Shown here: in pieces, positions 1-64,000 of the stretch
How positions within the stretch are numbered: the stretch's first letter is position 1
Layout: each line of letters starts with the position of its first letter
From: Winogradskyella forsetii
GTDB taxonomy: Bacteria > Bacteroidota > Bacteroidia > Flavobacteriales > Flavobacteriaceae
Direction of reading: 5' to 3'
DNA: 64,000 nucleotides
Assembly (NCBI RefSeq): GCF_013394595.1
Contig: NZ_CP053348.1
Location: 2,010,001-2,074,000 of the forward strand
Program-made: the position numbers and the translations under genes
Notes under the pieces: generated by a model
The model's input: only the letters and a program-made list of their open reading frames with translations
Databases searched by the model: none
What the model was told of the DNA's origin: nothing

Positions 1-1984
1 TGCTTTCAATAAGTTTTTGAATATGAACTTTTTGGATACGCTTATTTGTAGTGTTTTTTAAAGTGTAATACCCTTTTGCGGTATAGTCTCGGTTTTCAGG
101 ATACAACTCTAATTGTAAGTCAACAGCGACTATCTTGGGTTGTGGTAAATATTCAAATGGTTTGAGTTCCTTTTCATAGGCGACTCGAAACGCCGTTGCT
201 TCTGAATCTGTCCAATACTCATTTAAAATATTCGTATTATAAAATATAACACTTCCAACAGTTATAAAGGTCAAAAGTATCACGCAAAAAAGCCTAAAAA
301 GCGGCTTGCTCAATCTGTATTTACCCACTTTTATACGTTTTATCAAGTTGGTTTCAGTACCTCTAACCGACATTAAAGATGCTACAATTAATAATAACAT
401 GCCAAAGAGAAACCAGTACGATTTAATTAACAGATAGGGTTTTAAAAAATGCCCGTAACCATTCATATCAGAATAGGCTCCTAACGCGCTTCCTCCAAAA
501 AAGTATAAATCATGATCAAACCCAAACAGTCCCATAGCTATGTTAGATATAAAGAATACAATAACTAACATAACACCCACAAACTTATGATTCACCAGTG
601 CTTGGATAAAAAAAGCAATAAAGGTATATAAGGCTAGAGACGGTAATATCTCTAAAAAGAAACCAGAAAAATAGACTTGAAACTCATAGTTATAATAGCC
701 ACTCAATGTTTGAAATAGAATTCCTGAACCAATTAAAGCGAGCATAAGAACCACATAAACTAAGTTTAATCCCATAAACTTACCAGCTAATTTCATAAAG
801 CTTGACATTGGTGTGGCGTCATAAATGAGATCTAGTTGAGCGCCTCGCTCTTTCCATACCAATTCTCCTGAATAAAACACTAATATTATAATGAAAAAGT
901 AAATTGACGTTTCTTTAAGTTCTTCGACAATAAAATAGGTTGCCGGATAGCTATCTACACCATACACAGTTCCAAGATTTACCGAATTAATTAGGATGAT
1001 AATCATCCCGCAAATAACAATACCCCTAAATGAAGCTTGCTTGCAAATGCTCACAAAATAAAACCAAGAAAACTCTTTTAACTGCGTTAATTTGAAACGC
1101 ATACCATAATGCTTTTTAGCAGCTGGTATCACCAAAACCTTACCGTCATACAAGGATGTATGAGCCAGCACTTGCTGCTTTTTCCGTTTAGATCGCTTGT
1201 CTTTGACCACATTAAAATTGAATTTTTTAAAACCGTAAATCAGTGCTATTATCCCCAAAGCCATCCAAAACAGTTTGTTATACAGTAATGCCCCAATGAA
1301 TGGAAGGTTTTGCGTGCTCTTTTCTATAGCTGTCCAAGATTTTGTAGCATAAGTAGTTGTTGTTAACGAAAACGGATCTAGAATGGCTTGCCAAAATTCA
1401 TTGGTAATGGATTTGGTTAGCATAAAAACCACAAATACTATAATTCCTTGTGTATATACGACCACCAGGTTTCTACTTAAGGCTCCTGTTACAAAAAATA
1501 GTGATGCCCCAAAAAATAAAGTTGGCAAGGTTATCAATACAAACGTTTTTAAATAAAGCATAGCATTAAATTCTAACAGATCTTTTGGGTTTTGCCATGG
1601 CATAAATTCACCCAGCATCATACCAAATAGAATACCCGTAAATGCAAATAATAAAACCGTAAATGATCCTAAAAATCGACCCAGCAAATACTCTTTTTTA
1701 TTGATTGGCGTCGAAAACAGCAATGATTCTATATTGTATTCAAAATCCCTTAATACAGAGACTCCCATGATCATGGACGCTAAGATCATGAATATGCCAG
1801 TAATAGCTCCCATGGTTTTTGCAATCACTATGGGTGAGTTTTTTTTCATAAGTCCCATTTCTGACCCTTGAAAAATAAAATCTACTCCTACAATGGAAAA
1901 CAGAAATAGAAACAGGAAGAATACATAGGTGTCTGGTCGTTTGATTCGGTAATGTAATTCGAACTTAAAAATTTGATACCACAT
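1..1984 (-). CDS. ABC-2 type permease fused to M1-peptidase-like domain (partial, 3' end outside window)
   Basis: The reading frame is open from an ATG at 1984 to base 1, giving 661 codons without a stop, so the gene continues left of the window. The first part (about residues 1-590) is rich in hydrophobic segments in two sets separated by a basic stretch (KDKRSKRKKQQ), as in tandem ABC-2 membrane domains. After the last membrane segment the chain turns soluble with VAVDLQLELYPENRDYTAKG, which resembles the start of M1 aminopeptidase N-terminal domains. Bacteroidetes encode such permease/M1 fusions of about 1200 residues; the HExxH site would lie outside the window, so peptidase activity cannot be judged here. 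It starts 2 bases after the stop of the ATPase gene and is surely its transport partner. Confidence 0.85.
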   Translation of the reverse strand, partial: MWYQIFKFELHYRIKRPDTYVFFLFLFLFSIVGVDFIFQGSEMGLMKKNSPIVIAKTMGAITGIFMILASMIMGVSVLRDFEYNIESLLFSTPINKKEYLLGRFLGSFTVLLFAFTGILFGMMLGEFMPWQNPKDLLEFNAMLYLKTFVLITLPTLFFGASLFFVTGALSRNLVVVYTQGIIVFVVFMLTKSITNEFWQAILDPFSLTTTTYATKSWTAIEKSTQNLPFIGALLYNKLFWMALGIIALIYGFKKFNFNVVKDKRSKRKKQQVLAHTSLYDGKVLVIPAAKKHYGMRFKLTQLKEFSWFYFVSICKQASFRGIVICGMIIILINSVNLGTVYGVDSYPATYFIVEELKETSIYFFIIILVFYSGELVWKERGAQLDLIYDATPMSSFMKLAGKFMGLNLVYVVLMLALIGSGILFQTLSGYYNYEFQVYFSGFFLEILPSLALYTFIAFFIQALVNHKFVGVMLVIVFFISNIAMGLFGFDHDLYFFGGSALGAYSDMNGYGHFLKPYLLIKSYWFLFGMLLLIVASLMSVRGTETNLIKRIKVGKYRLSKPLFRLFCVILLTFITVGSVIFYNTNILNEYWTDSEATAFRVAYEKELKPFEYLPQPKIVAVDLQLELYPENRDYTAKGYYTLKNTTNKRIQKVHIQKLIES

Positions 1985-1986
1985 AA

Positions 1987-2874
1987 TTAGTTAGATTTAG
2001 AATTCGTATTACGGAATATTTCAGAGAAATACACATCTTCTAACTCCGCATTAATTAGCGAAAAACCATCTCCTGGATGAGTATCACTTAAAATGTGAAT
2101 GGTTGGTTTTCCTAGAAACAATTTCTCACTAATAACCTGATAGTTATTTTTGTAAAGGGTCAATTCTGCCTTTTTTACTGTTTTTTGATACACTTTGTCT
2201 TTTAGACCTTCTAGTATTTGCAAAGGCTGTCCTTTTAAGCACACCTTACCTTGATTGATGATGGCCATGTTTGTACAGAGCTCTTTAACATCATCAACAA
2301 TATGGGTCGATAAAATAACTACGGTATGCTCTCCTAATTCACTCAACACGTTGTAAAATCGGTTCCGCTCTACAGGATCCAATCCAGCCGTAGGCTCATC
2401 CACAATAAGTAACTTCGGGTTATTAAGTAAGGCCTGTGCAATACCAAAACGCTGCTTCATACCACCAGAAAACCCTTTAAGGTTTTGGTTTCGTACCTCG
2501 TATAAATTCGTTTTATTTAGAAGTGCTTTCACCAATTCATGGCGCTCATGTTTATTGGAAATCCCTTTTAGTACGGCAAAATGATTGAGTAATACCTCTG
2601 CAGATATTTTGGGATACAAGCCAAATTGCTGTGGCAAATAGCCTAATACCTGTCGTAACTCATTTTTTTGTTGTAGTACATCTATGTCTCCAAGGGTAAC
2701 TGATCCTGTATCGGCTTCTTGCAGTGTGGCAATGGTCCGCATTAACGTAGATTTGCCTGCACCATTCGGACCTAATAATCCGAACATACCAGTTGGTATC
2801 TCTAATGAAACCTTCTGTAAGGCTTGAATACCATTGGAATAGGTCTTTGATAAATTATCAATAATAAGTTCCAT
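1987..2874 (-). CDS. ABC transporter ATP-binding protein
   Basis: Cytoplasmic ATPase of an ABC-2 exporter, about 295 residues from the ATG at 2874. The frame stays open to 2907, but that start is a TTG and adds 11 residues of no family resemblance. Walker A is GPNGAGKST, the signature is FSGGMKQR, Walker B is LLIVDEPTAGLDP and the switch histidine follows in LSTHIVDD. The C-terminal 70 residues are an unconserved accessory part. It is followed 2 bases later by the permease/M1 fusion, forming one transcription unit. A flavobacterial-type -7 box (TAnnTTTG read on the minus strand) lies at 2905-2912, but I see no good -33 element. The divergent LytS/LytTR pair is a likely regulator, by position only. 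Confidence 0.93.
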   Translation of the reverse strand: MELIIDNLSKTYSNGIQALQKVSLEIPTGMFGLLGPNGAGKSTLMRTIATLQEADTGSVTLGDIDVLQQKNELRQVLGYLPQQFGLYPKISAEVLLNHFAVLKGISNKHERHELVKALLNKTNLYEVRNQNLKGFSGGMKQRFGIAQALLNNPKLLIVDEPTAGLDPVERNRFYNVLSELGEHTVVILSTHIVDDVKELCTNMAIINQGKVCLKGQPLQILEGLKDKVYQKTVKKAELTLYKNNYQVISEKLFLGKPTIHILSDTHPGDGFSLINAELEDVYFSEIFRNTNSKSN

Positions 2875-3086
2875 ACTGTTCGTTTTTTGATTGATTGTTT
2901 GATGCAAACTTAGAGGCTATCCCTAAAGCTAAAAAGTAAATGTGATGCATTGCTCGTTAGGTGGGATACAAACACTTGTAAATCGCACGAACGCACTTTA
3001 TCACTACCAAATAGCTGTTTAACCCTTGAGGCCTATTGTTTATCAACTAATTAGCAGATAGAAATTTATTTAATTAATATTGACCT

Positions 3087-3878
3087 ATGAAGTTGAAAAT
3101 ATCTGATAGGAAAAAGACAATCCTCAACCGGTTTTATAAAATTACGCTCGTGATTATAGGTGTCGTCATTGTATTATTTAATGACACTTTTGGCAAATTA
3201 GAAGGTTTTGTAGAATTTATTGCATTGTACTTTATACTTGTATTTATCACCATTGCTTATTGGATTTTCAAGCAAATCAAATCGATTATCCAATTAAAGA
3301 ATGAAAAAGAAAAAACAGAATTACTACATTTAAAAAGTCAAGTGAATCCACATTTCTTCTTCAACACACTCAACAATTTATATGGCTTAATGAAGAAAGA
3401 TTCCAAGGAACGCGAAATGGTACTCAAACTGTCGGGTATGATGCGCTATAGTATTTATGAAGGTGAAAAAGATTGGGTAACCCTTCAGCAAGAACATGAT
3501 TACTTACAAAACTACATCCAGCTTCAAGAAATTCGCTATCATAAAAAGTCCGATATTCAATTTCATACTGAAATAGATAATCCCCAAGCCAGAATCATGC
3601 CCTTGCTATTTATTATTTTAGTAGAAAATGCCTTTAAGCATGGCTTGGAAAATTTAGAGAAAGACGCCTACATCCATATCAGCTTAACCGAAAAGGATAA
3701 TAACGTATATTTCACTATTGAAAATAATTTTGAAGTACAGATAGCACCCAATACAGAAGGCATTGGCTTAAAAAACTTAAATAGGCGTTTAGAATTGGTA
3801 TACCCCAAAAAGCATTTACTATCGTTTGATGTAAATAGCAATACCTATAAAGTTACACTTTCTTTAAAGATAAAATAA
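3087..3878 (+). CDS. LytS/YehU-type sensor histidine kinase
   Basis: Membrane sensor kinase of 263 residues. Two membrane segments lie at about residues 17-32 and 41-62, with almost no periplasmic loop, so any signal is probably sensed within the membrane or through a partner. The His_kinase domain follows, with the phosphate-accepting His89 in NPHFFFNTLNN, the N box ILVENAFKHGL and a weak glycine box (GIGLKNLNRR). This is the short kinase type typical of Bacteroidetes LytTR systems. Its stop overlaps the start of the response regulator gene by one base (TAATG), so the two are translationally coupled. It is transcribed away from the ABC exporter at 1-2874, which is the usual arrangement for a self-contained sensor/exporter locus. 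Confidence 0.93.
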   Translation: MKLKISDRKKTILNRFYKITLVIIGVVIVLFNDTFGKLEGFVEFIALYFILVFITIAYWIFKQIKSIIQLKNEKEKTELLHLKSQVNPHFFFNTLNNLYGLMKKDSKEREMVLKLSGMMRYSIYEGEKDWVTLQQEHDYLQNYIQLQEIRYHKKSDIQFHTEIDNPQARIMPLLFIILVENAFKHGLENLEKDAYIHISLTEKDNNVYFTIENNFEVQIAPNTEGIGLKNLNRRLELVYPKKHLLSFDVNSNTYKVTLSLKIK

Positions 3879-4576
3879 TGACATATCTAATTATAGATGA
3901 CGAACCTATAGCTCACAAGATCATTATGGAATATTGTGACATGCTTCCGCATCTGACATTGCAAAAAAACTGCTATAACGCTTTAGAAGCGCTTGAATAT
4001 TTAAATACAAATCATGTCGACTTAATCTTTTTAGATATAAATATGCCAAAGCTTAAAGGCTTCGAGTTTTTAAAAACACTAACAGCGCCACCAAAAGTTA
4101 TAGTTACAACGGCATATAGCGAGTTTGCAATTGAAGGTTATGAGCTTAATGTTCAAGATTACCTGTTAAAACCCTTTAGTTTCGAACGCTTTTTAAAAGC
4201 TGTAAATAGAGTAATGGGCTCCGATACAATGACTAAAAACATAGCTTCAGAAGAAACGGATACGGCACCAAAACGCTTATTTCTGCGCCAGAATAAATCG
4301 TATATCCAAGTAGAGGTAGATCGTATTTTATTTATAGAAGCTGCAGGTAATTACACAAAAATTGTGTCAAAAACGGAAACCATTACCATTCGCGAGAAAA
4401 TATCCGAAATATTTGAAACACTACCATCAGAACATTTTATACAAGTTCACAAATCGTTTGCTGTAGCTATAAGACATATGAATAAAATTGATGGCAACAG
4501 AATACATATTCAAGACCATGCCATTCCTATTGGGAAATTATATAAAGCCAACCTAATTAAGATTTTGAATGCATAG
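3878..4576 (+). CDS. LytTR-family response regulator
   Basis: DNA-binding response regulator of 232 residues. The receiver domain (1-115) has the acidic pair DDE at 7-9, the phosphorylated Asp53 in LIFLDINMP, the switch Thr in VTTAYSEFA and Lys98 in YLLKPF. A linker of about 20 residues leads to a LytTR domain (about 132-230) with the usual FIEAAGNYTKI and FIQVHKSFAV blocks. It is encoded with, and overlaps by one base, the LytS-type kinase and must be its partner. LytTR regulators normally bind near divergent targets, so the ABC exporter promoter around 2880-3080 is the natural candidate. Confidence 0.95.
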   Translation: MTYLIIDDEPIAHKIIMEYCDMLPHLTLQKNCYNALEALEYLNTNHVDLIFLDINMPKLKGFEFLKTLTAPPKVIVTTAYSEFAIEGYELNVQDYLLKPFSFERFLKAVNRVMGSDTMTKNIASEETDTAPKRLFLRQNKSYIQVEVDRILFIEAAGNYTKIVSKTETITIREKISEIFETLPSEHFIQVHKSFAVAIRHMNKIDGNRIHIQDHAIPIGKLYKANLIKILNA

Positions 4577-4705
4577 CGCTTTTCAATTGCTACTTGGCTC
4601 CTATTAATTCCAAATGTTAAGTATGGGCTTCACTTAGTGAAAAATGTGTTTTTCTATAGTAACAGTTGCGATAATTCAATTACCCCTATTGCTAATGCAT
4701 GGGAT

Positions 4706-7858
<3,153 letters not shown>

Positions 7859-7981
7859 CTAATTGCTATAATTATTTGATAAAAGCAAAGTTATAGAAAT
7901 CACTGGATATATTAAGACTGAAACATTCGGTTTTAAATTGCTTTTTACCTAAACTTATATCATAGTTGAAATAGGTGCACA

Positions 7982-8018
7982 AAAAAACCACTGTAACATA
8001 ACATTACAATGGTTTTTT
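7982..8018 (-). terminator. Intrinsic terminator after the fasciclin gene
   Basis: Two 15-base arms (7982-7996 and 8004-8018) pair with one mismatch around a 7-base loop, and the arms end in runs of A and T, so the hairpin has a U-tract on either strand. It lies 28 bases past the stop of the minus-strand fasciclin gene. Confidence 0.8.
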
Positions 8019-8045
8019 CTGCTATTAATCTAAAGCAATCAATAA

Positions 8046-8636
8046 TTATTTTGGCATCACAACCGAATCAATAGCGTGAATTACACCATTTGAGGCTGCG
8101 ACGTCGGCCATTATTACGGTAGACATGCCACCGTTCGCGTCTTTCAACATCACATTGCCGTCGTTAAGACTCAATGTAATTTCGCCGCCTTGTACGGTAG
8201 CTACTGTAAATGATCCATTATTTTTCTTAATAGCGTCAATGACTGCCGAGGCCTCATATTTCCCTGATACCACGTGATACGTTAATATACTGGTTAATTT
8301 TTCTTTATTCTCTGGCTTTAATAATGTACCTACTGTACCTTCTGGTAATTTATTGAAGGCATCGTTAGTTGGTGCAAATACTGTAAACGGCCCTTTTCCA
8401 CTAAGTGTCTCTACTAAATCGGCAGCTTTTACTGCAGCCACTAAGGTTGAAAAGTTTTCATTGCCTACGGCAACTTCTACAATATTAGGATCAGACGCTT
8501 CCTTTTCTTCTGTTATGACTTCTGCAATTTCTTGCGATTGTGTAGTCTCTTCCGTTTTTTCTTTCTTGTTGGATTCACAAGAGAAGAATACTACTGTACT
8601 TAAGGCTAAAATGCTTAATGTTTTAATCGTTTTCAT
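8046..8636 (-). CDS. Fasciclin-domain lipoprotein
   Basis: Secreted or anchored adhesion-type protein of 196 residues when started at the ATG at 8636, which gives a clean lipoprotein signal MKTIKTLSILALSTVVFFSC. A start at 8723 is possible in frame but would bury the signal behind 29 extra residues. A short Glu/Lys/Thr-rich linker leads into one fasciclin (FAS1) domain at about 60-195, with the typical FTVFAPTNDAFNKLP and NGVIHAIDSVVMP blocks. FAS1 proteins of this size are common in Bacteroidetes, where their role is uncertain; cell adhesion is the family assumption. It has its own promoter and terminator and so is monocistronic. Confidence 0.93.
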   Translation of the reverse strand: MKTIKTLSILALSTVVFFSCESNKKEKTEETTQSQEIAEVITEEKEASDPNIVEVAVGNENFSTLVAAVKAADLVETLSGKGPFTVFAPTNDAFNKLPEGTVGTLLKPENKEKLTSILTYHVVSGKYEASAVIDAIKKNNGSFTVATVQGGEITLSLNDGNVMLKDANGGMSTVIMADVAASNGVIHAIDSVVMPK

Positions 8637-8720
8637 AGTTTTAATTATTTGGTTTGTTAAATTATAGGGTAAAGATATTGTATAATTCCTATTGTTTAAC
8701 TTAATTAACAAAAGATTAAA

Positions 8721-8748
8721 CAAAATTAGTGTTAAATAAATGTTGCAA
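8721..8748 (-). promoter_or_regulatory. Flavobacterial-type promoter for the fasciclin gene
   Basis: Read on the minus strand, a TTG at 8748-8746 is followed after 17 bases by TAATTTTG at 8728-8721, matching the Bacteroidetes -33/-7 consensus TTG...TAnnTTTG. The predicted transcript would have a leader of roughly 75-80 bases. Pattern match only. Confidence 0.5.
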
Positions 8749-8776
8749 CTTAAAAACGCTAGACATTTAGCGCCTA

Positions 8777-9445
8777 TTAAGCCTCTTCTTCTATAATATG
8801 AGATTTTGGTAATCCCATTTTAAATAAATCAGATTTTAGAGCTTCCATCATTGGCGGTGGACCACATAAATACACAGGGTTGGTCACTTCCAAATTATGT
8901 GATTTTAAATACTCTGCGTCAATATGGCCATGCTTATAATCTTTGTGGTCTTCATCGGAAAGTGTGAGGTGTAAATCATTCTCTAACCAAGCTTCGAGAT
9001 TATTTTTATATATGATATCACGTTCTTCTTTATTGCTAAAAAACAGTTTGTTGCCCTTGAGTTGTCCCTTTTGATTTAAATCTTTAAGAATAGCTATAAA
9101 AGGTGTCACTCCTGCGCCACCTGCAATGAAAGATCCTGTTCCTTTGTAATTGATAGCACCCCAAGCATCGCCTATAAGTAAGGTATCGCCAACTTCTAAC
9201 TTTTCGAGCTGCTCTGTAACACCATTATGCGATGGATATACTTTAATTGTGAATTCTAATTCCTTATCTTCAGGTAAATTCGTAAATGTGAATGGCCGTT
9301 TTTCATTACGATAGTTAGGTTTATCAATGGCCATTTCAGTGGCTTGTCCTGGTGTAAAGGTATATCCCTTAGGTTTGTCCGTAACAAAGTGTAATACATT
9401 ATGATTGACGTGCTCTATCTTTTTTATTTGTATCTTATATTCCAT
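8777..9445 (-). CDS. FAD/NAD(P)-binding oxidoreductase (ferredoxin reductase-like)
   Basis: Flavin reductase of 222 residues in the ferredoxin-NADP reductase superfamily. The FAD-binding barrel (1-100) contains the RPFTFTNLPED segment, the counterpart of the RxYS motif that holds the flavin. The NAD(P)-binding domain has GGAGVTPFIAIL and ends in the pyridine-nucleotide motif VYLCGPPPMMEAL. There is no iron-sulfur domain, so electrons must go to a separate acceptor or straight to a small molecule. It is a single gene between the fasciclin and NAD(P)-binding protein genes, with no visible redox partner nearby. The exact substrate cannot be read from the sequence. Confidence 0.88.
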   Translation of the reverse strand: MEYKIQIKKIEHVNHNVLHFVTDKPKGYTFTPGQATEMAIDKPNYRNEKRPFTFTNLPEDKELEFTIKVYPSHNGVTEQLEKLEVGDTLLIGDAWGAINYKGTGSFIAGGAGVTPFIAILKDLNQKGQLKGNKLFFSNKEERDIIYKNNLEAWLENDLHLTLSDEDHKDYKHGHIDAEYLKSHNLEVTNPVYLCGPPPMMEALKSDLFKMGLPKSHIIEEEA

Positions 9446-9568
9446 ATCTGAATGCTATTTATTTTGCCTAAATATCAGGCTAATAAAGTGATTTTATTAA
9501 CCCTATTCATTGAAATACTAATTGTTCTGCGTTGATAATTGGATACTACTTAAATGAAAGACAGACAT

Positions 9569-10300
9569 TTAATCATGGTCTGAAGTGCTATAAATAACTG
9601 GCATCTGCCCTTTCCATTTGTTCCATAAATGAGCATCGTTAATTAAACTGGCCATAAAATGCGCCACATTGATACGACTCACCTTACCAGCATTAAAAAT
9701 AGCGCTTCTTATTGGCGATACATGGATGTCGTAACTGGACACTTCGCTCTCATTAATTAATCCATCTGGTCTCACAGCAACCCATTCAATAGACTTATCA
9801 TTTTGTCCAATTTGCGTGCGTAAATAATCGGCTGCCTTTTCGTTATCGACATGTGGAGGCAATAATAAACGAAGCAAACCAATAACACATTTTTGAGCCA
9901 AGGAAATCGGTTCATTTAAATCGCGATTACGGTTTCCTGTGGTGTTCATTAAAACAAACTTTGTGGGACTTTGCAAATGGTTTGATTTTATGGCATGGCA
10001 CAACCGTCGTGTGGCATCCGTTACCAATCGTCTTGGTTTTCCGTAGACACCTTTCCAAGTTAAATTATGACCAAGGCAAGACGCCACCGCATCGCAATCC
10101 TTGACTATTTTCGCCATTTCTGTATCACTTAAGTCTAATACACTCGCCGAAATGATTTCGAGATTACTATTGGTGTGCCATGGTTTTGGCAATTTTTTGG
10201 GTGTTCTTACGATTACTTTAACATGGTGTGTTTCAAGTAACAATTGCTCTACTAATTTACGTCCTGTGGCACCACTTGCGCCTACTACTAAAACTGTCAT
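9569..10300 (-). CDS. NAD(P)-binding atypical short-chain dehydrogenase (NmrA/NAD(P)H-binding type)
   Basis: Cytoplasmic Rossmann-fold protein of 243 residues. It opens directly with the dinucleotide-binding motif VVGASGATGRKLVEQLL, and the NADP-preferring basic residues follow in KVIVRTPKKL. The remainder fits the NAD(P)H-binding family (complex I NDUFA9-like or flavin reductase-like), which is named for cofactor binding rather than for one reaction. No Tyr-x-x-x-Lys pair of a classical short-chain dehydrogenase is evident, so it may act as a redox sensor or an isomerase-like enzyme. It stands alone, 90 bases downstream of the divergently unrelated serine hydrolase start region. Confidence 0.82.
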   Translation of the reverse strand: MTVLVVGASGATGRKLVEQLLLETHHVKVIVRTPKKLPKPWHTNSNLEIISASVLDLSDTEMAKIVKDCDAVASCLGHNLTWKGVYGKPRRLVTDATRRLCHAIKSNHLQSPTKFVLMNTTGNRNRDLNEPISLAQKCVIGLLRLLLPPHVDNEKAADYLRTQIGQNDKSIEWVAVRPDGLINESEVSSYDIHVSPIRSAIFNAGKVSRINVAHFMASLINDAHLWNKWKGQMPVIYSTSDHD

Positions 10301-10390
10301 ATGATTTATAGGTTGATTGATTGATATGTATTAAAGACGATGTACTAGAAAAATTGTTTCACTTTTTTCAATACCATTTTTGTTTCAGTT

Positions 10391-11443
10391 TTACAGCCCC
10401 TTTGCTTTACGTAAGATTTTAACGACGCGACTATGTGTGATCTGCAACAAATTCCATTGGTAACCTTCAAAATCGGTGGTGTTCATAAACTGGACGACTA
10501 CAGCATCAATATCTTTGTGGTATTCGGCCATACTTTGATAGCCAGGAAGCAATCCTCCATGATTAAACTCATATATAGATTTGTAGATTTCCATTTCGTC
10601 TTCATTGAGCAATGAACCATCGTTTAATGCTCTTAAAAATCGACCCACATCTTCCGCAGTAGCTATCATGCCTTGTTCCTCGGTTTTGAAATCGTCGTCA
10701 ATACCGACGTAATAGCCACTCATAACATCGTCGAGATTTACTTCACTAAGCGACCCGAATGTATTTTTAAGTCCAAGAGGTGTTAAAATTTCCTCATTGA
10801 AATAGTGTTGACGGTCATAACCTACAACTTTCTCAATGATTCTGGAAAGCAACAAATAATTGGTATTTGAATAGCCATAATCCTTGTTTGGTTCAAAATC
10901 GGCTGGTAAATCAAGGGCATAGTGCAGGACATCTTTACCAATATTTGGTTGATTCTTCCAAAAATCTGGACTGTCCGTGTAATTAGGAATGCCACTTCGG
11001 TGTTGCACCATCATTCTCAAGGTGATTTGATCTGCATTTTCTATTCTTCCCATAAGTTCAGGAAAGTAATCAGCGAGTGTTTGATCTAAAGATAAACGTT
11101 GCTCATTAGCTAATTTGGTAATAGCAACTGCGACATATAACTTGCTTATACTGGCAATTTTGAATAAAGCATTTGGTTTAGCTGGTATTTTTTGTTCTCG
11201 GTTATGATAACCAGCCGTGTAGAATGCTGGTGGCTTACCTGCTTCATCTACATATACAATGACACCATCAAAACCATAACCCAACGTCTGATTCACTTGT
11301 TCTTGAACTGTGTTTGGTAGTGGTAATATCCAAGCTTTTACTAAAATCCATGGAACGAACCATAAGGAGATAAACGTACCAACAAGCAGGACGATTCTAA
11401 AAATTTGTTTTCCTTTTGAAGGCTTTTTTGTCGCGCTTACCAT
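10391..11443 (-). CDS. Serine hydrolase, beta-lactamase class C-like
   Basis: Membrane-anchored penicillin-binding-protein-like hydrolase of 350 residues. A single hydrophobic segment at about 17-37 holds the catalytic domain outside the membrane. The SxxK site is Ser98-Ile-Ser-Lys101 (KIASISKLY), and the second-motif tyrosine is in YGYSNTNYLLL. The third motif is less clear, with HGGLLPGYQS near the C-terminus filling the usual HxG position. The family includes esterases, D-aminopeptidases and carboxypeptidases; true beta-lactamase activity is not implied. It is monocistronic with no cell-wall gene beside it. Confidence 0.88.
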   Translation of the reverse strand: MVSATKKPSKGKQIFRIVLLVGTFISLWFVPWILVKAWILPLPNTVQEQVNQTLGYGFDGVIVYVDEAGKPPAFYTAGYHNREQKIPAKPNALFKIASISKLYVAVAITKLANEQRLSLDQTLADYFPELMGRIENADQITLRMMVQHRSGIPNYTDSPDFWKNQPNIGKDVLHYALDLPADFEPNKDYGYSNTNYLLLSRIIEKVVGYDRQHYFNEEILTPLGLKNTFGSLSEVNLDDVMSGYYVGIDDDFKTEEQGMIATAEDVGRFLRALNDGSLLNEDEMEIYKSIYEFNHGGLLPGYQSMAEYHKDIDAVVVQFMNTTDFEGYQWNLLQITHSRVVKILRKAKGL

Positions 11444-12057
11444 GATTAATACGTTTTGTTACTCTAATTTTTCGGAACAAATATCATCACAGATGGATAG
11501 TGTGGAAAAAAAGAATGTCTGAATTGTAACATATAGTGGATGAACTGAAGCCATAAGACCTTTGAAGGGTCAAGCATATTAGACTTAATATTTCGGTTTA
11601 AAACGTAACATCAAAGCTTAAGTTATAAAACAGAATCATTAGATGACGCTATTTCCTATTTCCTCGATTTTTATTTCTCCAAAAGAAGTAAAATCCAATA
11701 ATAAGAATGGGTAAAATGATAAACACAATAAGCTCAAATGGATCTGAAAAATCTATAGGAATAGATTCACCTGGATTCGGTGTACCTCTTGGTATTTGTG
11801 TAGGCAATAATCTGATAATACTAAGCATAGTTAATTACTAAATATTGAGTTTATAGAAAGTTAAGTATTTTTTACCATAAAAGGAAGTTTAAGGATTAAA
11901 AACGAAGCGGAAACTCAATTGATCAATTATAACTTTTGGTTTAGAACTTAGGATTATCTCAAACTAGGTGTAAATTACACCATCAACAAATGGACTAATT
12001 GGTAAACTAAAAATGGATTTGATCTTTGTGCTTATTAGGAGCTAAACTTTCGATATT
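11444..12057. other. Intergenic stretch flanking the small membrane protein
   Basis: Apart from the 59-residue frame at 11649-11828, this AT-rich stretch holds no open frame with a recognisable product, no RNA gene and no strong repeat. The 229 bases between the small gene and the LLM oxidoreductase stop carry no clear terminator. Confidence 0.5.
11649..11828 (-). CDS. Small single-pass membrane protein (59 aa), unknown function
   Basis: A short frame read directly from the sequence: ATG at 11828, stop TAG at 11651-11649. The product begins MLSIIRLLPTQIPRG, has a proline/glycine-rich middle (TPNPGESIPIDFSDP), one strong membrane segment FELIVFIILPILIIGFYFFW, and a basic tail RNKNRGNRK. By the positive-inside rule the tail is cytoplasmic. 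Short proteins with this plan (PxD linker, one helix, basic tail) recur in Flavobacteriaceae and are often misannotated after unrelated enzymes. The coding bias and clean topology favour a real gene; no function is proposed. Confidence 0.6.
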   Translation of the reverse strand: MLSIIRLLPTQIPRGTPNPGESIPIDFSDPFELIVFIILPILIIGFYFFWRNKNRGNRK

Positions 12058-13062
12058 TTAATGTAATTCCTCCATAATTTCTGCAAATAGTTTATAGGAA
12101 TGTATTCTATCGTTTACATCATAAATATTTGTTACGGCTATGAGCTCATCGGCGTTAGTTTGTTCCATAAATTCTTTAACCTGAGCCTTAACGGTTGCTT
12201 TACTACCTATAAAAGCGTATTTCAGCATTTGATGTACCTGTGGATGTTGCATAATTTCCTTTAAGTCAGTAGTCATTGCTGTTGGCGGTTGAACAAAATC
12301 ACGTTTCCCCGTAAATATGCCTACAATCATTCTTATCAATGAGGTTGCTAATTTTTCAGCCTCTTCATCAGTATCTGCAATAATGACGTTAACACCTGCC
12401 ATAACATAAGGCTCAGGTAATTCTTTAGAGGGTTGAAATTCTTCTCGATAAATTTTTATAGCTTCAAATAAATGGGTTGTGGCAAAATGACTTGCAAACG
12501 CGTAAGGCAATCCTTTTTTTGCTGCCAAATGCGCACTATCTGTGCTTGATCCTAAAATATAAATAGGAACATCAACCCCTTCAGCCACTGTGGCCCTTAC
12601 TTTGGCTTTGGCGTTTTCTGCGGAAAAATAAGTTTCTAACTTTTCTAATTCAGCAGGAAAGGAATGTGCGGCCTGCATAAAATCTGACCTTATGGCGTGA
12701 GCCGTCTCTCTGTCAGTTCCTGGTGCTCGTCCAAGCCCTAAATCTATACGATTAGGATATAAGGAGGCTAAAGTTCCAAATTGCTCTGCAATAATCAATG
12801 GTGAATGGTTGGGAAGCATAATGCCACCAGAGCCTACGCGAATGGTTTGAGTGCCTTGAGCTATATAACCCATGAGCACAGCAGTCGCGCTACTGCCTAT
12901 ATTTGGTGCGTTGTGATGTTCCGCAAGCCAATAACGTTTGTAGCCAAAAGCCTCAGCATTTTGAGCTAATTGTAGTGTACCGTCATATGTTTGTTTTAAG
13001 GAATGATCTTGAGAGACTAAGGCAAGGTCTAATATGGAATATGCAATTTTTGGTTTTTTCAT
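12058..13062 (-). CDS. LLM-class flavin-dependent oxidoreductase (luciferase-like)
   Basis: A TIM-barrel flavin-dependent monooxygenase-like protein of 334 residues from the ATG at 13062; the frame extends to 13113 without added family similarity. The start MKKPKIAYSILDLALVSQ, the YKRYWLAEHHNAPNIGSSA segment and RVGSGGIMLPNHSPL are hallmarks of the LLM group 1 family that resembles LuxA/LuxB. The RIDLGLGRAPGTD block near residue 105 is also diagnostic. These proteins use reduced FMN and are often found as single genes with no known substrate. No flavin reductase lies immediately beside it, though the reductase at 8777-9445 is in the same region. Confidence 0.92.
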   Translation of the reverse strand: MKKPKIAYSILDLALVSQDHSLKQTYDGTLQLAQNAEAFGYKRYWLAEHHNAPNIGSSATAVLMGYIAQGTQTIRVGSGGIMLPNHSPLIIAEQFGTLASLYPNRIDLGLGRAPGTDRETAHAIRSDFMQAAHSFPAELEKLETYFSAENAKAKVRATVAEGVDVPIYILGSSTDSAHLAAKKGLPYAFASHFATTHLFEAIKIYREEFQPSKELPEPYVMAGVNVIIADTDEEAEKLATSLIRMIVGIFTGKRDFVQPPTAMTTDLKEIMQHPQVHQMLKYAFIGSKATVKAQVKEFMEQTNADELIAVTNIYDVNDRIHSYKLFAEIMEELH

Positions 13063-13296
13063 GAGTATGTCTTTTTCAATAGATATAACGCAAAAAGTAA
13101 ACCACGATGTCAACTTTTCTAAAAGTTTAAACTTTTGTTAACACCTATAGTCATGCTATTATATGCTCAATATTATTTAATGGGTGAATTTTCATCCGAT
13201 GACTTAAGGCGGAATGAAAATTATTCAAAGATAGATTGAATGAAAAAGGTGATTAACTTATATTTTCTCAGAATTACCTAAGCAGCTTTACTGGAT

Positions 13297-13794
13297 TTAA
13301 GTATAGTGAATTTTTATTATTTTGATCGTGCGATTCTCGCGTCCCAATTTAAATGCTACAGTCTCTCCCACTTTTTTTCCAGTAATCGCTACGGCCATGG
13401 GTGCAGTATACGCTAATTTTTTTTGGGCTACATCTGCTTCATCAACGCCAACAATTTGAAATACTTGCTGTTGTTTATTCATATTTAAAGTGACATGAGC
13501 TCCAAACCTTATTTCATCTTGATTTTGTTCCTTAGATTGTAGAATTCGCGCAGATGCTATTCGCTCTTGCAAAAGCGCAAATTTCCCGTCAATGACAGCG
13601 AGTTCCCTCCTACGCTGTTGTTCATCCATATCCTTATCCAGTTGGCGCTGCCTCTCAAGAGCGGTTCTTTCTGCTAATAATTGTTCCATCCTCTCAGGTG
13701 TCACATAATTTGTAACACTAGCGGGCAACGGTGCCCTAGGCGGTATAATCGGTGTTTCTTCTTGATCATCTTCCTTTACAAAACCTCTGCTCAT
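13297..13794 (-). CDS. GreA/GreB-family transcription elongation factor-like protein
   Basis: A 165-residue protein that acts on RNA polymerase if it follows its family. It opens with MSRGFVKEDDQEETPIIPPR, a signature of the Bacteroidetes GreB-like group, followed by a coiled coil (about 33-85) and a C-terminal FKBP-like domain with VGVDEADVAQKKLAYTAPMA and GKKVGETVAF. In E. coli GreA/GreB the coiled-coil tip carries a GDLxENaeY-type acidic motif that enters the polymerase channel; here the tip region reads LDKDMDEQQRRREL, so the classic motif is absent although acidic residues remain. Transcript cleavage activity is therefore uncertain. Single gene, unrelated to the neighbouring retron. Confidence 0.85.
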   Translation of the reverse strand: MSRGFVKEDDQEETPIIPPRAPLPASVTNYVTPERMEQLLAERTALERQRQLDKDMDEQQRRRELAVIDGKFALLQERIASARILQSKEQNQDEIRFGAHVTLNMNKQQQVFQIVGVDEADVAQKKLAYTAPMAVAITGKKVGETVAFKLGRENRTIKIIKIHYT

Positions 13795-14086
13795 AATGGT
13801 ATTAGATATTAAAATCCTATTACCAAAGATAATAGGGTTATAATGATTTAAAAAGAAATACAGTGGAACTTGTTTTTGATTGTCGGTTAACCTGAAGCTT
13901 ATTTTAAATGTGATGTCCAGACCAAGTTAAATATTTGTTTTACTTTGAAAGTTTTTTTTAGTTCTTACCAATTATGAATAGATTTCAATGTATTTCAATT
14001 AATATTACAAAGATCTTAGACGTTAGTTACAGAGAATATTAATAATTACCGAACTTTGAAATAACAAGGATTTGTTAAAACAACTA

Positions 14087-15574
14087 TTATAACTTAAACC
14101 AAGAAAACAACTTCTTAATAAACCCTTCTTTCTTTGGTGGTGCTTTTACGTATTTCTGCTTATGCGCTTCTTTGTAGTTATGTGCAACTAATATGCTTGC
14201 CACTCGTTCTTTATAAGGTTTGCCTTTTTCCTTATTTATCTGATAAATAAAATTAGCATAACCATCAATTTCAGCCAATACATTGAGGCCTCCATTCCAT
14301 GTTTTACCTTCAATGCCATCTTTTTCAATCTGATATATTAAAGCTCTAAACCGTTTTAAGGATTTCTTATTGATATTTGGTTTTTCGTTTACCACAACAC
14401 CAGTTACTTCCTGTCTTTGATGACGTTTCATGAGTCGTAATTTCTCGGGATGTAATATGAAATTTTCAGCTTTTACAACTTTGTTCGAATATTTTAAAAG
14501 TGCCGGAATTTTAGAAAACTGAGCTTTTGGTCCCGAAAATGTAATATCATCAACATATCTCGAATATATGAAGCCGTATTTAGAAGCTAATCCGTCTAAT
14601 CGATAATCTAACTTCTTACAAATAATATTAGATAATGCAGGACTGCAGGGCGAGCCTTGCGGTAAAAATCGATCGCCTTGTTGAGCAAAATAATTTTCAC
14701 CCAATAAGGTCACATCCAAAATTTTAGGCTCAGAACATAACAAGGCAAAAATAACAGACACTTGCTCTGAATATCCCATGGATTTAAAAACGCCTTTAAT
14801 TCTTTTGTAAGTGATTGATGGAAAGAAATTTTTTAAATCTTGATTGATAACCACATCTTTATTGACATGCGGTAAAGCATTGGTTAAAATAGACTTTTCC
14901 AAAACACAACCATGGGCTTTGGGATGCATGGTTACTTTATTTAGAATGTGTTCTAAAATAAAATGCTGCGCTTTTTTTAGTCGTGGCATTGGAGCAGAAA
15001 TCAATCGAAATCCGCCAGATTTTTTAGCTACCTTAAAGCGTTTATAATGACATGTTTTTGAATTTTTACGAGAGTATGCCAAAAAACGAAGTTCAGCGAC
15101 TGTAATATTCATCGCCTTGGCCACATCTTTTGCTGAATGTAAAATCGGTAAGCCTTGTCTTTTCAGAAGATCGTCTGCAGTGGTTTTATCATTAAGTTGA
15201 TGAGAATAACCTTCTCCCAAATAAACAATATCCTCTAGTTTGGACAGTTGCCATTGTTTGGCTTTTTCGAGACGTTGTTGTTCTCTTTTTTCTTTGGTTT
15301 CTTTTTGTTTTTCTTTTGATATACGTTTGCGTTCTAAATGTTTAGCAGCAATAAACGCTTCGGTATCCTCGATGGATTTCTCTTTTCTTAATAAGTCGTT
15401 AAGCTGTTTGGAAAGTTCACTTTCGTCATTAAAGAATTTGTTGACTTGTTCAAAATCGACATTATCCTCGCCCCAAAAACCTAATCGTTTCATTTCTGAA
15501 AGGATGTATTCGTGTTTAGACGATTGCCTAATTTTATCGTAAATCTCCTGTCTTCTTTCTGTTGAGTTACTCAT
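14087..15574 (-). CDS. Retron reverse transcriptase
   Basis: Makes the msDNA of the retron from the RNA encoded just upstream. From the ATG at 15574 the protein has 495 residues; the frame is open to 15667, but that start lies inside the msd stem and must be discarded. Residues 54-109 form a highly charged coiled-coil extension. The RT core follows: first catalytic Asp246 in INQDLKNFF, QGSPCSPALSN at 306-316 and the active-site YVDD at 340-343. Two retron-specific motifs are present: NAxxH as NALPH at 232-236 (region X) and VTG at 390-392 (region Y, QEVTGVVVN), which separate retron enzymes from group II intron or DGR enzymes. The ATG is 13 bases after the a2 end of the RNA, and there is no Shine-Dalgarno sequence. 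Confidence 0.95.
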   Translation of the reverse strand: MSNSTERRQEIYDKIRQSSKHEYILSEMKRLGFWGEDNVDFEQVNKFFNDESELSKQLNDLLRKEKSIEDTEAFIAAKHLERKRISKEKQKETKEKREQQRLEKAKQWQLSKLEDIVYLGEGYSHQLNDKTTADDLLKRQGLPILHSAKDVAKAMNITVAELRFLAYSRKNSKTCHYKRFKVAKKSGGFRLISAPMPRLKKAQHFILEHILNKVTMHPKAHGCVLEKSILTNALPHVNKDVVINQDLKNFFPSITYKRIKGVFKSMGYSEQVSVIFALLCSEPKILDVTLLGENYFAQQGDRFLPQGSPCSPALSNIICKKLDYRLDGLASKYGFIYSRYVDDITFSGPKAQFSKIPALLKYSNKVVKAENFILHPEKLRLMKRHQRQEVTGVVVNEKPNINKKSLKRFRALIYQIEKDGIEGKTWNGGLNVLAEIDGYANFIYQINKEKGKPYKERVASILVAHNYKEAHKQKYVKAPPKKEGFIKKLFSWFKL

Positions 15575-15586
15575 AAAAACAAAAAA

Positions 15587-15601
15587 TGGTAACAATAAGA
15601 T
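15587..15601 (-). repeat. Retron a2 element
   Basis: Fifteen bases that pair with a1 at 15804-15818 with a single G-U wobble; together they close the retron RNA and place the priming 2'-OH beside the template. The element ends 13 bases before the RT start codon. Confidence 0.85.
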
Positions 15602-15651
15602 GTATTTTAATTCCCTTCGTACGACTCTAAAGACTGAATTGAACAACTCCA

Positions 15652-15725
15652 GTGAAATAGGTACCATAGTACTGTTTCACTTCGTAGAAGTCTAACCGGA
15701 AACAGTACTATGGTACCTATTTCAC
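15652..15725 (-). repeat. 27-bp perfect inverted repeat (msd stem)
   Basis: Arms 15652-15678 and 15699-15725 are exact reverse complements. Each arm contains a GGTACC and an AGTACT hexamer, themselves palindromic. The 20-base loop (15679-15698) includes ACTTC/GAAGT at 15679-15683 and 15687-15691 around a 3-base turn. As msDNA this would be a long double-stranded hairpin with a structured tip. Confidence 0.95.
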
Positions 15726-15803
15726 AAGTTAAGTTCGAGTCAGTGACGCGTTCATTGTCTGTAAACAAGATTGGCGATCCACCAATCAAAATGCAAGGTT
15801 TTT

Positions 15804-15818
15804 ATCTTATTGCTACCA
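15804..15818 (-). repeat. Retron a1 element
   Basis: The 5' partner of the a1/a2 stem. It begins only 13 bases after the stop codon of the SWIM-domain gene, so the RNA is either processed from a polycistronic transcript or made from a promoter within that gene's 3' end. Confidence 0.85.
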
Positions 15819-15831
15819 AGGTTTAAATATA

Positions 15832-17463
15832 TTAATTTCTTTTATCAAATGTTATTCTTGTGGCTAAAATATGTTCACAAGGCCCTTTCGTCATTTTATT
15901 TGTATAATAGTGATTACAGGTGCATTTTCCATCTACTATTTTTAAATCTTTATTGATGGAAACACTGGTTTTATAGTTGTTAGCGACTTCAGCCGTAATT
16001 TCTATTTTATCGTTTTGAGCTTTGGATTTCAAATGGGTAACGGCTCCGCTTTCCATTAATTTATAAGCTTCTTTATCGGTTTCACTGGAAAATCGCAGTG
16101 ATTCAATATCTATACCTTCCCGTTTTAATTCCCGTACGCGATAGACCTGATTTTTTAAATCATAAATCACTTTACCGGCTTGGGTAAATGTAACCAAGGA
16201 TTGTTTTACGGTTTGGGTATCTAAGTTTAATGATTTGGCAATGTCATTCTCGGTATTAAACCAATCCTTCCGCAATTCTAAATACACGGTTTGCATAGTG
16301 GTTGCTGGTACTTGACCTCTTGGTGCCAATAAATCGAGTTGTGTGGATTGTGCCCAATCGTTCGCTGTCCAACCTGAAAGTCCTAAAGTAAAATACATGT
16401 CGTTTGCTAAATGTGCGATGTAAAATGATGGCATTCCTGTACCCAATAAATGCACGGTAAATTTATTGGTAATGGGCAATAAACGCTCTAATAACTGAAT
16501 ACGTCGTCTTCCCCAAACCCGAATTTCTTTTTCTTCGTTGCCTTCATAAATGGATTGCAAACATTCCACTTCCATATTCCAAGGTTCAAAAACGGCAATA
16601 ATAGGTTTTCCTGGTTTTAAAATGTACTTAATAGCACGAGGTCCTTTTTTTTCTTTGTTTCGTTTTAAAACTGAAATAAAATTAGCAATATCAATAGGGT
16701 GCAAATCGAAAGCGATTTTATCGCTTGTCATTGCCGAGCTGACTTGTAAAAACCCGCGAACCCAACTGTCTGGTAAATCTATTTTTATTTCACGATAACT
16801 ATCTTCCCCAGTCGTTTTTACATCAAATCCTTTTGGGTCGATTTTAAAATCGGTGTCCTTATAGGTTCTTATTTTTTGAAACTCATTATAAAGCCCTTGA
16901 GAATAATCAATGTTAGTGGTACCACATTTGAATTCATTGATGTTATTAAACACATTGTAGCCACAGGATAGTTTGCCATAAACGGATTCGTCCTTACTAA
17001 AACACTCAAAGAAAACTTGGTCTGGATGCACTGTAATGACTGGATCTAATACCATCCAAGCTGCATAATCTCTTGTATATAAATATTTGAAATATTTTTT
17101 TTGTGACTTATAGTAAGGTCTAGTAATGACATCCCGTTTTGAGCGTAAACTTGTCAGTTTTGCTTGTAATTGACCTATCTGATGTTTTAATTCAGGCAAT
17201 TGTGCTGTGGCTTCTGCAACCCAAACATCTTCCTGATTTTTTAACCAAGCCAAGTATTCGGAATTATCCTTGGGTTGAAAATTAAAATCAGCAGTAACTA
17301 CACTATGCAATGCCGAAATGGCTTCCCTGAACGGTAATTTTTTATCTAGACTGCCCACAAAATATGTTGGTTCACGTAATACATCTGGCGCAAAACTGAC
17401 TCCTGTTGACGATAATCCGTTATCTATAGAACTTTTTCCACTGTATTTGTAATTAAACTTCAT
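15832..17463 (-). CDS. Retron-associated winged-helix / SWIM zinc-finger protein (WHSWIM)
   Basis: A 543-residue cytoplasmic protein, the second gene of the retron. The C-terminus has a SWIM zinc finger of the form CxC-x12-CxH (Cys514, Cys516, Cys529, His531; KCTCNHYY ... GPCEHILAT), a fold that binds nucleic acid or protein. Before it, around residues 390-440, comes a segment with winged-helix character (ENDIAKSLNLDTQTVKQSL followed by a YDLKNQVYRVREL wing). The first 370 residues have no motif I recognise apart from a short coiled coil near 75-105. Its start overlaps the WGR gene by 11 bases, so the two are coupled. Proteins of this type are listed, as I recall, as partners of type XIII retrons. 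Either a DNA sensor or part of the toxic effector. Confidence 0.85.
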   Translation of the reverse strand: MKFNYKYSGKSSIDNGLSSTGVSFAPDVLREPTYFVGSLDKKLPFREAISALHSVVTADFNFQPKDNSEYLAWLKNQEDVWVAEATAQLPELKHQIGQLQAKLTSLRSKRDVITRPYYKSQKKYFKYLYTRDYAAWMVLDPVITVHPDQVFFECFSKDESVYGKLSCGYNVFNNINEFKCGTTNIDYSQGLYNEFQKIRTYKDTDFKIDPKGFDVKTTGEDSYREIKIDLPDSWVRGFLQVSSAMTSDKIAFDLHPIDIANFISVLKRNKEKKGPRAIKYILKPGKPIIAVFEPWNMEVECLQSIYEGNEEKEIRVWGRRRIQLLERLLPITNKFTVHLLGTGMPSFYIAHLANDMYFTLGLSGWTANDWAQSTQLDLLAPRGQVPATTMQTVYLELRKDWFNTENDIAKSLNLDTQTVKQSLVTFTQAGKVIYDLKNQVYRVRELKREGIDIESLRFSSETDKEAYKLMESGAVTHLKSKAQNDKIEITAEVANNYKTSVSINKDLKIVDGKCTCNHYYTNKMTKGPCEHILATRITFDKRN

Positions 17464-20400
17464 TGGTTATGTCATTTATTAATAGTGGAACTTCTAGTGT
17501 TGGATAGTTTAAAGCTATTTTCAACAAAATATCAATGTTCTTACTTTTGTCTTTAATAGTCTTAGTATCTAAAATTGAATTGATAATACGGACGGTCATT
17601 TTGGCAACCTCTTCGTTTTTAAGTGATTCCTGTTCTAAAAACGTATAGATTCTTGTTTTAGTTGTTCTGTTGGAATTGATGTTAAACAAGCTCGTTTTAA
17701 AATACGGTTCTAATTTTAAAATAATTTCAGGATTACCATTAGCATAAGCCTCTAAATAATTGGTCACAAAAAATTGTATGCGCTTTGTAGGGTGTTCTTG
17801 TAATTTTAACAATAGTGGCAATCCTTTTTCATCTGAAAAATATTTGGTAATCATTTTCATTCCAAAAGCTTGAACATCTGGCTTTACATGGTCGCAAGCA
17901 TACAAAAGTAGTTCCGTTGTCCAATTTTCAGGGTCTATATGCGCGTCAAAATAGGCACACGACCAATCAATAACATCTTGCCAATTGGTATTGAATATTG
18001 GTAAGGCTTCTTCCAGTTCATAATTGATTCGAGAAGTATTTGCCTTGAAGAAATCATGTAATTTCTCTCGAATTGAAAACACATCACTATGCGCTAAATG
18101 CACCAACTGTGGCATTGATAATAAGGATAATTTTATTCGGTTTTCAAAAATTGGCGTGCCTAGGTTTTGGGCAAATTCATATTTTGAAAGAATAAGAATC
18201 ATGATTTGCTCGTCTGAAATTGAAGGTAAATCCTTATCAAAATATCTCGTCAATAATTCATAGCAATTTTGGTGTAAGCCGTCATAGGTTTCAGCCTCGG
18301 TAATGACCATTAACAACTGACTTAATAAACTGTTTTTAAAAGAACTGTCTAGTTTTACAAGCCTTTCAATGGTTGGTTGAATCGCTTCACGTACTTCCCG
18401 ATATTCTGAAAAGCAAAAACCAACCAAGTCTTGTTTGTTTTCCAATAAAAATTCATCTGGAAAATGGGCTATCAATTCTATGCCTGCTTTCCTTAAAACC
18501 TCTTCATCTGAGTTGATATACTCATCGTAAGACGCTTTAAACAATTCATAAGCCGGCACTTTATTACGTTTGGCTAAATTGAGTGCAAATAACTTATTGC
18601 TTACTAATTTTGAATTTGATAGTTCAACGATTTTACTTGATGGTGTTTCTTTTAAGAGTTGACCAAATTCGGTTTTTCCAATTAAATCGTTAACAGCATT
18701 TAAAAATTCCGAATTAAACGTGTTGAATTCTAAAAACAAAGGTTCTAATTTTTCGATTGGAATGGCAAAATTATAAACAACTCTATGTTTGTATAAGTTC
18801 TGTAAATAAGTGATGACTTCAACTTCGTCGGTCAATAACAACTCAACTATAAAAATTGAAGTCGTAAAATAATTGCGTTCATAGGTTTTTAACCAATTCA
18901 GACCTAATTGAACGCCTTTTTCATTCTTCGACTTTAATAAAGCGATTACAACACTATCTTCGGGTTGTGTGATTCTGTATTTTTTCTCTAAAGCATCAAT
19001 GATTAAATCCAACACTTTTGGATGATAATGGCTGACTAATTTAGTAATTAATTCATCCGAAATGTCATCGAGAAACTGAGTGTTATCTTTTAAAATTCGT
19101 AATGAAAATTCAACTGCGATATCACTTTTGGCGTTAGCTACAATCTTTAAAACTTCGTCTGGTTTGGTGTTCCAAATTTCAGACAAAGCCTCTTCCCTAT
19201 TGGCATTAGGCCCTAATTCATCTATATAAAACCATTTGTTCTTTTGATGCTGAAATCGGGACGAATTGCCATACAAAATATACATTAAGGCTAAAAAGTT
19301 ATGATATTGTGGAAAGCATCTTTTTTCCATAACATAACGTCCAGATGAGGAATCAAAGTTGTAATAATATTGAAACTCTTCCTTGGTTTGATCTTCCTTA
19401 TCATTTAGAGCGCACAAGACTTCCGTAGCATAGGCTATGTAGCCGTCAGTATTTTTATGGCTTAAGTCGTAAACTTTTTTATAAGTGGCCTTATTAAAAT
19501 AGTCCTTTGTTTTTGCCGAAAAGGCTATGGATGGATTCGCTTTTTGTTTCTCCTCGTTAGCGGAAATCCATTCATTGTTACTATAAACGTAATCCGACGT
19601 ATAACCAGGTTTGCTAACTGCGATGCGTTTGGATATCAAGGCGAAAAACAGAAGGTCATCCGTGATTTGACATGCTCTATAAATGTACCTTATCGATTTA
19701 AAGGTGTTGACTTTTAATCCAATTTTATCTATTAGTTGATATAATTTTTGGCGTAGCGATTCATTATTATATGAAAAAATATAAGCATAATACAACAATG
19801 AAGGGTCTAATGTATTACCATTAATGAATTGCATAGGTAATTCATTAAAAATGGCTTCTGAAACGTAATTCGAAACTTCAGTATGAATATTTTTTTTATC
19901 AGCAGCATTACCATATTTCAAAATATAAGCACAAGCCGCTCTGCCAGAAATGGTATTGAATTTTTGCTTTTTAAATACCTTTAAAATTTGGTCTGTATAT
20001 GTAGTGTTTTCAAACGAAGCTAAAATAATGATGGCGTTATGTTGTTCAAACTCGTCGGTTGAATCTAAAAACTCCGCAATTAAATCTGCCGCTGCAATGA
20101 TGTTTAGTTGTCCTGCTCTTAGGATAATTCTAGACACTTTCCAATCTCTAGTATAGGTATTAGCAACAGCTTGTTGTAAATACTTTAAGATAGTTTTTTC
20201 CCTGACAGTATTAACAATTGTTTCTTTAGGTTTTGAAGTCGGTTTTTGGGTCTGACCATCATTTTCCAAATAGCCTTTTTTTTCTTTGCTTTCAACCAGT
20301 TTATTAAAAACTTGTTCGGCTTCCTCATAAGCTACAGGGAAAACTGTCTTCGTGCCTTCTCGCAAATTTGCTCCTCGTCTACCATATCTAAAATTTACGA

Positions 20401-20494
20401 CAAACAAATCTTGATTTTCGCAAAGATCCACTTCATATACTTTATCTGAATTGCCTTCAGAAAAATAAAGTGTTTTTTGTTTTATTAATTTCAA
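17453..20494 (-). CDS. Retron-associated WGR-domain / ARM-HEAT repeat protein
   Basis: First gene of the retron, 1013 residues. Residues 1-75 form a WGR domain: FSEGNSDKVYEV, then FRYGRRGANL at 35-44, where the family Trp is replaced by Tyr, then a conserved helix. WGR domains occur in PARPs and MolR-like proteins and bind DNA ends. From about residue 95 to the end the chain is helical repeats of ARM/HEAT kind (for example FLDSTDEFEQHNAIIILASF) without enzymatic motifs. The first codon is a TTG, since no ATG occurs in frame until residue 200 and the WGR fold needs these residues. No Shine-Dalgarno sequence is present. A TATATTTA box on the minus strand 35-45 bases upstream is a weak -7 candidate. 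Likely sensor or scaffold of the anti-phage complex. Confidence 0.85.
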   Translation of the reverse strand: MKLIKQKTLYFSEGNSDKVYEVDLCENQDLFVVNFRYGRRGANLREGTKTVFPVAYEEAEQVFNKLVESKEKKGYLENDGQTQKPTSKPKETIVNTVREKTILKYLQQAVANTYTRDWKVSRIILRAGQLNIIAAADLIAEFLDSTDEFEQHNAIIILASFENTTYTDQILKVFKKQKFNTISGRAACAYILKYGNAADKKNIHTEVSNYVSEAIFNELPMQFINGNTLDPSLLYYAYIFSYNNESLRQKLYQLIDKIGLKVNTFKSIRYIYRACQITDDLLFFALISKRIAVSKPGYTSDYVYSNNEWISANEEKQKANPSIAFSAKTKDYFNKATYKKVYDLSHKNTDGYIAYATEVLCALNDKEDQTKEEFQYYYNFDSSSGRYVMEKRCFPQYHNFLALMYILYGNSSRFQHQKNKWFYIDELGPNANREEALSEIWNTKPDEVLKIVANAKSDIAVEFSLRILKDNTQFLDDISDELITKLVSHYHPKVLDLIIDALEKKYRITQPEDSVVIALLKSKNEKGVQLGLNWLKTYERNYFTTSIFIVELLLTDEVEVITYLQNLYKHRVVYNFAIPIEKLEPLFLEFNTFNSEFLNAVNDLIGKTEFGQLLKETPSSKIVELSNSKLVSNKLFALNLAKRNKVPAYELFKASYDEYINSDEEVLRKAGIELIAHFPDEFLLENKQDLVGFCFSEYREVREAIQPTIERLVKLDSSFKNSLLSQLLMVITEAETYDGLHQNCYELLTRYFDKDLPSISDEQIMILILSKYEFAQNLGTPIFENRIKLSLLSMPQLVHLAHSDVFSIREKLHDFFKANTSRINYELEEALPIFNTNWQDVIDWSCAYFDAHIDPENWTTELLLYACDHVKPDVQAFGMKMITKYFSDEKGLPLLLKLQEHPTKRIQFFVTNYLEAYANGNPEIILKLEPYFKTSLFNINSNRTTKTRIYTFLEQESLKNEEVAKMTVRIINSILDTKTIKDKSKNIDILLKIALNYPTLEVPLLINDITNEV

Positions 20495-20727
20495 CCCAAA
20501 AAAGTTTTAAGTCTTAAATATATAAAACAAAAGGAAATAATCAGAGCAAACAAGAAAGTAAATACTTAAAACACCTACGTCCATATAAAATCAAGAATTC
20601 TAAAAGCTTGACCAACCGTCAACTGGAATACATCCATTGAATTATACAGTATAGTTTTCTTGAAAACTGAAAAGAATGGTTATATTGACTTCCTGAAATT
20701 GCCCTACAAAAACTTGAAATTCCTATA

Positions 20728-22920
20728 ATGCCACAAAAAAAGAAATTCGGAACCTTCGCAGGTGTTTTTACACCTTCTGTCCTAACCATTCTTGGTGTTA
20801 TTATGTACATGCGTTTGGGCTGGGTTGTTGGAAATGCGGGATTAATTGGCGCCATTATCATCATCATAATCGCCCATGTAATTGCAGTAACGACTGGTCT
20901 CAGTGTGTCTTCAGTAGCAACCGATAAGAAAATTGGTGCTGGAGGCATTTATTATGTGTTGTCTCGGAGTATGGGTGTGCCCATTGGTGGCTCCATAGGT
21001 ATCGCCATATTTGTAGGCACTGCGTTTTCAATCGCCCTTTATCTCATTGGTTTTGCTGAAAGTTTTAATGCCTATTTCGGATTCGGAACAACTATCAATG
21101 ATTTAAGATTAACAGGTACAATTGCGCTTTTGTCACTTTCAGTTTTAGCGCTTATTAGTACGTCCGCAGCGCTGAAAACGCAATTCATTATTCTAGCTGC
21201 CATTATCGTTTCTTTAATCTCTATATTTTTTGGTTCTACAGAATTTGCACCAAGCTCCATAAATCTATTTTCAACTGAAAATGCAGTGCCCTTAGAAGTT
21301 GTATTTGCCGTATTTTTTCCTGCAGTTACTGGTTTTACGGCTGGTATTGCCATGAGTGGTGATTTGGAAGACCCTAAAAAATCAATACCATTAGGTACCT
21401 TATACGCTATTGGCGTTGGTCTTCTGGTGTATATCGCACTTGCCGTTTTTATGGCATTTACTATAGATTCAAACTTGTTAAAAACAGATTATAATATCTT
21501 AATGAAGATAGCCCTCTTTGCTCCTGCAGTTGTGGCGGGAATTTGGGGCGCTACCTTATCCTCTGCTTTAGGCGGTATTCTTGGTGGTCCAAGAATTTTA
21601 CAGGCCATGTCCATTGATAAAGTGACGCCGAAACTGTTCAGTAAAGGAAAAGGCATAAATAATGACCCTGTCAATGCACTCTTTTTGGCTTTTATTATTG
21701 CTGAAATTGGAATTCTAATTGGAGAATTAGATATCATTGCGCGCGTAGTTTCCATGTTTTATTTAACCGCTTATGGTTTTATAAATATTTCCTTTTTTCT
21801 TGAAAGCTGGGCGAATCCTGATTTTCAGCCTTCTTTTAAAGTGAAACGATGGATTGGTTTAATTGGGTTCATTGCTTGTTTTGTTGTGATGTTTAAATTG
21901 GATATCATGGCAATGATAGCAGCTTTGGCCGTTATAAGCGCGATGTATTTTGGTTTACAGCGCAAAGAAGTAAAACTACAATCCAATGATGTGTGGAAAA
22001 GCGTTTGGGAAAACGTAGTGAATAAAGGCCTGAAAAAAATTGACGCCCAAATTGAAGAAAATTCCAATTGGAACCCTAATATTATTTTGTTTAGTGGTAA
22101 AAGTGACCACCAATCTTATCTATTGGAATTATGCAAAACCGTTTCTGGGCGTACAGGTATTGTCACCAATTTTAAACTTATTTTAGATAAGGAAAACAAT
22201 TTACCACCTCTAAAGAAAACAGATCAAATCATTAGGGATGATAAGTTTCAGGAACTTGGCATTTTTGCCCGACAGATAAAAGTGGATAATATCTATAACG
22301 GTATTACCAATATTGCATCCACCTTTGGGTTTTCGGGTGTTGAACCCAACACGATTATGATGGGATGGCCAAAAGGTATAGAGAATTCCACGGAATACTC
22401 TAAGATGACACAAACCTTATTGCATCTCGATTATAATTTATTGTATTTGGATTTTGATCAACAAACAAAATTCGGGAATTATAGTTCCGTTGATTTCTGG
22501 TGGCGTGAAACCGATAGTAAAAATGCTGTAATGATGCTTAATATTGCACGCTTCATTATTGCATCGCCAAAATGGAATCGTACCAATATTAGAGTACTTT
22601 TTGTAAACAATAACAATGTTGATGTCGCTATTATTGAATCTAAAATCAGGACTTTGGTTGAGGATTTGCGTGTCAATGTGGACATCAAGATTATTAACAA
22701 TGCTGTGGAGCAAAAAACCTTCTACACCATTATTGAAGAAGAATCTAAAGCTACAAATTTGACCATTATCGGTATTCCGGACTACAATATTGAGAAACAG
22801 GCCGAATTTGTTTTAAAAACCAATCATTTATTCGAATCCATTGGTTCAACCCTTTTGGTTAAAGCGGCACATAATTTTAATGAATTGGATTTAGATTTGC
22901 TAAACGAGGCAGAAACTTAA
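20728..22920 (+). CDS. SLC12-like cation-chloride cotransporter / APC-superfamily permease
   Basis: Inner-membrane transporter of 730 residues. The membrane half (about 10-410) begins KKKFGTFAGVFTPSVLTILG, typical of the Na-K-Cl cotransporter branch (SLC12) of the APC superfamily, with the unwound-helix signature of helix 1 (LGVIMYMRLGWVVGNAGL) and about 12 helices. The soluble C-terminal half (about 420-730) is the SLC12-type regulatory domain with alpha/beta character, including ILFSGKSDHQSYLLELCKTV. Bacterial members are poorly studied and may move K+, Na+, Cl- or amino acids. The gene is divergent from the retron with 233 bases between, and its stop is one base from that of the convergent acyl-CoA dehydrogenase gene. 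Confidence 0.9.
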   Translation: MPQKKKFGTFAGVFTPSVLTILGVIMYMRLGWVVGNAGLIGAIIIIIIAHVIAVTTGLSVSSVATDKKIGAGGIYYVLSRSMGVPIGGSIGIAIFVGTAFSIALYLIGFAESFNAYFGFGTTINDLRLTGTIALLSLSVLALISTSAALKTQFIILAAIIVSLISIFFGSTEFAPSSINLFSTENAVPLEVVFAVFFPAVTGFTAGIAMSGDLEDPKKSIPLGTLYAIGVGLLVYIALAVFMAFTIDSNLLKTDYNILMKIALFAPAVVAGIWGATLSSALGGILGGPRILQAMSIDKVTPKLFSKGKGINNDPVNALFLAFIIAEIGILIGELDIIARVVSMFYLTAYGFINISFFLESWANPDFQPSFKVKRWIGLIGFIACFVVMFKLDIMAMIAALAVISAMYFGLQRKEVKLQSNDVWKSVWENVVNKGLKKIDAQIEENSNWNPNIILFSGKSDHQSYLLELCKTVSGRTGIVTNFKLILDKENNLPPLKKTDQIIRDDKFQELGIFARQIKVDNIYNGITNIASTFGFSGVEPNTIMMGWPKGIENSTEYSKMTQTLLHLDYNLLYLDFDQQTKFGNYSSVDFWWRETDSKNAVMMLNIARFIIASPKWNRTNIRVLFVNNNNVDVAIIESKIRTLVEDLRVNVDIKIINNAVEQKTFYTIIEEESKATNLTIIGIPDYNIEKQAEFVLKTNHLFESIGSTLLVKAAHNFNELDLDLLNEAET

Positions 22921-22921
22921 T

Positions 22922-24127
22922 TTAGTCGTTATTCTTTTTTTCCGCGGCTCTCATCTTTTGAAATAATTCCTTAAACAAGCCGCGAGCGATCAAAACTTTC
23001 ATAATTTCATTGGTGCCTGCGTAAATTCTGGCAACCCTATTATCGGTATGCATACGTGCAATGGGATAATCCCACATATAACCATAACCTCCAAACAACT
23101 GCAAACATTCATCTACCACTTTGCCATGCATTTCTGTGGCCGAGTATTTTGCAATGGAAGCATTTTCAGCCGTCAGTTGATGATTAGAAACTAATTGCGT
23201 ACAGCGATCAATAAAAGCTTGATGGACCTGCAATTGTGCTGCACATTCAGCAAGTTTGAATTGTGTATTCTGAAATTCCGCAATGGCTTGTTTAAACGCT
23301 TTTCGAGTAGATGTATATGCTATTGTTTTTTCAATGGCACCTTCTGCGCCACCGATGGCGGCAAGTGCCACTGATAAACGTTCTCGTGCTAACTCCGTCA
23401 TCATTATTTTGAAACCCATACCCTCTTCTCCTAACAAGTTTTCCTTTGGAACTTTGACGTTGTCAAAAAACAATTCACAAGTATCTTGGGCTTTTAAACC
23501 AATTTTTTTGAAAGGGACGCCTTTTGTAAAACCATCAAAAGCGGTTTCTATAATCAATAATGACACGCCTTCCTTATCAGTTCCAGAATTGGTTTTTACG
23601 GCGACTATGGACATATCACACATATAACCGTTTGTAATAAAGGTTTTTTGTCCGTTGACTACATAATGGTCGCCTTTATCCACTGCGGTTGTTCTAATGG
23701 CTTTAAGATCACTACCACAATCGGGCTCGGTCATGCCAATAGAGGTGATCATTTTTCCAGTGGCCATTTTTGGGAGATACGTTTGCTTTTGGGTGTCGCT
23801 ACCATATTTCAAAAGATATGGCGCTACAATATCGGAATGCAATGAAAAGCCAGGCCCTGTAATCCCTTCTTTATTCATTTCTTCAATCAACAACGCACTA
23901 AAACTAAAATCCAATCCGCTACCACCATATTTTTCAGGTATGTCAATGCAGAGTAAACCTAATTCACCTGCTCGTTCCCAGATGTCACGACTCACCATAC
24001 CTGCTTTTTCCCATGCTTCAGTTTTATCAATCATTTCATTGTGAATAAAATCCTGAATCATTTGTTGCATCATTTTGTGTTCTTCCGAGGCGTAGATGTC
24101 GCGTTCTAATAGTACGTTTTTTAGCAT
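22922..24127 (-). CDS. Acyl-CoA dehydrogenase
   Basis: FAD-dependent enzyme of about 401 residues that oxidises acyl-CoA to enoyl-CoA and passes electrons to ETF. The start at 24127 gives MLKNVLLERDIYASEEHKMM, the family N-terminus; an in-frame ATG at 24178 would add 17 unrelated residues. Flavin-binding blocks SIGMTEPDCGSDL and FITNGYMCD are clear, and QLFGGYGYMWDYPIARMHTD and RIYAGTNEIMKVLIAR mark the C-terminal domain. The glutamate in IYAGTNEI is at the usual catalytic position of long- and medium-chain enzymes. It lies 160 bases downstream of the tail sheath gene on the same strand but has no obvious link to it. Confidence 0.95.
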   Translation of the reverse strand: MLKNVLLERDIYASEEHKMMQQMIQDFIHNEMIDKTEAWEKAGMVSRDIWERAGELGLLCIDIPEKYGGSGLDFSFSALLIEEMNKEGITGPGFSLHSDIVAPYLLKYGSDTQKQTYLPKMATGKMITSIGMTEPDCGSDLKAIRTTAVDKGDHYVVNGQKTFITNGYMCDMSIVAVKTNSGTDKEGVSLLIIETAFDGFTKGVPFKKIGLKAQDTCELFFDNVKVPKENLLGEEGMGFKIMMTELARERLSVALAAIGGAEGAIEKTIAYTSTRKAFKQAIAEFQNTQFKLAECAAQLQVHQAFIDRCTQLVSNHQLTAENASIAKYSATEMHGKVVDECLQLFGGYGYMWDYPIARMHTDNRVARIYAGTNEIMKVLIARGLFKELFQKMRAAEKKNND

Positions 24128-24286
24128 GATGATTAGGTTTAGTGATTCACTTTCGGTAAAATCTAAATATAATACCATTTAAGGTTTAATTCGAATTTTT
24201 AGTCTAAGTTTAATAAATTTAAATGATTTAAAACCAGAAAAATGCTGTTATGACAACGCTTGAAGATTAAAATATCAATAGCAGCC

Positions 24287-25792
24287 TTATGTTTCTACCA
24301 TGTGCTCTGTAAACCTCATAATTATAAATTCTGCAGGTCGTAGTAGCGCCACATAAACTATAACTATCAATCGACCTTCTAAAATATCCTGATTAGTCAT
24401 ACTACTTGCCAATCCGACATTAACGCCGAAGGCTTCATTTGGAGAAGCACCTGCAAGAGCACCTTGCCGCCACTTTTGGTTGAGATAGTTATTGATCATA
24501 TTTTTTATACTGGTCCAAGTGCTGATGTTGTTGGGTTCATAAACATAGGCACGTAAAGCCAGAGAAATAGATTGTTGAAATGTCATTACCGTTCTTTTAA
24601 CATTAACATATCTAAATTCACTATGGTTGCCATCTAAGGTACGGCTTCCCCAAACCAAGGTTCCACGACCTGGGAAAAGTCTAATAGCATTAATGGATTT
24701 GCCTGAAACTGCATCTATGTTTAAATACGCTTGTTCGTTATTAGTTATGTTTACCGCAGGCTTTATTACGGAAGCCACACTAACGTTCGCAGGTGCTTTC
24801 CATACACCTCTTGTGGCATCAACGCTGGTGTATATTCCTGCCATGGCTGGTGAAGGCGGCAGGAGATTCATCAGATTAAGAATGGCTTCTATAACACTAT
24901 GGTAGGTTGGACTCGAAGCCAAAAGTCCTAAATGCAGCGTTTTATCTATTACATTAAAATCAGTAGAGTTTAATGCGGTTTTTATCATGTCACGCGCATT
25001 GGCTTCTGGCAATAATTTTGAAAGACGTTTTAAATCTAAATCAATATGTTCCAAGCTAATCTTGCTCTTATCAAAAATCACGGTGTGCAACCAAGGATAA
25101 TAAGCAGCTCCAAAACTTAAAGCATTAGTTCCTATTTTTGTCCTAAAATTGGTTATGATGTCATTTGTAGTAGATCCATTTGATACTGGCTTATAACCAT
25201 CATGGATATCCAATATGGCCAAACGGTTTTGCATTGTATAACAATGCGTTAAAACGTGTTGGTAAACCTGAAAGCACTCGTCTTCTAAGCTGACAGCATC
25301 AGGAATCACAACTATGGTCGGTTCACTAACTTTTGATAGGTACTTTAGTCCACCTCCAGTGGTGTGCCCTAAAAGTTCTTCAGCAGTAACCTCTAATTGG
25401 GTTTTACCTTCATAGGTTCCAACGGATAAAATGTAGCAGGCTTGTCCGCCATTTGCAAAAAATAATTTGATACTAGGATACATAAACGATTTGGTATGTG
25501 GGTTAAAATCGATGACATAAGCTTTACCATTAAGAAGCGTTGTTGGTCGAGAATCGTTTGGTTCGGGTTCAAAAATATCGAATTTTGATTGGAATGCACC
25601 ACCAAAACAATGCTCGTATTCAGATAGTGTATTAATTTTGAAGGCTTCGTTTTTTAAACTGCTGCCATTGCTCAGCGCTTTTTCGGTATAGCCTATAAAA
25701 ACAGGAATGGCCGTAGGGACTTCGGTTATTGAATTTGGAATTTTCGGGACTTCTTCAACATAAATACCTGGAACTTTATATTTGGCAGCCAT
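24287..25792 (-). CDS. Contractile tail sheath protein
   Basis: Sheath subunit of 501 residues related to phage tail sheaths and to those of extracellular contractile injection systems. The N-terminus KYKVPGIYVEEVPKIPNSI and the C-terminal strand arm IVYVALLRPAEFIIMRFTEHM are the parts that link neighbouring subunits in the contracting helix. The middle carries the variable insertion domain. In SRPs such as PVC or Afp the sheath occurs with tube, baseplate, spike and AAA ATPase genes; here only two tube genes accompany it, 20 bases upstream on the same strand. It could supply a full particle encoded elsewhere or form a cut-down assembly. Confidence 0.9.
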   Translation of the reverse strand: MAAKYKVPGIYVEEVPKIPNSITEVPTAIPVFIGYTEKALSNGSSLKNEAFKINTLSEYEHCFGGAFQSKFDIFEPEPNDSRPTTLLNGKAYVIDFNPHTKSFMYPSIKLFFANGGQACYILSVGTYEGKTQLEVTAEELLGHTTGGGLKYLSKVSEPTIVVIPDAVSLEDECFQVYQHVLTHCYTMQNRLAILDIHDGYKPVSNGSTTNDIITNFRTKIGTNALSFGAAYYPWLHTVIFDKSKISLEHIDLDLKRLSKLLPEANARDMIKTALNSTDFNVIDKTLHLGLLASSPTYHSVIEAILNLMNLLPPSPAMAGIYTSVDATRGVWKAPANVSVASVIKPAVNITNNEQAYLNIDAVSGKSINAIRLFPGRGTLVWGSRTLDGNHSEFRYVNVKRTVMTFQQSISLALRAYVYEPNNISTWTSIKNMINNYLNQKWRQGALAGASPNEAFGVNVGLASSMTNQDILEGRLIVIVYVALLRPAEFIIMRFTEHMVET

Positions 25793-25812
25793 AATAATCT
25801 AGTTTATGATGC

Positions 25813-26256
25813 TTATTCTGAATTTGAAGGTGCAATAATTTTTCCATTGTGATCCAGAACGTAAAAATATTGTGGTTCTAACTCAATAGTTTCAATTAGG
25901 ATTCTGCTTTCTTGGGCATGCAATTCCTCAACGCCCCAAGCCACTGGCATGGCTTTTTCTATTTTCCAGCCACTTAACATTTCATGCTCTGCATTTAGAA
26001 GTTTTACAATGAGATTTACGGGTAATTTTTGCCTTTTTTTTATAACGTCCATACACCATGTCACCAATTTTGAACTGGGTTCATAGGCGCGTTTTAAAAT
26101 GATGTTTCCATAATAAACACGGTCTTTACCGTCCGTTTTATCCACTCTAACCTGAAGTCCTTGCACGGATTGAAAGTTGATATCTGCCATAAGTTCTTTT
26201 CGGTTGAAATGAACCACAAAGTGCATATTTAATGGTGGATAGTTGATTTGTGCCAT
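25813..26256 (-). CDS. Phage tail tube-like protein (gp19 family), copy 2
   Basis: Tube subunit of 147 residues in the T4 gp19-like family. It shows the family pattern of a strand-rich fold with INFQSVQGLQVRVDKTDG near residue 20, where injection-system tubes carry the FxxVsGL motif, and GNIILKRAYEPSS, which corresponds to the tube-stacking strand. It ends with RILIETIELEPQYFYVL, closely matching the neighbouring copy. It begins 2 bases after the stop of the first tube gene, indicating tight co-expression. In extracellular contractile systems the two tube types have different places, one forming the bulk tube and one the tip nearest the baseplate; which is which here is not clear. Confidence 0.88.
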   Translation of the reverse strand: MAQINYPPLNMHFVVHFNRKELMADINFQSVQGLQVRVDKTDGKDRVYYGNIILKRAYEPSSKLVTWCMDVIKKRQKLPVNLIVKLLNAEHEMLSGWKIEKAMPVAWGVEELHAQESRILIETIELEPQYFYVLDHNGKIIAPSNSE

Positions 26257-26258
26257 GA

Positions 26259-26693
26259 TTAGCTACCTAAACGTTGAACTACGAATCCTTCATGCGCAAG
26301 TTCTAAAGTTTCAATTAAAATCTCACTTTTCATACTGTTAAGCTCTGCAAATTCAAAACGAACTGGCCAAGCGTTTTTAACCTGCCAAACAATTGTGGGT
26401 TCATGTTGATGGTCTAGCAATTTAATGGTTATGTCCCGTCGTTCAGCAACCAATCCAACATCATTAAACCATACAAAATTTTCGTTATCATCTTTTAATG
26501 CGCCACGTTTTAAAACGATATTCGAATACTTTCTAAGTCCAGGAATTTTAGTACAGCTATATGCCTTATCTGCACCACTTCGGTATTTTAGGACGTCGTT
26601 TTTTGCTTTGAGACCGCTGACTTCTGAAAAGCCTATTTCAGTAGATCCCAAGTCCACTTGAAAATGAAAATTGACTACGGGTGAATTTGCCAT
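26259..26693 (-). CDS. Phage tail tube-like protein (gp19 family), copy 1
   Basis: Tube subunit of 144 residues, first gene of a three-gene unit with copy 2 and the sheath. The motif IGFSEVSGLKAKNDVLKYR is the classic gp19/Pvc1 signature, and SNIVLKRGALKDDNENFVWF the stacking strand. It ends ILIETLELAHEGFVVQRLGS. The two tube copies are clearly related but diverged, as for the Pvc1/Pvc5 pair of contractile injection systems. No holin, lysin, capsid or baseplate gene is in the window, so this is not a prophage fragment of ordinary kind. Confidence 0.9.
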   Translation of the reverse strand: MANSPVVNFHFQVDLGSTEIGFSEVSGLKAKNDVLKYRSGADKAYSCTKIPGLRKYSNIVLKRGALKDDNENFVWFNDVGLVAERRDITIKLLDHQHEPTIVWQVKNAWPVRFEFAELNSMKSEILIETLELAHEGFVVQRLGS

Positions 26694-27025
26694 AATACAG
26701 ATTTTAGATATTTGTAACTAACTGAATATAAATATACTAAAAATTAACCATTAAGATACAGTAGCTCTGTATTTTCTGATTTTTAATTTGAACAATATTA
26801 TTTAATCCCTTAGCGATAGCCATAAGATTGGCATTAGAATAAAAGCTGTCAAAGCATCCTTTTACCAAGCCTAAACCTTTGTTAAAGGTTCGAAAATAGG
26901 TTTAATTTTATCTATTTTTGAGTAACGGAATGCACAAGTAATATGAAAGTAGTACTGCACAAAAACGTTAATTAGTTTTAAATTCCGCTTCTACGAATTA
27001 ACCATTCCCATAGACTAATAAAAGT
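26694..27025. other. Divergent intergenic region between tail module and oxidoreductase
   Basis: 332 bases, AT-rich, separating divergent genes. On the plus strand TATTTTTG at 26913-26920 matches the -7 consensus TAnnTTTG for the oxidoreductase, but no TTG lies at the right distance upstream. No open frame of note and no inverted repeat was seen. Confidence 0.5.
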
Positions 27026-28051
27026 ATGCCAGCTCTAAAAAAAAACGAGACCATGATTCATACTATTTTATTAAAAAACCGACCAGAAGGCAAACCAACA
27101 CTTTCAGATTTCGAATTTAAAAAAGAAGACACTGAGCTAAGTTGCAGTGATGGTGAACTCATTCTAGAAACGCTTTATGTTTCTGTAGATCCCTATTTAA
27201 GAGGACGGATGAGCGATGCCAAATCGTATGTTGAACCTTTCGAATTAGGAAAACCTATACACTCCCTTATTATAGCTGATGTCATAGAGTCTAAAAACGA
27301 CAATTTTAGCAAAGGTGATCATGTGAGAGGGATGTTGGATTGGAAAACAAAACAGGTCTCTAAAGGGGAAGGCCTCACTAAAGTAGATCCGTCAAAAGCA
27401 GATTTGAGTGCCTATTTAGGTATATTGGGCATGACAGGTTTAACGGCTTATTGCGGATTGACCCAAATCGGCAAACCTGAAAAAGGCGAAACTTTGGTCG
27501 TTTCAGGTGCTGCAGGAGCCGTTGGCAGTGTCGTCGGTCAAATAGGGAAAATAAAGGGACTTCGGGTTATTGGCATCGCTGGTACGGACGAAAAAGTTGA
27601 AATGCTGAAATCTAAATTTGGGTTTGACGCAGGCATCAACTATAACACAACTGACGACATGAGAGCGGCCATCAAAGAAGCCGCACCTGATGGTGTGGAT
27701 GTATATTGGGATAATGTTGGTGGAGAGATTTCCGATGCTGTATTATTCAATATCAATAAATTTTCCAGAACTATTAATTGCGGTGCAATAGCGGTCTATA
27801 ATAAGACGGAAACGCCTAAAAGCGTAAGTGTAAGACCATTTTTAATTAAAAACAGTGCCCTGATGCAAGGCTTTATCGTCGCTAATTACGAAGATAAATT
27901 TCAAGAAGCCACCAAAGCGCTATCAAATTGGTTAGCAGAAGATAAACTCACCTATTCTGAAACTATAGTTGAAGGATTTGAAAATATCCCACAAGCCTTC
28001 ATCGATTTATTTGATGGAAAGAATTCCGGGAAAATGGTGGTTAAACTATAA
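27026..28051 (+). CDS. NADP-dependent medium-chain oxidoreductase (CurA/prostaglandin-reductase type)
   Basis: Zinc-independent MDR enzyme of 341 residues that reduces the double bond of alpha,beta-unsaturated ketones or aldehydes with NADPH. It shows the MDR blocks VSVDPYLRGRMSD near residue 50 and the nucleotide-binding GAAGAVGSVVGQIGKIKGL near 160, followed by VDVYWDNVGGEISDAV. There are no zinc-binding cysteines. A second ATG at 27053 gives the shorter start MIHTILLKNRP, more usual for the family. It is monocistronic, and its stop is 27 bases from that of the convergent nitrilase-GNAT gene. Confidence 0.93.
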   Translation: MPALKKNETMIHTILLKNRPEGKPTLSDFEFKKEDTELSCSDGELILETLYVSVDPYLRGRMSDAKSYVEPFELGKPIHSLIIADVIESKNDNFSKGDHVRGMLDWKTKQVSKGEGLTKVDPSKADLSAYLGILGMTGLTAYCGLTQIGKPEKGETLVVSGAAGAVGSVVGQIGKIKGLRVIGIAGTDEKVEMLKSKFGFDAGINYNTTDDMRAAIKEAAPDGVDVYWDNVGGEISDAVLFNINKFSRTINCGAIAVYNKTETPKSVSVRPFLIKNSALMQGFIVANYEDKFQEATKALSNWLAEDKLTYSETIVEGFENIPQAFIDLFDGKNSGKMVVKL

Positions 28052-28078
28052 GTGTTGTTAACATCTTAATTCTCCTGC

Positions 28079-29305
28079 TTACAATAAGGCCTTTTCCATG
28101 CAATAAAAAACATGTTCGCGTTTTGGAAAGTTAACGTTTCCACGTATTATATAATGTCGCTTTTTGTAAAATTTAAGGACTCTTGTGTTCGGGGAATAAG
28201 CGTCTAATCGTATAGACGTATAATTATGTTCCTTGGCGAAATTTTCAGCAAAGTCCATCAACCTTTTGGCGTGTCCTCTATGTTGGTGTTTTGGGTCAAC
28301 GATAAGTCTATGGATTACCAATACTTTTGTAGCATCAAACTCCCAAGTGATCGATTCATATGCCTTCTCCTGTTCTTCACTAATGCTGATAGCACCAATT
28401 AGCAGATTGGCATTTTTCAAAATGTAAAGCGTTCCTTTTTTTAAATCGTTTTTAATTAATGCATTTGTAGGATAATGGTCTGTCCATTGGTAAATACCAT
28501 GGCGCTCTAGATCATGCTTTCCATTAAGATACATGTGAAATACAGCTTCTAAATCAGATAATTGCCCTATACAGATATTAAATTGATCAATTTCTACAGT
28601 GCTTTTGTCAACATCATAGATTAACAAGCCTTGATTGTCGTCGTCAAGTTGAGCAATTAAGTCGCCATTGGGATGCCACACAGCACTTCGGCCAATACTC
28701 AAAAAATTATCACAAAATCCTACACTATTAGACATTAGGATAGGTGTATTAAATTTGTTCGCCATTTTTGGAAAGCGAGCATAAGCTTTATCAATGCCAC
28801 CTTTTGATTTTGCTACACTAGCAATATAAAGCGCTGCACCATTTTGGACAGCATTAAAAAAATGGTCTTGCTGTAAGGTTTCAAAACAAATGCCAAGAGC
28901 AATTTTAGTTTCTTTGATGTATAAATAGGTTTGATAGGTGCCACCAACAAAATAGGGTTTTTCGTCTTCATGTAACCTTTGCTTGGAATACACCGTTCTT
29001 GGCGTTTCAGGTTGAAAAATGAGCATGCTGATATGTAGGCCTTCTACCCCATGTGTTGGCATTCCTATACCAATAGTAATGTTGCCTTTATCTGATAATT
29101 TTTGAAAAGGATCAAACATTGCATTTTCTATGTTCGTCGCCAATTCTTTTGCCAATTTTGGCTCGTAACCTGTGATGGACAATTCAGGAAATATGATCAA
29201 ATCTGAGTTCAATGCTATGGCACGTTCAATTAATTGTAAGTGATTCTGAATGTTCTGTTGAACTTTTCCTTTCAAGGATTCGGATTGTGCAATACAAATT
29301 TTCAT
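28079..29305 (-). CDS. Nitrilase-superfamily hydrolase fused to GNAT acetyltransferase
   Basis: Two enzymes in one 408-residue chain. Residues 1-235 are a carbon-nitrogen hydrolase with the Glu-Lys-Cys triad visible: Glu41 in IIFPELSITG, Lys108 in VYSKQRL and Cys140 in LGICFETL. Residues about 250-408 are a GNAT domain with the acetyl-CoA loop VDPKHQHRGHAKRLM and the YSPNTRVLKFYKKRHY end. The hydrolase half probably cleaves an amide or nitrile; the GNAT half would acetylate an amine, perhaps the product. Fusions of these two families are known in other bacteria, in the reverse order. It lies in a cluster of three GNAT genes on the same strand. Confidence 0.92.
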   Translation of the reverse strand: MKICIAQSESLKGKVQQNIQNHLQLIERAIALNSDLIIFPELSITGYEPKLAKELATNIENAMFDPFQKLSDKGNITIGIGMPTHGVEGLHISMLIFQPETPRTVYSKQRLHEDEKPYFVGGTYQTYLYIKETKIALGICFETLQQDHFFNAVQNGAALYIASVAKSKGGIDKAYARFPKMANKFNTPILMSNSVGFCDNFLSIGRSAVWHPNGDLIAQLDDDNQGLLIYDVDKSTVEIDQFNICIGQLSDLEAVFHMYLNGKHDLERHGIYQWTDHYPTNALIKNDLKKGTLYILKNANLLIGAISISEEQEKAYESITWEFDATKVLVIHRLIVDPKHQHRGHAKRLMDFAENFAKEHNYTSIRLDAYSPNTRVLKFYKKRHYIIRGNVNFPKREHVFYCMEKALL

Positions 29306-29521
29306 CAGGTTTGGTTCTTGTATTCTTTTATCTAAATGATATCCAACAATTTCTCAAAGATATAATTTGTGGTATCCTAAAACAATAACACAAAGCATTT
29401 CCATAAATTTACTTTCAATTATTCGACATCTACAAGAGGTCGTTCGCTTTTGGTTGGTTTATTGAGAACAAAGACAAGCGCTTTTGGTTTAAGATGTTTT
29501 CAATTTGGTATGTGATCATTT

Positions 29522-29962
29522 TTATAAGCGGAAAAGGTATATGCAATATCGTTTTCCTAGTCGAGGATCCATTTCACGCAAGATTTCAAATCCTAAACTT
29601 TCATATAAAACCCTGGCTTTTTCCATTGTAATTGACGTATGCAAGGCAATTATTTTTTCATTATTTCTTTTTGCAATTGCCATACATTCTTCAGTCAACT
29701 TCCTGCCAATGCCTTGTCTAGCATGCTCAGGATTGACCAAAACAAATCTAGTATAAGACTATGCTTCATCATAGATCTCTGTAGGATTTCCTGTTGGAAC
29801 AATAAATGCCATGCCTATAATATTACCTTGTTTTGTCTCACAAATGATAGCATAAGATTGTTCTAAAAGTTTTAAATAAGTAGCGTTATTGTTTAAAATT
29901 GCTAAGAGCTCATCCCAATGGTTTGGTGTTAACTTTTTTTCATAATACGCCCAAGATAACAT
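29522..29962 (-). pseudogene. GNAT acetyltransferase interrupted by an in-frame amber codon
   Basis: The coding frame from the ATG at 29962 runs 67 codons to a TAG at 29761-29759 and then continues in the same frame to 29522, together 147 codons with one internal stop. The first part ends GNPTEIYDEA; the second begins SYTRFVLVNPEHARQGIG, which is the acetyl-CoA-binding motif of GNAT enzymes. In relatives the residue before SYxR is a tryptophan, so a single TGG to TAG change explains the break. It is either a recent pseudogene or a sequencing error; no frameshift is involved. It lies downstream of the intact GNAT gene and could be its paralogue. Confidence 0.8.
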
Positions 29963-30018
29963 AGCTAAATGTTTTAATTTTTAAATATCCATCTGCCGCC
30001 CTTTTCTATAAAATATAT

Positions 30019-30489
30019 TCATACCTCAGAATAATTTAAAACCTTGACATAAAAAACAGTATCAATTGGGTTTCTTATGAATCCTGAAGGTAATTCAGTA
30101 AGCTCTATTTTTACAAATCTATTCTTTTCATAGAATTTTTGTGCAGCTTTAAACTGGTTCATGGTTCCTAAGTACATATGGCTAATGTCTTGCGTCAAAC
30201 ACCAATCATAAGCAGTGTTCAATAGTTGCTGTGCAACACCATATACACTTCCTCTAAAGTCTTTTTTAACGAACATATTTTTTATAACAGAAAAGGCACT
30301 ATCAATTTTTAAAATACCGATAGTACCAATTAAATCTGTTTTGTAAAATGCTACCCAACAGGCATCTAGATTTTGAGATTTTGAATTCTTTGAACTGGAA
30401 ATAGGCGATTCAAACTCGGTAGCAATGGCATCCATCATTAGGTCAATGTCATTTTGAAAAGTTTTATTATAACGATGGATGCTAAGCAT
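30019..30489 (-). CDS. GNAT family N-acetyltransferase
   Basis: A 156-residue acetyltransferase of unknown substrate. The pattern WVAFYKTDLIGTIGILKID leads to the strand-helix with acetyl-CoA-binding character IKNMFVKKDFRGSVYGVAQQ and then the end FKAAQKFYEKNRFVKIE, which are the classic GNAT blocks B, A and C-terminal strand. The acetyl-CoA loop reads RGSVYG rather than RGxGxG/A, a mild departure. It begins one base after the stop of the leucine-rich-repeat protein gene, so the two may be on one transcript, although no functional link is obvious. Confidence 0.87.
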   Translation of the reverse strand: MLSIHRYNKTFQNDIDLMMDAIATEFESPISSSKNSKSQNLDACWVAFYKTDLIGTIGILKIDSAFSVIKNMFVKKDFRGSVYGVAQQLLNTAYDWCLTQDISHMYLGTMNQFKAAQKFYEKNRFVKIELTELPSGFIRNPIDTVFYVKVLNYSEV

Positions 30490-30490
30490 T

Positions 30491-32839
30491 TTAATTAACT
30501 ATAATTTTTTTGACAACGATTCCAGCTCTAAAATTAAGCTTTAAAATATAAATACCACTAGCTAAATAAGCTGTAGATATGTCACTTTCAGCACCTGTAG
30601 CGACTTTTGCTCCAGAAATACTATAAAGGGTATAGTTTTGCAATTTATTATTGCTAGAAGCTAGTATTCTAAATCCACCAGTGGTTGTAATAGTCTTGAT
30701 CTCATTGGCTATTTCAAAATCCGAAACACTTAATGCATCCTCACTTATAGGATTAAAACCAGTCCACAATGCACCAGCATCTGTAACGTATGCTCCCATT
30801 GTACCAGCGGGTATCTGAAGCGCAGTATTGCTACGATCAAAAATAAAAGTATCGTTAGTACCTGTGGTTATAGTTGGAGGTACTATAGCCAACGATGTTA
30901 CACTGGCCAATGATGGATTATTACCAAAAGCAAGCAAACCAATTTCGGTTACGTTACTTGGAATGGTTATGTCAGTAAGGTTATTATCTACAAAAGCACC
31001 AATGCCTATAATATCAACACTATTACCTAGGGAAAGCGTTGTGATAGCATTTGTTGCAAAAGCTGTAGTACCAATAACTGTGACATTATCTGGAATAGTG
31101 ACAGTGGTTAAGCTATTGAGTTCAAAAGCAGAAATTCCGATATTAGTAACACTATCTGGAATAGTTACACTCGTAATACCTCTATTAGCAAATGCGGACT
31201 GTCCGATTTCTGTTACATCAAATACGGTAACAGAAGGAATAGTAATATTGCTAGGAATGGTAACGTTAGTACCATTTGCAGCATCATAATCTGAAACTTT
31301 AAGTGTGGTTGCAGAAGTTGCCTCAAATACCATTTTAAAGCCCGTCCATAATGCACCGCTATCAGTAACATACTCATCAGTAGTATTACCTGTTAGAATT
31401 AAATTTATATTACTGCGACTAGAGTTTGCAAAAGTATCGGCACCACCACCTGTAGTTATATTAGGCGGTGTAGTGCCTAATACAACAACCGTACTTAAAT
31501 TATTCACACCAAAAGCAAGAGGACCTATATTCGCGACGCTTTCTGGTATTATGATACTAGTAAATTGATTATTATTAAATGCATTATTTTTCATATTGAT
31601 AATGCTATTAGGAATAATAACATGAGTTAAATTTTTGCTTGAAAAAGCACCACTACCAATACTGGTAACATCATAAGTTGTAACACTATGAGAAACTATA
31701 GCAGGTATATCAACGACTGTGCCTCCAGCAGTATTATAGTCTACAGCTTCAACCGTATCAGGTAATACAGAAGTAACTTCATAAGTAATAAAATCTACAA
31801 CAAAAGTATCGCCAACTTCTAATACTGCAGCTTCCGTAACTGAATTAAAACCTGTCCAGCCTCCCGAAGCATATGCGGCCGAAGTTCCATTCGGTATGGT
31901 TAAATCAATGGCAGCACGATTCCAAAAAGAATCGTTAATTCCAGGCATAAATATAGTGGCAGGAGTTGTACCTTGCGAAGTAACTGTTGCTAAAGGGTTG
32001 TCTCTAAAAGCGGCAAAATCAATATCAGTAACACTAGCTGGAATAGTAACATGAGTTATGTTATTATCTCGAAATGCGCCATTGCCAATAGTTAACAGAC
32101 TATTGGATAATGTAACACTTGTTATTTGATTACCATTAAATACAGCATTACCAATACTTGTAACACTATTTGGAATTACTATACTTTGAAGTTGATTGCT
32201 TTGAAAAGTACCAAATTCAACACTTGTAAGGTTATTGGAAAGAATAGCGCTAGCTAATTGATTGCCTTGAAAAGCAAACTGACCAATACTAATAACACTA
32301 TTTGGAATTAAAATGTCTATTATTTGATTACCTTGAAAAGCATTATCCCCAATACTTTCCAGACCGTTTTCAAAAGTAACACTAGTTAAATCATTGTTCA
32401 CAAAGGCTGAATTTCCAATGCTCACAACACTATTGGGTATTGTAACAGTTAATAAATTCTGAGCACTAAAGGCATTGTTTCCTATTTCCACAATACTATT
32501 TGGAATTACAACGCTTGTTAATCGTGTACCTTCCGGACCATTATGCTCAAAAGCTAAATTACCAATACTTGTAACATCATAGCTTGTGCTACTATTAGAT
32601 ACTGCTGAAGGAATATCTACATCTGTACCACCATTAGTGTGGTCATAGTCATTAACCCTAAGTGTATTTGGCGCAAGAGAAGTCACTTTGTAAGTTATAA
32701 AATTGTCAACAAAAGTATCGCCAATAGCTTGTGAATAGCCTAGAATAGAAACAAATAGAGCTATTAAAATAAGTGTTTGTTTTTTACCCACGTAATATCT
32801 ATTTTTTAAGTCTTTTGGAAAACATGTAAAGTTTTTCAT
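30491..32839 (-). CDS. BspA-type leucine-rich-repeat protein, type IX secreted
   Basis: Surface or secreted protein of 782 residues. After a signal peptide (KKQTLILIALFVSILGYSQA at about 19-38) come BspA-like LRR_5 repeats of about 23 residues with the pattern SVVIPNSIVEIGNNAFSAQNLL. They are grouped in three blocks, each introduced by a similar strand segment (VDNFITYKVTSLAPNTLRVN; VDFITYEVTSVLPDTVEAVD; VFEATSATTLKVSDYD) and the first two closed by a TTPATIF- or TTPPNIT-type spacer. The last 75 residues, starting LSVSDFEIANEIKTITT and ending YLASGIYILKLNFRAGIVVKKIIVN in part, are a type A T9SS sorting domain. BspA-like repeats often bind host or matrix proteins. Strong support for Bacteroidetes origin. 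Confidence 0.93.
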   Translation of the reverse strand: MKNFTCFPKDLKNRYYVGKKQTLILIALFVSILGYSQAIGDTFVDNFITYKVTSLAPNTLRVNDYDHTNGGTDVDIPSAVSNSSTSYDVTSIGNLAFEHNGPEGTRLTSVVIPNSIVEIGNNAFSAQNLLTVTIPNSVVSIGNSAFVNNDLTSVTFENGLESIGDNAFQGNQIIDILIPNSVISIGQFAFQGNQLASAILSNNLTSVEFGTFQSNQLQSIVIPNSVTSIGNAVFNGNQITSVTLSNSLLTIGNGAFRDNNITHVTIPASVTDIDFAAFRDNPLATVTSQGTTPATIFMPGINDSFWNRAAIDLTIPNGTSAAYASGGWTGFNSVTEAAVLEVGDTFVVDFITYEVTSVLPDTVEAVDYNTAGGTVVDIPAIVSHSVTTYDVTSIGSGAFSSKNLTHVIIPNSIINMKNNAFNNNQFTSIIIPESVANIGPLAFGVNNLSTVVVLGTTPPNITTGGGADTFANSSRSNINLILTGNTTDEYVTDSGALWTGFKMVFEATSATTLKVSDYDAANGTNVTIPSNITIPSVTVFDVTEIGQSAFANRGITSVTIPDSVTNIGISAFELNSLTTVTIPDNVTVIGTTAFATNAITTLSLGNSVDIIGIGAFVDNNLTDITIPSNVTEIGLLAFGNNPSLASVTSLAIVPPTITTGTNDTFIFDRSNTALQIPAGTMGAYVTDAGALWTGFNPISEDALSVSDFEIANEIKTITTTGGFRILASSNNKLQNYTLYSISGAKVATGAESDISTAYLASGIYILKLNFRAGIVVKKIIVN

Positions 32840-32877
32840 AATTTTTAGTTTTTAAGGTTAAAGTAAATTTGAATGTA

Positions 32878-33465
32878 TTAGAAATCCATTTTAATGAGTT
32901 CACCATTTAGTTTATAGTAAAAACTATAAGTCGTGCCACCATGTTCTGGTTTTAGGTTTATAACATATTCCGTCTTCGAGATATCACCATTTTTTGGAAA
33001 CTTTACCGTGGCGATACTTAATATTGGGTGGTCTATGTTTTTTTCTTTCTGAAGCTGCTTGCCAGATTTTTCAATCAAGGCACCAAGTTTTGCCAGACTG
33101 ATCTTATCGTTTAACTGAAACATAAAGTCTGATGCTTTAGTGCCCTTAGGCACTTCGAGTGTGATATCGGAATTCTGTGTCCAGGAATCTTGAGACAAAC
33201 TCCATTGTCCCATTTGTAAGGATTCAGGATTTTTGGTGACGATCACCATTACTACATTACCAATGGATATATCGTAAGAAATTGCTAGGTCTGTGTAGTA
33301 GGCATTATCACCAAACTTATTTTTTAGTTCGGCTTCAATAGTTTTAAAACCTGCCTCATTTGCTGGTTCTTTGCTCGTTGCATCTCCACACGACAGTAGT
33401 TTAGTAGCAACTAAAATTGCAAAAAATAGGCTAAGATACTTTAATGTTGATTTGGGTGTTTCCAT
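32878..33465 (-). CDS. Hypothetical lipoprotein (195 aa)
   Basis: Unrecognised protein. The N-terminus has a lipoprotein signal with hydrophobic core LSLFFAILVATKLLSC, the Cys at residue 26 being the lipid site, so it is anchored in the envelope. The remainder (40-195) mixes strands and one helix with no known motif: it reads like a small globular domain with VVMVIVTKNPESLQMGQWSL in the middle and a strand-rich end NLKPEHGGTTYSFYYKLNGE. No disulfide pairs. It lies between the LytTR regulator at 33669 and the LRR protein, all on the minus strand, and could be a target of that two-component system, by position only. Confidence 0.7.
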   Translation of the reverse strand: METPKSTLKYLSLFFAILVATKLLSCGDATSKEPANEAGFKTIEAELKNKFGDNAYYTDLAISYDISIGNVVMVIVTKNPESLQMGQWSLSQDSWTQNSDITLEVPKGTKASDFMFQLNDKISLAKLGALIEKSGKQLQKEKNIDHPILSIATVKFPKNGDISKTEYVINLKPEHGGTTYSFYYKLNGELIKMDF

Positions 33466-33668
33466 ACGATTTATCGATTTGAATGATAAATGTATGAGCT
33501 AAGGGTGTATTAAAAAATAGGTAATCTATTTCTGATGTTTTAGAATAAATAACCGATGTATTTCAATTAATATCCGCTGAAATACCAAATACATCAATTT
33601 AAGGTGGTTTGAATACGTGCTCATTTTAAGAGTATTTGAATTGAAAACATGTTATTAAAACAATACTC

Positions 33669-34406
33669 CTATCCTTTATTCCAGTTTAAAAAAGACGTTA
33701 CAAACTGTTCTTTCTTCCGTGTAGATACAGGAATTTTTTTACCATTCTTTAAGTGAATGGTTCCTGATTTATCATATTTATCGATAAACTTTAAGTTTAT
33801 CATATACGATTGATGTGGGCGCGCAAAATTCGCAGATATGAGTTGCGCTTCAAATTCCTTTAACGTTTTTGATACCAGATGCTTTTTACCGTCACTACAA
33901 TAAAAGGTGGTATACCCTTTATCGGTCTCACAATACATTAAGGCTTTCAAATCAATAACCTGAAAGCTATCATGAAGTGATAATATCAATTTAGAATCGT
34001 CATTATGCCAGACGGCTTTTGCAGTCTTAATCTGCGATTTTTGTTCTGCAACTGGCAAGTTTGAAATCTTTTGCAAAGCCGATTCAAGCTCCTTTATATC
34101 TACAGGTTTTAAGAGGTAATCTACAGCTCCGATTTTTAAGGCCTTAAGCGCATATTCTTCATAAGCCGTAATAAATATAATTTTAAAATTTAAGTCTTCT
34201 GTTTGCTCTAAAAAATCGAAAGCATTACCATCTGTAAGGTTAATATCAAGAAAAATCAATTCTGGTTTACAAGCATTTGCGACCACGACAGCTTCCTTAA
34301 CAGACTCACACTCGCCAATAACTTCAACTTCTGTATCCAATAAATTCAGCAGGTTCAGTAAGCCTTTTCTTATATACGATTTGTCCTCAACAAGTAGTGT
34401 CTTCAT
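33669..34406 (-). CDS. LytTR-family response regulator
   Basis: A 245-residue DNA-binding regulator. The receiver (1-118) has the phosphorylated Asp54 in LIFLDINLTD, the Thr in FITAYEEYAL and Lys in YLLKPVDIKEL. The LytTR domain (about 140-240) contains MYCETDKGYTTFY and FARPHQSYMINL. It sits 32 bases downstream of the TPR kinase gene, on the same strand, and is its partner. This is a second LytTR system unlike the one at 3087-4576, where the regulator overlaps its kinase. Targets are not evident; the lipoprotein and LRR gene downstream are candidates. Confidence 0.94.
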   Translation of the reverse strand: MKTLLVEDKSYIRKGLLNLLNLLDTEVEVIGECESVKEAVVVANACKPELIFLDINLTDGNAFDFLEQTEDLNFKIIFITAYEEYALKALKIGAVDYLLKPVDIKELESALQKISNLPVAEQKSQIKTAKAVWHNDDSKLILSLHDSFQVIDLKALMYCETDKGYTTFYCSDGKKHLVSKTLKEFEAQLISANFARPHQSYMINLKFIDKYDKSGTIHLKNGKKIPVSTRKKEQFVTSFLNWNKG

Positions 34407-34438
34407 TTTATGCTTAATTTAGTTCAGTATCACAATAA

Positions 34439-36625
34439 TTAGTTAATCAATTTGTGAGGGATCACAAGTGTAACCAGTGTACCTTGTTCATTATAGTTTT
34501 GTCGATCTTCAATTTTTACCGAGCCTTCCATGTTAAAGTCTTTAGATAATTCCTTTAAACGTTCTGTAGTTATAATTGTGGCCAAAGAATTCTTATGCTT
34601 ATTATTGCTATCGGTCTTGGTGTTAATGCCTACACCATTATCGGCAATAGTACAAATCAATTTGTTATTTGGATAAGTTAAACGAATATCAATCTTTCGA
34701 TCTTCTGCTTGATTAGTAAAAGCGTGTTCTATAGCATTTTCTACAAAAGGCTGAATCAGCATTGGTGGAATTTCAAATTGTGCAACAGTGATGGAATCCT
34801 CCACTAAAATAGTACATTTATAAGCATCATTCTCTAAGGTCTGAAGCGTTAAATAATCTTGAACCGCCATTAACTCTTGGGAAAGCAATACCGTTTTGTC
34901 TCTAGAATTTTCTAGGGTTAGCCGTAATAATTTCGAAAATTTAGACAAATAATGAATGGACTTTCTTTCTTCCTTGTTCAAAATCATTCCTTGCAAAACC
35001 GACAATGAGTTAAATATAAAATGCGGTGTCATTTGAGAGCGTAACAGCTTCTGCTCCATCAATGCATTTTGGGTTTTTGATTTTGCGTTTTTTAGTTTCT
35101 GATAAAAAATAATTGTTCCTAATAAAATAGAAAGCGAGAGCACTCCAATAATGGCCCACAAATAATTACGTTGCGATTTTTCTAGATTTTCATTGGTAGC
35201 AGTAACTGTTTTTGTAAGTTGTAATTCCCTGATACTGGCAGAGTCCATGGCCTGCTTGTATTTGTATTCGTATTCTAATTGGGTGATTTTTTCAATATTC
35301 TCATTATTGAAAACGCTGTCGTTTACTATTTTATAATGCTGGTGATTTTCAAATGCCTTTTTATAATCCCCAATTTGACTGTAAACTGTGGCTAGAGTCT
35401 CAGATGCTAATTTTTGTTGACTTAAAAGTCCTAAGTCCTGGGCTATTTTTTCACCTTCTAGCGCATGCTGTATAGCTTTCGAAGAATAGTTAAGTATTGC
35501 ATATGCTCTTGCTAAACCGACATGAGCTTGGCAAACTAAAATTTTATGTTCTATGATTTCACTTAGCTCTAAACAGGTTTTGTAATGTTTTAAAGCCTTA
35601 TTCGGCTGCGCCATTAAAAGATATAAATCTCCTAGTTGATAATTGCCTGCACTTAATTCTTCTTTGTCATTAATCGCATGGCTTATGCTAAGTGACTCCG
35701 TCATATAATCTAAAGCTTTTGTGAATTCTTTGAGATCTGCGTAAACAGCACCTTTATTAATCAACGTACTCGCAATCATTCGTTTATTTTGTAACGCTTT
35801 ATAAAGCTCTAGGGATTCATTTATATAATTAAGTGTCTTGTCATACTGTTTTAATTCATAATAAACAGCACTTATGTTATAAGAAGCTTGTGCTATACCA
35901 TATTTATTGTTGTCCTCTCTATAGATAATTAAACATTTATTAAAATATTCTAAAGCTTCTGTGTACCGACCTTGGTTAAGGCAAATAGCACCAATATTGT
36001 TTAAAGTATCTAAACTTGATTTTCCTTGACCTTGTTGTTCGCGTATGTTATATGCTTTTTTAAATAATTCAATAGCTTCATCAAAATCTCCTTTTTTATA
36101 GCTTGAAACACCCAAATTATTTAACATATTCGCTTGCCCCATTAAGTCACCATTGTTAATAAAGTTATTGAGGACTTTATTGTAATAAGCTCTTGCCTTA
36201 TCATGGTCATTAGTATAATGGGCTATATTAGCCAAACAGACGTAAGAGGCGTTTTTACAGTCCTGATTGTTCATATCTTGACACAATGCAAGTGCTTTGA
36301 GTGCAGAGGCTTCGGCTTTATCGATTTCTGCCTTTTTAATATACACGTAACCAAACCTTATCAAACTTTTAGCTTCTCCCTTTAAATAATTAAGTTGTTT
36401 TGCCAAAGCATTAGCTTCTTCAGCTCTTTGCAGTGATTTATTGATATCATAACTAATGTAACCTGAGGAAAGTGTGTTTAATAAATTAACTTTGGTGGTA
36501 TCGTTGGTTATGAGTTGACGTAATTCATTTTCTAAACTATCAATTTCTGTTTCTTGCGCTAAATTAGAACTCGAATAAAATAGAATTAAGACTGATAAAA
36601 GAATTGATAAGTTTATAGTTTTCAT
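34439..36625 (-). CDS. TPR-repeat sensor histidine kinase (LytS-type)
   Basis: A 728-residue sensor with a large periplasmic part. After a signal peptide (NLSILLSVLILFYSSSNLA) come about nine to ten tetratricopeptide repeats (about 65-420) with A-x-x-x-L-x-x-A-L helices, for example YTEALEYFNKCLIIYREDNN. A coiled coil leads to one membrane helix (YLWAIIGVLSLSILLGTIIF) and then the His_kinase domain with His535 in MTPHFIFNSLS, the N box PFVENAIEHAF and the G box IADNGVGIN. This is the standard Bacteroidetes kinase with outside TPRs, which probably read a protein or peptide signal. Partner regulator 32 bases downstream. Confidence 0.95.
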   Translation of the reverse strand: MKTINLSILLSVLILFYSSSNLAQETEIDSLENELRQLITNDTTKVNLLNTLSSGYISYDINKSLQRAEEANALAKQLNYLKGEAKSLIRFGYVYIKKAEIDKAEASALKALALCQDMNNQDCKNASYVCLANIAHYTNDHDKARAYYNKVLNNFINNGDLMGQANMLNNLGVSSYKKGDFDEAIELFKKAYNIREQQGQGKSSLDTLNNIGAICLNQGRYTEALEYFNKCLIIYREDNNKYGIAQASYNISAVYYELKQYDKTLNYINESLELYKALQNKRMIASTLINKGAVYADLKEFTKALDYMTESLSISHAINDKEELSAGNYQLGDLYLLMAQPNKALKHYKTCLELSEIIEHKILVCQAHVGLARAYAILNYSSKAIQHALEGEKIAQDLGLLSQQKLASETLATVYSQIGDYKKAFENHQHYKIVNDSVFNNENIEKITQLEYEYKYKQAMDSASIRELQLTKTVTATNENLEKSQRNYLWAIIGVLSLSILLGTIIFYQKLKNAKSKTQNALMEQKLLRSQMTPHFIFNSLSVLQGMILNKEERKSIHYLSKFSKLLRLTLENSRDKTVLLSQELMAVQDYLTLQTLENDAYKCTILVEDSITVAQFEIPPMLIQPFVENAIEHAFTNQAEDRKIDIRLTYPNNKLICTIADNGVGINTKTDSNNKHKNSLATIITTERLKELSKDFNMEGSVKIEDRQNYNEQGTLVTLVIPHKLIN

Positions 36626-36989
36626 GCAATGAGCAAGGGTTTAATAAATCCCATACAAGTTTTTTTATCTATATGGACCTGCAGAAATAAATATACGAAT
36701 TAGAAACTACTAAAATAATTGCCAGTTTTATAATAATGCAAATTACGCTTATAAAGTGGGCTAGCTAAAGTAAATGTTTTTTCGAAAGGTTTTAGTCAAT
36801 AAGTGTAGAGTTTGAAGCGATATACGTTGCATATAATTAAGAAAACTGATGTTACGATAGTTCCGTATATTTATGAGTGACGTATTTTTAGATAATATAA
36901 CTTCAATTTTATTAAAAGCATCAACATCTTATGGTTTAAAGTCAACAGGCACTTTACTAATTGTATAAATTTAAGGAAAACTTAAAGTT
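36626..36989. other. Intergenic region without recognisable gene
   Basis: 364 AT-rich bases between divergent genes, the TPR kinase and a small protein. No open frame of interest, no strong inverted repeat and no RNA gene was seen. It must contain both promoters, but I find no convincing -33/-7 pair. Confidence 0.5.
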
Positions 36990-37214
36990 ATGAATAACGA
37001 AGACCACAAAACCTCAAACACTCCTGAAGATTTAAAAAAAGCAGCAAGCCATGCAGCTAATAAATCTGAAACTAAAAGTCAGGTTAGCGATAAGGCCGAA
37101 TTACTCAAAAAGCACAAATACGAACCTGACTCTGCAAAAGAAAACCTAGATATTCCAGGTGCTAGAGCCGCACGACCATTAACAAATGATCGACATCCTG
37201 ATAAGGAAAGTTGA
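36990..37214 (+). CDS. Small hydrophilic protein (74 aa), unknown
   Basis: A short protein rich in Lys, Glu, Asp, Asn and Ala with no hydrophobic core, so probably disordered. It begins MNNEDHKTSNTPEDLKKAAS and ends RPLTNDRHPDKES. A segment near the C-terminus, DIPGARAARPLTNDRHPDKE, looks like a conserved motif of small stress proteins in flavobacteria, but I cannot name a family. The codons are good for this genome and the frame has an AT-rich leader with an AAGTT stretch ahead of ATG. It stands alone. Confidence 0.6.
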   Translation: MNNEDHKTSNTPEDLKKAASHAANKSETKSQVSDKAELLKKHKYEPDSAKENLDIPGARAARPLTNDRHPDKES

Positions 37215-37330
37215 AAAAAGTGCATATATAATAATAGTGGAATGTGAAATACTTGAACACTAATAATTAAGCCATTAGCAACGGTTATATCAGTTTTATA
37301 ATCTTTAAATGCTTATAAAAACAAGGTTAC

Positions 37331-37358
37331 TGTCATTGCGAGCGAAGCGTGGCAATCT
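37331..37358. repeat. Dispersed REP-like palindromic element
   Basis: The 28 bases beginning TGTCATTGCGAGCGAAG and ending GCAATCT match a palindromic motif that I recall as scattered in many bacterial intergenic regions. The arms ATTGC and GCAAT pair around GAGCGAAGCGTG. Only one copy occurs in this window, in the gap between the small protein and the nucleotidase. Confidence 0.6.
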
Positions 37359-37458
37359 ATTATGCTTTATTTATGAAAACCATTAAATAATCATTAAATC
37401 ACCTTCAACCACTTGCCATTCCCCTTCAATATTTAGAACTTTACCAAAAAAACAAACT

Positions 37459-37980
37459 ATGACCATTTTCGTTGATATGGATGATGTCTTAGCAGACACC
37501 TATGGAAAACATATAGAATTATACAATATAGAGCACAAACAAGACCTGCAACTCTCCCATATTCAGTCTGGTGAAGTTTGGCACAATGTTCCAGAAATAC
37601 ACCACAAAAGTGTTCGAGAACATGCGCTACAACCTGGTTTTTTCAGGGACTTAGTACCCATAAAAGACAGCATACAAGTTATGGAGGCCTTGTACAACAA
37701 ATACGAGGTGTATATTGCCACAGCAGCCACTCAATTTCCAAATTCATTATTAGAAAAAGTAGACTGGTTAGCAGAGCATATGCCATTTATCACATGGCAA
37801 CATCAAATTATGTGTGGGCACAAGTTTATCCTCAATGGAGACTTACTCATAGACGATAGAACTTACAACCTAGAAAAATTCCAAGGAGACACCTTATTGT
37901 TTAACTCACCACATAATGTGAAAGATACGGGCTATACAAGAGTCGCCAATTGGCAAGAAATTGCAGAGCGTCTGCTCTAA
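37459..37980 (+). CDS. 5'(3')-deoxyribonucleotidase-like HAD phosphatase
   Basis: A 173-residue HAD-fold phosphatase. The nucleophile motif is FVDMDDVLADTYGKHIE, with Asp6 as nucleophile and Asp8 as acid/base in the DxDxV/T pattern. The third motif, GDLLIDDRTYNLEKF, has the Asp-Asp pair that binds magnesium. The family (NT5C, also YorS-like) removes 5' phosphate from deoxynucleotides or other small phosphates, preventing dNTP excess. It is monocistronic, with a strong terminator 120 bases downstream. The short length and lack of cap are normal for this family. Confidence 0.92.
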   Translation: MTIFVDMDDVLADTYGKHIELYNIEHKQDLQLSHIQSGEVWHNVPEIHHKSVREHALQPGFFRDLVPIKDSIQVMEALYNKYEVYIATAATQFPNSLLEKVDWLAEHMPFITWQHQIMCGHKFILNGDLLIDDRTYNLEKFQGDTLLFNSPHNVKDTGYTRVANWQEIAERLL

Positions 37981-38025
37981 AGGAAACCAACACCGTTTCT
38001 TCGGGTCTTCTCCGTGTCTAAAGCG

Positions 38026-38047
38026 GGTCATAAGCGTATCATAAGCG
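38026..38047. repeat. Two tandem 11-base units
   Basis: GGTCATAAGCG at 38026-38036 is followed directly by TATCATAAGCG at 38037-38047, the two differing at two positions. The core TCATAAGCG is repeated exactly. Its role is unknown; it may be part of a longer dispersed element in this genome. Confidence 0.6.
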
Positions 38048-38099
38048 GTTTTGCTATCGAAAACTCTTACAGCTAAAATACCAAGGTTATTACTATCAT

Positions 38100-38132
38100 A
38101 AAAGCCCTTGAAGGGATCAAGGGCTTTTATAT
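38100..38132 (+). terminator. Intrinsic terminator after the nucleotidase gene
   Basis: Arms 38100-38111 and 38117-38128 pair perfectly over 12 bases (AAAAGCCCTTGA with its complement) around AGGGA, followed by TTTTATATTTT. It serves the plus-strand gene ending at 37980 and could work in both directions. Confidence 0.85.
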
Positions 38133-38461
38133 TTTGAGTTAGTCATACCGAATGTTTCTTTTTAGCGACTTTAAAAGTCAATTACTTTATGTTTCATCCA
38201 ATAACTTAGACCCTAAAATTACACAGATAACGACGTATAAAAAACAACAATCTTAACCCATTACTAAAGGAAATTAACATTATAGGTCATCGGCTAATGA
38301 CAACCGAGGAAATTAAGGCCTCAAAGTGAATAAAGGCTTAAAAATCTTCAATCACTTTGTTAATTTTTAAAAGAAACCATACATAACATTTTCATAAAAG
38401 ACCCAAAATCATAATTGGTAAAAGCTTACCTTCGTTTAAACCTATTTTGATTACAAAACCA

Positions 38462-39382
38462 ATGGCATCTCACTACAAAGACATTTTAGAAAAGGCATAC
38501 GATAAAATACATTTACTTGAAAATGAAGGCGAAATAGCAACCTACATTCCTGAACTCGCCAATATAGATCCTTCAAAACTTGGAGTCCATATGACCAATA
38601 TTGATGGCAGTAATTTTGGAATTGGAGATCACTTAGAAAAATTCTCAATCCAAAGTATTGCCAAAGTGCTGTCATTGGCCTTGGCCTACAAAATTGTTGG
38701 GGAAGACCTATGGGAACGTGTCGATGTAGAACCCTCTGGTACTAAATTTGATTCCTTGTTATTATTGGAATCCTATAAAGGTATTCCACGTAATCCGTTT
38801 ATGAATTCTGGAGCTATTGTGATTTGCGATATACTCATCTCACATTTAGACAACGCTAAAGAAGAATTCTTGGATTTTGTAAGAGATTTAAGCGACTTAC
38901 CAGAGCTTACCTATTCCGATAAAATAGCCGATTCCGAAAAAAGAACAGGTTATAGAAATATGGCACTGTGTAATTTTATAAAATCCTTTGGAAATATTAA
39001 AAACGAACCAGCCGAAGTCCTCGATTTCTATTTCGATATGTGCTCTTTGGAAATGACCTGTCAGCAACTCTCAAAGACCTTTACCTTTTTAGCCAATAAT
39101 GGCCATAAAATTTCAGATGATAAAAAAATCATCTCAAAAACAAAATCCAAACGTATCAATGCCTTAATGTTAACCTGTGGTTTTTATGACGAGTCGGGCG
39201 AGTTTGCCTTTCGGGTAGGTTTACCTGGTAAAAGTGGTGTTGGTGGTGGCATTGTAACACTCTATCCCAACAACTACGCCATTGCCGTTTGGAGCCCAAA
39301 ATTAAACGAGCACGGCAACTCCTTTAGAGGCATGGAACTTCTTGAAGATGTGACCACATATTCTGAATTGAGTATTTTCTAA
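38462..39382 (+). CDS. glsA: Glutaminase
   Basis: Hydrolyses L-glutamine to glutamate and ammonia, in the cytoplasm. The protein has 306 residues from the ATG at 38462; the frame is open to a TTG at 38447, which adds five residues and is not needed. The beta-lactamase-like fold is identified by the catalytic Ser65-Ile-Ala-Lys68 in FSIQSIAKV, and by YKGIPRNPFMNSGAIVICD near residue 105. The C-terminal GLPGKSGVGGGIVTLYPN is the hallmark loop. It is monocistronic, 166 bases upstream of the transglutaminase cluster, to which it may or may not be linked; both deal with glutamine or glutamate side chains. Confidence 0.96.
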   Translation: MASHYKDILEKAYDKIHLLENEGEIATYIPELANIDPSKLGVHMTNIDGSNFGIGDHLEKFSIQSIAKVLSLALAYKIVGEDLWERVDVEPSGTKFDSLLLLESYKGIPRNPFMNSGAIVICDILISHLDNAKEEFLDFVRDLSDLPELTYSDKIADSEKRTGYRNMALCNFIKSFGNIKNEPAEVLDFYFDMCSLEMTCQQLSKTFTFLANNGHKISDDKKIISKTKSKRINALMLTCGFYDESGEFAFRVGLPGKSGVGGGIVTLYPNNYAIAVWSPKLNEHGNSFRGMELLEDVTTYSELSIF

Positions 39383-39548
39383 GGTTTAAATTCCTAATTT
39401 AATAGTCTATTTTGCTTTTAACATATTTTTTCGTAAAAAGTGAAATAAACGTGAGATTTCAATACTTTTTCCTTATTTTAAAAACTTAAATTTGTTTCTG
39501 AATTTAGTAGCTTCCGAGCTATTCCATTTATAATATCTATTCTAATCT

Positions 39549-42500
39549 ATGGCATTAAAAATTGTAATATCCCACAAAACCACCTATAAGTACGATCGGA
39601 AAGTTTCATTATCGCCTCATGTGTTTAGATTGCGGCCTGCACCACATTCCAGAACACCAATAGAATCCTATTCCTTAAAAATAAAGCCAGAAAACCAATT
39701 CTTTAATTGGCAACAAGATCCTTTTGGCAACTATGTGGCACGTTTGGTATTTCCGGATAAAACAGATGAACTATCCATTGATGTGGAAATTATTGCGGAT
39801 TTAAAAACCATCAATCCCTTTGATTTCTTTATTGAGGAATCTGCGGAAGAATTTCCTTTTGAATATTCTGAAACAGTAAAAAAGGAATTACAGCCTTATT
39901 TAGAAATTACGGATAAAGGTAAATTATTAAAAGAATTTTTAGAAACACTGGATTATACGCCAAGAAAAACCATCTATTTCTTAATTCATGTCAATCAAAA
40001 GATTTATGAATATTTAAAATACAACATCCGAATGGATCCTGGCGTCCAGACCTGTGAAGAAACCTTAGAGTCAAAAACAGGATCATGTAGGGATTATGCC
40101 TGGTTATTTGTACAGACGTTGCGTCATTTAGGTTTTGGTGCACGATTTGTTTCAGGTTATTTGGTACAGTTAAAATCTGATGAAAAGTCATTGGATGGCC
40201 CTTCTGGTCCGGAAGAGGATTTTACCGATTTACACGCTTGGGCTGAAGTGTATTTGCCAGGTGCTGGTTGGATTGGTTTTGATGCCACATCGGGTTTACT
40301 TGCTGGCGAAGGTCATATCCCTTTAGCTTGTACGCCTTCTTTTGAAAGTGCGGCGCCTGTCTCTGGTATGACCGACAAATGTGAAACGGAATTCTTTTTT
40401 GAAAACTCCGTAAAGCGAATTTTTGAATCGCCAAGAGTTACAAAACCCTATACCGAAGACCAATGGAAAGCCATTGATAAACTCGGTCATAAAGTAGAAA
40501 GGCAATTACAAAAAAATGACGTGCGCCTAACCATGGGTGGCGAACCCACATTTATTTCCATTGACGATTTAGAATCCCCTGAATGGAACACAGCTGCAGA
40601 TGGGCCTCATAAACGTGAACTTGCCAAGGATTTATCCAAACGGTTACACCACGCATTCGGAAAAGGCGGTGTGCTGCATCATGCCCAAGGAAAATGGTAT
40701 CCAGGCGAACCTTTACCGCGATGGCAAATAGAAATTTGTTGGCGAAAAGATCAAAGACCTATTTGGTACAACAAAAAGTATTTGGCCACCTATGCGGATG
40801 ACTATACAGTACCTCCAAACACGGATAAATTATTTTTAGAAACCTTAACTAACTATTTAGGCGTTTCCAAACAACATATTCTACCGGGTTATGAAGATGC
40901 GTTTTACTTCTTATGGGAACACGGAAATCTTCCAATAGACATTGATCCATCCAAGGATAGAGACAATACTTTGGTAAAAAACAAGTTAAAGGAAATTCTA
41001 GAAAATGGAACATCAACACCTGTTGGCTATTTATTACCTTTAAACCGTACAAAAGGAAAATGGTTCACAAGTGAATGGGAGTTTAGAAGACAACACTTAT
41101 TCTTAACGCCCGGAAATTCGCCAATGGGCTTAAGGTTGCCATTAAATTCATTATTGGAGAAATCAGAACACGAAGTTTTCCCATCCTACGAACCTGATTT
41201 ATTTTCTCAAAAGAAACGGTTACCAAGTTTTAGGGATATTGTTAAAAAACGCCATAAGGAATTTTTAGATAATGGATTAGATACCGATCAACCTAATTAT
41301 TTTGTGAGAACGGCGATCTGTTCAGAAATAAGGGATGGTAAATTGTATTTGTTTTTACCACCATTGGATTCAGCTGAAAATTTTTTGGATCTCATTGCTG
41401 CCATAGAATTTACAGCTAAGGAACTAAAAATTCCTGTCATCATGGAAGGTTATGATCCGCCAAAAGATAACCGATTAGAATCGCTTAAAATCACACCAGA
41501 TCCTGGTGTCATTGAAGTCAACGTACATCCCGTAACCAATTGGAAAGATTTATGCCACAACACCTTTACCTTTTATGAACAAGCAAAACTATCCCGATTA
41601 GGCACTGAAAAGTTTATGCTCGATGGTAAACATACAGGCACAGGTGGAGGAAATCACGTGACGCTTGGAGGAACAAGTCCTGCAGATAGTCCACTTTTAC
41701 GTCAACCTAGTTTGTTGCGAAGCTTATTAACCTTTTGGCAACACCATCCAGGTTTAAGTTATTTGTTTTCCGGTTCCTTTGTTGGGCCTACAAGTCAGGC
41801 GCCAAGAGTAGATGAAGCACGTCAAGATAGTTTATACGAATTGGAAATTGCCTTTAGTCAAATTCCTAAAGATGGCGAAGTGCCTTTTTGGTTAACGGAT
41901 CGATTGTTCAGGCATTTACTGACCGATTTAACCGGAAATACGCACCGAGCAGAATTCTGTATCGATAAATTATATTCACCAGATTCGTCTTCAGGCCGTT
42001 TGGGTATTTTGGAGTTGCGTGGTTTCGATATGCCACCACATCCAAAGATGAGTTTAGTCCAAATGCTATTGGTAAGAGCCTTGGTATCTTGGTTCTGGAA
42101 AAAGCCTTATGAACACAACTTGGTACGTTGGGGAACGGAATTGCATGATAAATTTTTGATAGAACATTATGTTCGTGAAGATATTAAGGATATTGTTGCC
42201 CAATTAAATAAAGCGGGATACAAATTTGAAGAAGATTGGTTTAATCCCTTCTTTGAATTCAGATTTCCACTTTTAGGCATGGTAGAAATTAATACGATCC
42301 ACATGGAATTAAGAGCAGGCATCGAACCTTGGAATGTTTTAGGTGAAGAAATGACTGGAGGTGGTACAGCCAGATATGTTGATTCCTCTTTAGAACGACT
42401 GCAAGTAAAAGTCTCTAATTTTGTTGATGAACGTTATGTATTAACCTGTAACGGCGTAAAAGTGCAACTAAAAAGTACAGGTGTTAAAGGTGAATATGTT

Positions 42501-42881
42501 TCTGGAGTTCGGTACAAGGCATGGAATCCATATTCCGCACTACACCCAACCATTGAAGCGGATACACCACTAGTATTTGACATTGTAGATACTTGGAACA
42601 AGCGTTCCATTGGTGGCTGTACGTATTTTGTTTCACATCCTGGAGGACGCTCTTATGATGTGCATCCTGTAAATAGTTTTGAAGCCGAATCGAGACGGAT
42701 TAACCGCTTTTGGGAATTTGGACACACACAAGGAGAAATCAGTCCGTTTGACAATGTGACTTTTGATACAGAACCGACATCTAGAAGTGTTCAAGAAAAA
42801 AGTAGCTCGAAACGTTTTTCTTATAAAGAATTACCAGTTAATTTTGAATTTCCTTATACTTTAGATTTACGTAAAAAATAA
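39549..42881 (+). CDS. Transglutaminase-like protein with DUF2126 domain
   Basis: First gene of a three-gene unit, 1110 residues. The N-terminal bacterial transglutaminase domain (1-90) is followed by a transglutaminase core with the triad Cys180 in TGSCRDYAW, His229 in LHAWAEV and Asp245 in IGFDATSG. From about 300 to 1090 lies the DUF2126 part, including LTMGGEPTFISIDD and TGGGNHVTLGG, which recalls a glutamine synthetase-like or ATP-grasp-linked amide ligase. Comparative studies link this family to ATP-grasp and alpha-E partners in predicted peptide tagging or metabolite synthesis; its substrate is unknown. A TAAATTTG box at 39487-39494 fits the -7 consensus. No signal peptide. Confidence 0.93.
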   Translation: MALKIVISHKTTYKYDRKVSLSPHVFRLRPAPHSRTPIESYSLKIKPENQFFNWQQDPFGNYVARLVFPDKTDELSIDVEIIADLKTINPFDFFIEESAEEFPFEYSETVKKELQPYLEITDKGKLLKEFLETLDYTPRKTIYFLIHVNQKIYEYLKYNIRMDPGVQTCEETLESKTGSCRDYAWLFVQTLRHLGFGARFVSGYLVQLKSDEKSLDGPSGPEEDFTDLHAWAEVYLPGAGWIGFDATSGLLAGEGHIPLACTPSFESAAPVSGMTDKCETEFFFENSVKRIFESPRVTKPYTEDQWKAIDKLGHKVERQLQKNDVRLTMGGEPTFISIDDLESPEWNTAADGPHKRELAKDLSKRLHHAFGKGGVLHHAQGKWYPGEPLPRWQIEICWRKDQRPIWYNKKYLATYADDYTVPPNTDKLFLETLTNYLGVSKQHILPGYEDAFYFLWEHGNLPIDIDPSKDRDNTLVKNKLKEILENGTSTPVGYLLPLNRTKGKWFTSEWEFRRQHLFLTPGNSPMGLRLPLNSLLEKSEHEVFPSYEPDLFSQKKRLPSFRDIVKKRHKEFLDNGLDTDQPNYFVRTAICSEIRDGKLYLFLPPLDSAENFLDLIAAIEFTAKELKIPVIMEGYDPPKDNRLESLKITPDPGVIEVNVHPVTNWKDLCHNTFTFYEQAKLSRLGTEKFMLDGKHTGTGGGNHVTLGGTSPADSPLLRQPSLLRSLLTFWQHHPGLSYLFSGSFVGPTSQAPRVDEARQDSLYELEIAFSQIPKDGEVPFWLTDRLFRHLLTDLTGNTHRAEFCIDKLYSPDSSSGRLGILELRGFDMPPHPKMSLVQMLLVRALVSWFWKKPYEHNLVRWGTELHDKFLIEHYVREDIKDIVAQLNKAGYKFEEDWFNPFFEFRFPLLGMVEINTIHMELRAGIEPWNVLGEEMTGGGTARYVDSSLERLQVKVSNFVDERYVLTCNGVKVQLKSTGVKGEYVSGVRYKAWNPYSALHPTIEADTPLVFDIVDTWNKRSIGGCTYFVSHPGGRSYDVHPVNSFEAESRRINRFWEFGHTQGEISPFDNVTFDTEPTSRSVQEKSSSKRFSYKELPVNFEFPYTLDLRKK

Positions 42882-42901
42882 ATAGCGTTGTTGCTGAGCA
42901 T

Positions 42902-45454
42902 ATGAAGACCGTAACAAAAACCTTATTTGAAAACTATTTTTCGGCATCAACACGCTATGATGAATTGCTCACGTCCAAAATGGAGATAAAAGACAATTGG
43001 AAAGTCTTGTCTCAGAATTTATCTAAAATAGGCCCTGAAACTCTAGCCTTAAAGCAAACAGAGATTGATTGGCTTTTGGCAGAAAATGGGGTGACCTATA
43101 ATGTTTACAACGATCCGAAAGGTTTAAACAGACCTTGGGATCTTAACGTTGTTCCTTATATCATTCATCAAAACGAATGGAATAAGGTTGAAAAAGGCAT
43201 TCAACAACGTGCAGAACTATTAAATCTAGTTCTAAAAGATTTATACGGAAAAAGAGAGCTGCTTAAAAACGGAATTATTCCTCCAGAAGTCATTTATGCA
43301 CATAGTGGGTTTTTAAGGTCTTGTGATAAAATTCAATATAAAACGTCTAAACAGCTTTTAATATACGCAGCAGATTTAGCACGAGGTCCAGATGGCAGAT
43401 TATGGGTAGTGAATGACAGAACACAAGCGCCTTCTGGTATGGGTTATGCTTTAGAAAATCGATTTTCAACCAGTAAAATTCTTCCAGAGCTTTACAAAGA
43501 TATTAACGTGGCTCAACCTTCTAACTTCTTTAACGATTTAAATCAGTTGTTGCTCAATTCGGCAACGACTAATGTGGAAAGTCCCATGGTCGTAATTCTA
43601 ACACCTGGACCACATAATGAAACCTATTTTGAACATTCCTATTTGTCTTCATTTTTAGGGTATCCACTCGTTAAAGGAAATGATTTAGTCGTAAGACACG
43701 GTAAAGTTTGGTTAAAATCCCTAAAAGGTTTAAAACAAGTTGATGTTATTTTAAGACGCATTGATGACAGTTTTATGGATCCATTAGAGTTGCGTGAAGA
43801 TTCCTATTTAGGTGTCGCTGGCTTGTTGGAAGTCGTGCGTCTTCAAAATGTGACCATTGTAAATCCTATAGGAAGTGGTGTATTGGAAAATCCTGCTCTG
43901 AATCCTTTTATGAAAAATATTTGTAAGTATTTTTTAGATGAAGACTTAATGCTTCCGCAAATAGCTTCATGGTGGTGTGGTCAAGAAAAGGAACGAAAAC
44001 TTGTATTGGAAGATTTATCGTCCTTTGTGGTAAAGCGAATTGACCGATCCAATAGAGAGCATATTTATTTTTGTGAGTTTTTAGATAAAAAAGCACTAGA
44101 AAATCTTAAAAAAGAGATATTGAACTATCCACATAAATTTGTGGCACAGGAAAAAATATCATTTTCCACAGCTCCAAATTTTGTAAAAAGCGAATTAGAA
44201 CCTCGTAAAATTTCATGCCGTACGTTTGCCATTGCAAAAGACGATGGCTATTCCGTGATGCCAGGTGGTTTGGTTAGAGTAGCTCCAGAACGGGAAGAAT
44301 TATTTGTTTCTAATCAACGTGGTGGCACCAGTAAGGATTTTTGGGTGGTCAATGATTTGCCACAGCCAAATCTGCAAAATTATTCTTGGAACAAAACAAA
44401 TTCCAGTGCATCCAAAGGATTGAATGATGTTCCAAGTAATACCGCCGAAAATTTATTTTGGTCTGGTCGCTATATTGGCAGAGCTTTGGTAACTGCGAGA
44501 TATTTACGAATGGTATTGAGTCAGATGACACATGCCCAATACCATGACCGAAAACCAGAATCTGAAAGCCTGAAAATACTATTTCAATCCATAACTCAAA
44601 TCACATCTACTTTTCCTGGCTTTATGTCAGAAAATGAAGACGTACTGCATAATCCATTGAAAGAAATAAAAGCGATTATTCTAGATGACACTAAAGTCGG
44701 CAGTTTTGCACAATCCATGCAAAGTTTTAACACCTCTTATTATTCGTTACGTAATTTGTGGTCTAGGGATATGTGGCGTGTATTTGATGGCATACAGAAA
44801 CATATAAAAAATTTAAAAAAGGAAGATAGTTATACGGTTTTTAAGCTGACCAATTTCTTTGATAAAATTATTACAAGACTCATCGCTTTTATGGCACTTA
44901 CTGAAGAGAGTATTTTGGTGCGGCAAGGACTCCTACTCTATTTCATTGGTTTACAACTAGAAAATAGTGCTATGAATATAGAGAAGTTTCGGGCGTTATT
45001 GATTGTGAATTATGATGAGGAATTAGAATATGAAATTTTAGAATCCTTGTTAAATAGTCACGAAAGCTTGAACATCTACAGATATAGTTATAACTCGTAT
45101 TTAAGTTTGGAAAACGTTTTAAACTTAATCATTTTAGATAAAGAGTATGCAAGGTCTTTGACCTACCAAATGCACCGATTAAAAAAAGACATTGATAAAT
45201 TACCTGTAACGAATAACAATGGAGAGCTAACCGTCTGCCAAGAAAACATGAACGTGGTCATCTCCAAAATGGAACGATTGAACATAGCAGACATGTTAAC
45301 CATCAATCCAGAATCCAATATGCGTGAAAATTTAGATCGTTCACTTTCAGAGTTAAGTGATTTGTTGCATACAACATCTTTGTCTATTTCAGATACGTAT
45401 TTTAATCACTCCCAACCACAAAAACAGTTGGTTGACCGAAATATAACCACTTAA
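42902..45454 (+). CDS. Circularly permuted ATP-grasp fused to alpha-E domain
   Basis: An 850-residue fusion. Residues about 20-480 are a circularly permuted ATP-grasp ligase (DUF404/DUF407), with ATP-site blocks VVNDRTQAPSGMGYALENR, MVVILTPGPHNETYFEH and NQRGGTSKDFWVV. Residues about 510-830 are an alpha-E domain, an all-helical module, starting SNTAENLFWSGRYIGRALVT. The ATP-grasp half should form an amide bond; the alpha-E half is usually encoded beside it and here is joined. It sits 20 bases after the DUF2126 gene and one base before the transglutaminase gene, so all three are co-translated. The same two modules occur as separate genes at 48475-50903. Confidence 0.94.
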   Translation: MKTVTKTLFENYFSASTRYDELLTSKMEIKDNWKVLSQNLSKIGPETLALKQTEIDWLLAENGVTYNVYNDPKGLNRPWDLNVVPYIIHQNEWNKVEKGIQQRAELLNLVLKDLYGKRELLKNGIIPPEVIYAHSGFLRSCDKIQYKTSKQLLIYAADLARGPDGRLWVVNDRTQAPSGMGYALENRFSTSKILPELYKDINVAQPSNFFNDLNQLLLNSATTNVESPMVVILTPGPHNETYFEHSYLSSFLGYPLVKGNDLVVRHGKVWLKSLKGLKQVDVILRRIDDSFMDPLELREDSYLGVAGLLEVVRLQNVTIVNPIGSGVLENPALNPFMKNICKYFLDEDLMLPQIASWWCGQEKERKLVLEDLSSFVVKRIDRSNREHIYFCEFLDKKALENLKKEILNYPHKFVAQEKISFSTAPNFVKSELEPRKISCRTFAIAKDDGYSVMPGGLVRVAPEREELFVSNQRGGTSKDFWVVNDLPQPNLQNYSWNKTNSSASKGLNDVPSNTAENLFWSGRYIGRALVTARYLRMVLSQMTHAQYHDRKPESESLKILFQSITQITSTFPGFMSENEDVLHNPLKEIKAIILDDTKVGSFAQSMQSFNTSYYSLRNLWSRDMWRVFDGIQKHIKNLKKEDSYTVFKLTNFFDKIITRLIAFMALTEESILVRQGLLLYFIGLQLENSAMNIEKFRALLIVNYDEELEYEILESLLNSHESLNIYRYSYNSYLSLENVLNLIILDKEYARSLTYQMHRLKKDIDKLPVTNNNGELTVCQENMNVVISKMERLNIADMLTINPESNMRENLDRSLSELSDLLHTTSLSISDTYFNHSQPQKQLVDRNITT

Positions 45455-45455
45455 T

Positions 45456-46382
45456 ATGATATTTGATCTTTGGCACAAAACGAAATATACCTACGAACAT
45501 GGTGCTTCGTTCTGTCATAATATGACCACTATAAAACCTAAAACTTTTCCTGGTCAAACGCTTTTGGATTATAATTTAGAGATCACACCTACGCCAACAG
45601 ACCTCTCGGAACGACTGGATTTTTTCGGGAATGCAGTCACGCGTTTTTCAATACAACAACATCATAAAGAACTGCTGGTTATTGCAAGAAGCAAAGTAGA
45701 ACGGAATTATGAAGCTCAAATTAATGACGAACAATTTTCAATAGGAAAAAAAGTCACTATTGAAGATACCTTAAAACATTTAAAAAAAACAGATGCTGAT
45801 AGTATTGATGTGCGACAATTCGTGATGCCTTCGCCTCTAATTTCGAAGGGCAATGAAGACATCGCCAATTATGCCTCTAAATCCTTTAAACCCCAACGTT
45901 CATTTTATGAAGCGACGTACGAACTAATGCAACGGATTTACACCGATTTTGACTTTGTACCAGGCTTTACCAATATAGCGACACCATTAACAGAAGTGAT
46001 GACAGCCAAAAAAGGTGTTTGTCAAGATTTTGCTCAAATAGCCATCGCTTGTGTGCGATCAATGGGCTTACCTGCTAAATATGTCAGCGGATATATAGAA
46101 ACTGTACCTCCAGAAGGAAAAGAAAAGTTAATAGGCACGGATGCATCCCACGCTTGGTTCTCAGTTTACCTACCAAATTTTGGATGGGTGGATTTTGATC
46201 CCACCAACAATCAAATTCCAAAAGACCAGCATATTGTCGTAGCCCATGGCAGGGATTATTATGACGTACCGCCTTTAAAAGGCGTTATTTACAGTATGGG
46301 TAAAAATAAAATGGAAGTTTCTGTAGATTTGAGACCAGCGACATCACATCTTAATCAAATGCAGAGTCAATCGCAACAGTAA
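45456..46382 (+). CDS. Transglutaminase-like protein
   Basis: Third gene of the plus-strand unit, 308 residues. An N-terminal transglutaminase-associated beta domain (1-90) leads to the core with Cys189 in KKGVCQDFAQ, His232 in DASHAWFSVYL and Asp248 in WVDFDPTNN, so the triad is complete. Proteins of this family may cut or transfer peptide amide bonds in the product of the ATP-grasp partner. It starts one base after the fusion gene. Its stop is 17 bases from that of the convergent zinc-peptidase gene, and no terminator fits between them. No signal peptide, so it acts in the cytoplasm. Confidence 0.93.
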   Translation: MIFDLWHKTKYTYEHGASFCHNMTTIKPKTFPGQTLLDYNLEITPTPTDLSERLDFFGNAVTRFSIQQHHKELLVIARSKVERNYEAQINDEQFSIGKKVTIEDTLKHLKKTDADSIDVRQFVMPSPLISKGNEDIANYASKSFKPQRSFYEATYELMQRIYTDFDFVPGFTNIATPLTEVMTAKKGVCQDFAQIAIACVRSMGLPAKYVSGYIETVPPEGKEKLIGTDASHAWFSVYLPNFGWVDFDPTNNQIPKDQHIVVAHGRDYYDVPPLKGVIYSMGKNKMEVSVDLRPATSHLNQMQSQSQQ

Positions 46383-46399
46383 TTTCTATTTCAAAATAT

Positions 46400-47449
46400 C
46401 TAACGTTTAGGAAGTAATAGCTTGTGAATAAACTTCAATTTTTCTATAATAACAGGCGAAATCACAAAAGGATAAACATCAGGAATTCCCATCGCTCTAT
46501 TGATACTATTGACTGCCAATGATAATGGCACGCACTTTCTGACAATGACATCAAAATTTTGTTTCGTGTAAGGATCAAACGACACTTTTGTACTTAAAGC
46601 TTTATTATTGAATTTTGGTTTCACATTAAGTCGAAAGAAATAAGCAGTTTCCACCATGTCCATGATATGTAAATAATGGGCCCAAGTTTCTGCCCAATCT
46701 TCCCAGGCATGCGATGTTGCATACTCACTTATATATGATTTTTGCCAATCTTTTGGTGCACCTTCCTTGTAATACGTTTGCAGCGCATCTCCATAATCTA
46801 ATTCTTCATTACCAAAAATAGCTCTAAATTCTTCGAGCACTTTCGGATTATCCCGTACTAAGCGATTCCAGAAATAATGGCCGACTTCATGCCTTAAATG
46901 CCCAACCAAAGTTCTATAAGGCTCTACCATATCCTTTCGGGCTTGCTCTCTTAAAACTGAATTTCCTTCTTTTATAAGAATGGTGATGACGCCATCGGCA
47001 TGCCCTGTCATCAATTTGGGATTACCTAATTTTTCAACAAAATCAAAACATAAGCCATCCTCATCTTTAAGCTTGCTTGGTAAAGACAAACCGATTTTTT
47101 GAAGTTGATAAATGAGACGGTGTTTGGCTATCTCAAGATTGTTCCAGTTGTCAAAATTGTCTGAATCCTTATTAGAAAGATTTGGTATAGTTCTATTTAA
47201 TTGACAGGCACTACAATAATCTTCGGGATCATCTTTTTCTATGACCCAATTACAGACATTGTATTCCTTGTTTTTGCAATACTTATATTCGTCGTGTTCC
47301 CGATCCGAAATTAAAGCTGCTATATCAGCAGGAAAAGTAAGCATCATACGATCTGAAGCACTATAACCTGTTAAATGACCACAGTTATCACAACTGTAGT
47401 TTTCAAAAAACACAGAAGAATTACAGTTACCGCATTGAAATATTTTCAT
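46400..47449 (-). CDS. Putative zinc-binding metallopeptidase
   Basis: A 349-residue protein, last gene of the minus-strand cluster. The N-terminus is a zinc ribbon (CGNCNSSVFFENYSCDNCGH) with a second Cys set near 55-85. The catalytic motif is HEVGH (His187-Glu188-His191) followed by downstream glutamates, as in gluzincin-like peptidases; the family is listed as putative zinc-binding metallopeptidase. It probably cuts a peptide tied to the amidoligase pathway, given that the four genes 46400-50903 read in one direction. The gap to the transglutaminase gene is 74 bases. It has no homologue in the plus-strand copy of the cluster. Confidence 0.9.
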   Translation of the reverse strand: MKIFQCGNCNSSVFFENYSCDNCGHLTGYSASDRMMLTFPADIAALISDREHDEYKYCKNKEYNVCNWVIEKDDPEDYCSACQLNRTIPNLSNKDSDNFDNWNNLEIAKHRLIYQLQKIGLSLPSKLKDEDGLCFDFVEKLGNPKLMTGHADGVITILIKEGNSVLREQARKDMVEPYRTLVGHLRHEVGHYFWNRLVRDNPKVLEEFRAIFGNEELDYGDALQTYYKEGAPKDWQKSYISEYATSHAWEDWAETWAHYLHIMDMVETAYFFRLNVKPKFNNKALSTKVSFDPYTKQNFDVIVRKCVPLSLAVNSINRAMGIPDVYPFVISPVIIEKLKFIHKLLLPKR

Positions 47450-47523
47450 TTTATTATAACGTGAATACGCTAAGTTTTAAGTTAAATTTTGAAGTGTAAA
47501 ATTAGTAATTAACCGACATTAAG

Positions 47524-48366
47524 TTATACTTTTTCAATAAATAATTTAGTGATCAATTTTGAAGTCGCACTACCTCTAATACCTCCTGAAACAGGCATAG
47601 TTTGCATGGAATTGGCACTTGAAGCAATCGGGAAATGCGTGTTTCCTGTTAAGATGCCATGACTGGGATCTAAACCAAGCCAACCTGTTCCTGGTAAAAA
47701 CACCTCGACCCAAGCGTGCAATTCGTATTCAGGATGTTCCATATCAAAATAATAATAACCACTTACAAAACGTGCAGCAATACCTTGCTGTCTTAAAAGA
47801 TGGATTTGCATCCATGATAAATCACGACATGACCCTTTTTTTAGTTCAAAGGTTTCATCAGGTAACAATGGCGAACCGACGGCTCTGTATTCCACCTTAA
47901 AATCATCATGTAATTGTTTCGTCAGTAAGGTGAGGTAAGGAATCGTTCTAAAATTCGCAGTTCTTATAATTGTATTTCCATAATCCAATAAATCTTGCGA
48001 AATAAATTCACCTTCCAAACTTGAATACAATAATTTTTTATGGCTGGCTTCATATTGAAGCGGAAGCTGGTTATAGTGTAATGGATAAATAAGAAATTCA
48101 AAGGGATTGAATTCTTTGGTTTCCAATAGGGTTGTTGCAATGATATTTAGTGTATCAGTCGTACCTTCAAACCAACAAAAGTTTAACACATTTTGTTCCT
48201 CATCTAATATAATTTTTTGTCCTGTTGGTTTTGGTAAAATTTCAATATCAAAATCCTGAACATCAAGATAAGCCGTTTGCCTTGGCCGAAATCTTAAATA
48301 ATGGGGTTCCAGAAACACTTCTGAATCAAAAACATAGTCTGTTTGATGTGTGATTTTGAATGTCAT
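47524..48366 (-). CDS. Transglutaminase-like protein
   Basis: A 280-residue transglutaminase-family protein of the minus-strand cluster. It begins like the plus-strand members (ITHQTDYVFDSEVFLEPHYL) and has the core triad: Cys180 in KKGSCRDLSW, His in ELHAWVEVFLPG and Asp in WLGLDPSHG. In length and order it resembles the first 280 residues of the large protein at 39549 without the DUF2126 part, showing that the two clusters share ancestry. It is 108 bases downstream of the alpha-E gene. Cytoplasmic. Confidence 0.93.
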   Translation of the reverse strand: MTFKITHQTDYVFDSEVFLEPHYLRFRPRQTAYLDVQDFDIEILPKPTGQKIILDEEQNVLNFCWFEGTTDTLNIIATTLLETKEFNPFEFLIYPLHYNQLPLQYEASHKKLLYSSLEGEFISQDLLDYGNTIIRTANFRTIPYLTLLTKQLHDDFKVEYRAVGSPLLPDETFELKKGSCRDLSWMQIHLLRQQGIAARFVSGYYYFDMEHPEYELHAWVEVFLPGTGWLGLDPSHGILTGNTHFPIASSANSMQTMPVSGGIRGSATSKLITKLFIEKV

Positions 48367-48474
48367 TTACACTTTATGTTCAATAGTTTTAATGCTTTCA
48401 CACTGAGCACGGTCAAGGTGTCAGTTTTCGGAATTCAATATAAAAATAGGTTTTTGTAATCCACCTATCTTCTA

Positions 48475-49485
48475 CTATTGCACCTGACTCTGCGACTGAT
48501 TTTGAACATAAGGTTCTACCGAAAAAAATGAATTATAAATGGCAGAAGAAATATCATTTAATTTTAACTGGATATTATCCAAATATTCATGCATGCCATT
48601 GGCTATAATATCATTGATATCTGCATATTCCAACTGGGATTTTAAAACACCCAATTGCCGTTGCGCATTGTTACTAAAACCAACAGAACTACCAGATAGA
48701 GTAATCAGACAACGTTCCGCACTTAGTAAACATGCTAAAATAGAACGTGGAAACTCTTTATCTAAAATCAAGAATTCTGCAATTCCCGAAGAGGTAAGTT
48801 TTCCATTCTTTTTTCGGTACATATCAAAAGCACTAACCGATTTTAAAAGTGCCGCCCACTGGATTAAATCTAACGACGACCCAATTAATTTTGGTGATTT
48901 TAATAACAAATGATATTTAGCATCCAAAACCCGAGACGTTTTATCTGCACGTTCAATGACTTGACCCAATTTTGCAAAATGCCAGCCTTCGTTTCGAGAT
49001 ATAGTGGCATAGTACATCCCATAGACCAATTGACAACCATTTTTTATATCAGTAAACAAGCGTCTCAATTCTTTATCCGAATAATTTTTTTTGGCTGCTG
49101 CATTTTTAATTAAATAATACAGTGCATTTATTTGTTCCCAAACTTCCTTTGTAATCTCTGCCCTAACGGCTCTTGCATTTTCCCTTGAGTTTAAAATACA
49201 ATTAAAAATAGAGTTTGGGTTGTCTTTATCGAAAGTCAAAAATTGAATAACCTTGCTTTTTTCAACATTAGGATACAGCGATTCATACAATTTCCAATCG
49301 CCTGTAATAAGCACAAGTGGTTGCCACTGCTCAACTTCATTAGGCGGTAATTCTAATGATAAATTATAATTTACATCCATGAAACGTGCGTAATTCTCTG
49401 CACGTTCAAGATATCTGTTCATCCAATATATAGTGTTTGCGACTCTTCCTAACATAAATTTTGTTTTTAACTGTTTAAAACCCAA
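48475..49485 (-). CDS. Alpha-E domain protein
   Basis: A 336-residue helical protein of the alpha-E (DUF403) family. The start reads MLGRVANTIYWMNRYLERAE from residue 11, the conserved beginning of the domain, so the first ten residues may be extra and the true start may be the ATG at 49455. It overlaps the ATP-grasp gene by 19 bases. In the plus-strand cluster the same module is fused C-terminally to its ATP-grasp. The role is not established; association with ATP-grasp ligases is near universal. Some other signature blocks are NARAVRAEITKEVWEQIN and EFPRSILACLLSAER. Confidence 0.93.
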   Translation of the reverse strand: MGFKQLKTKFMLGRVANTIYWMNRYLERAENYARFMDVNYNLSLELPPNEVEQWQPLVLITGDWKLYESLYPNVEKSKVIQFLTFDKDNPNSIFNCILNSRENARAVRAEITKEVWEQINALYYLIKNAAAKKNYSDKELRRLFTDIKNGCQLVYGMYYATISRNEGWHFAKLGQVIERADKTSRVLDAKYHLLLKSPKLIGSSLDLIQWAALLKSVSAFDMYRKKNGKLTSSGIAEFLILDKEFPRSILACLLSAERCLITLSGSSVGFSNNAQRQLGVLKSQLEYADINDIIANGMHEYLDNIQLKLNDISSAIYNSFFSVEPYVQNQSQSQVQ

Positions 49486-50903
49486 GTATCTTTACTGCCT
49501 CCTCCTTGTGATGAGTTAACCACAATAGACCCTTTTTTCAAAGCCACTCGTGTTAAGGCTCCCGGAATAATTTTTATATCATCTCCATACAGCGCGTAAG
49601 GTCTTAAATCTACATGCCGTCCTTCAATAGTATTGTCTGCTATTGTTGGCACCCTCGATAAGTTAATCATGGGTTGGGCAATATAATTCCGAGGTTTATT
49701 CTTAATTTTAGCAATGAATTCCTGTTGTTCTTTTTTTGTGGATTTTGGTCCGATGAGCATCCCATAACCACCTGAAGCATCAGTTTGTTTCACTACCAAA
49801 TTGTGAATATTTTCAATCACATATTTGCAATCATCTGCTTCATCACATATATAGGTTTTTACATTAGGCAAAATCATGTCTTCACCCATATAATATTTAA
49901 TGATTCTAGGAATATAGGCATAAACCGCCTTGTCATCTACAACGCCTGTTCCTGGTGCATTAACTAATACCACATTGCCTTTAAGATAAGCCCTAAAAAG
50001 ACCTGGCGTACCTAATAAAGATTTCTTGTTAAAAACTTCTGGATCAATAAAATCATCATCCACACGACGGTAAATCACATCCACACGCTTCAGACCATTG
50101 GTCGTAATCATGTAAACGATATCATTTTTAACAATTAAATCACGGCCTTCCACCAACTCTGCTCCCATTTGCTGTGCTAAATAGGAATGTTCAAAATAAG
50201 CCGAATTGTACATACCTGGCGTCATCACAGCAACGGTTGGTTTGTCAATATCAACTAACGATTCCAAGGTATCCCTTAATGTATGGGTGTAATTATAAAC
50301 TGGTTTCACGTCAAGTTTTTCGAATAGCTCAGGAAATGTTCGTTTTAAAATTTCTCGATTTTCTAACATATAGGATACGCCTGAAGGACATCTTAAATTA
50401 TCCTCAAGTACATAATACTTGCCATCTCCACCCTTAATTAAATCGGAACCCGTAATATGGCACCATATATCCTTTGGTGGTTTGAATCCCACTAATTCCT
50501 TTAAATAAGAAACACTGGATAGAATCATTTCTTTCGGAATAATTTTATCCTTAAACACGTTTTGATCATTGTATATATCCTGAATGAACAAGTTTAGCGC
50601 TTTAATACGTTGCTGTAAACCTTTTTCGAGGTGATTCCATTCGTTATTAGCGATGATTCTGGGTATGATGTCTAAATGAAGAATCCGCTCTATACCTTGG
50701 TTATCATTATACACATTAAAGGTCATTCCAAATGAGAGCTGCGCTCTGTCCGTGGCATGTTGAAGTGTGTTTAATTTTTTCTGACTCATACTTTGCAGCC
50801 GTTCTGCAAATAATTGATAATTAGGTCTTATGTTGTTGTTTTCATCGAACATTTCGTCATAAAAGCCCTTGGTATCATAGGCTGAGAAGTCTAATTTTGG
50901 CAT
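49467..50903 (-). CDS. Circularly permuted ATP-grasp ligase
   Basis: First gene of the minus-strand cluster, 478 residues. ATP-grasp features include KYYVLEDNLRCPSGVSYML, PTVAVMTPGMYNSAYFEH and VVKQTDASGGYGMLIGP, with the final NSSQGGGSKDTWVL block. Family members are thought to join an amino acid or amine to an acid with ATP. The C-terminus overlaps the alpha-E gene by 19 bases, so the pair is coupled. The ATP-grasp half of the fusion at 42902 is its relative, though the two have diverged. The 440 bases upstream hold the promoter. Confidence 0.94.
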   Translation of the reverse strand: MPKLDFSAYDTKGFYDEMFDENNNIRPNYQLFAERLQSMSQKKLNTLQHATDRAQLSFGMTFNVYNDNQGIERILHLDIIPRIIANNEWNHLEKGLQQRIKALNLFIQDIYNDQNVFKDKIIPKEMILSSVSYLKELVGFKPPKDIWCHITGSDLIKGGDGKYYVLEDNLRCPSGVSYMLENREILKRTFPELFEKLDVKPVYNYTHTLRDTLESLVDIDKPTVAVMTPGMYNSAYFEHSYLAQQMGAELVEGRDLIVKNDIVYMITTNGLKRVDVIYRRVDDDFIDPEVFNKKSLLGTPGLFRAYLKGNVVLVNAPGTGVVDDKAVYAYIPRIIKYYMGEDMILPNVKTYICDEADDCKYVIENIHNLVVKQTDASGGYGMLIGPKSTKKEQQEFIAKIKNKPRNYIAQPMINLSRVPTIADNTIEGRHVDLRPYALYGDDIKIIPGALTRVALKKGSIVVNSSQGGGSKDTWVLNS

Positions 50904-51343
50904 AAGCGGTTTATAAGTTTTATAATTAAAAGTGCTTTTCAGAGGTTTTTACCTAATACTTTAGGTCTAGTTTAATCTCTAAAAAATGAAATAATACAGT
51001 GTGAATAAAATAAAGTGATAATTGTTTATAATGGTCATTGCATTCCAACAAAGTACAAAAAATATTGCTGAAATACTAATAATAACGTGGACTTTACGAT
51101 TCCTATAATTAATTAGAATAAAAATATTAATATAGAAATACAGTAATAATAAAATTGAGATATCCTAAAAAGCGTACAGATTCATCTGATGGTTAACCGG
51201 CATTTTCTAAGTATCAAGATTGACTTTAAATTCAGGTGATAAATGAATTAACGGAGACTTGGAAAAATTCCAAATAAACCATCAGGCATAAAAAAAATCA
51301 GACAACCCTAGTCATCTGATTTTTTCTTAATATAATTTTTAGC
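50904..51343. other. Intergenic region upstream of the minus-strand amidoligase cluster
   Basis: 440 AT-rich bases. Apart from the terminator at 51292-51325 I see no open frame, RNA gene or long repeat. The promoter of the minus-strand cluster must lie between 50904 and about 51280, but no TAnnTTTG box stands out. Confidence 0.5.
51292..51325 (-). terminator. Intrinsic terminator after the GlcG-like gene
   Basis: Arms 51292-51302 and 51315-51325 pair perfectly over 11 bases (AAAAAATCAGA with its complement) around 12 bases, with a T-run on the minus strand. It lies 18 bases past the stop of the gene at 51344. Confidence 0.8.
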
Positions 51344-51742
51344 TTATAAAGCGTCGCATCCCGCTTTTGCAACAGTATGGTCATTTTCCACAGTGCTTCC
51401 GCTCACACCAATAGCGCCGATAATTTTACCAGAATCATTCTTAATAGGTAAACCTCCAGGAAATGAAATTAAACCTCCATTGGAATGTTCAATATTAAAA
51501 AGTGATGCTCCTGGCTGCGATAGCTTTCCTATTTCACCTGTTGGCATATCGAAAAAACAGGCGGTCTTTGCTTTTTTAAGCGCTATGTCAGCACTTCCTA
51601 ACCATGCGCCATCCATCCGTGCAAAGGCAACTGGATTGGCACCTGTATCAACAATTGAGATATTCATTTTTGTATCAATTTTCTGCGCCTTATCTAAAGC
51701 CTTTTTTATAATGGTCTGTGCTTGTGCTAATGTAATATTCAT
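51344..51742 (-). CDS. GlcG/HbpS family heme-binding-like protein
   Basis: A 132-residue single-domain protein from the ATG at 51742 ([20 protein letters not shown]); the frame extends 9 codons further without merit. It follows the GlcG/HbpS fold: [21 protein letters not shown], then [14 protein letters not shown], and a C-terminal [20 protein letters not shown]. Members bind heme or cobalamin, or accompany glycolate and propanediol pathways; others have no known role. No signal peptide, so it is cytoplasmic, unlike secreted HbpS. Monocistronic. Confidence 0.92.
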
Positions 51743-52006
51743 CGATTTATAAATTTTAATGTTTGTCATTCAAAGTACAACTTATCGCAACCAATGCCAA
51801 CAAGTAGAAGTCAATTAGCATAACGTTAACGTTTAGTAGTGCTATAAAAAATGGCACCTCTATAATTGATTACAAATTCGACTTTTAGAATTAAAAAACC
51901 AAGCTTAGAATTCGCTTTAACTATGTGTCAAATTTCAAAATCCATTAAAAGTAATTATCTTGCCGTCGGTAATCAATTAGTATAAACTACCTGAAGAATT
52001 TTAAAA

Positions 52007-53344
52007 ATGATCTACACCATCATCGATGTTGAAACTACGGGACAAGGCAATCGCATGACCGAGATTTCCATTTTCAAATATGATGGTAGCATTGTTATTG
52101 ACGAATTTACCTCATTGATAAATCCAGAAAGTTACATTCCTACGCACATCACTGCACTCACAGGAATTGATAATGCTTTGGTTGCAGATGCACCGACCTT
52201 TGAAGAAGTCGCTCAAGATATTTTGAACATTACAGAAGACACCATTTTTGTAGCCCATAACGTGAACTTTGATTATAACATAATCAACGGTGAATTTAAA
52301 CGTATTGGCATGGAATTTACAAGAAAGAAATTGTGTACGGTTCGTTTATCCAGACGTTTAATTCCAGGCCATCGTTCTTATAGTTTGGGAAAATTATGTA
52401 AAGCTTTAGATATCAATTTAGTGGATAGGCACAGAGCCAGAGGTGATGCCGAAGCGACAGTTATTCTGTTCGGATTATTATTACAACAACCTAAGGCCGA
52501 TGACGTTTTTAAAGAATTTCTAAACAAAAACTCTAGAGAATCGACCTTACCTCCTAACCTTCCTAAAGAAATTTTTAATGCTTTACCGTCCAAAGCAGGA
52601 ATCTATTATTTTAAGGATAAAAGAGGAAAAGTGATTTATGTCGGGAAAGCGATAAATATAAAAAAACGGGTGCTCAGTCATTTTTATAGTAAAACAAAAA
52701 AGTCGTTGCAAATGGTCAGGGAAACCAGAGATATTGATTTTGAAATTTCTGGTAGTGAATTAATTGCTTTGTTGATGGAAGATGCAGCGATAAAGCATCA
52801 CTTTCCTATTTATAATGTTTCGGCAAAGCGCAGTATTCAGTCGTATGCCATTTTTTCTTATGAAGATAGAAAGGGTATATTACATTTAGCGAGTAACAAA
52901 GGGCGTTTGGTACCAAATCCCATCCTCACTTTTTTTAATGTGAGAGATGTTCGTTTATATCTTGAAAAACTATGTGAAAAATATAATCTTTGTCCTAAAT
53001 ATTGTCATTTACAGGAAGCTGTTTCGGAGTGTTCTCATTATAGTATTAAAAACTGTAATGGCGTCTGTAGAGATGAAGAACCTATCGAATCTTATAACAA
53101 CAAAGTTCTTGAAGCTATCCATGATATGTCCAATCAAAAGGAAAACATTATTCTCAAAGAAAAGGGAAGAAATCAAAATGAGGAAGCTTTTGTTATGATA
53201 AAAGATGGTGCGTATTTAGGTTATGGATTTATAGATAAGGGAGAACAAATCAATCATATAGACGATTTAAACACGTTTCTGATTCCACAGAAAAATAGCG
53301 TTGATGTTCAGAAGATTTTACGGCCAGTGTTGTTGAAGATTTAA
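52007..53344 (+). CDS. DEDD 3'-5' exonuclease fused to GIY-YIG (UvrC-like) nuclease
   Basis: A 445-residue fusion. Residues 1-170 are a DnaQ-type exonuclease with Asp7 and Glu9 in IIDVETTG, the second Asp in AHNVNFDYN and the H-x-A-x-x-D end HRARGDAEATV. Residues 195-275 are a GIY-YIG domain: GIYYFKDKRGKVIYVGKAIN, then the Arg in IKKRVLSHF. A UvrC-like Cys block follows (CEKYNLCPKYCHLQ and CNGVC). The exonuclease-UvrC-N pairing is known in other phyla (DnaQ-UvrC fusion) and in E. coli Cho lacks the exonuclease. It probably incises and trims damaged DNA. Monocistronic, with a 306-base tail. Confidence 0.94.
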   Translation: MIYTIIDVETTGQGNRMTEISIFKYDGSIVIDEFTSLINPESYIPTHITALTGIDNALVADAPTFEEVAQDILNITEDTIFVAHNVNFDYNIINGEFKRIGMEFTRKKLCTVRLSRRLIPGHRSYSLGKLCKALDINLVDRHRARGDAEATVILFGLLLQQPKADDVFKEFLNKNSRESTLPPNLPKEIFNALPSKAGIYYFKDKRGKVIYVGKAINIKKRVLSHFYSKTKKSLQMVRETRDIDFEISGSELIALLMEDAAIKHHFPIYNVSAKRSIQSYAIFSYEDRKGILHLASNKGRLVPNPILTFFNVRDVRLYLEKLCEKYNLCPKYCHLQEAVSECSHYSIKNCNGVCRDEEPIESYNNKVLEAIHDMSNQKENIILKEKGRNQNEEAFVMIKDGAYLGYGFIDKGEQINHIDDLNTFLIPQKNSVDVQKILRPVLLKI

Positions 53345-53650
53345 AATGTGTATTATGCAAAATTACACCTTCATTTATTTGGAAGTTATCATTATTTTCC
53401 TTAATTTAGTATTATCATAATTGGGGTGCTTAAGTTAAACAGCTGAAATTATACCCATTGTACTTCTAAGGATAATGCCAATTGAAGGAAATTATGATAT
53501 CAAAGAGAATCAAGACTTAAAAAATCTTCATTCTCTTTGTTTCTTTTATGCTATTGGTAAATTCATTCTTCCAACAAAAAGTGATTTATAATTGGCCATA
53601 AAAAAATCCCGCTGTTGCGAGATTTTTATTCTTTTTATCAATTCTGGGAA
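53345..53650. other. Intergenic region before the CsbD gene
   Basis: 306 bases between convergent genes, with the terminator at 53601-53628. The rest is AT-rich, with no open frame and no RNA gene seen. Confidence 0.5.
53601..53628 (-). terminator. Intrinsic terminator for the CsbD gene
   Basis: A run AAAAATC at 53602-53608 pairs with GATTTTT at 53621-53627, and CGC/GCG pairs inside around TGTT with a C-A mismatch. On the minus strand it ends in a T-run, fitting the CsbD gene that stops at 53651. Confidence 0.7.
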
Positions 53651-53851
53651 TTAATACTTTAAATCGTTAAGGAAGTCATTCACTTTCTCCTTTGATTCAC
53701 CCGTACGTTTCTGAATTCGACCTAATAGTTCGTCTTCCTTACCTTCTTGATAATCTAGATCATCATCGGTAAGTTCTCCCCATTCTTGTTTTAATTTTCC
53801 TTTAGCAATATTCCAATTGCCTTCTGCTTTATCTTGCCATGGTTTAGACAT
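53651..53851 (-). CDS. CsbD-like stress-response protein
   Basis: A 66-residue hydrophilic protein with the CsbD pattern MSKPWQDKAEGNWNIAKGK, then KQEWGELTDDDLDYQEGKED and RTGESKEKVNDFL. CsbD-like proteins are induced in the general stress response of Bacillus and are widespread in other phyla; their molecular role is unknown. Length and motif fit the family exactly. It has its own terminator. Confidence 0.95.
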   Translation of the reverse strand: MSKPWQDKAEGNWNIAKGKLKQEWGELTDDDLDYQEGKEDELLGRIQKRTGESKEKVNDFLNDLKY

Positions 53852-54204
53852 AATTCTTTAGTTTTAATTTGTTGCTTAACGTAAACCACTTTGATTTACT
53901 AATATAAAATTAAGGCAAATACCACAGGCTAATTATCGCAATCGATTTAGAAATTAGTTCAAATAAAAATTTTAGAAGGATTTAACTAATGACTGCTCCA
54001 AGAGCTGACTAAAATTGTCATTTATTTTATCACGAAATACGCAATTATCCTTGATGATAGTTCAAATAGATATATGAAAGTAATTCAATCAGTACGATAT
54101 AATTTCGTAATAATTTTATCTTTTTAATAACCTTACGCCATATTAATAACCAATAAAACCATCGAATTCGATGGTTTTATAATGTCAACTATGTATGTGA
54201 ATGT
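53852..54204. other. Intergenic region between CsbD and cold-shock genes
   Basis: 353 bases. The only notable element is the palindrome at 54153-54180. The rest is AT-rich without a recognisable gene or promoter. Confidence 0.5.
54153..54180 (-). terminator. Perfect 28-base palindrome, terminator of the cold-shock gene
   Basis: Positions 54153-54180 are exactly self-complementary (centre GAATTC), so the hairpin has 12 pairs with a 4-base turn and ends in T-rich sequence. It lies 25 bases past the stop at 54205. Confidence 0.75.
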
Positions 54205-54453
54205 TTATTTCTTAATGACGCGTACGTTGGTAGCAATCGGTCCTTTATCACTTTGTTCAATATTAAACGTGACACGGTTTTTATCCCTGATTTTATCTAC
54301 TAGATTTGATTTATGTACAAAGATTTCTTCATCAGAATCTTTAATGGTTATAAATCCAAATCCTTTTTTGAAATTGAAAAATTTCACAGTTCCTTCGTGG
54401 ATTCCGCTCGTTTTATTTGAATTGAATAGTTTATTTATTAAATTTTTAAACAT
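54205..54453 (-). CDS. Cold-shock domain protein with N-terminal extension
   Basis: An 82-residue RNA chaperone-like protein from the ATG at 54453; a start at 54480 is possible. The first 20 residues (MFKNLINKLFNSNKTSGIHE) form an amphipathic helix not found in classical CspA. The CSD follows with RNP1 as KGFGFITI and RNP2 as EIFVHKSNL. Such proteins bind single-stranded nucleic acid and unfold RNA, or act as regulators. A CAAATATA element at 54498-54505 (minus strand TATATTTG) fits the -7 consensus. Confidence 0.93.
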   Translation of the reverse strand: MFKNLINKLFNSNKTSGIHEGTVKFFNFKKGFGFITIKDSDEEIFVHKSNLVDKIRDKNRVTFNIEQSDKGPIATNVRVIKK

Positions 54454-54546
54454 TGATTTTGTATTAATGGCTTTGGTCAATAATTTGTTCTACGCTACAA
54501 ATATAAGAAATTCAAAAAGGTGTATGTGCTTTTTTACGCTAATTAG

Positions 54547-57069
54547 TTACCCTTCTCTTCTTAAAACTTCTAAGGGCGAACTTCGCAGTACCGTTTGAAT
54601 ATTGCTTAACCCGATACCTAAAACCAATAACGTGATACCTGGTAAAAATACTAAAAACGGAATCCATGAAGGTGCAAAAGGCTCTTTGAATACCAATAAT
54701 GCCAAACACAAACTACTTAATAATGCCAATAAAATTCCGACTAAACTTCCAATTAAACCTAAGAACACATATTCAAATGCTGAAATTTGTAAAATCTGGG
54801 TATTCTTTGCGCCCAATGTTCTCAATAACACACTTTCCTTAATACGTTGATATTTACTGGTTCGCACAGAACCTATTAATACAATGATACCTGTGAGTAT
54901 GCTAAAGAATGCCATAAAGTTAATGATCCACGTGACTTTATCCAGAATATCTTCTACAATGGTAAAAACCTGTCGTAAATCTATAATGGAAACATTGGGA
55001 AATTCCGCCACCAATTCACGTTGTAAGGCTGCAGAACCTTCTTGATCTGGAACATTTGTTGCCATCACACTAAACTGCGGTGCATCTTCTAATACGCCTT
55101 TTGGAAAAACAACGGAAAAGTTTGGTTTTAACTGTTGCCAATCCACCTTGCGAATACTTCCTATTGTGGTTTCCATTAGAACGCCTTGCACATTAAACAC
55201 AATAGCATCGCCAACGCCAATATTTAAATCCAACGCCAAATTATCTGAAATGGAAATCACTACGGGATCATCAGCATTGAGTTCTGGAGTCCATTGTCCA
55301 TCTTGAAGCGATTCTGAACTGGTTAAAGAATCACGATAAGTTGTTCTAAACTCATGGTTTAGCACCCAGCGCTTTATCTGTGTCGTGGAATCTTGTCGCA
55401 AGGCATTAACCAACTCCCCTTTTATGCTGTGCAATCGCATAGTTACTAATGGAATATTATCAATTACGGGTAAACCTTTTGACGTAATCAATTGCTTTAC
55501 TGCTTCACGCTGTTCCGTTTGCACATCCAGAATAATCATATTGGCGTTCGCAGATGTGTCTATCTCTGATTTGGTTAATAAAATATCCTTTGTGAAATAT
55601 AAGGTACTTATTAAAAACGTACCCAAACCAATGGCAACGACCAAAACAACGGTTTGATTGTTTGGCCTGAATAAATTCAATAAACTTTGACGTAATGTAA
55701 AGCCCCAACGTTTAGGGAAAAACTTTCGAATTCCTTTAATACAAAGCAAAGCTACACCAGCCAAAATGCTAAATGTTATAAAAGTAGCTCCCACAAAAGC
55801 GAGCGCATAAATGGCGTCTTTGAGCAACCAGAATGAAAATAAAAACAGAAAAAGTATAATAGCTGCGAATACCAAATAGCGTACTTTTTTAGGTTCCTGT
55901 GCCGCTTGTTCATCTACCCGTAACACTTCCAATGGCGATACATACCACGTTCTAAGCAATGGTAAAAGCGCAAATAGCACAGACATAAAAAGCCCAAGAA
56001 AAACACCCATAAAAATAGGTTGTGCTGAGATGCTAATTTCTACATCAAAAGGTAAAAAATCCTTTAAGAGATAAGGGAATAATTCTTGAAGCCCAATACC
56101 TATAAGTGCTCCGATTAAACCACCAACAATCCCAATTCCTGAAATTTGAATGAGGAAAATCAGAAAACTTTGAAGTCTTGATGCGCCCATACATTTTAAA
56201 ACAGCAATCGCTTTGAGCTTTTCCTTGATGTATATATGAACCGAACTGGCAATACCAATACAACCCAACAATAAAGCGATAAAAGCTGCCAAATTCAAAA
56301 ATTTACCAACATTGTCATAGCGCTTCCCTAAACGTTTACTTGTGCTTGCATGTGTGTCTAAATCTGCATTTTCAGCTTTCAGCATAGGATCAACCTTATC
56401 TTCAAAACGTTCTAAGTTTAAAGTGTCGGATGTTTTATAGAAGTACTGATACTCTTTTCGGCTACCAAATTGTATGAGTTCGGTATCTTTAATTAAACGG
56501 TATGGAATTAAAACTGGAGGCGCAACAGAAGTCGAAATAGCCGTACTTCCCGGTATGGCTTTTAATGCACCAGTAATCGGTAAGGTCAATTCCCCAACTT
56601 TAATAGAATCGCCTGGTTTTATATTAAATTGCAGTAACAATGTAGCATCAACTAAAGCACCACCAGACTCTTGATAAGTTGCTGCTGCTGAAGCGGGTTG
56701 CGTATCAATAGTGCCGTAAAATGGAAAGCCGCCTTCCAAACCACGCACCTTTACTAATTTGGTACCACCATTTTTCGGAAAGGCAACCATGGAAACAAAG
56801 TTGACTTCGGAAGCATCCGGTTGTAAGGAGTCTATAATGGCTTGGGCTCTTTCGGTTGGTACTTGTCTGGAGTCAATAATGTAATCAGCTCCCATCAACG
56901 CTTTGGATTGCAGTTGTATATTATCCTTCAGATTTGTACTAAAGAGTTGAATAGAGACCACAGCCGCAATACCCAAAATAATAGAAGCCATAAATAGCAG
57001 CAGACGTACTCTACTCGCTTTGGCATCTCTCCATGCCATTTTGAATAGCCAGATAGTTTTTTGATTCAT
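54547..57069 (-). CDS. ybbP: ABC transporter permease, FtsX type (YbbP-like)
   Basis: Inner-membrane permease of 840 residues with two FtsX-like units. A helix at about 20-45 is followed by a periplasmic domain, three helices near 255-370 with SVLFALLPLLRTWYVSPLEVLR, a central helix set near 395-445, a second periplasmic domain, and three helices in the last 130 residues ending RSSPLEVLRREG. The two repeated motifs PLEVLR mark the ends of each unit. Length and plan match E. coli YbbP (804). It lies 17 bases after the YbbA-like ATPase. The substrate is unknown; lipids or lipoproteins are likely for this family. Confidence 0.92.
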   Translation of the reverse strand: MNQKTIWLFKMAWRDAKASRVRLLLFMASIILGIAAVVSIQLFSTNLKDNIQLQSKALMGADYIIDSRQVPTERAQAIIDSLQPDASEVNFVSMVAFPKNGGTKLVKVRGLEGGFPFYGTIDTQPASAAATYQESGGALVDATLLLQFNIKPGDSIKVGELTLPITGALKAIPGSTAISTSVAPPVLIPYRLIKDTELIQFGSRKEYQYFYKTSDTLNLERFEDKVDPMLKAENADLDTHASTSKRLGKRYDNVGKFLNLAAFIALLLGCIGIASSVHIYIKEKLKAIAVLKCMGASRLQSFLIFLIQISGIGIVGGLIGALIGIGLQELFPYLLKDFLPFDVEISISAQPIFMGVFLGLFMSVLFALLPLLRTWYVSPLEVLRVDEQAAQEPKKVRYLVFAAIILFLFLFSFWLLKDAIYALAFVGATFITFSILAGVALLCIKGIRKFFPKRWGFTLRQSLLNLFRPNNQTVVLVVAIGLGTFLISTLYFTKDILLTKSEIDTSANANMIILDVQTEQREAVKQLITSKGLPVIDNIPLVTMRLHSIKGELVNALRQDSTTQIKRWVLNHEFRTTYRDSLTSSESLQDGQWTPELNADDPVVISISDNLALDLNIGVGDAIVFNVQGVLMETTIGSIRKVDWQQLKPNFSVVFPKGVLEDAPQFSVMATNVPDQEGSAALQRELVAEFPNVSIIDLRQVFTIVEDILDKVTWIINFMAFFSILTGIIVLIGSVRTSKYQRIKESVLLRTLGAKNTQILQISAFEYVFLGLIGSLVGILLALLSSLCLALLVFKEPFAPSWIPFLVFLPGITLLVLGIGLSNIQTVLRSSPLEVLRREG

Positions 57070-57086
57070 ATTAATATAGAATGTAT

Positions 57087-57776
57087 TTAAACGGCTTCAG
57101 TACGAAGGTTGGTTAATATTTTTCCGCCTTTAAGTCTTAGTATTTGCTGTGTGCGGTTGGCCAAGTCCAAATCGTGTGAAATTATGACCAAAGTGGTTCC
57201 AGCTTCTTTGTTAAGATCGAATAATAATTTGATCACTTTTTCTCCGGTTTCCTCATCCAAATTACCAGTTGGCTCATCAGCAAACAAAATAGAAGGCGAA
57301 TTGGCAAAAGCCCTTGCCAAAGCTACGCGCTGCTGTTCTCCACCCGAGAGTTGTGATGGATAATGATGAAAACGGTCTGCCAAACCCACTTTATCAAGTA
57401 ATTCCATACTTTTCTTTATAGCATCGGAATTTCCTTGTAATTCTAGTGGAACACTTACGTTTTCTAAAGCCGTCAGTGTTGGTAACAATTGAAAATTTTG
57501 AAATATAAATCCGACTTCCTTATTTCGCAGCTGCGCACGTTGGTCTTCGTTTAAGCGACTTAAATCCTGTCCACATAATTCAACTGTACCTGAATTGGGC
57601 TCATCAAGTCCTGCGCACAATCCCAACAAGGTGGTTTTTCCACTACCCGAAGGCCCAACGATGGAAAACGTTTGTCCTTTCTCAACTTCAAAAGTGATGT
57701 CCTTTAAAACCGTTAATTGTTTGTTACCACTAGAATATGTCTTTTCTAGCCCAGTAATCTTTAATATATTTGGCAT
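57087..57776 (-). CDS. ybbA: ABC transporter ATP-binding protein (YbbA/LolD-like)
   Basis: Cytoplasmic ATPase of 229 residues. Walker A is GPSGSGKTT, the signature is LSGGEQQRVALARAF and Walker B is ILFADEPTGNLDEETG, typical of the MacB/LolD branch. It energises the FtsX-type permease that follows 17 bases downstream. The divergent gene 27 bases away is an arylesterase of the TesA type, which repeats the tesA-ybbA-ybbP neighbourhood known from E. coli, so the function may be linked to lipid or thioester metabolism at the envelope. Confidence 0.94.
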   Translation of the reverse strand: MPNILKITGLEKTYSSGNKQLTVLKDITFEVEKGQTFSIVGPSGSGKTTLLGLCAGLDEPNSGTVELCGQDLSRLNEDQRAQLRNKEVGFIFQNFQLLPTLTALENVSVPLELQGNSDAIKKSMELLDKVGLADRFHHYPSQLSGGEQQRVALARAFANSPSILFADEPTGNLDEETGEKVIKLLFDLNKEAGTTLVIISHDLDLANRTQQILRLKGGKILTNLRTEAV

Positions 57777-57803
57777 ATTAATATTTTAATTTAGATACAA
57801 CTT

Positions 57804-58550
57804 ATGTTGAAGGCTCAAAATAAACAATTGCGGTCATATTTACCAATCGCAATCACCCATAAAATCTTAAAGTTTTGTTATTTTATCATGGCCATTTTAC
57901 TCTTGGCCTGTGGGAACAATAAATCTGAAAACACCACACCTGAAACATCCTCTGCAGAGCAATCTGATGAGCCTTTGACAGAAACTTCCACAACCAAAAC
58001 CATTTTATGCTTTGGAGATAGTATTACGGCTGGTATGGGATTGGAGGACAGTAAAGATGCGTTTCCTGCTGTTTTACAGCGAAAAATTGATTCGTTAGGC
58101 TTGAATTATACGGTAGTTAATTCGGGTTTAAGCGGAGAAACCACAGCTGGAGGGAAAAGCCGTATAGATTGGGTGCTCAAACAACCAATTTCCATATTTT
58201 TATTAGAGCTTGGTGCCAATGATGGTTTGCGAGGCGTCACGTTGACCGAAACACGTGCTAATCTGCAAGCGATTATAGATGAAGTTAGGCAGAAAAGTCC
58301 AAAAATCGATATTATCCTTGCGGGTATGGAATTACCTCCAAATATGGGACAAGATTACACAACCGAATTTCGAACGATGTACAGAGAATTGGCTGAAAAG
58401 AATGATGTGGAATTTATTCCATTTATTTTAAAAGATGTTGGCGGTATTGCAGAACTCAATCAGAGTGATGGGATACATCCTACTGTTGAAGGCCATAAAA
58501 TTATTGCGAACACGGTTTGGGAAACTTTAGAACCTTTACTGAAATCATAA
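57804..58550 (+). CDS. tesA: SGNH arylesterase/thioesterase (TesA-like) lipoprotein
   Basis: A 248-residue GDSL hydrolase, divergent from ybbA with only 27 bases between starts. Catalytic residues: Ser in CFGDSITAGMGLED, Gly in VNSGLSGETTAGG, Asn in ELGANDGLRG, and the Asp-x-x-His pair in DGIHPTVEGH. The N-terminus carries a lipoprotein-type signal, FCYFIMAILLLACGN, so it is exported and anchored, which differs from the soluble periplasmic TesA of E. coli. The first 18 residues precede the hydrophobic segment; an ATG at 57888 gives too short a signal. The next gene starts 16 bases downstream. Confidence 0.93.
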   Translation: MLKAQNKQLRSYLPIAITHKILKFCYFIMAILLLACGNNKSENTTPETSSAEQSDEPLTETSTTKTILCFGDSITAGMGLEDSKDAFPAVLQRKIDSLGLNYTVVNSGLSGETTAGGKSRIDWVLKQPISIFLLELGANDGLRGVTLTETRANLQAIIDEVRQKSPKIDIILAGMELPPNMGQDYTTEFRTMYRELAEKNDVEFIPFILKDVGGIAELNQSDGIHPTVEGHKIIANTVWETLEPLLKS

Positions 58551-58566
58551 GGCTCGACCAGCTAAA

Positions 58567-59136
58567 GTGGAACAAATAAAAGCATACTTAGATCAAATAG
58601 CAACGATATCAGAAGCCGATTGGGATTATTTCACGTCCAAACTTCAGCGTCGCGTGATTAAAAAGAAAGCTATTTTTTTAAAACTCAATAGCATTGAAAA
58701 CCATATCTCATTTATTGAATCTGGCATGGTTAGATTATTTATTCCCAAAGAAAACCCTGAGAAAGAAATCACTTTTGGATTTAGTTTTAAAGATGAATTT
58801 ATAAGTGCTTACGACTCTTTTTTAACACAAAAACCTTCAGCTTACCAACTGCAAGCACTTACGGAAACCACAATGTTGAGCATCACTTATAATGATTTGC
58901 AATTGGTCTATAATAACACACAAATCGGTAATCTCATTGGCAGATTAACCGCAGAACGTCTCTTCTTATTAAAATCTAAACGCGAACAAAACTTGTTGAA
59001 TCTTACCGCAGAGGAACGCTACAAGAAATTATTCAAAGAGCGTCCAGAACTTTTAAAAGACATTCCGCTGAAATACATCAGTTCTTATATTGGTGTTACT
59101 GCACAAGCCTTAAGTCGAATTCGGAAACGGGTTTGA
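58567..59136 (+). CDS. Crp/Fnr-family transcription regulator
   Basis: A 189-residue regulator beginning with a GTG codon at 58567. The cyclic-nucleotide-binding-type beta roll spans about 25-125 (FIESGMVRLFIPKENPEKE, then SYDSFLTQKPSAYQLQ), and a helix-turn-helix ends the protein: PLKYISSYIGVTAQALSRIRK. Effector-binding arginines of CRP are not evident, so the ligand is probably not cAMP. Short Bacteroidetes members of this family respond to redox, sugars or unknown signals. It sits 16 bases after the tesA-like gene and may be read with it. Confidence 0.93.
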   Translation: MEQIKAYLDQIATISEADWDYFTSKLQRRVIKKKAIFLKLNSIENHISFIESGMVRLFIPKENPEKEITFGFSFKDEFISAYDSFLTQKPSAYQLQALTETTMLSITYNDLQLVYNNTQIGNLIGRLTAERLFLLKSKREQNLLNLTAEERYKKLFKERPELLKDIPLKYISSYIGVTAQALSRIRKRV

Positions 59137-59479
59137 AAACTTGTTTTTACTTTCATTTATGTGGTTAAACGTTTAATGATTTTAAAGTGTACTTCCCTGA
59201 TTAAAGTTGACCATTTTTTTTATAATCGTTTCTTGATTTTGGTTCTAAATATATTTTTCTTGTAAAGGCATTAAGACGCAAAGTTTACTCGGACGGTTAT
59301 ACCTGTTGCTTACTACTTTTTACCTTGAAGTTGTTGTATGGGTTGCAAAGGTCTCTGCCCTCAGCAGTAAGTCGTAATTTGTAAGTCTTCAAATTTAAGT
59401 TTACAACCAGTTAATTTATTTATTGACCTAGGTTCATTGTTTGGCATGCATTATGCACTTAACTTTGTAAAAAAAAGTT
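59137..59479. other. Intergenic region upstream of the desaturase
   Basis: 343 bases with the promoter described at 59437-59467. The middle (59265-59400) is less AT-rich than typical but I find no tRNA or long open frame in it. Confidence 0.5.
59437..59467 (+). promoter_or_regulatory. Flavobacterial-type promoter for the desaturase
   Basis: TTG at 59437-59439 is followed after 20 bases by TAACTTTG at 59460-59467, an exact TAnnTTTG box. The start codon is 12 bases further on, so the leader is very short. Confidence 0.5.
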
Positions 59480-60220
59480 ATGATTATTATTCTTTTTGTC
59501 TTAGTGCTTTGGTATGGAGGCTTATTTTTTCAATCGTTCTTCTTGCATCGCTATGCCGCACATCAAGTGTTTACGATGTCTAAAACCATGGAACGTATAA
59601 CCTTTGTGCTCACGTGGATATTTCAAGGATCCAGTTATTTAAGTGCTTACGGTTATGGTATTATGCACCGTATGCACCATGCTTACACGGATACGGAAAA
59701 AGACCCACATTCGCCATCCTACGACGAAAATGTTTTTGCCATGATGTGGAAAACGAAAACTATTTATCAGGACATCAATCAGCAACGTATTGCTATCGAT
59801 CAGCGTTTTACGAAAAATGTGCCACAGTGGAAAGGATTTGATCGTTTCGCAAGTTCCCGTGTTTCAAGATTGCTTTGGGTTTCCTTGTATATATTATTCT
59901 TCGCTTTCTTTGTAACCGCATGGTGGCAATGGTTATTGTTACCCATCACTTTTTTAATGGCACCAATCCATGGCGTCATCATTAATTGGTTTGGACATAT
60001 TTATGGCTATGTGAATTTTAAGATGAAAAATACGAGTAAGAATCTGTTTCGTTTCGATTTTTTAATGATGGGAGAAGGTTATCATAACAACCATCATAAA
60101 CATGCGAGCAGAGCTAATTTTGGCTTCAAATGGTATGAAATTGATGTCACGTATCTTATTATTAAGGTTTTAGATGCTTTTGGATTGATTAAGTTGAAAC
60201 CTGTTCGAGTCAAGAATTGA
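59480..60220 (+). CDS. Acyl-CoA/fatty acid desaturase (delta-9 type)
   Basis: Membrane di-iron enzyme of 246 residues that introduces a cis double bond into fatty acyl chains, so it adjusts membrane fluidity. Three histidine boxes are complete: HRYAAH (23-28), HRMHH (63-67) and HNNHH (202-206). Membrane helices flank them, for example at about 1-20, 36-56 and 120-160. It is short for the family (usually 270-330) but lacks no box. Its own promoter lies immediately upstream; nothing else is in the unit. Cold or lipid control is plausible but not shown. Confidence 0.94.
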   Translation: MIIILFVLVLWYGGLFFQSFFLHRYAAHQVFTMSKTMERITFVLTWIFQGSSYLSAYGYGIMHRMHHAYTDTEKDPHSPSYDENVFAMMWKTKTIYQDINQQRIAIDQRFTKNVPQWKGFDRFASSRVSRLLWVSLYILFFAFFVTAWWQWLLLPITFLMAPIHGVIINWFGHIYGYVNFKMKNTSKNLFRFDFLMMGEGYHNNHHKHASRANFGFKWYEIDVTYLIIKVLDAFGLIKLKPVRVKN

Positions 60221-60269
60221 TAGTAACTTAAAATCATTGTCATTTTACAATCCATAAATAATAAAAACA

Positions 60270-61199
60270 TTATTTATCTCTTCCTTTTTCACTTGAATTA
60301 CCAGCATCTTGGATAACGCGTAAAGGAATATCTTTCTCATTACCATATAACTTAAGCTCTTTGATATCGGCAGGTAAATTAATGCCAGCATCTTCGAGTT
60401 TCTGTTTGACTTCCCTAATAAGATTTCCTCTTACAATGATTGCTGATTTTCTATAATCCAGTGTATTTACCCAAAAAAATACTTTTAAATTCACGGTACT
60501 TGCTGCAAGTTCGTCTTCAAAAACAAAATTCTCATGGTCTATGTCGTGAACAATATCTTCATCTTGATCTAAAATGGTATTAATTATTTGTTTAGCAGTA
60601 TCAATATCATCTTCATACCCAATACCAACTACAAAATCATTTCTAAAGAAGCCGTCAGCAGTATAATTTTCAACAGGCTTAGTAAGGACATCACTATTGG
60701 GAACATAGATATCTCTGCCATCAAAAGTTTTCAAATGCATATATCTGAAATTTAAAGCTTTAACCTTTCCAAATAAATCGTCTACTTTAATAGTGTCATT
60801 AATATTAAAAGGTCTGTTAAAAGCTAAAATAATTCCAGCCAAAAAGTTTTTCCCAATATCCTGAAATGCAAATCCCAATACAATAGCTGCGCCTCCAGCA
60901 GCCGTTAAAATACCCGTTGCAACTCCACTTAAACCAGCCACCTGTAGCGCTATTAAAATTGCAATGAGCGTTAGGATAATTTTTATAGATTGCGCTAGAA
61001 ACCTTGCCATTAAGGGATCATTGGCTTTTTTTAGGATACGTCTTCTATAAATATTCGTGAGTAGTTTTGCAATGAGGACGCCTACAATGATTACAAGAAT
61101 ACCGAGGGCTATACGCGGTAAAACCTCAAGAAAGGTATTATAATAATTGGAAATGGATTCTGTTATGGTTTCTGTTGCGGATTGTTGAGCGATTGACAT
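60270..61199 (-). CDS. mscS: Small-conductance mechanosensitive channel (MscS type)
   Basis: A 309-residue channel that relieves turgor after osmotic down-shock. Three membrane helices occupy about 25-130 (LPRIALGILVIIVGVLIAKL, then IKIILTLIAILIALQVAGL, then the pore helix with GILTAAGGAAIVLGFAFQDI). The beta domain follows, with PFNINDTIKVDDLFGKVKAL and DGRDIYVPNSDVLTKPVENY, matching MscS. The C-terminus is a short acidic/basic tail. It is monocistronic between the desaturase (convergent) and the patatin gene. The 110 bases before the patatin stop hold no clear terminator. Confidence 0.95.
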   Translation of the reverse strand: MSIAQQSATETITESISNYYNTFLEVLPRIALGILVIIVGVLIAKLLTNIYRRRILKKANDPLMARFLAQSIKIILTLIAILIALQVAGLSGVATGILTAAGGAAIVLGFAFQDIGKNFLAGIILAFNRPFNINDTIKVDDLFGKVKALNFRYMHLKTFDGRDIYVPNSDVLTKPVENYTADGFFRNDFVVGIGYEDDIDTAKQIINTILDQDEDIVHDIDHENFVFEDELAASTVNLKVFFWVNTLDYRKSAIIVRGNLIREVKQKLEDAGINLPADIKELKLYGNEKDIPLRVIQDAGNSSEKGRDK

Positions 61200-61308
61200 C
61201 TATTAAATTTGTTTTAAATATACTAAACTGTAATTACATTATAAAAACATAGACGACTTAACCCATTACCTATAATTAAGAACGCAATTGAATCTTGATT
61301 TAAAAGTA

Positions 61309-63042
61309 TTACATTTTTCTGTTCTTAAAATCCTTCTCTATATGTGTCATAGCTATTTTGGTAATTTTTTTGGCTATTGAACCTCTGAACATCCTAACAA
61401 CCTGTCGTAACCACCAACTTCCAATTTTTCCGTTTAGTTCTGCTTTTAAAATGGCCTTTACCCTAGCTCTCATGGGCTTTTCAAGTTTCCTAAAAGCATC
61501 TTTATTAAATTTAGGGAATTCTTCAACTTCGTAACGCGTAGGATTGGTGTCGCCTTCTATCTTACTTAAATCTGGAATGATGGGCATATAGACTTTCTCG
61601 CTGCCATCATCTTGTTTTACGTTTCTTTTAAATTCTTCAATAGCTGCATCGCTAACGCCGTAAAACAAATTATCAGGATCATCCTTATCACATTCCAAAA
61701 AGAGAATGCCCCTTAGAAAATTCCGGGCATTATCCCGACCAAGAAAAAAATCGTGCTGTCTAAATTTAATATCCAAAAAACCACCAAAACCTTCTATTGC
61801 TCCCGTCGCTAAAGGAGGATGCGCTCTTATTTCCATTTTACCCGATTTTAATTTTCTAGGAAACGACATCAATTTAAACAAACCAACCCCGTAGGTATCT
61901 GTTTGTTTGTAACGTGCTTGATTCAGAATGGTTGGCACAAGTGCACCAAGTATTCCCATAATACTAGACACTTTGTAATTGATGTTATCCGTTAGTTCTG
62001 GGTCGAAAAAATTAGGGAACGGATCAATATGCAGCGTACCAAATTTAGGGTTTTCCAAGTCTGGTGCACCATGTTTTTTAATGAGATGTCTCAGCACTTC
62101 ATCAAAAGGTTCATTGTTTATGGTGCCACCGTCAATAGCTGTAAATTGAAAATTAGGCGTTGCACCTTCATCTATTAGAATATCCAGATCCTCAATGAGC
62201 GATTTCCGAATCTTCAAGCTGTTATTTAGATAGCGCGTCGAGAATTCATCATCAAAATAACGTGGTTTTAAACCAATAGGAAATGCACCAGTGGCTTTAG
62301 TAACCTTGATTAAAAAATTCCTTGAATCTAAATGATGCGGATGAAATGGCAAATAAAGTCCCGAATCTTTTGTGTCGTCATAATCTAATTTAAAATGCGC
62401 CAAAACATCGTGGCTACTCACACGATGTGATGGGGTTTCATCCAAGAACTTAGACTTAATTCGACTTAATTTCACTTTATAATCCAAAGGTCTAAGACTT
62501 GTTAAAGTAATGAGCAATCGCAAATCCTTAGATATAAATTCTGGTAGTTTATCTATACCTGAATCTTTCGGTAATTCATTAAAAACACGTTCTGCAATAG
62601 CATCAATTGGTGTAGAATTTAAAAGAGAAGGTGCACCGGCTTCTGGATCAATATCTGACGTATCGAGCATTTTTTCAAAAGTTCCTTTTCCGCTACCCTT
62701 TTCAGAATAAAGACTAAGGTCATCATCCAAAAATACCCAACTGTCATAAAGGATATTACCTGTTTTTTTATTGGATACTTTTTTTACGGGTGTCCAATTA
62801 CCGGAATAAAGCGCGAGTGTGGCAATCATACCAACCATGCCTCCTGCCGAAGCGCCACCAAGGGCATCAATAATAACTTTATGGTTGGGAATATTGCTCT
62901 TGGGATTATTGGCCTGTTGTTGTTTGGCTTTTTCCCATTCCGAAAGGGCTTCGAGTAAATAATCCATAAATCCGGCTGTATAAGCTCCTGCAGATACGGC
63001 TCCTGCCATGGAAAGTCCTAAGTGGAAGGTTTGATTGCTCAT
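61309..63042 (-). CDS. Patatin-like phospholipase
   Basis: A 577-residue lipid acyl hydrolase. The catalytic dyad is Ser65 in GASAG (residues 63-67) and Asp304 in AIDGGTINNEP. The oxyanion loop GLSMAGAVSAGAYTAGF lies at the N-terminus. The remainder contains a long insertion and the C-terminal basic region. No signal peptide is present, so it is probably cytosolic or exported by another route. Bacterial patatins range from housekeeping phospholipases to immune effectors; nothing around this gene suggests a defense role. Upstream of it lies the REP/RAYT unit, oriented the other way. Confidence 0.9.
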   Translation of the reverse strand: MSNQTFHLGLSMAGAVSAGAYTAGFMDYLLEALSEWEKAKQQQANNPKSNIPNHKVIIDALGGASAGGMVGMIATLALYSGNWTPVKKVSNKKTGNILYDSWVFLDDDLSLYSEKGSGKGTFEKMLDTSDIDPEAGAPSLLNSTPIDAIAERVFNELPKDSGIDKLPEFISKDLRLLITLTSLRPLDYKVKLSRIKSKFLDETPSHRVSSHDVLAHFKLDYDDTKDSGLYLPFHPHHLDSRNFLIKVTKATGAFPIGLKPRYFDDEFSTRYLNNSLKIRKSLIEDLDILIDEGATPNFQFTAIDGGTINNEPFDEVLRHLIKKHGAPDLENPKFGTLHIDPFPNFFDPELTDNINYKVSSIMGILGALVPTILNQARYKQTDTYGVGLFKLMSFPRKLKSGKMEIRAHPPLATGAIEGFGGFLDIKFRQHDFFLGRDNARNFLRGILFLECDKDDPDNLFYGVSDAAIEEFKRNVKQDDGSEKVYMPIIPDLSKIEGDTNPTRYEVEEFPKFNKDAFRKLEKPMRARVKAILKAELNGKIGSWWLRQVVRMFRGSIAKKITKIAMTHIEKDFKNRKM

Positions 63043-63180
63043 TGTGATCAGTTATTTCAAGTCTTAAAAGTAAAATATTTAATCGACCTGAAAACATATA
63101 ATTTGGGTTAGAAATAGAATTTTGAGGATTTAATTTCAAGTTGAAACCATCGAATTATATCTTGTATATAAACAAAAAAA

Positions 63181-63206
63181 ACATCCTAAATGATCATTTA
63201 GGATGT
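63181..63206 (-). terminator. Perfect 26-base palindrome with T-run on the minus strand
   Basis: Positions 63181-63206 (arms ACATCCTAAATGA and its complement) are exactly self-complementary. On the minus strand it is followed by seven T, as a terminator would be, yet no gene is called upstream on that strand. Confidence 0.6.
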
Positions 63207-63256
63207 CCTATAAATTTTATATATCTTATTCTTCTTAGCTTTTTAAAACAATATTA

Positions 63257-63288
63257 CCTTGCTGCCGCACGATTGCATCGTGTGGTAT
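63257..63288. repeat. REP-like palindrome, copy 1
   Basis: Thirty-two bases (CCTTGCTGCC then GCACGATTGCATCGTG and TGGTAT) that recur at 63492-63523 with one mismatch. The core forms a 9-bp stem with a TGC loop, here with a G-U pair. It lies about 270 bases before the transposase. Confidence 0.85.
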
Positions 63289-63300
63289 GAGTTAATAAAA

Positions 63301-63534
63301 ATGATTTTCTTTACTAAGAAAAACAAACGGCAAAAAACAAAGGCACTACTCACTAAGTATGGCTTAAAAATCGTTAAACAAAAAGAAACAGCACTAATAT
63401 TATGTTGTTTTGCTGTTGTACCTTTAAAGAAAAAAGGCAAAGTAAACCTAACTGACGAGAATGGTAATATTTTAGAAGCTGGCATTAAAGACCTTGCTGC
63501 CACACGATTGCATCGTGTGGTATTAATCAACTAA
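63301..63534 (+). CDS. Small ORF between the REP copies (77 aa), doubtful
   Basis: A frame from the ATG at 63301 to the stop at 63534, between and overlapping the REP copies: the last 14 residues are coded by copy 2. The product is basic, with a hydrophobic stretch TALILCCFAVVPL and the segment GKVNLTDENGNILEAGIKDL. No homologue is recognised. It may be part of the mobile unit or a chance frame. Confidence 0.3.
   Translation: MIFFTKKNKRQKTKALLTKYGLKIVKQKETALILCCFAVVPLKKKGKVNLTDENGNILEAGIKDLAATRLHRVVLIN
63492..63523. repeat. REP-like palindrome, copy 2
   Basis: Same orientation as copy 1; a perfect 9-bp stem around TGC (CCACACGAT and ATCGTGTGG). It ends 33 bases before the transposase start, as expected for elements recognised by TnpA-REP enzymes. 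Confidence 0.85.
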
Positions 63535-63556
63535 CCACTAAATCAAAATAATACCA

Positions 63557-64000
63557 ATGAGTCGAAACTATAAATTCCACAATCCAGTAGGTTTATACTT
63601 TGTAAGTTTCGCAGTAGTATATTGGTTAGATGTTTTTACAAGAAATGAGTATAAGAACATTGTAATAGAAAGTTTAAGTTATTGCCAAAAGGAAAAAGGT
63701 ATGGAACTCATTGCTTGGTGCATTATGACCAATCATGTCCATTTAATTTTTAGAAGTATAAAAGGGCAAAAGCCAGAATTGTTACTTGGAGATTTTAAGC
63801 GATTTACTAGTAAAGCAATTGTAAAAGCAATTACAGATAACCCAAGAGAGAGTAGAAAAGAAAATTTATTGGAGCAGTTTGCAAAGGCAGCTTCAAATTC
63901 TTCTAATGTTAAATACTATCAGTTTTGGAGACATGATAATAGACCTATTGAACTCTGGAGCAATAAAGTGATACAAGAAAAGGTAAACTATATACATAAC
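63557..64000 (+). CDS. REP-associated tyrosine transposase (RAYT), partial
   Basis: A Y1-type HUH nuclease, 148 codons to the right edge and then cut. The HUH motif is His60-Val-His62 in IMTNHVHLIF. A tyrosine at 145 in VNYIHN is at the position of the catalytic Tyr in RAYT proteins (YIxxNP), so the domain is nearly complete. The family cuts and joins single-stranded REP hairpins rather than carrying itself as an ordinary insertion sequence. The two REP-like copies just upstream support this call. N-terminus MSRNYKFHNPVGLYFVSFAV is typical of IS200-like enzymes in Bacteroidetes. Confidence 0.9.
   Translation, partial: MSRNYKFHNPVGLYFVSFAVVYWLDVFTRNEYKNIVIESLSYCQKEKGMELIAWCIMTNHVHLIFRSIKGQKPELLLGDFKRFTSKAIVKAITDNPRESRKENLLEQFAKAASNSSNVKYYQFWRHDNRPIELWSNKVIQEKVNYIHN

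Follow-up and report, generated by a model that had tools for sequence, protein, structure and literature searches.

A tube, tube-initiator and sheath operon of Winogradskyella forsetii as a possible baseplate-free derivative of a contractile injection system

Winogradskyella forsetii carries an operon that encodes the tube, tube-initiator and sheath of a contractile injection system (CIS) of the AlgoCIS and thylakoid-anchored (tCIS) kind. The tube and sheath genes are intact, the aiming and firing parts that were tested for were not found and the docking loop of the initiator has shrunk, and the operon may therefore build tubes that do not serve injection. The explanation that we tentatively favour, at somewhat short of an even chance, is that an AlgoCIS-like CIS was domesticated and left this remnant, selected as a baseplate-free tube builder whose assembly and role remain putative. 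Within the window, the whole 64-kb stretch of DNA analysed, ORF calling confirmed the tight three-gene unit of the first-pass annotation: three intact genes, all on the minus strand (26693-24287), separated by gaps of 2 and 20 bases, in the order tube1, tube2 (initiator), sheath and with a span of 2407 bp. The features are as follows.

26694..26780, minus strand: conserved leader stretch 5' of tube1 (alignment with the intergenic region of the congener G429)
26259..26693, minus strand: tube1, putative Cis1-type inner tube protein, 144 aa (PF06841 gp19, 131.4 bits)
25813..26256, minus strand: tube2, putative Cis5-type tube-initiator, 147 aa (PF06841 gp19, 74.5 bits)
26098..26154, minus strand: shortened loop of tube2, residues 35-53 (19 residues)
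25816..25863, minus strand: C-terminal tail of tube2, 16 residues (by length comparison with other Cis5-type proteins)
24287..25792, minus strand: sheath, putative Cis2-type contractile sheath protein, 501 aa (PF17482 C-terminal domain, 45.1 bits)

Both tubes match PF06841, as expected of the 'two gp19-like tubes' first described, but the second is better read as a derived tube-initiator of Cis5 type. The closest solved chain to tube1 is the AlgoCIS tube 7adz_1a (2e-46), which points to Cis1, and that to tube2 is 7aeb_Y, also of AlgoCIS (6e-26), with Cis5 chains coming top both by sequence and by fold (TM about 0.6). The proposal of an injection-system sheath held, with matches to PF17482 and, by phmmer, to the sheath chains 9r9h_T (5e-126), then tCIS 7b5h and AlgoCIS 7adz, consistent with Cis2. 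It scored 27.1 bits with PF04984, under the cut-off of 31.4 for that model, and NCBIfam held no model fitting it. By fold the AlgoCIS sheath ranks first (TM about 0.5), and in an alignment of 15 sheaths both the N- and C-terminal ends line up with those of full-locus sheaths. AlgoCIS is the subtype Ib eCIS of Algoriphagus machipongonensis, in which Alg1, Alg5 and Alg2 are given as tube, tube-initiator and sheath (PMC8894135, in excerpt); the three operon proteins have their homologues in the tube, Alg5-type and sheath chains of that system, and All3325, All3324 and All3323 of the Anabaena tCIS match the W. forsetii sheath and tubes. The likeness ends there: no counterpart of the AlgoCIS hub (Alg7), spike (Alg8), gp25 protein (Alg9) or cap (Alg16A) was found in W. 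forsetii, nor any part of the tCIS baseplate, a solved structure (7b5h). The initiator loop is shortened, unlike that of AlgoCIS, and the gene order is tube-initiator-sheath whereas related full loci have sheath-tube-initiator.

The W. forsetii genome is one contig of 4,512,651 bases (completeness 99.99). A profile search of the whole of it matched gp19 twice (tube1 and tube2) and a sheath once (that of the operon), with zero matches for gp25 (the Cis9 sheath initiator), the VgrG-type spike (Cis8), the CIS_tube/LysM hub Cis7 (PF19266), the Pvc16_N cap (DUF4255, a model likewise positive in 0 of 14 control genomes) and Baseplate_J (PF04865, Cis11, a model weak in this group that gave 22.7 bits on a real Cis11). 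L033, a full locus that is related, served to check the models: those for gp25, spike, LysM hub and cap scored 87, 251.5, 184 and 119.5 bits there. Within the window, family-specific profiles (Cis12 among them) run over ORFs with ATG starts and at least 70 aa matched only the three operon genes; no complete injection-system locus lies adjacent. Within the usable models, this genome has no other recognisable system for the operon to supplement: a recognisable full system elsewhere was rejected on the lack of matches to gp25, spike, hub, cap and any further gp19 or sheath, and a type VI secretion system (T6SS) because neither a VgrG spike nor gp25/TssE was found. The first-pass annotation had offered two readings and proposed a genome search for Pvc8-16-like and DUF4255 parts. 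That search returned no spike, gp25 or cap; a supplementing role is not supported, because a single-contig genome shows no further component that usable models recognise, and a reduced assembly of unknown use is the reading that gained. It would be very unlikely that a baseplate and spike lie elsewhere, too diverged for the models used. Baseplate_J does overlook full loci, for example those of G113, G289, G080, G077 and G325, which together with its weak score would allow for such a system, but the four models that were strong on the related locus gave nothing here and the loop expected to dock on the hub is reduced.

The same operon is present in a congener (G429), at the same chromosomal place. 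It is 2407 bp in both species and aligns with 0 gaps, as against 38 predicted from the neighbouring intergenic rate (5 gap events in 317 columns of the adjoining stretch, W. forsetii vs G429). Loss of reading frames in relatives, which had been named as a threat to the original reading, is not seen in this near relative, where all frames are intact. Omega between the two species is 0.19 for the sheath, 0.074 for tube2 and 0.16 for tube1, and Fisher tests of synonymous against nonsynonymous changes in the three genes gave 4e-24, 4e-13 and 3e-7. All three genes are under purifying selection. A pseudogene or neutral decay in the W. forsetii lineage was rejected on the low omega, whole frames and lack of gaps, and the operon is not neutral debris, because the congener keeps a gapless copy under purifying selection. 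The operon is surrounded by housekeeping genes, and no mobile genes were recognised near it. This setting also bears on whether the operon could lend its tube and sheath to a mobile element or satellite carrying its own baseplate, which we regard as extremely improbable. Partial sets of sheath, tubes, spike and PAAR without wedges do occur in relatives (G405 L083, G168 L065), though they offer nothing direct. The shared chromosomal place in two species, free of recognised mobile genes, argues against such lending, as do the searches with tube2, which found no match by tblastn in 50,697 phage records and only distant ones on plasmids (30 records, all below 60% identity, with the five listed below 33%).

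Tube1 and tube2 belong to a lineage of adjacent tube pairs found in eight genomes of six genera. In a tree of 184 tubes, tube2 falls in a clade of eight (SH-aLRT 95) and its partner in a clade of seven (SH-aLRT 88); this and the sheath tree are quick trees with SH-aLRT support only, and the tube tree was built without the phage-like tube of G013, the Hcp-like tubes of G156, G337, G198 and G366 and any tube of at most 110 aa (first set) or 125 aa (named loci). The pairs have varied neighbourhoods, none of the eight (0/8) lies in a full CIS locus, and no partner gene common to them across genera was seen by eye among the neighbours. In the eight lineage tube2 proteins, strands 2 and 3 are joined by a loop of 19-23 residues, against 28-32 in 77 other Cis5-type and 32-34 in 99 Cis1-type proteins; the lineage initiator has lost about one third of it. 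The W. forsetii tube2 has a short loop of 19 residues, which a single-chain model folds as a tight hairpin (36-41/44-49), and its tube1 a normal one of 32. The C-terminal tail of tube2 is also long, at 15-24 residues in the eight against a median of 5 and a maximum of 22 in the other 77, but it is not diagnostic because these lengths overlap those of a few full-locus proteins. The tube pairs of W. forsetii and its relatives form one separate lineage united by this derived loop, which was beyond the view of the first-pass annotation. This genus alone has the sheath next to the pair, and four of the eight pair genomes are without a sheath match; the sheath may therefore be a passenger. In G054, G218, G236 and G246, all pair genomes, the screen covered hub and sheath.

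What a shortened loop would do can be considered in the light of published work. The tail-tube loop is the largest inter-ring contact in most systems, and its deletion abolished tube formation in T5, stopped ring-to-ring growth in SPP1, where the loop-less protein remains monomeric, and gave hexameric rings in YSD1 (PMC8718954, in the text available). This evidence stems from non-contractile phages and is divided, rings being reported in YSD1 only. In pyocin and T4 a hairpin in the loop region links one subunit with two others in the disk beneath; sheath proteins make polysheaths without tube or baseplate, and T6SS Hcp proteins pack into hexameric rings without baseplate components (PMC6088184, likewise in excerpt). 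As Hcp rings form without these components, the short loop may be dispensable for self-closing.

To our knowledge, contractile machines start their tube on the baseplate. The initiator ring of an ordinary CIS would sit on the hub, its loop docking on the ring below. We propose that the short loop removes this docking face and that the initiator ring may close by itself, in which case the tube2 ring would be a blunt, self-starting base ring with tube1, which has a loop of the usual length, stacking on its free side; in this genus the sheath might coat the tube or form tubules of its own. As it would have neither spike nor baseplate, the product could not be fired or aimed, and would most likely remain in the cytoplasm as a tube or rod, serving as a structural element or a decoy, much as Saprospira is reported to have fibrils of sheath protein. 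The Saprospira protein SCFP is a sheath-type protein from the same phylum, Bacteroidota, for which cytoplasmic fibrils are reported, a likeness by description (PMC3486910 and PMC4122934, in excerpt); according to the part available of PMC4122934, the genes responsible for the fibrils lie in a cluster related to Afp/PVC, and a full CIS may therefore make these fibrils. Phage polysheaths and polytubes offer a second comparison, in that sheath or tube protein without a baseplate gives long tubules (PMC6357053 and PMC6466441, excerpts), but these are recombinant products whereas the reduced set in W. forsetii is a natural state. A broader proposal, that the Flavobacteriaceae have a dedicated baseplate-independent tube system in which a self-closing short-loop initiator seeds a Cis1 tube and the sheath is optional, is possible but rather doubtful. 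If true, no earlier case is known, as far as our searches show, of a contractile-tail derivative being retained to build tubes and not to inject. A lineage that keeps tube and initiator with a shortened docking loop, and that shows none of the searchable baseplate parts, is a ready-made test of tail-tube nucleation. The searches of a 2025 metagenome survey demand baseplate genes (PMC12210884, in the portion available); such searches cannot see operons of this kind, and the reuse of syringe parts may therefore be undercounted.

Orphan sheaths recur across Bacteroidota, and that of W. forsetii falls in an all-orphan clade of four (SH-aLRT 98). A scan of the named genomes with this single sheath as query found no relative. 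On the sheath tree the orphan label has to change 17 times, or no fewer than 13 if starred branches are counted, so loss seems frequent. These labels describe the locus and not the genome: 'base' stands for a fetched locus with at least one of spike, gp25, Cis11 and Cis12, partial loci such as that of G405 are counted as 'base', the labels of the window and L079-L083 were assigned by hand, and the 'orphan' label of L120 (two rows) is doubtful as there is almost no downstream flank. The tree was built without the phage-like G013 sheath, named loci of <=12 kb, L088 (which repeats G173) and short sheaths (<=350 aa in the first set, <=330 aa in the named loci), and a count of 15 baseplate-poor genomes likewise excludes those with phage-like sheaths (G048, G185, G356). 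One explanation for the data is that the operon is a late remnant of a decayed CIS in which sheath and tubes are the last to go, by chance or with a fading function. Besides frequent loss, apparent in-place reductions fit this: Aquiflexum L087, compared with Cognataquiflexum L089, is apparently a second lineage with exactly sheath, tube and initiator left, a case that also counts for the favoured reading (its sheath is open in one frame, with a GTG start likely), and the site that holds a sheath in G274 (L053) is without one in G054 (L249), by gene order and size. Truncated remnants in G143, G156 and G189 and a stop in one tube gene of G254 also look like decay; a sheath fragment in G253 was rejected as a remnant because the contig ends there. 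Orphan sheaths moreover evolve faster (omega 0.14-0.25) than full-locus ones (0.03-0.11), which fits weakened constraint as well and speaks against the selected-tube reading. However, late decay sits poorly with purifying selection and the gapless 2407 bp in the W. forsetii lineage, with the open frame of all 32 orphan or partial sheaths aligned (32/32, all chosen as long hits) and with a tube pair that forms one lineage sharing a derived loop and not scattered debris, and we consider it unlikely. A lone sheath of another congener (G433, L080) was seen by eye to lie next to type I restriction genes.

Perhaps loose tube, initiator and sheath subunits instead spoil contractile phage tails or rival CISs as a defence decoy; growing tubes would be capped by an initiator ring with one side unable to dock. 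A ring without its docking face could indeed be a natural chain terminator, and the restriction genes beside the lone congener sheath would suit a role in defence. The phage comparisons do not favour it: tube2 is unmatched, and of the 247 phage records that match the sheath none covers 80% of it, the ten listed matching the final 38-40% of it at 28-35%. This makes co-assembly with known phages doubtful, and since the W. forsetii module also lies among housekeeping genes, interference seems quite unlikely. The best whole-sheath match among viral contigs was 30%. An origin from a phage or prophage tail was rejected on the same absence of tube2 matches and on the partial, distant nature of the sheath matches. 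Orphan T6SS islands (hcp, vgrG and/or PAAR) differ from the tube builder that we favour in having another tube family, and no VgrG was found in W. forsetii, but they too are tube-type genes outside a full system, and on plasmids 929 of them are reported, often independent of full systems (PMC13098142, in excerpt).

The unit comprises three genes on the minus strand, with intergenic gaps of 2 and 20 bases:

26693-26259, minus strand: tube1, gp19-type (PF06841, 131.4 bits)
26256-25813, minus strand: tube2, gp19-type (PF06841, 74.5 bits)
25792-24287, minus strand: sheath (PF17482, 45.1 bits; PF04984, 27.1 bits, below the cut-off of 31.4)

The nearest solved chains for all three proteins are components of contractile injection systems (CIS): the AlgoCIS tube 7adz_1a for tube1, AlgoCIS 7aeb_Y for tube2, and 9r9h_T for the sheath, followed by the Anabaena tCIS and AlgoCIS sheaths. 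We read all six top chains for tube2 by sequence (7aeb_Y, All3323, Pvc5, Afp5, 9rce_I and 9qgl_5A) as Cis5-type, and its single-chain model (pLDDT 83.9) found its best fold matches in 7aeb_Y, Afp5, All3323 and Pvc5, with TM-scores of about 0.6 and an rmsd of 7-8 Å against Cis5 chains. Because sequence and fold matches place tube2 with the Cis5 chains, the gene set is a tube, a tube-initiator and a sheath, counterparts of Alg1, Alg5 and Alg2, with roles as described in passages of PMC8894135. Elsewhere in the window, 30491-32839 encodes a 782-amino-acid protein that by eye looks secreted and carries repeated motifs and, at its C-terminus, a sorting-like tail.

Profile searches over the whole genome, a single contig of 4,512,651 bases, returned two gp19 matches, both the window tubes, and one sheath match, the window sheath. 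There was no match in this genome to gp25, the VgrG-type spike, the LysM hub PF19266 or the cap PF14065, and none to the cap in any control genome. The absence of these four components is solid, because their models score well on a full CIS locus of a relative, L033 (87, 251.5, 184 and 119.5 bits respectively). Baseplate_J also gave no match in the genome, with a weak model that scores 22.7 bits on L033 and misses other full loci. In PVC, single deletion of baseplate, tube or sheath-initiator genes prevents particle formation (cited in PMC12210884), so that an injecting particle would not be expected from the window operon.

The three genes stand in the same place in G429, a congener whose genome is likewise one contig; in both genomes they are flanked by corresponding acyl-CoA dehydrogenase and oxidoreductase genes. 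Identity between the two is 87% for the sheath, 94% for tube2 and 90% for tube1, with omega values of 0.19, 0.074 and 0.16; five neighbour genes range from 0.018 to 0.179. The operon is 2407 bases long in both and aligns without gaps; in the intergenic stretch next to it, 317 columns contain 5 gap events, a rate that predicts 38 in the operon. Judged by these comparisons, the three genes are under selection as proteins. Four extra reading frames lie between the sheath and acyl-CoA dehydrogenase genes of G429 (L079, 3167-8414) and are absent there in the window. A sheath match occurs in seven of the 60 genomes sampled from the genus: the window genome, G429, G433 (a lone sheath in the stretch examined), G405 (a partial locus), G406 and G415 (both full within the stretch fetched) and G410, whose sheath we read as phage. 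The G405 locus (L083, 1979-10708) encodes a cap and cap adaptor, a sheath with two tubes, a spike and PAAR protein, a tape measure (PF19268) and an AAA ATPase. The stretch fetched contains neither gp25 nor wedge genes, and genome-wide searches for gp25 and the LysM hub likewise gave no match.

In a quick tree of 184 tubes, window tube2 clusters with those of G429, G274, G054, G218, G236, G246 and G190 (SH-aLRT 95), a clade of eight genomes in six genera, all outside full loci; in the same tree the tube1 partners, G246 excepted, likewise group together in a clade of seven rows (SH-aLRT 88). The two tube genes are adjacent in all eight genomes, in neighbourhoods that by eye vary between genera, and the sheath adjoins them only in the window genome and G429. 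Hub PF19266 had no match in any of the eight, gp25 and spike none in the four searched (the window genome, G429, G274 and G190), and the sheath none in the other four (G054, G218, G236 and G246). Measured from the conserved Gly-Leu motif to the Leu-Lys-Arg motif, a loop is 19-23 residues long in the eight tube2 proteins (19 in the window), 28-32 in 77 other Cis5-type proteins and 32-34 in 99 Cis1-type proteins (32 in window tube1). The deletion falls between the second and third strands, directly before the helix, and we take the shortened stretch to be loop beta2-beta3 of the tail-tube literature. In pyocin and T4 this region is described as a hairpin reaching two lower-disk subunits; the length of the loop is near-constant, at 25-28, among the proteins compared in PMC6088184. 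On this reading, the sole initiator lineage that we found exclusively outside full loci has reduced the element by which a ring would dock on its neighbour. The C-terminal tail of tube2 is 15-24 residues in the eight and up to 22 in some full-locus proteins.

Gene content, selection, lineage and loop are the observed basis for a possible mechanism. A review proposes that loop beta2-beta3 restrains ring formation in solution (PMC8718954). The short-loop tube2 ring might close without a hub and start a tube; tube1 would then stack on its opposite face, and the sheath could coat the tube or make tubules. A simple reading of the short loop has two points against it, as an SPP1 protein without the loop remains monomeric (PMC8718954) and T6SS Hcp proteins make rings without baseplate parts (PMC6088184). 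Sheath proteins alone are described as making polysheaths (PMC6088184; PMC6357053), a siphophage tube protein alone as making polytubes (PMC6466441), and cytoplasmic fibrils are reported for a Saprospira sheath-type protein (PMC3486910). That the operon encodes a selected, non-injecting assembly of this tube and sheath kind is a reading to which we give slightly under an even chance; a self-starting, baseplate-independent short-loop ring seems to us rather doubtful.

The window sheath groups with those of G429, G433 and Arcticiflavibacter luteus (L085) in a tree of 110 sheaths (SH-aLRT 98), and all four are orphan at their locus, L085 being judged on the fetched 21.5 kb. Orphan sheaths seem to have arisen many times, with some lineages persisting, because the tree calls for 17 changes of the orphan state, or no fewer than 13 by the starred branches; shuffling gave 28 on average, and none of 500 shuffles was as low. 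Lone sheaths of other genera have omega values of 0.14-0.25 (six of eight pairs, two being undefined; three of the six with dS > 1.5, and several pairs sharing a row) versus 0.03-0.11 for full-locus sheaths (four of five pairs, one undefined; two of the four with dS > 1.3). Lone sheaths are under constraint, though less of it than full-locus sheaths, and for this protein the data lean towards relaxed demands. Several Algoriphagus and Cyclobacterium species have lone sheaths with similar neighbours within each set (L093/L094/L096/L098; L152/L155; L107/L109). At L046 (G190, 5013-8003), L048, L042 and L115 a lone sheath lies beside a lipoprotein-like gene and a gene of about 105 codons, the neighbours forming two unrelated sequence sets (L046/L048 vs L042/L115); in G190 the next gene encodes an N-acetylmuramidase that has a peptidoglycan-binding domain (PF11860, PF01471), and the arrangement looks like a lysis or release cassette adjoining the sheath.

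Of the 397 family genomes searched, 70 gave a match to the sheath, 75 to gp19 and 66 to both, leaving nine with tubes and no sheath match and 318 with neither, a strong association by a statistic that ignores shared descent (Fisher 3e-14). Full loci run in the order cap, cap adaptor, sheath, Cis1, Cis5, LysM hub, spike, PAAR, gp25, Cis11, Cis12. CIS-type gp25 is missing from 15 of the 70 sheath genomes, a count that leaves out three phage-like cases (G048, G185, G356): G000 (the window genome), G045, G143, G168, G173, G190, G233, G254, G257, G274, G335, G339, G345, G366 and G373. G366 has a single 39-bit gp25 match, on a different contig from its CIS genes. The spike is also missing in 13 of the 15, and 12 have at least one tube gene, which in seven (G045, G173, G190, G254, G335, G339, G345) lies solely away from the sheath. 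A single orphan tube1 occurs at a site of matching gene order in L045, L049 and L255 (G173, G348 and G339; two genera), and the G335 tube1 clusters with the G173 and G339 proteins (SH-aLRT 97). At L051 and L066 (G345, G168), apart from the sheath locus, a tube pair is followed by a 413-amino-acid protein with a CIS_tube/LysM hub match of 106 bits. In a survey of named genomes, 25 of the best 80 of 523 candidate loci are without spike, gp25, Cis11 and Cis12; nine of these are on short contigs or have cut flanks, and the 16 informative ones are mostly from Bacteroidota. A 2025 survey left out clusters without baseplate, tube or sheath-initiator genes, and by this rule neither isolated tube pairs nor solitary sheaths could appear in it (PMC12210884). 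Our literature search, by titles, abstract starts and passages and with most subscription papers and all bioRxiv preprints outside its scope, recognised no paper that describes tube pairs standing alone, or CIS sheaths without their partners, from Bacteroidota.

In Aquiflexum, which belongs to another family, the likely direction of change is reduction of a full system to this same trio of genes. The full locus of Cognataquiflexum aquatile (L089) comes after a gene run with a colinear counterpart in Aquiflexum sp. TKW24L (L087). In L087 homology stops past the last shared gene, returns inside the opening seven codons of the sheath gene (assuming that the L087 sheath starts with the GTG at 9986) and breaks off precisely at the Cis5 stop codon (12555 vs 13009). 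The Cis5 protein of L087 keeps a full-length loop and therefore fits the expectation for a recent event. At L065, L050, L083 and L164 partial sets of CIS genes occupy apparently one common site, whose neighbours we take to be a YqeY-like gene and one that is FtsZ-like or of FtsZ size (L164 being judged by gene sizes). The smallest set is a sheath by itself and the largest has cap, sheath, tubes, spike and PAAR; we read these as a reduction series. In G143 (L067, 5959-7453) the first 67 sheath residues lie in frame within a cap-adaptor reading frame, adjoining a split cap gene and a muramidase-like gene, which we read as a truncated remnant.
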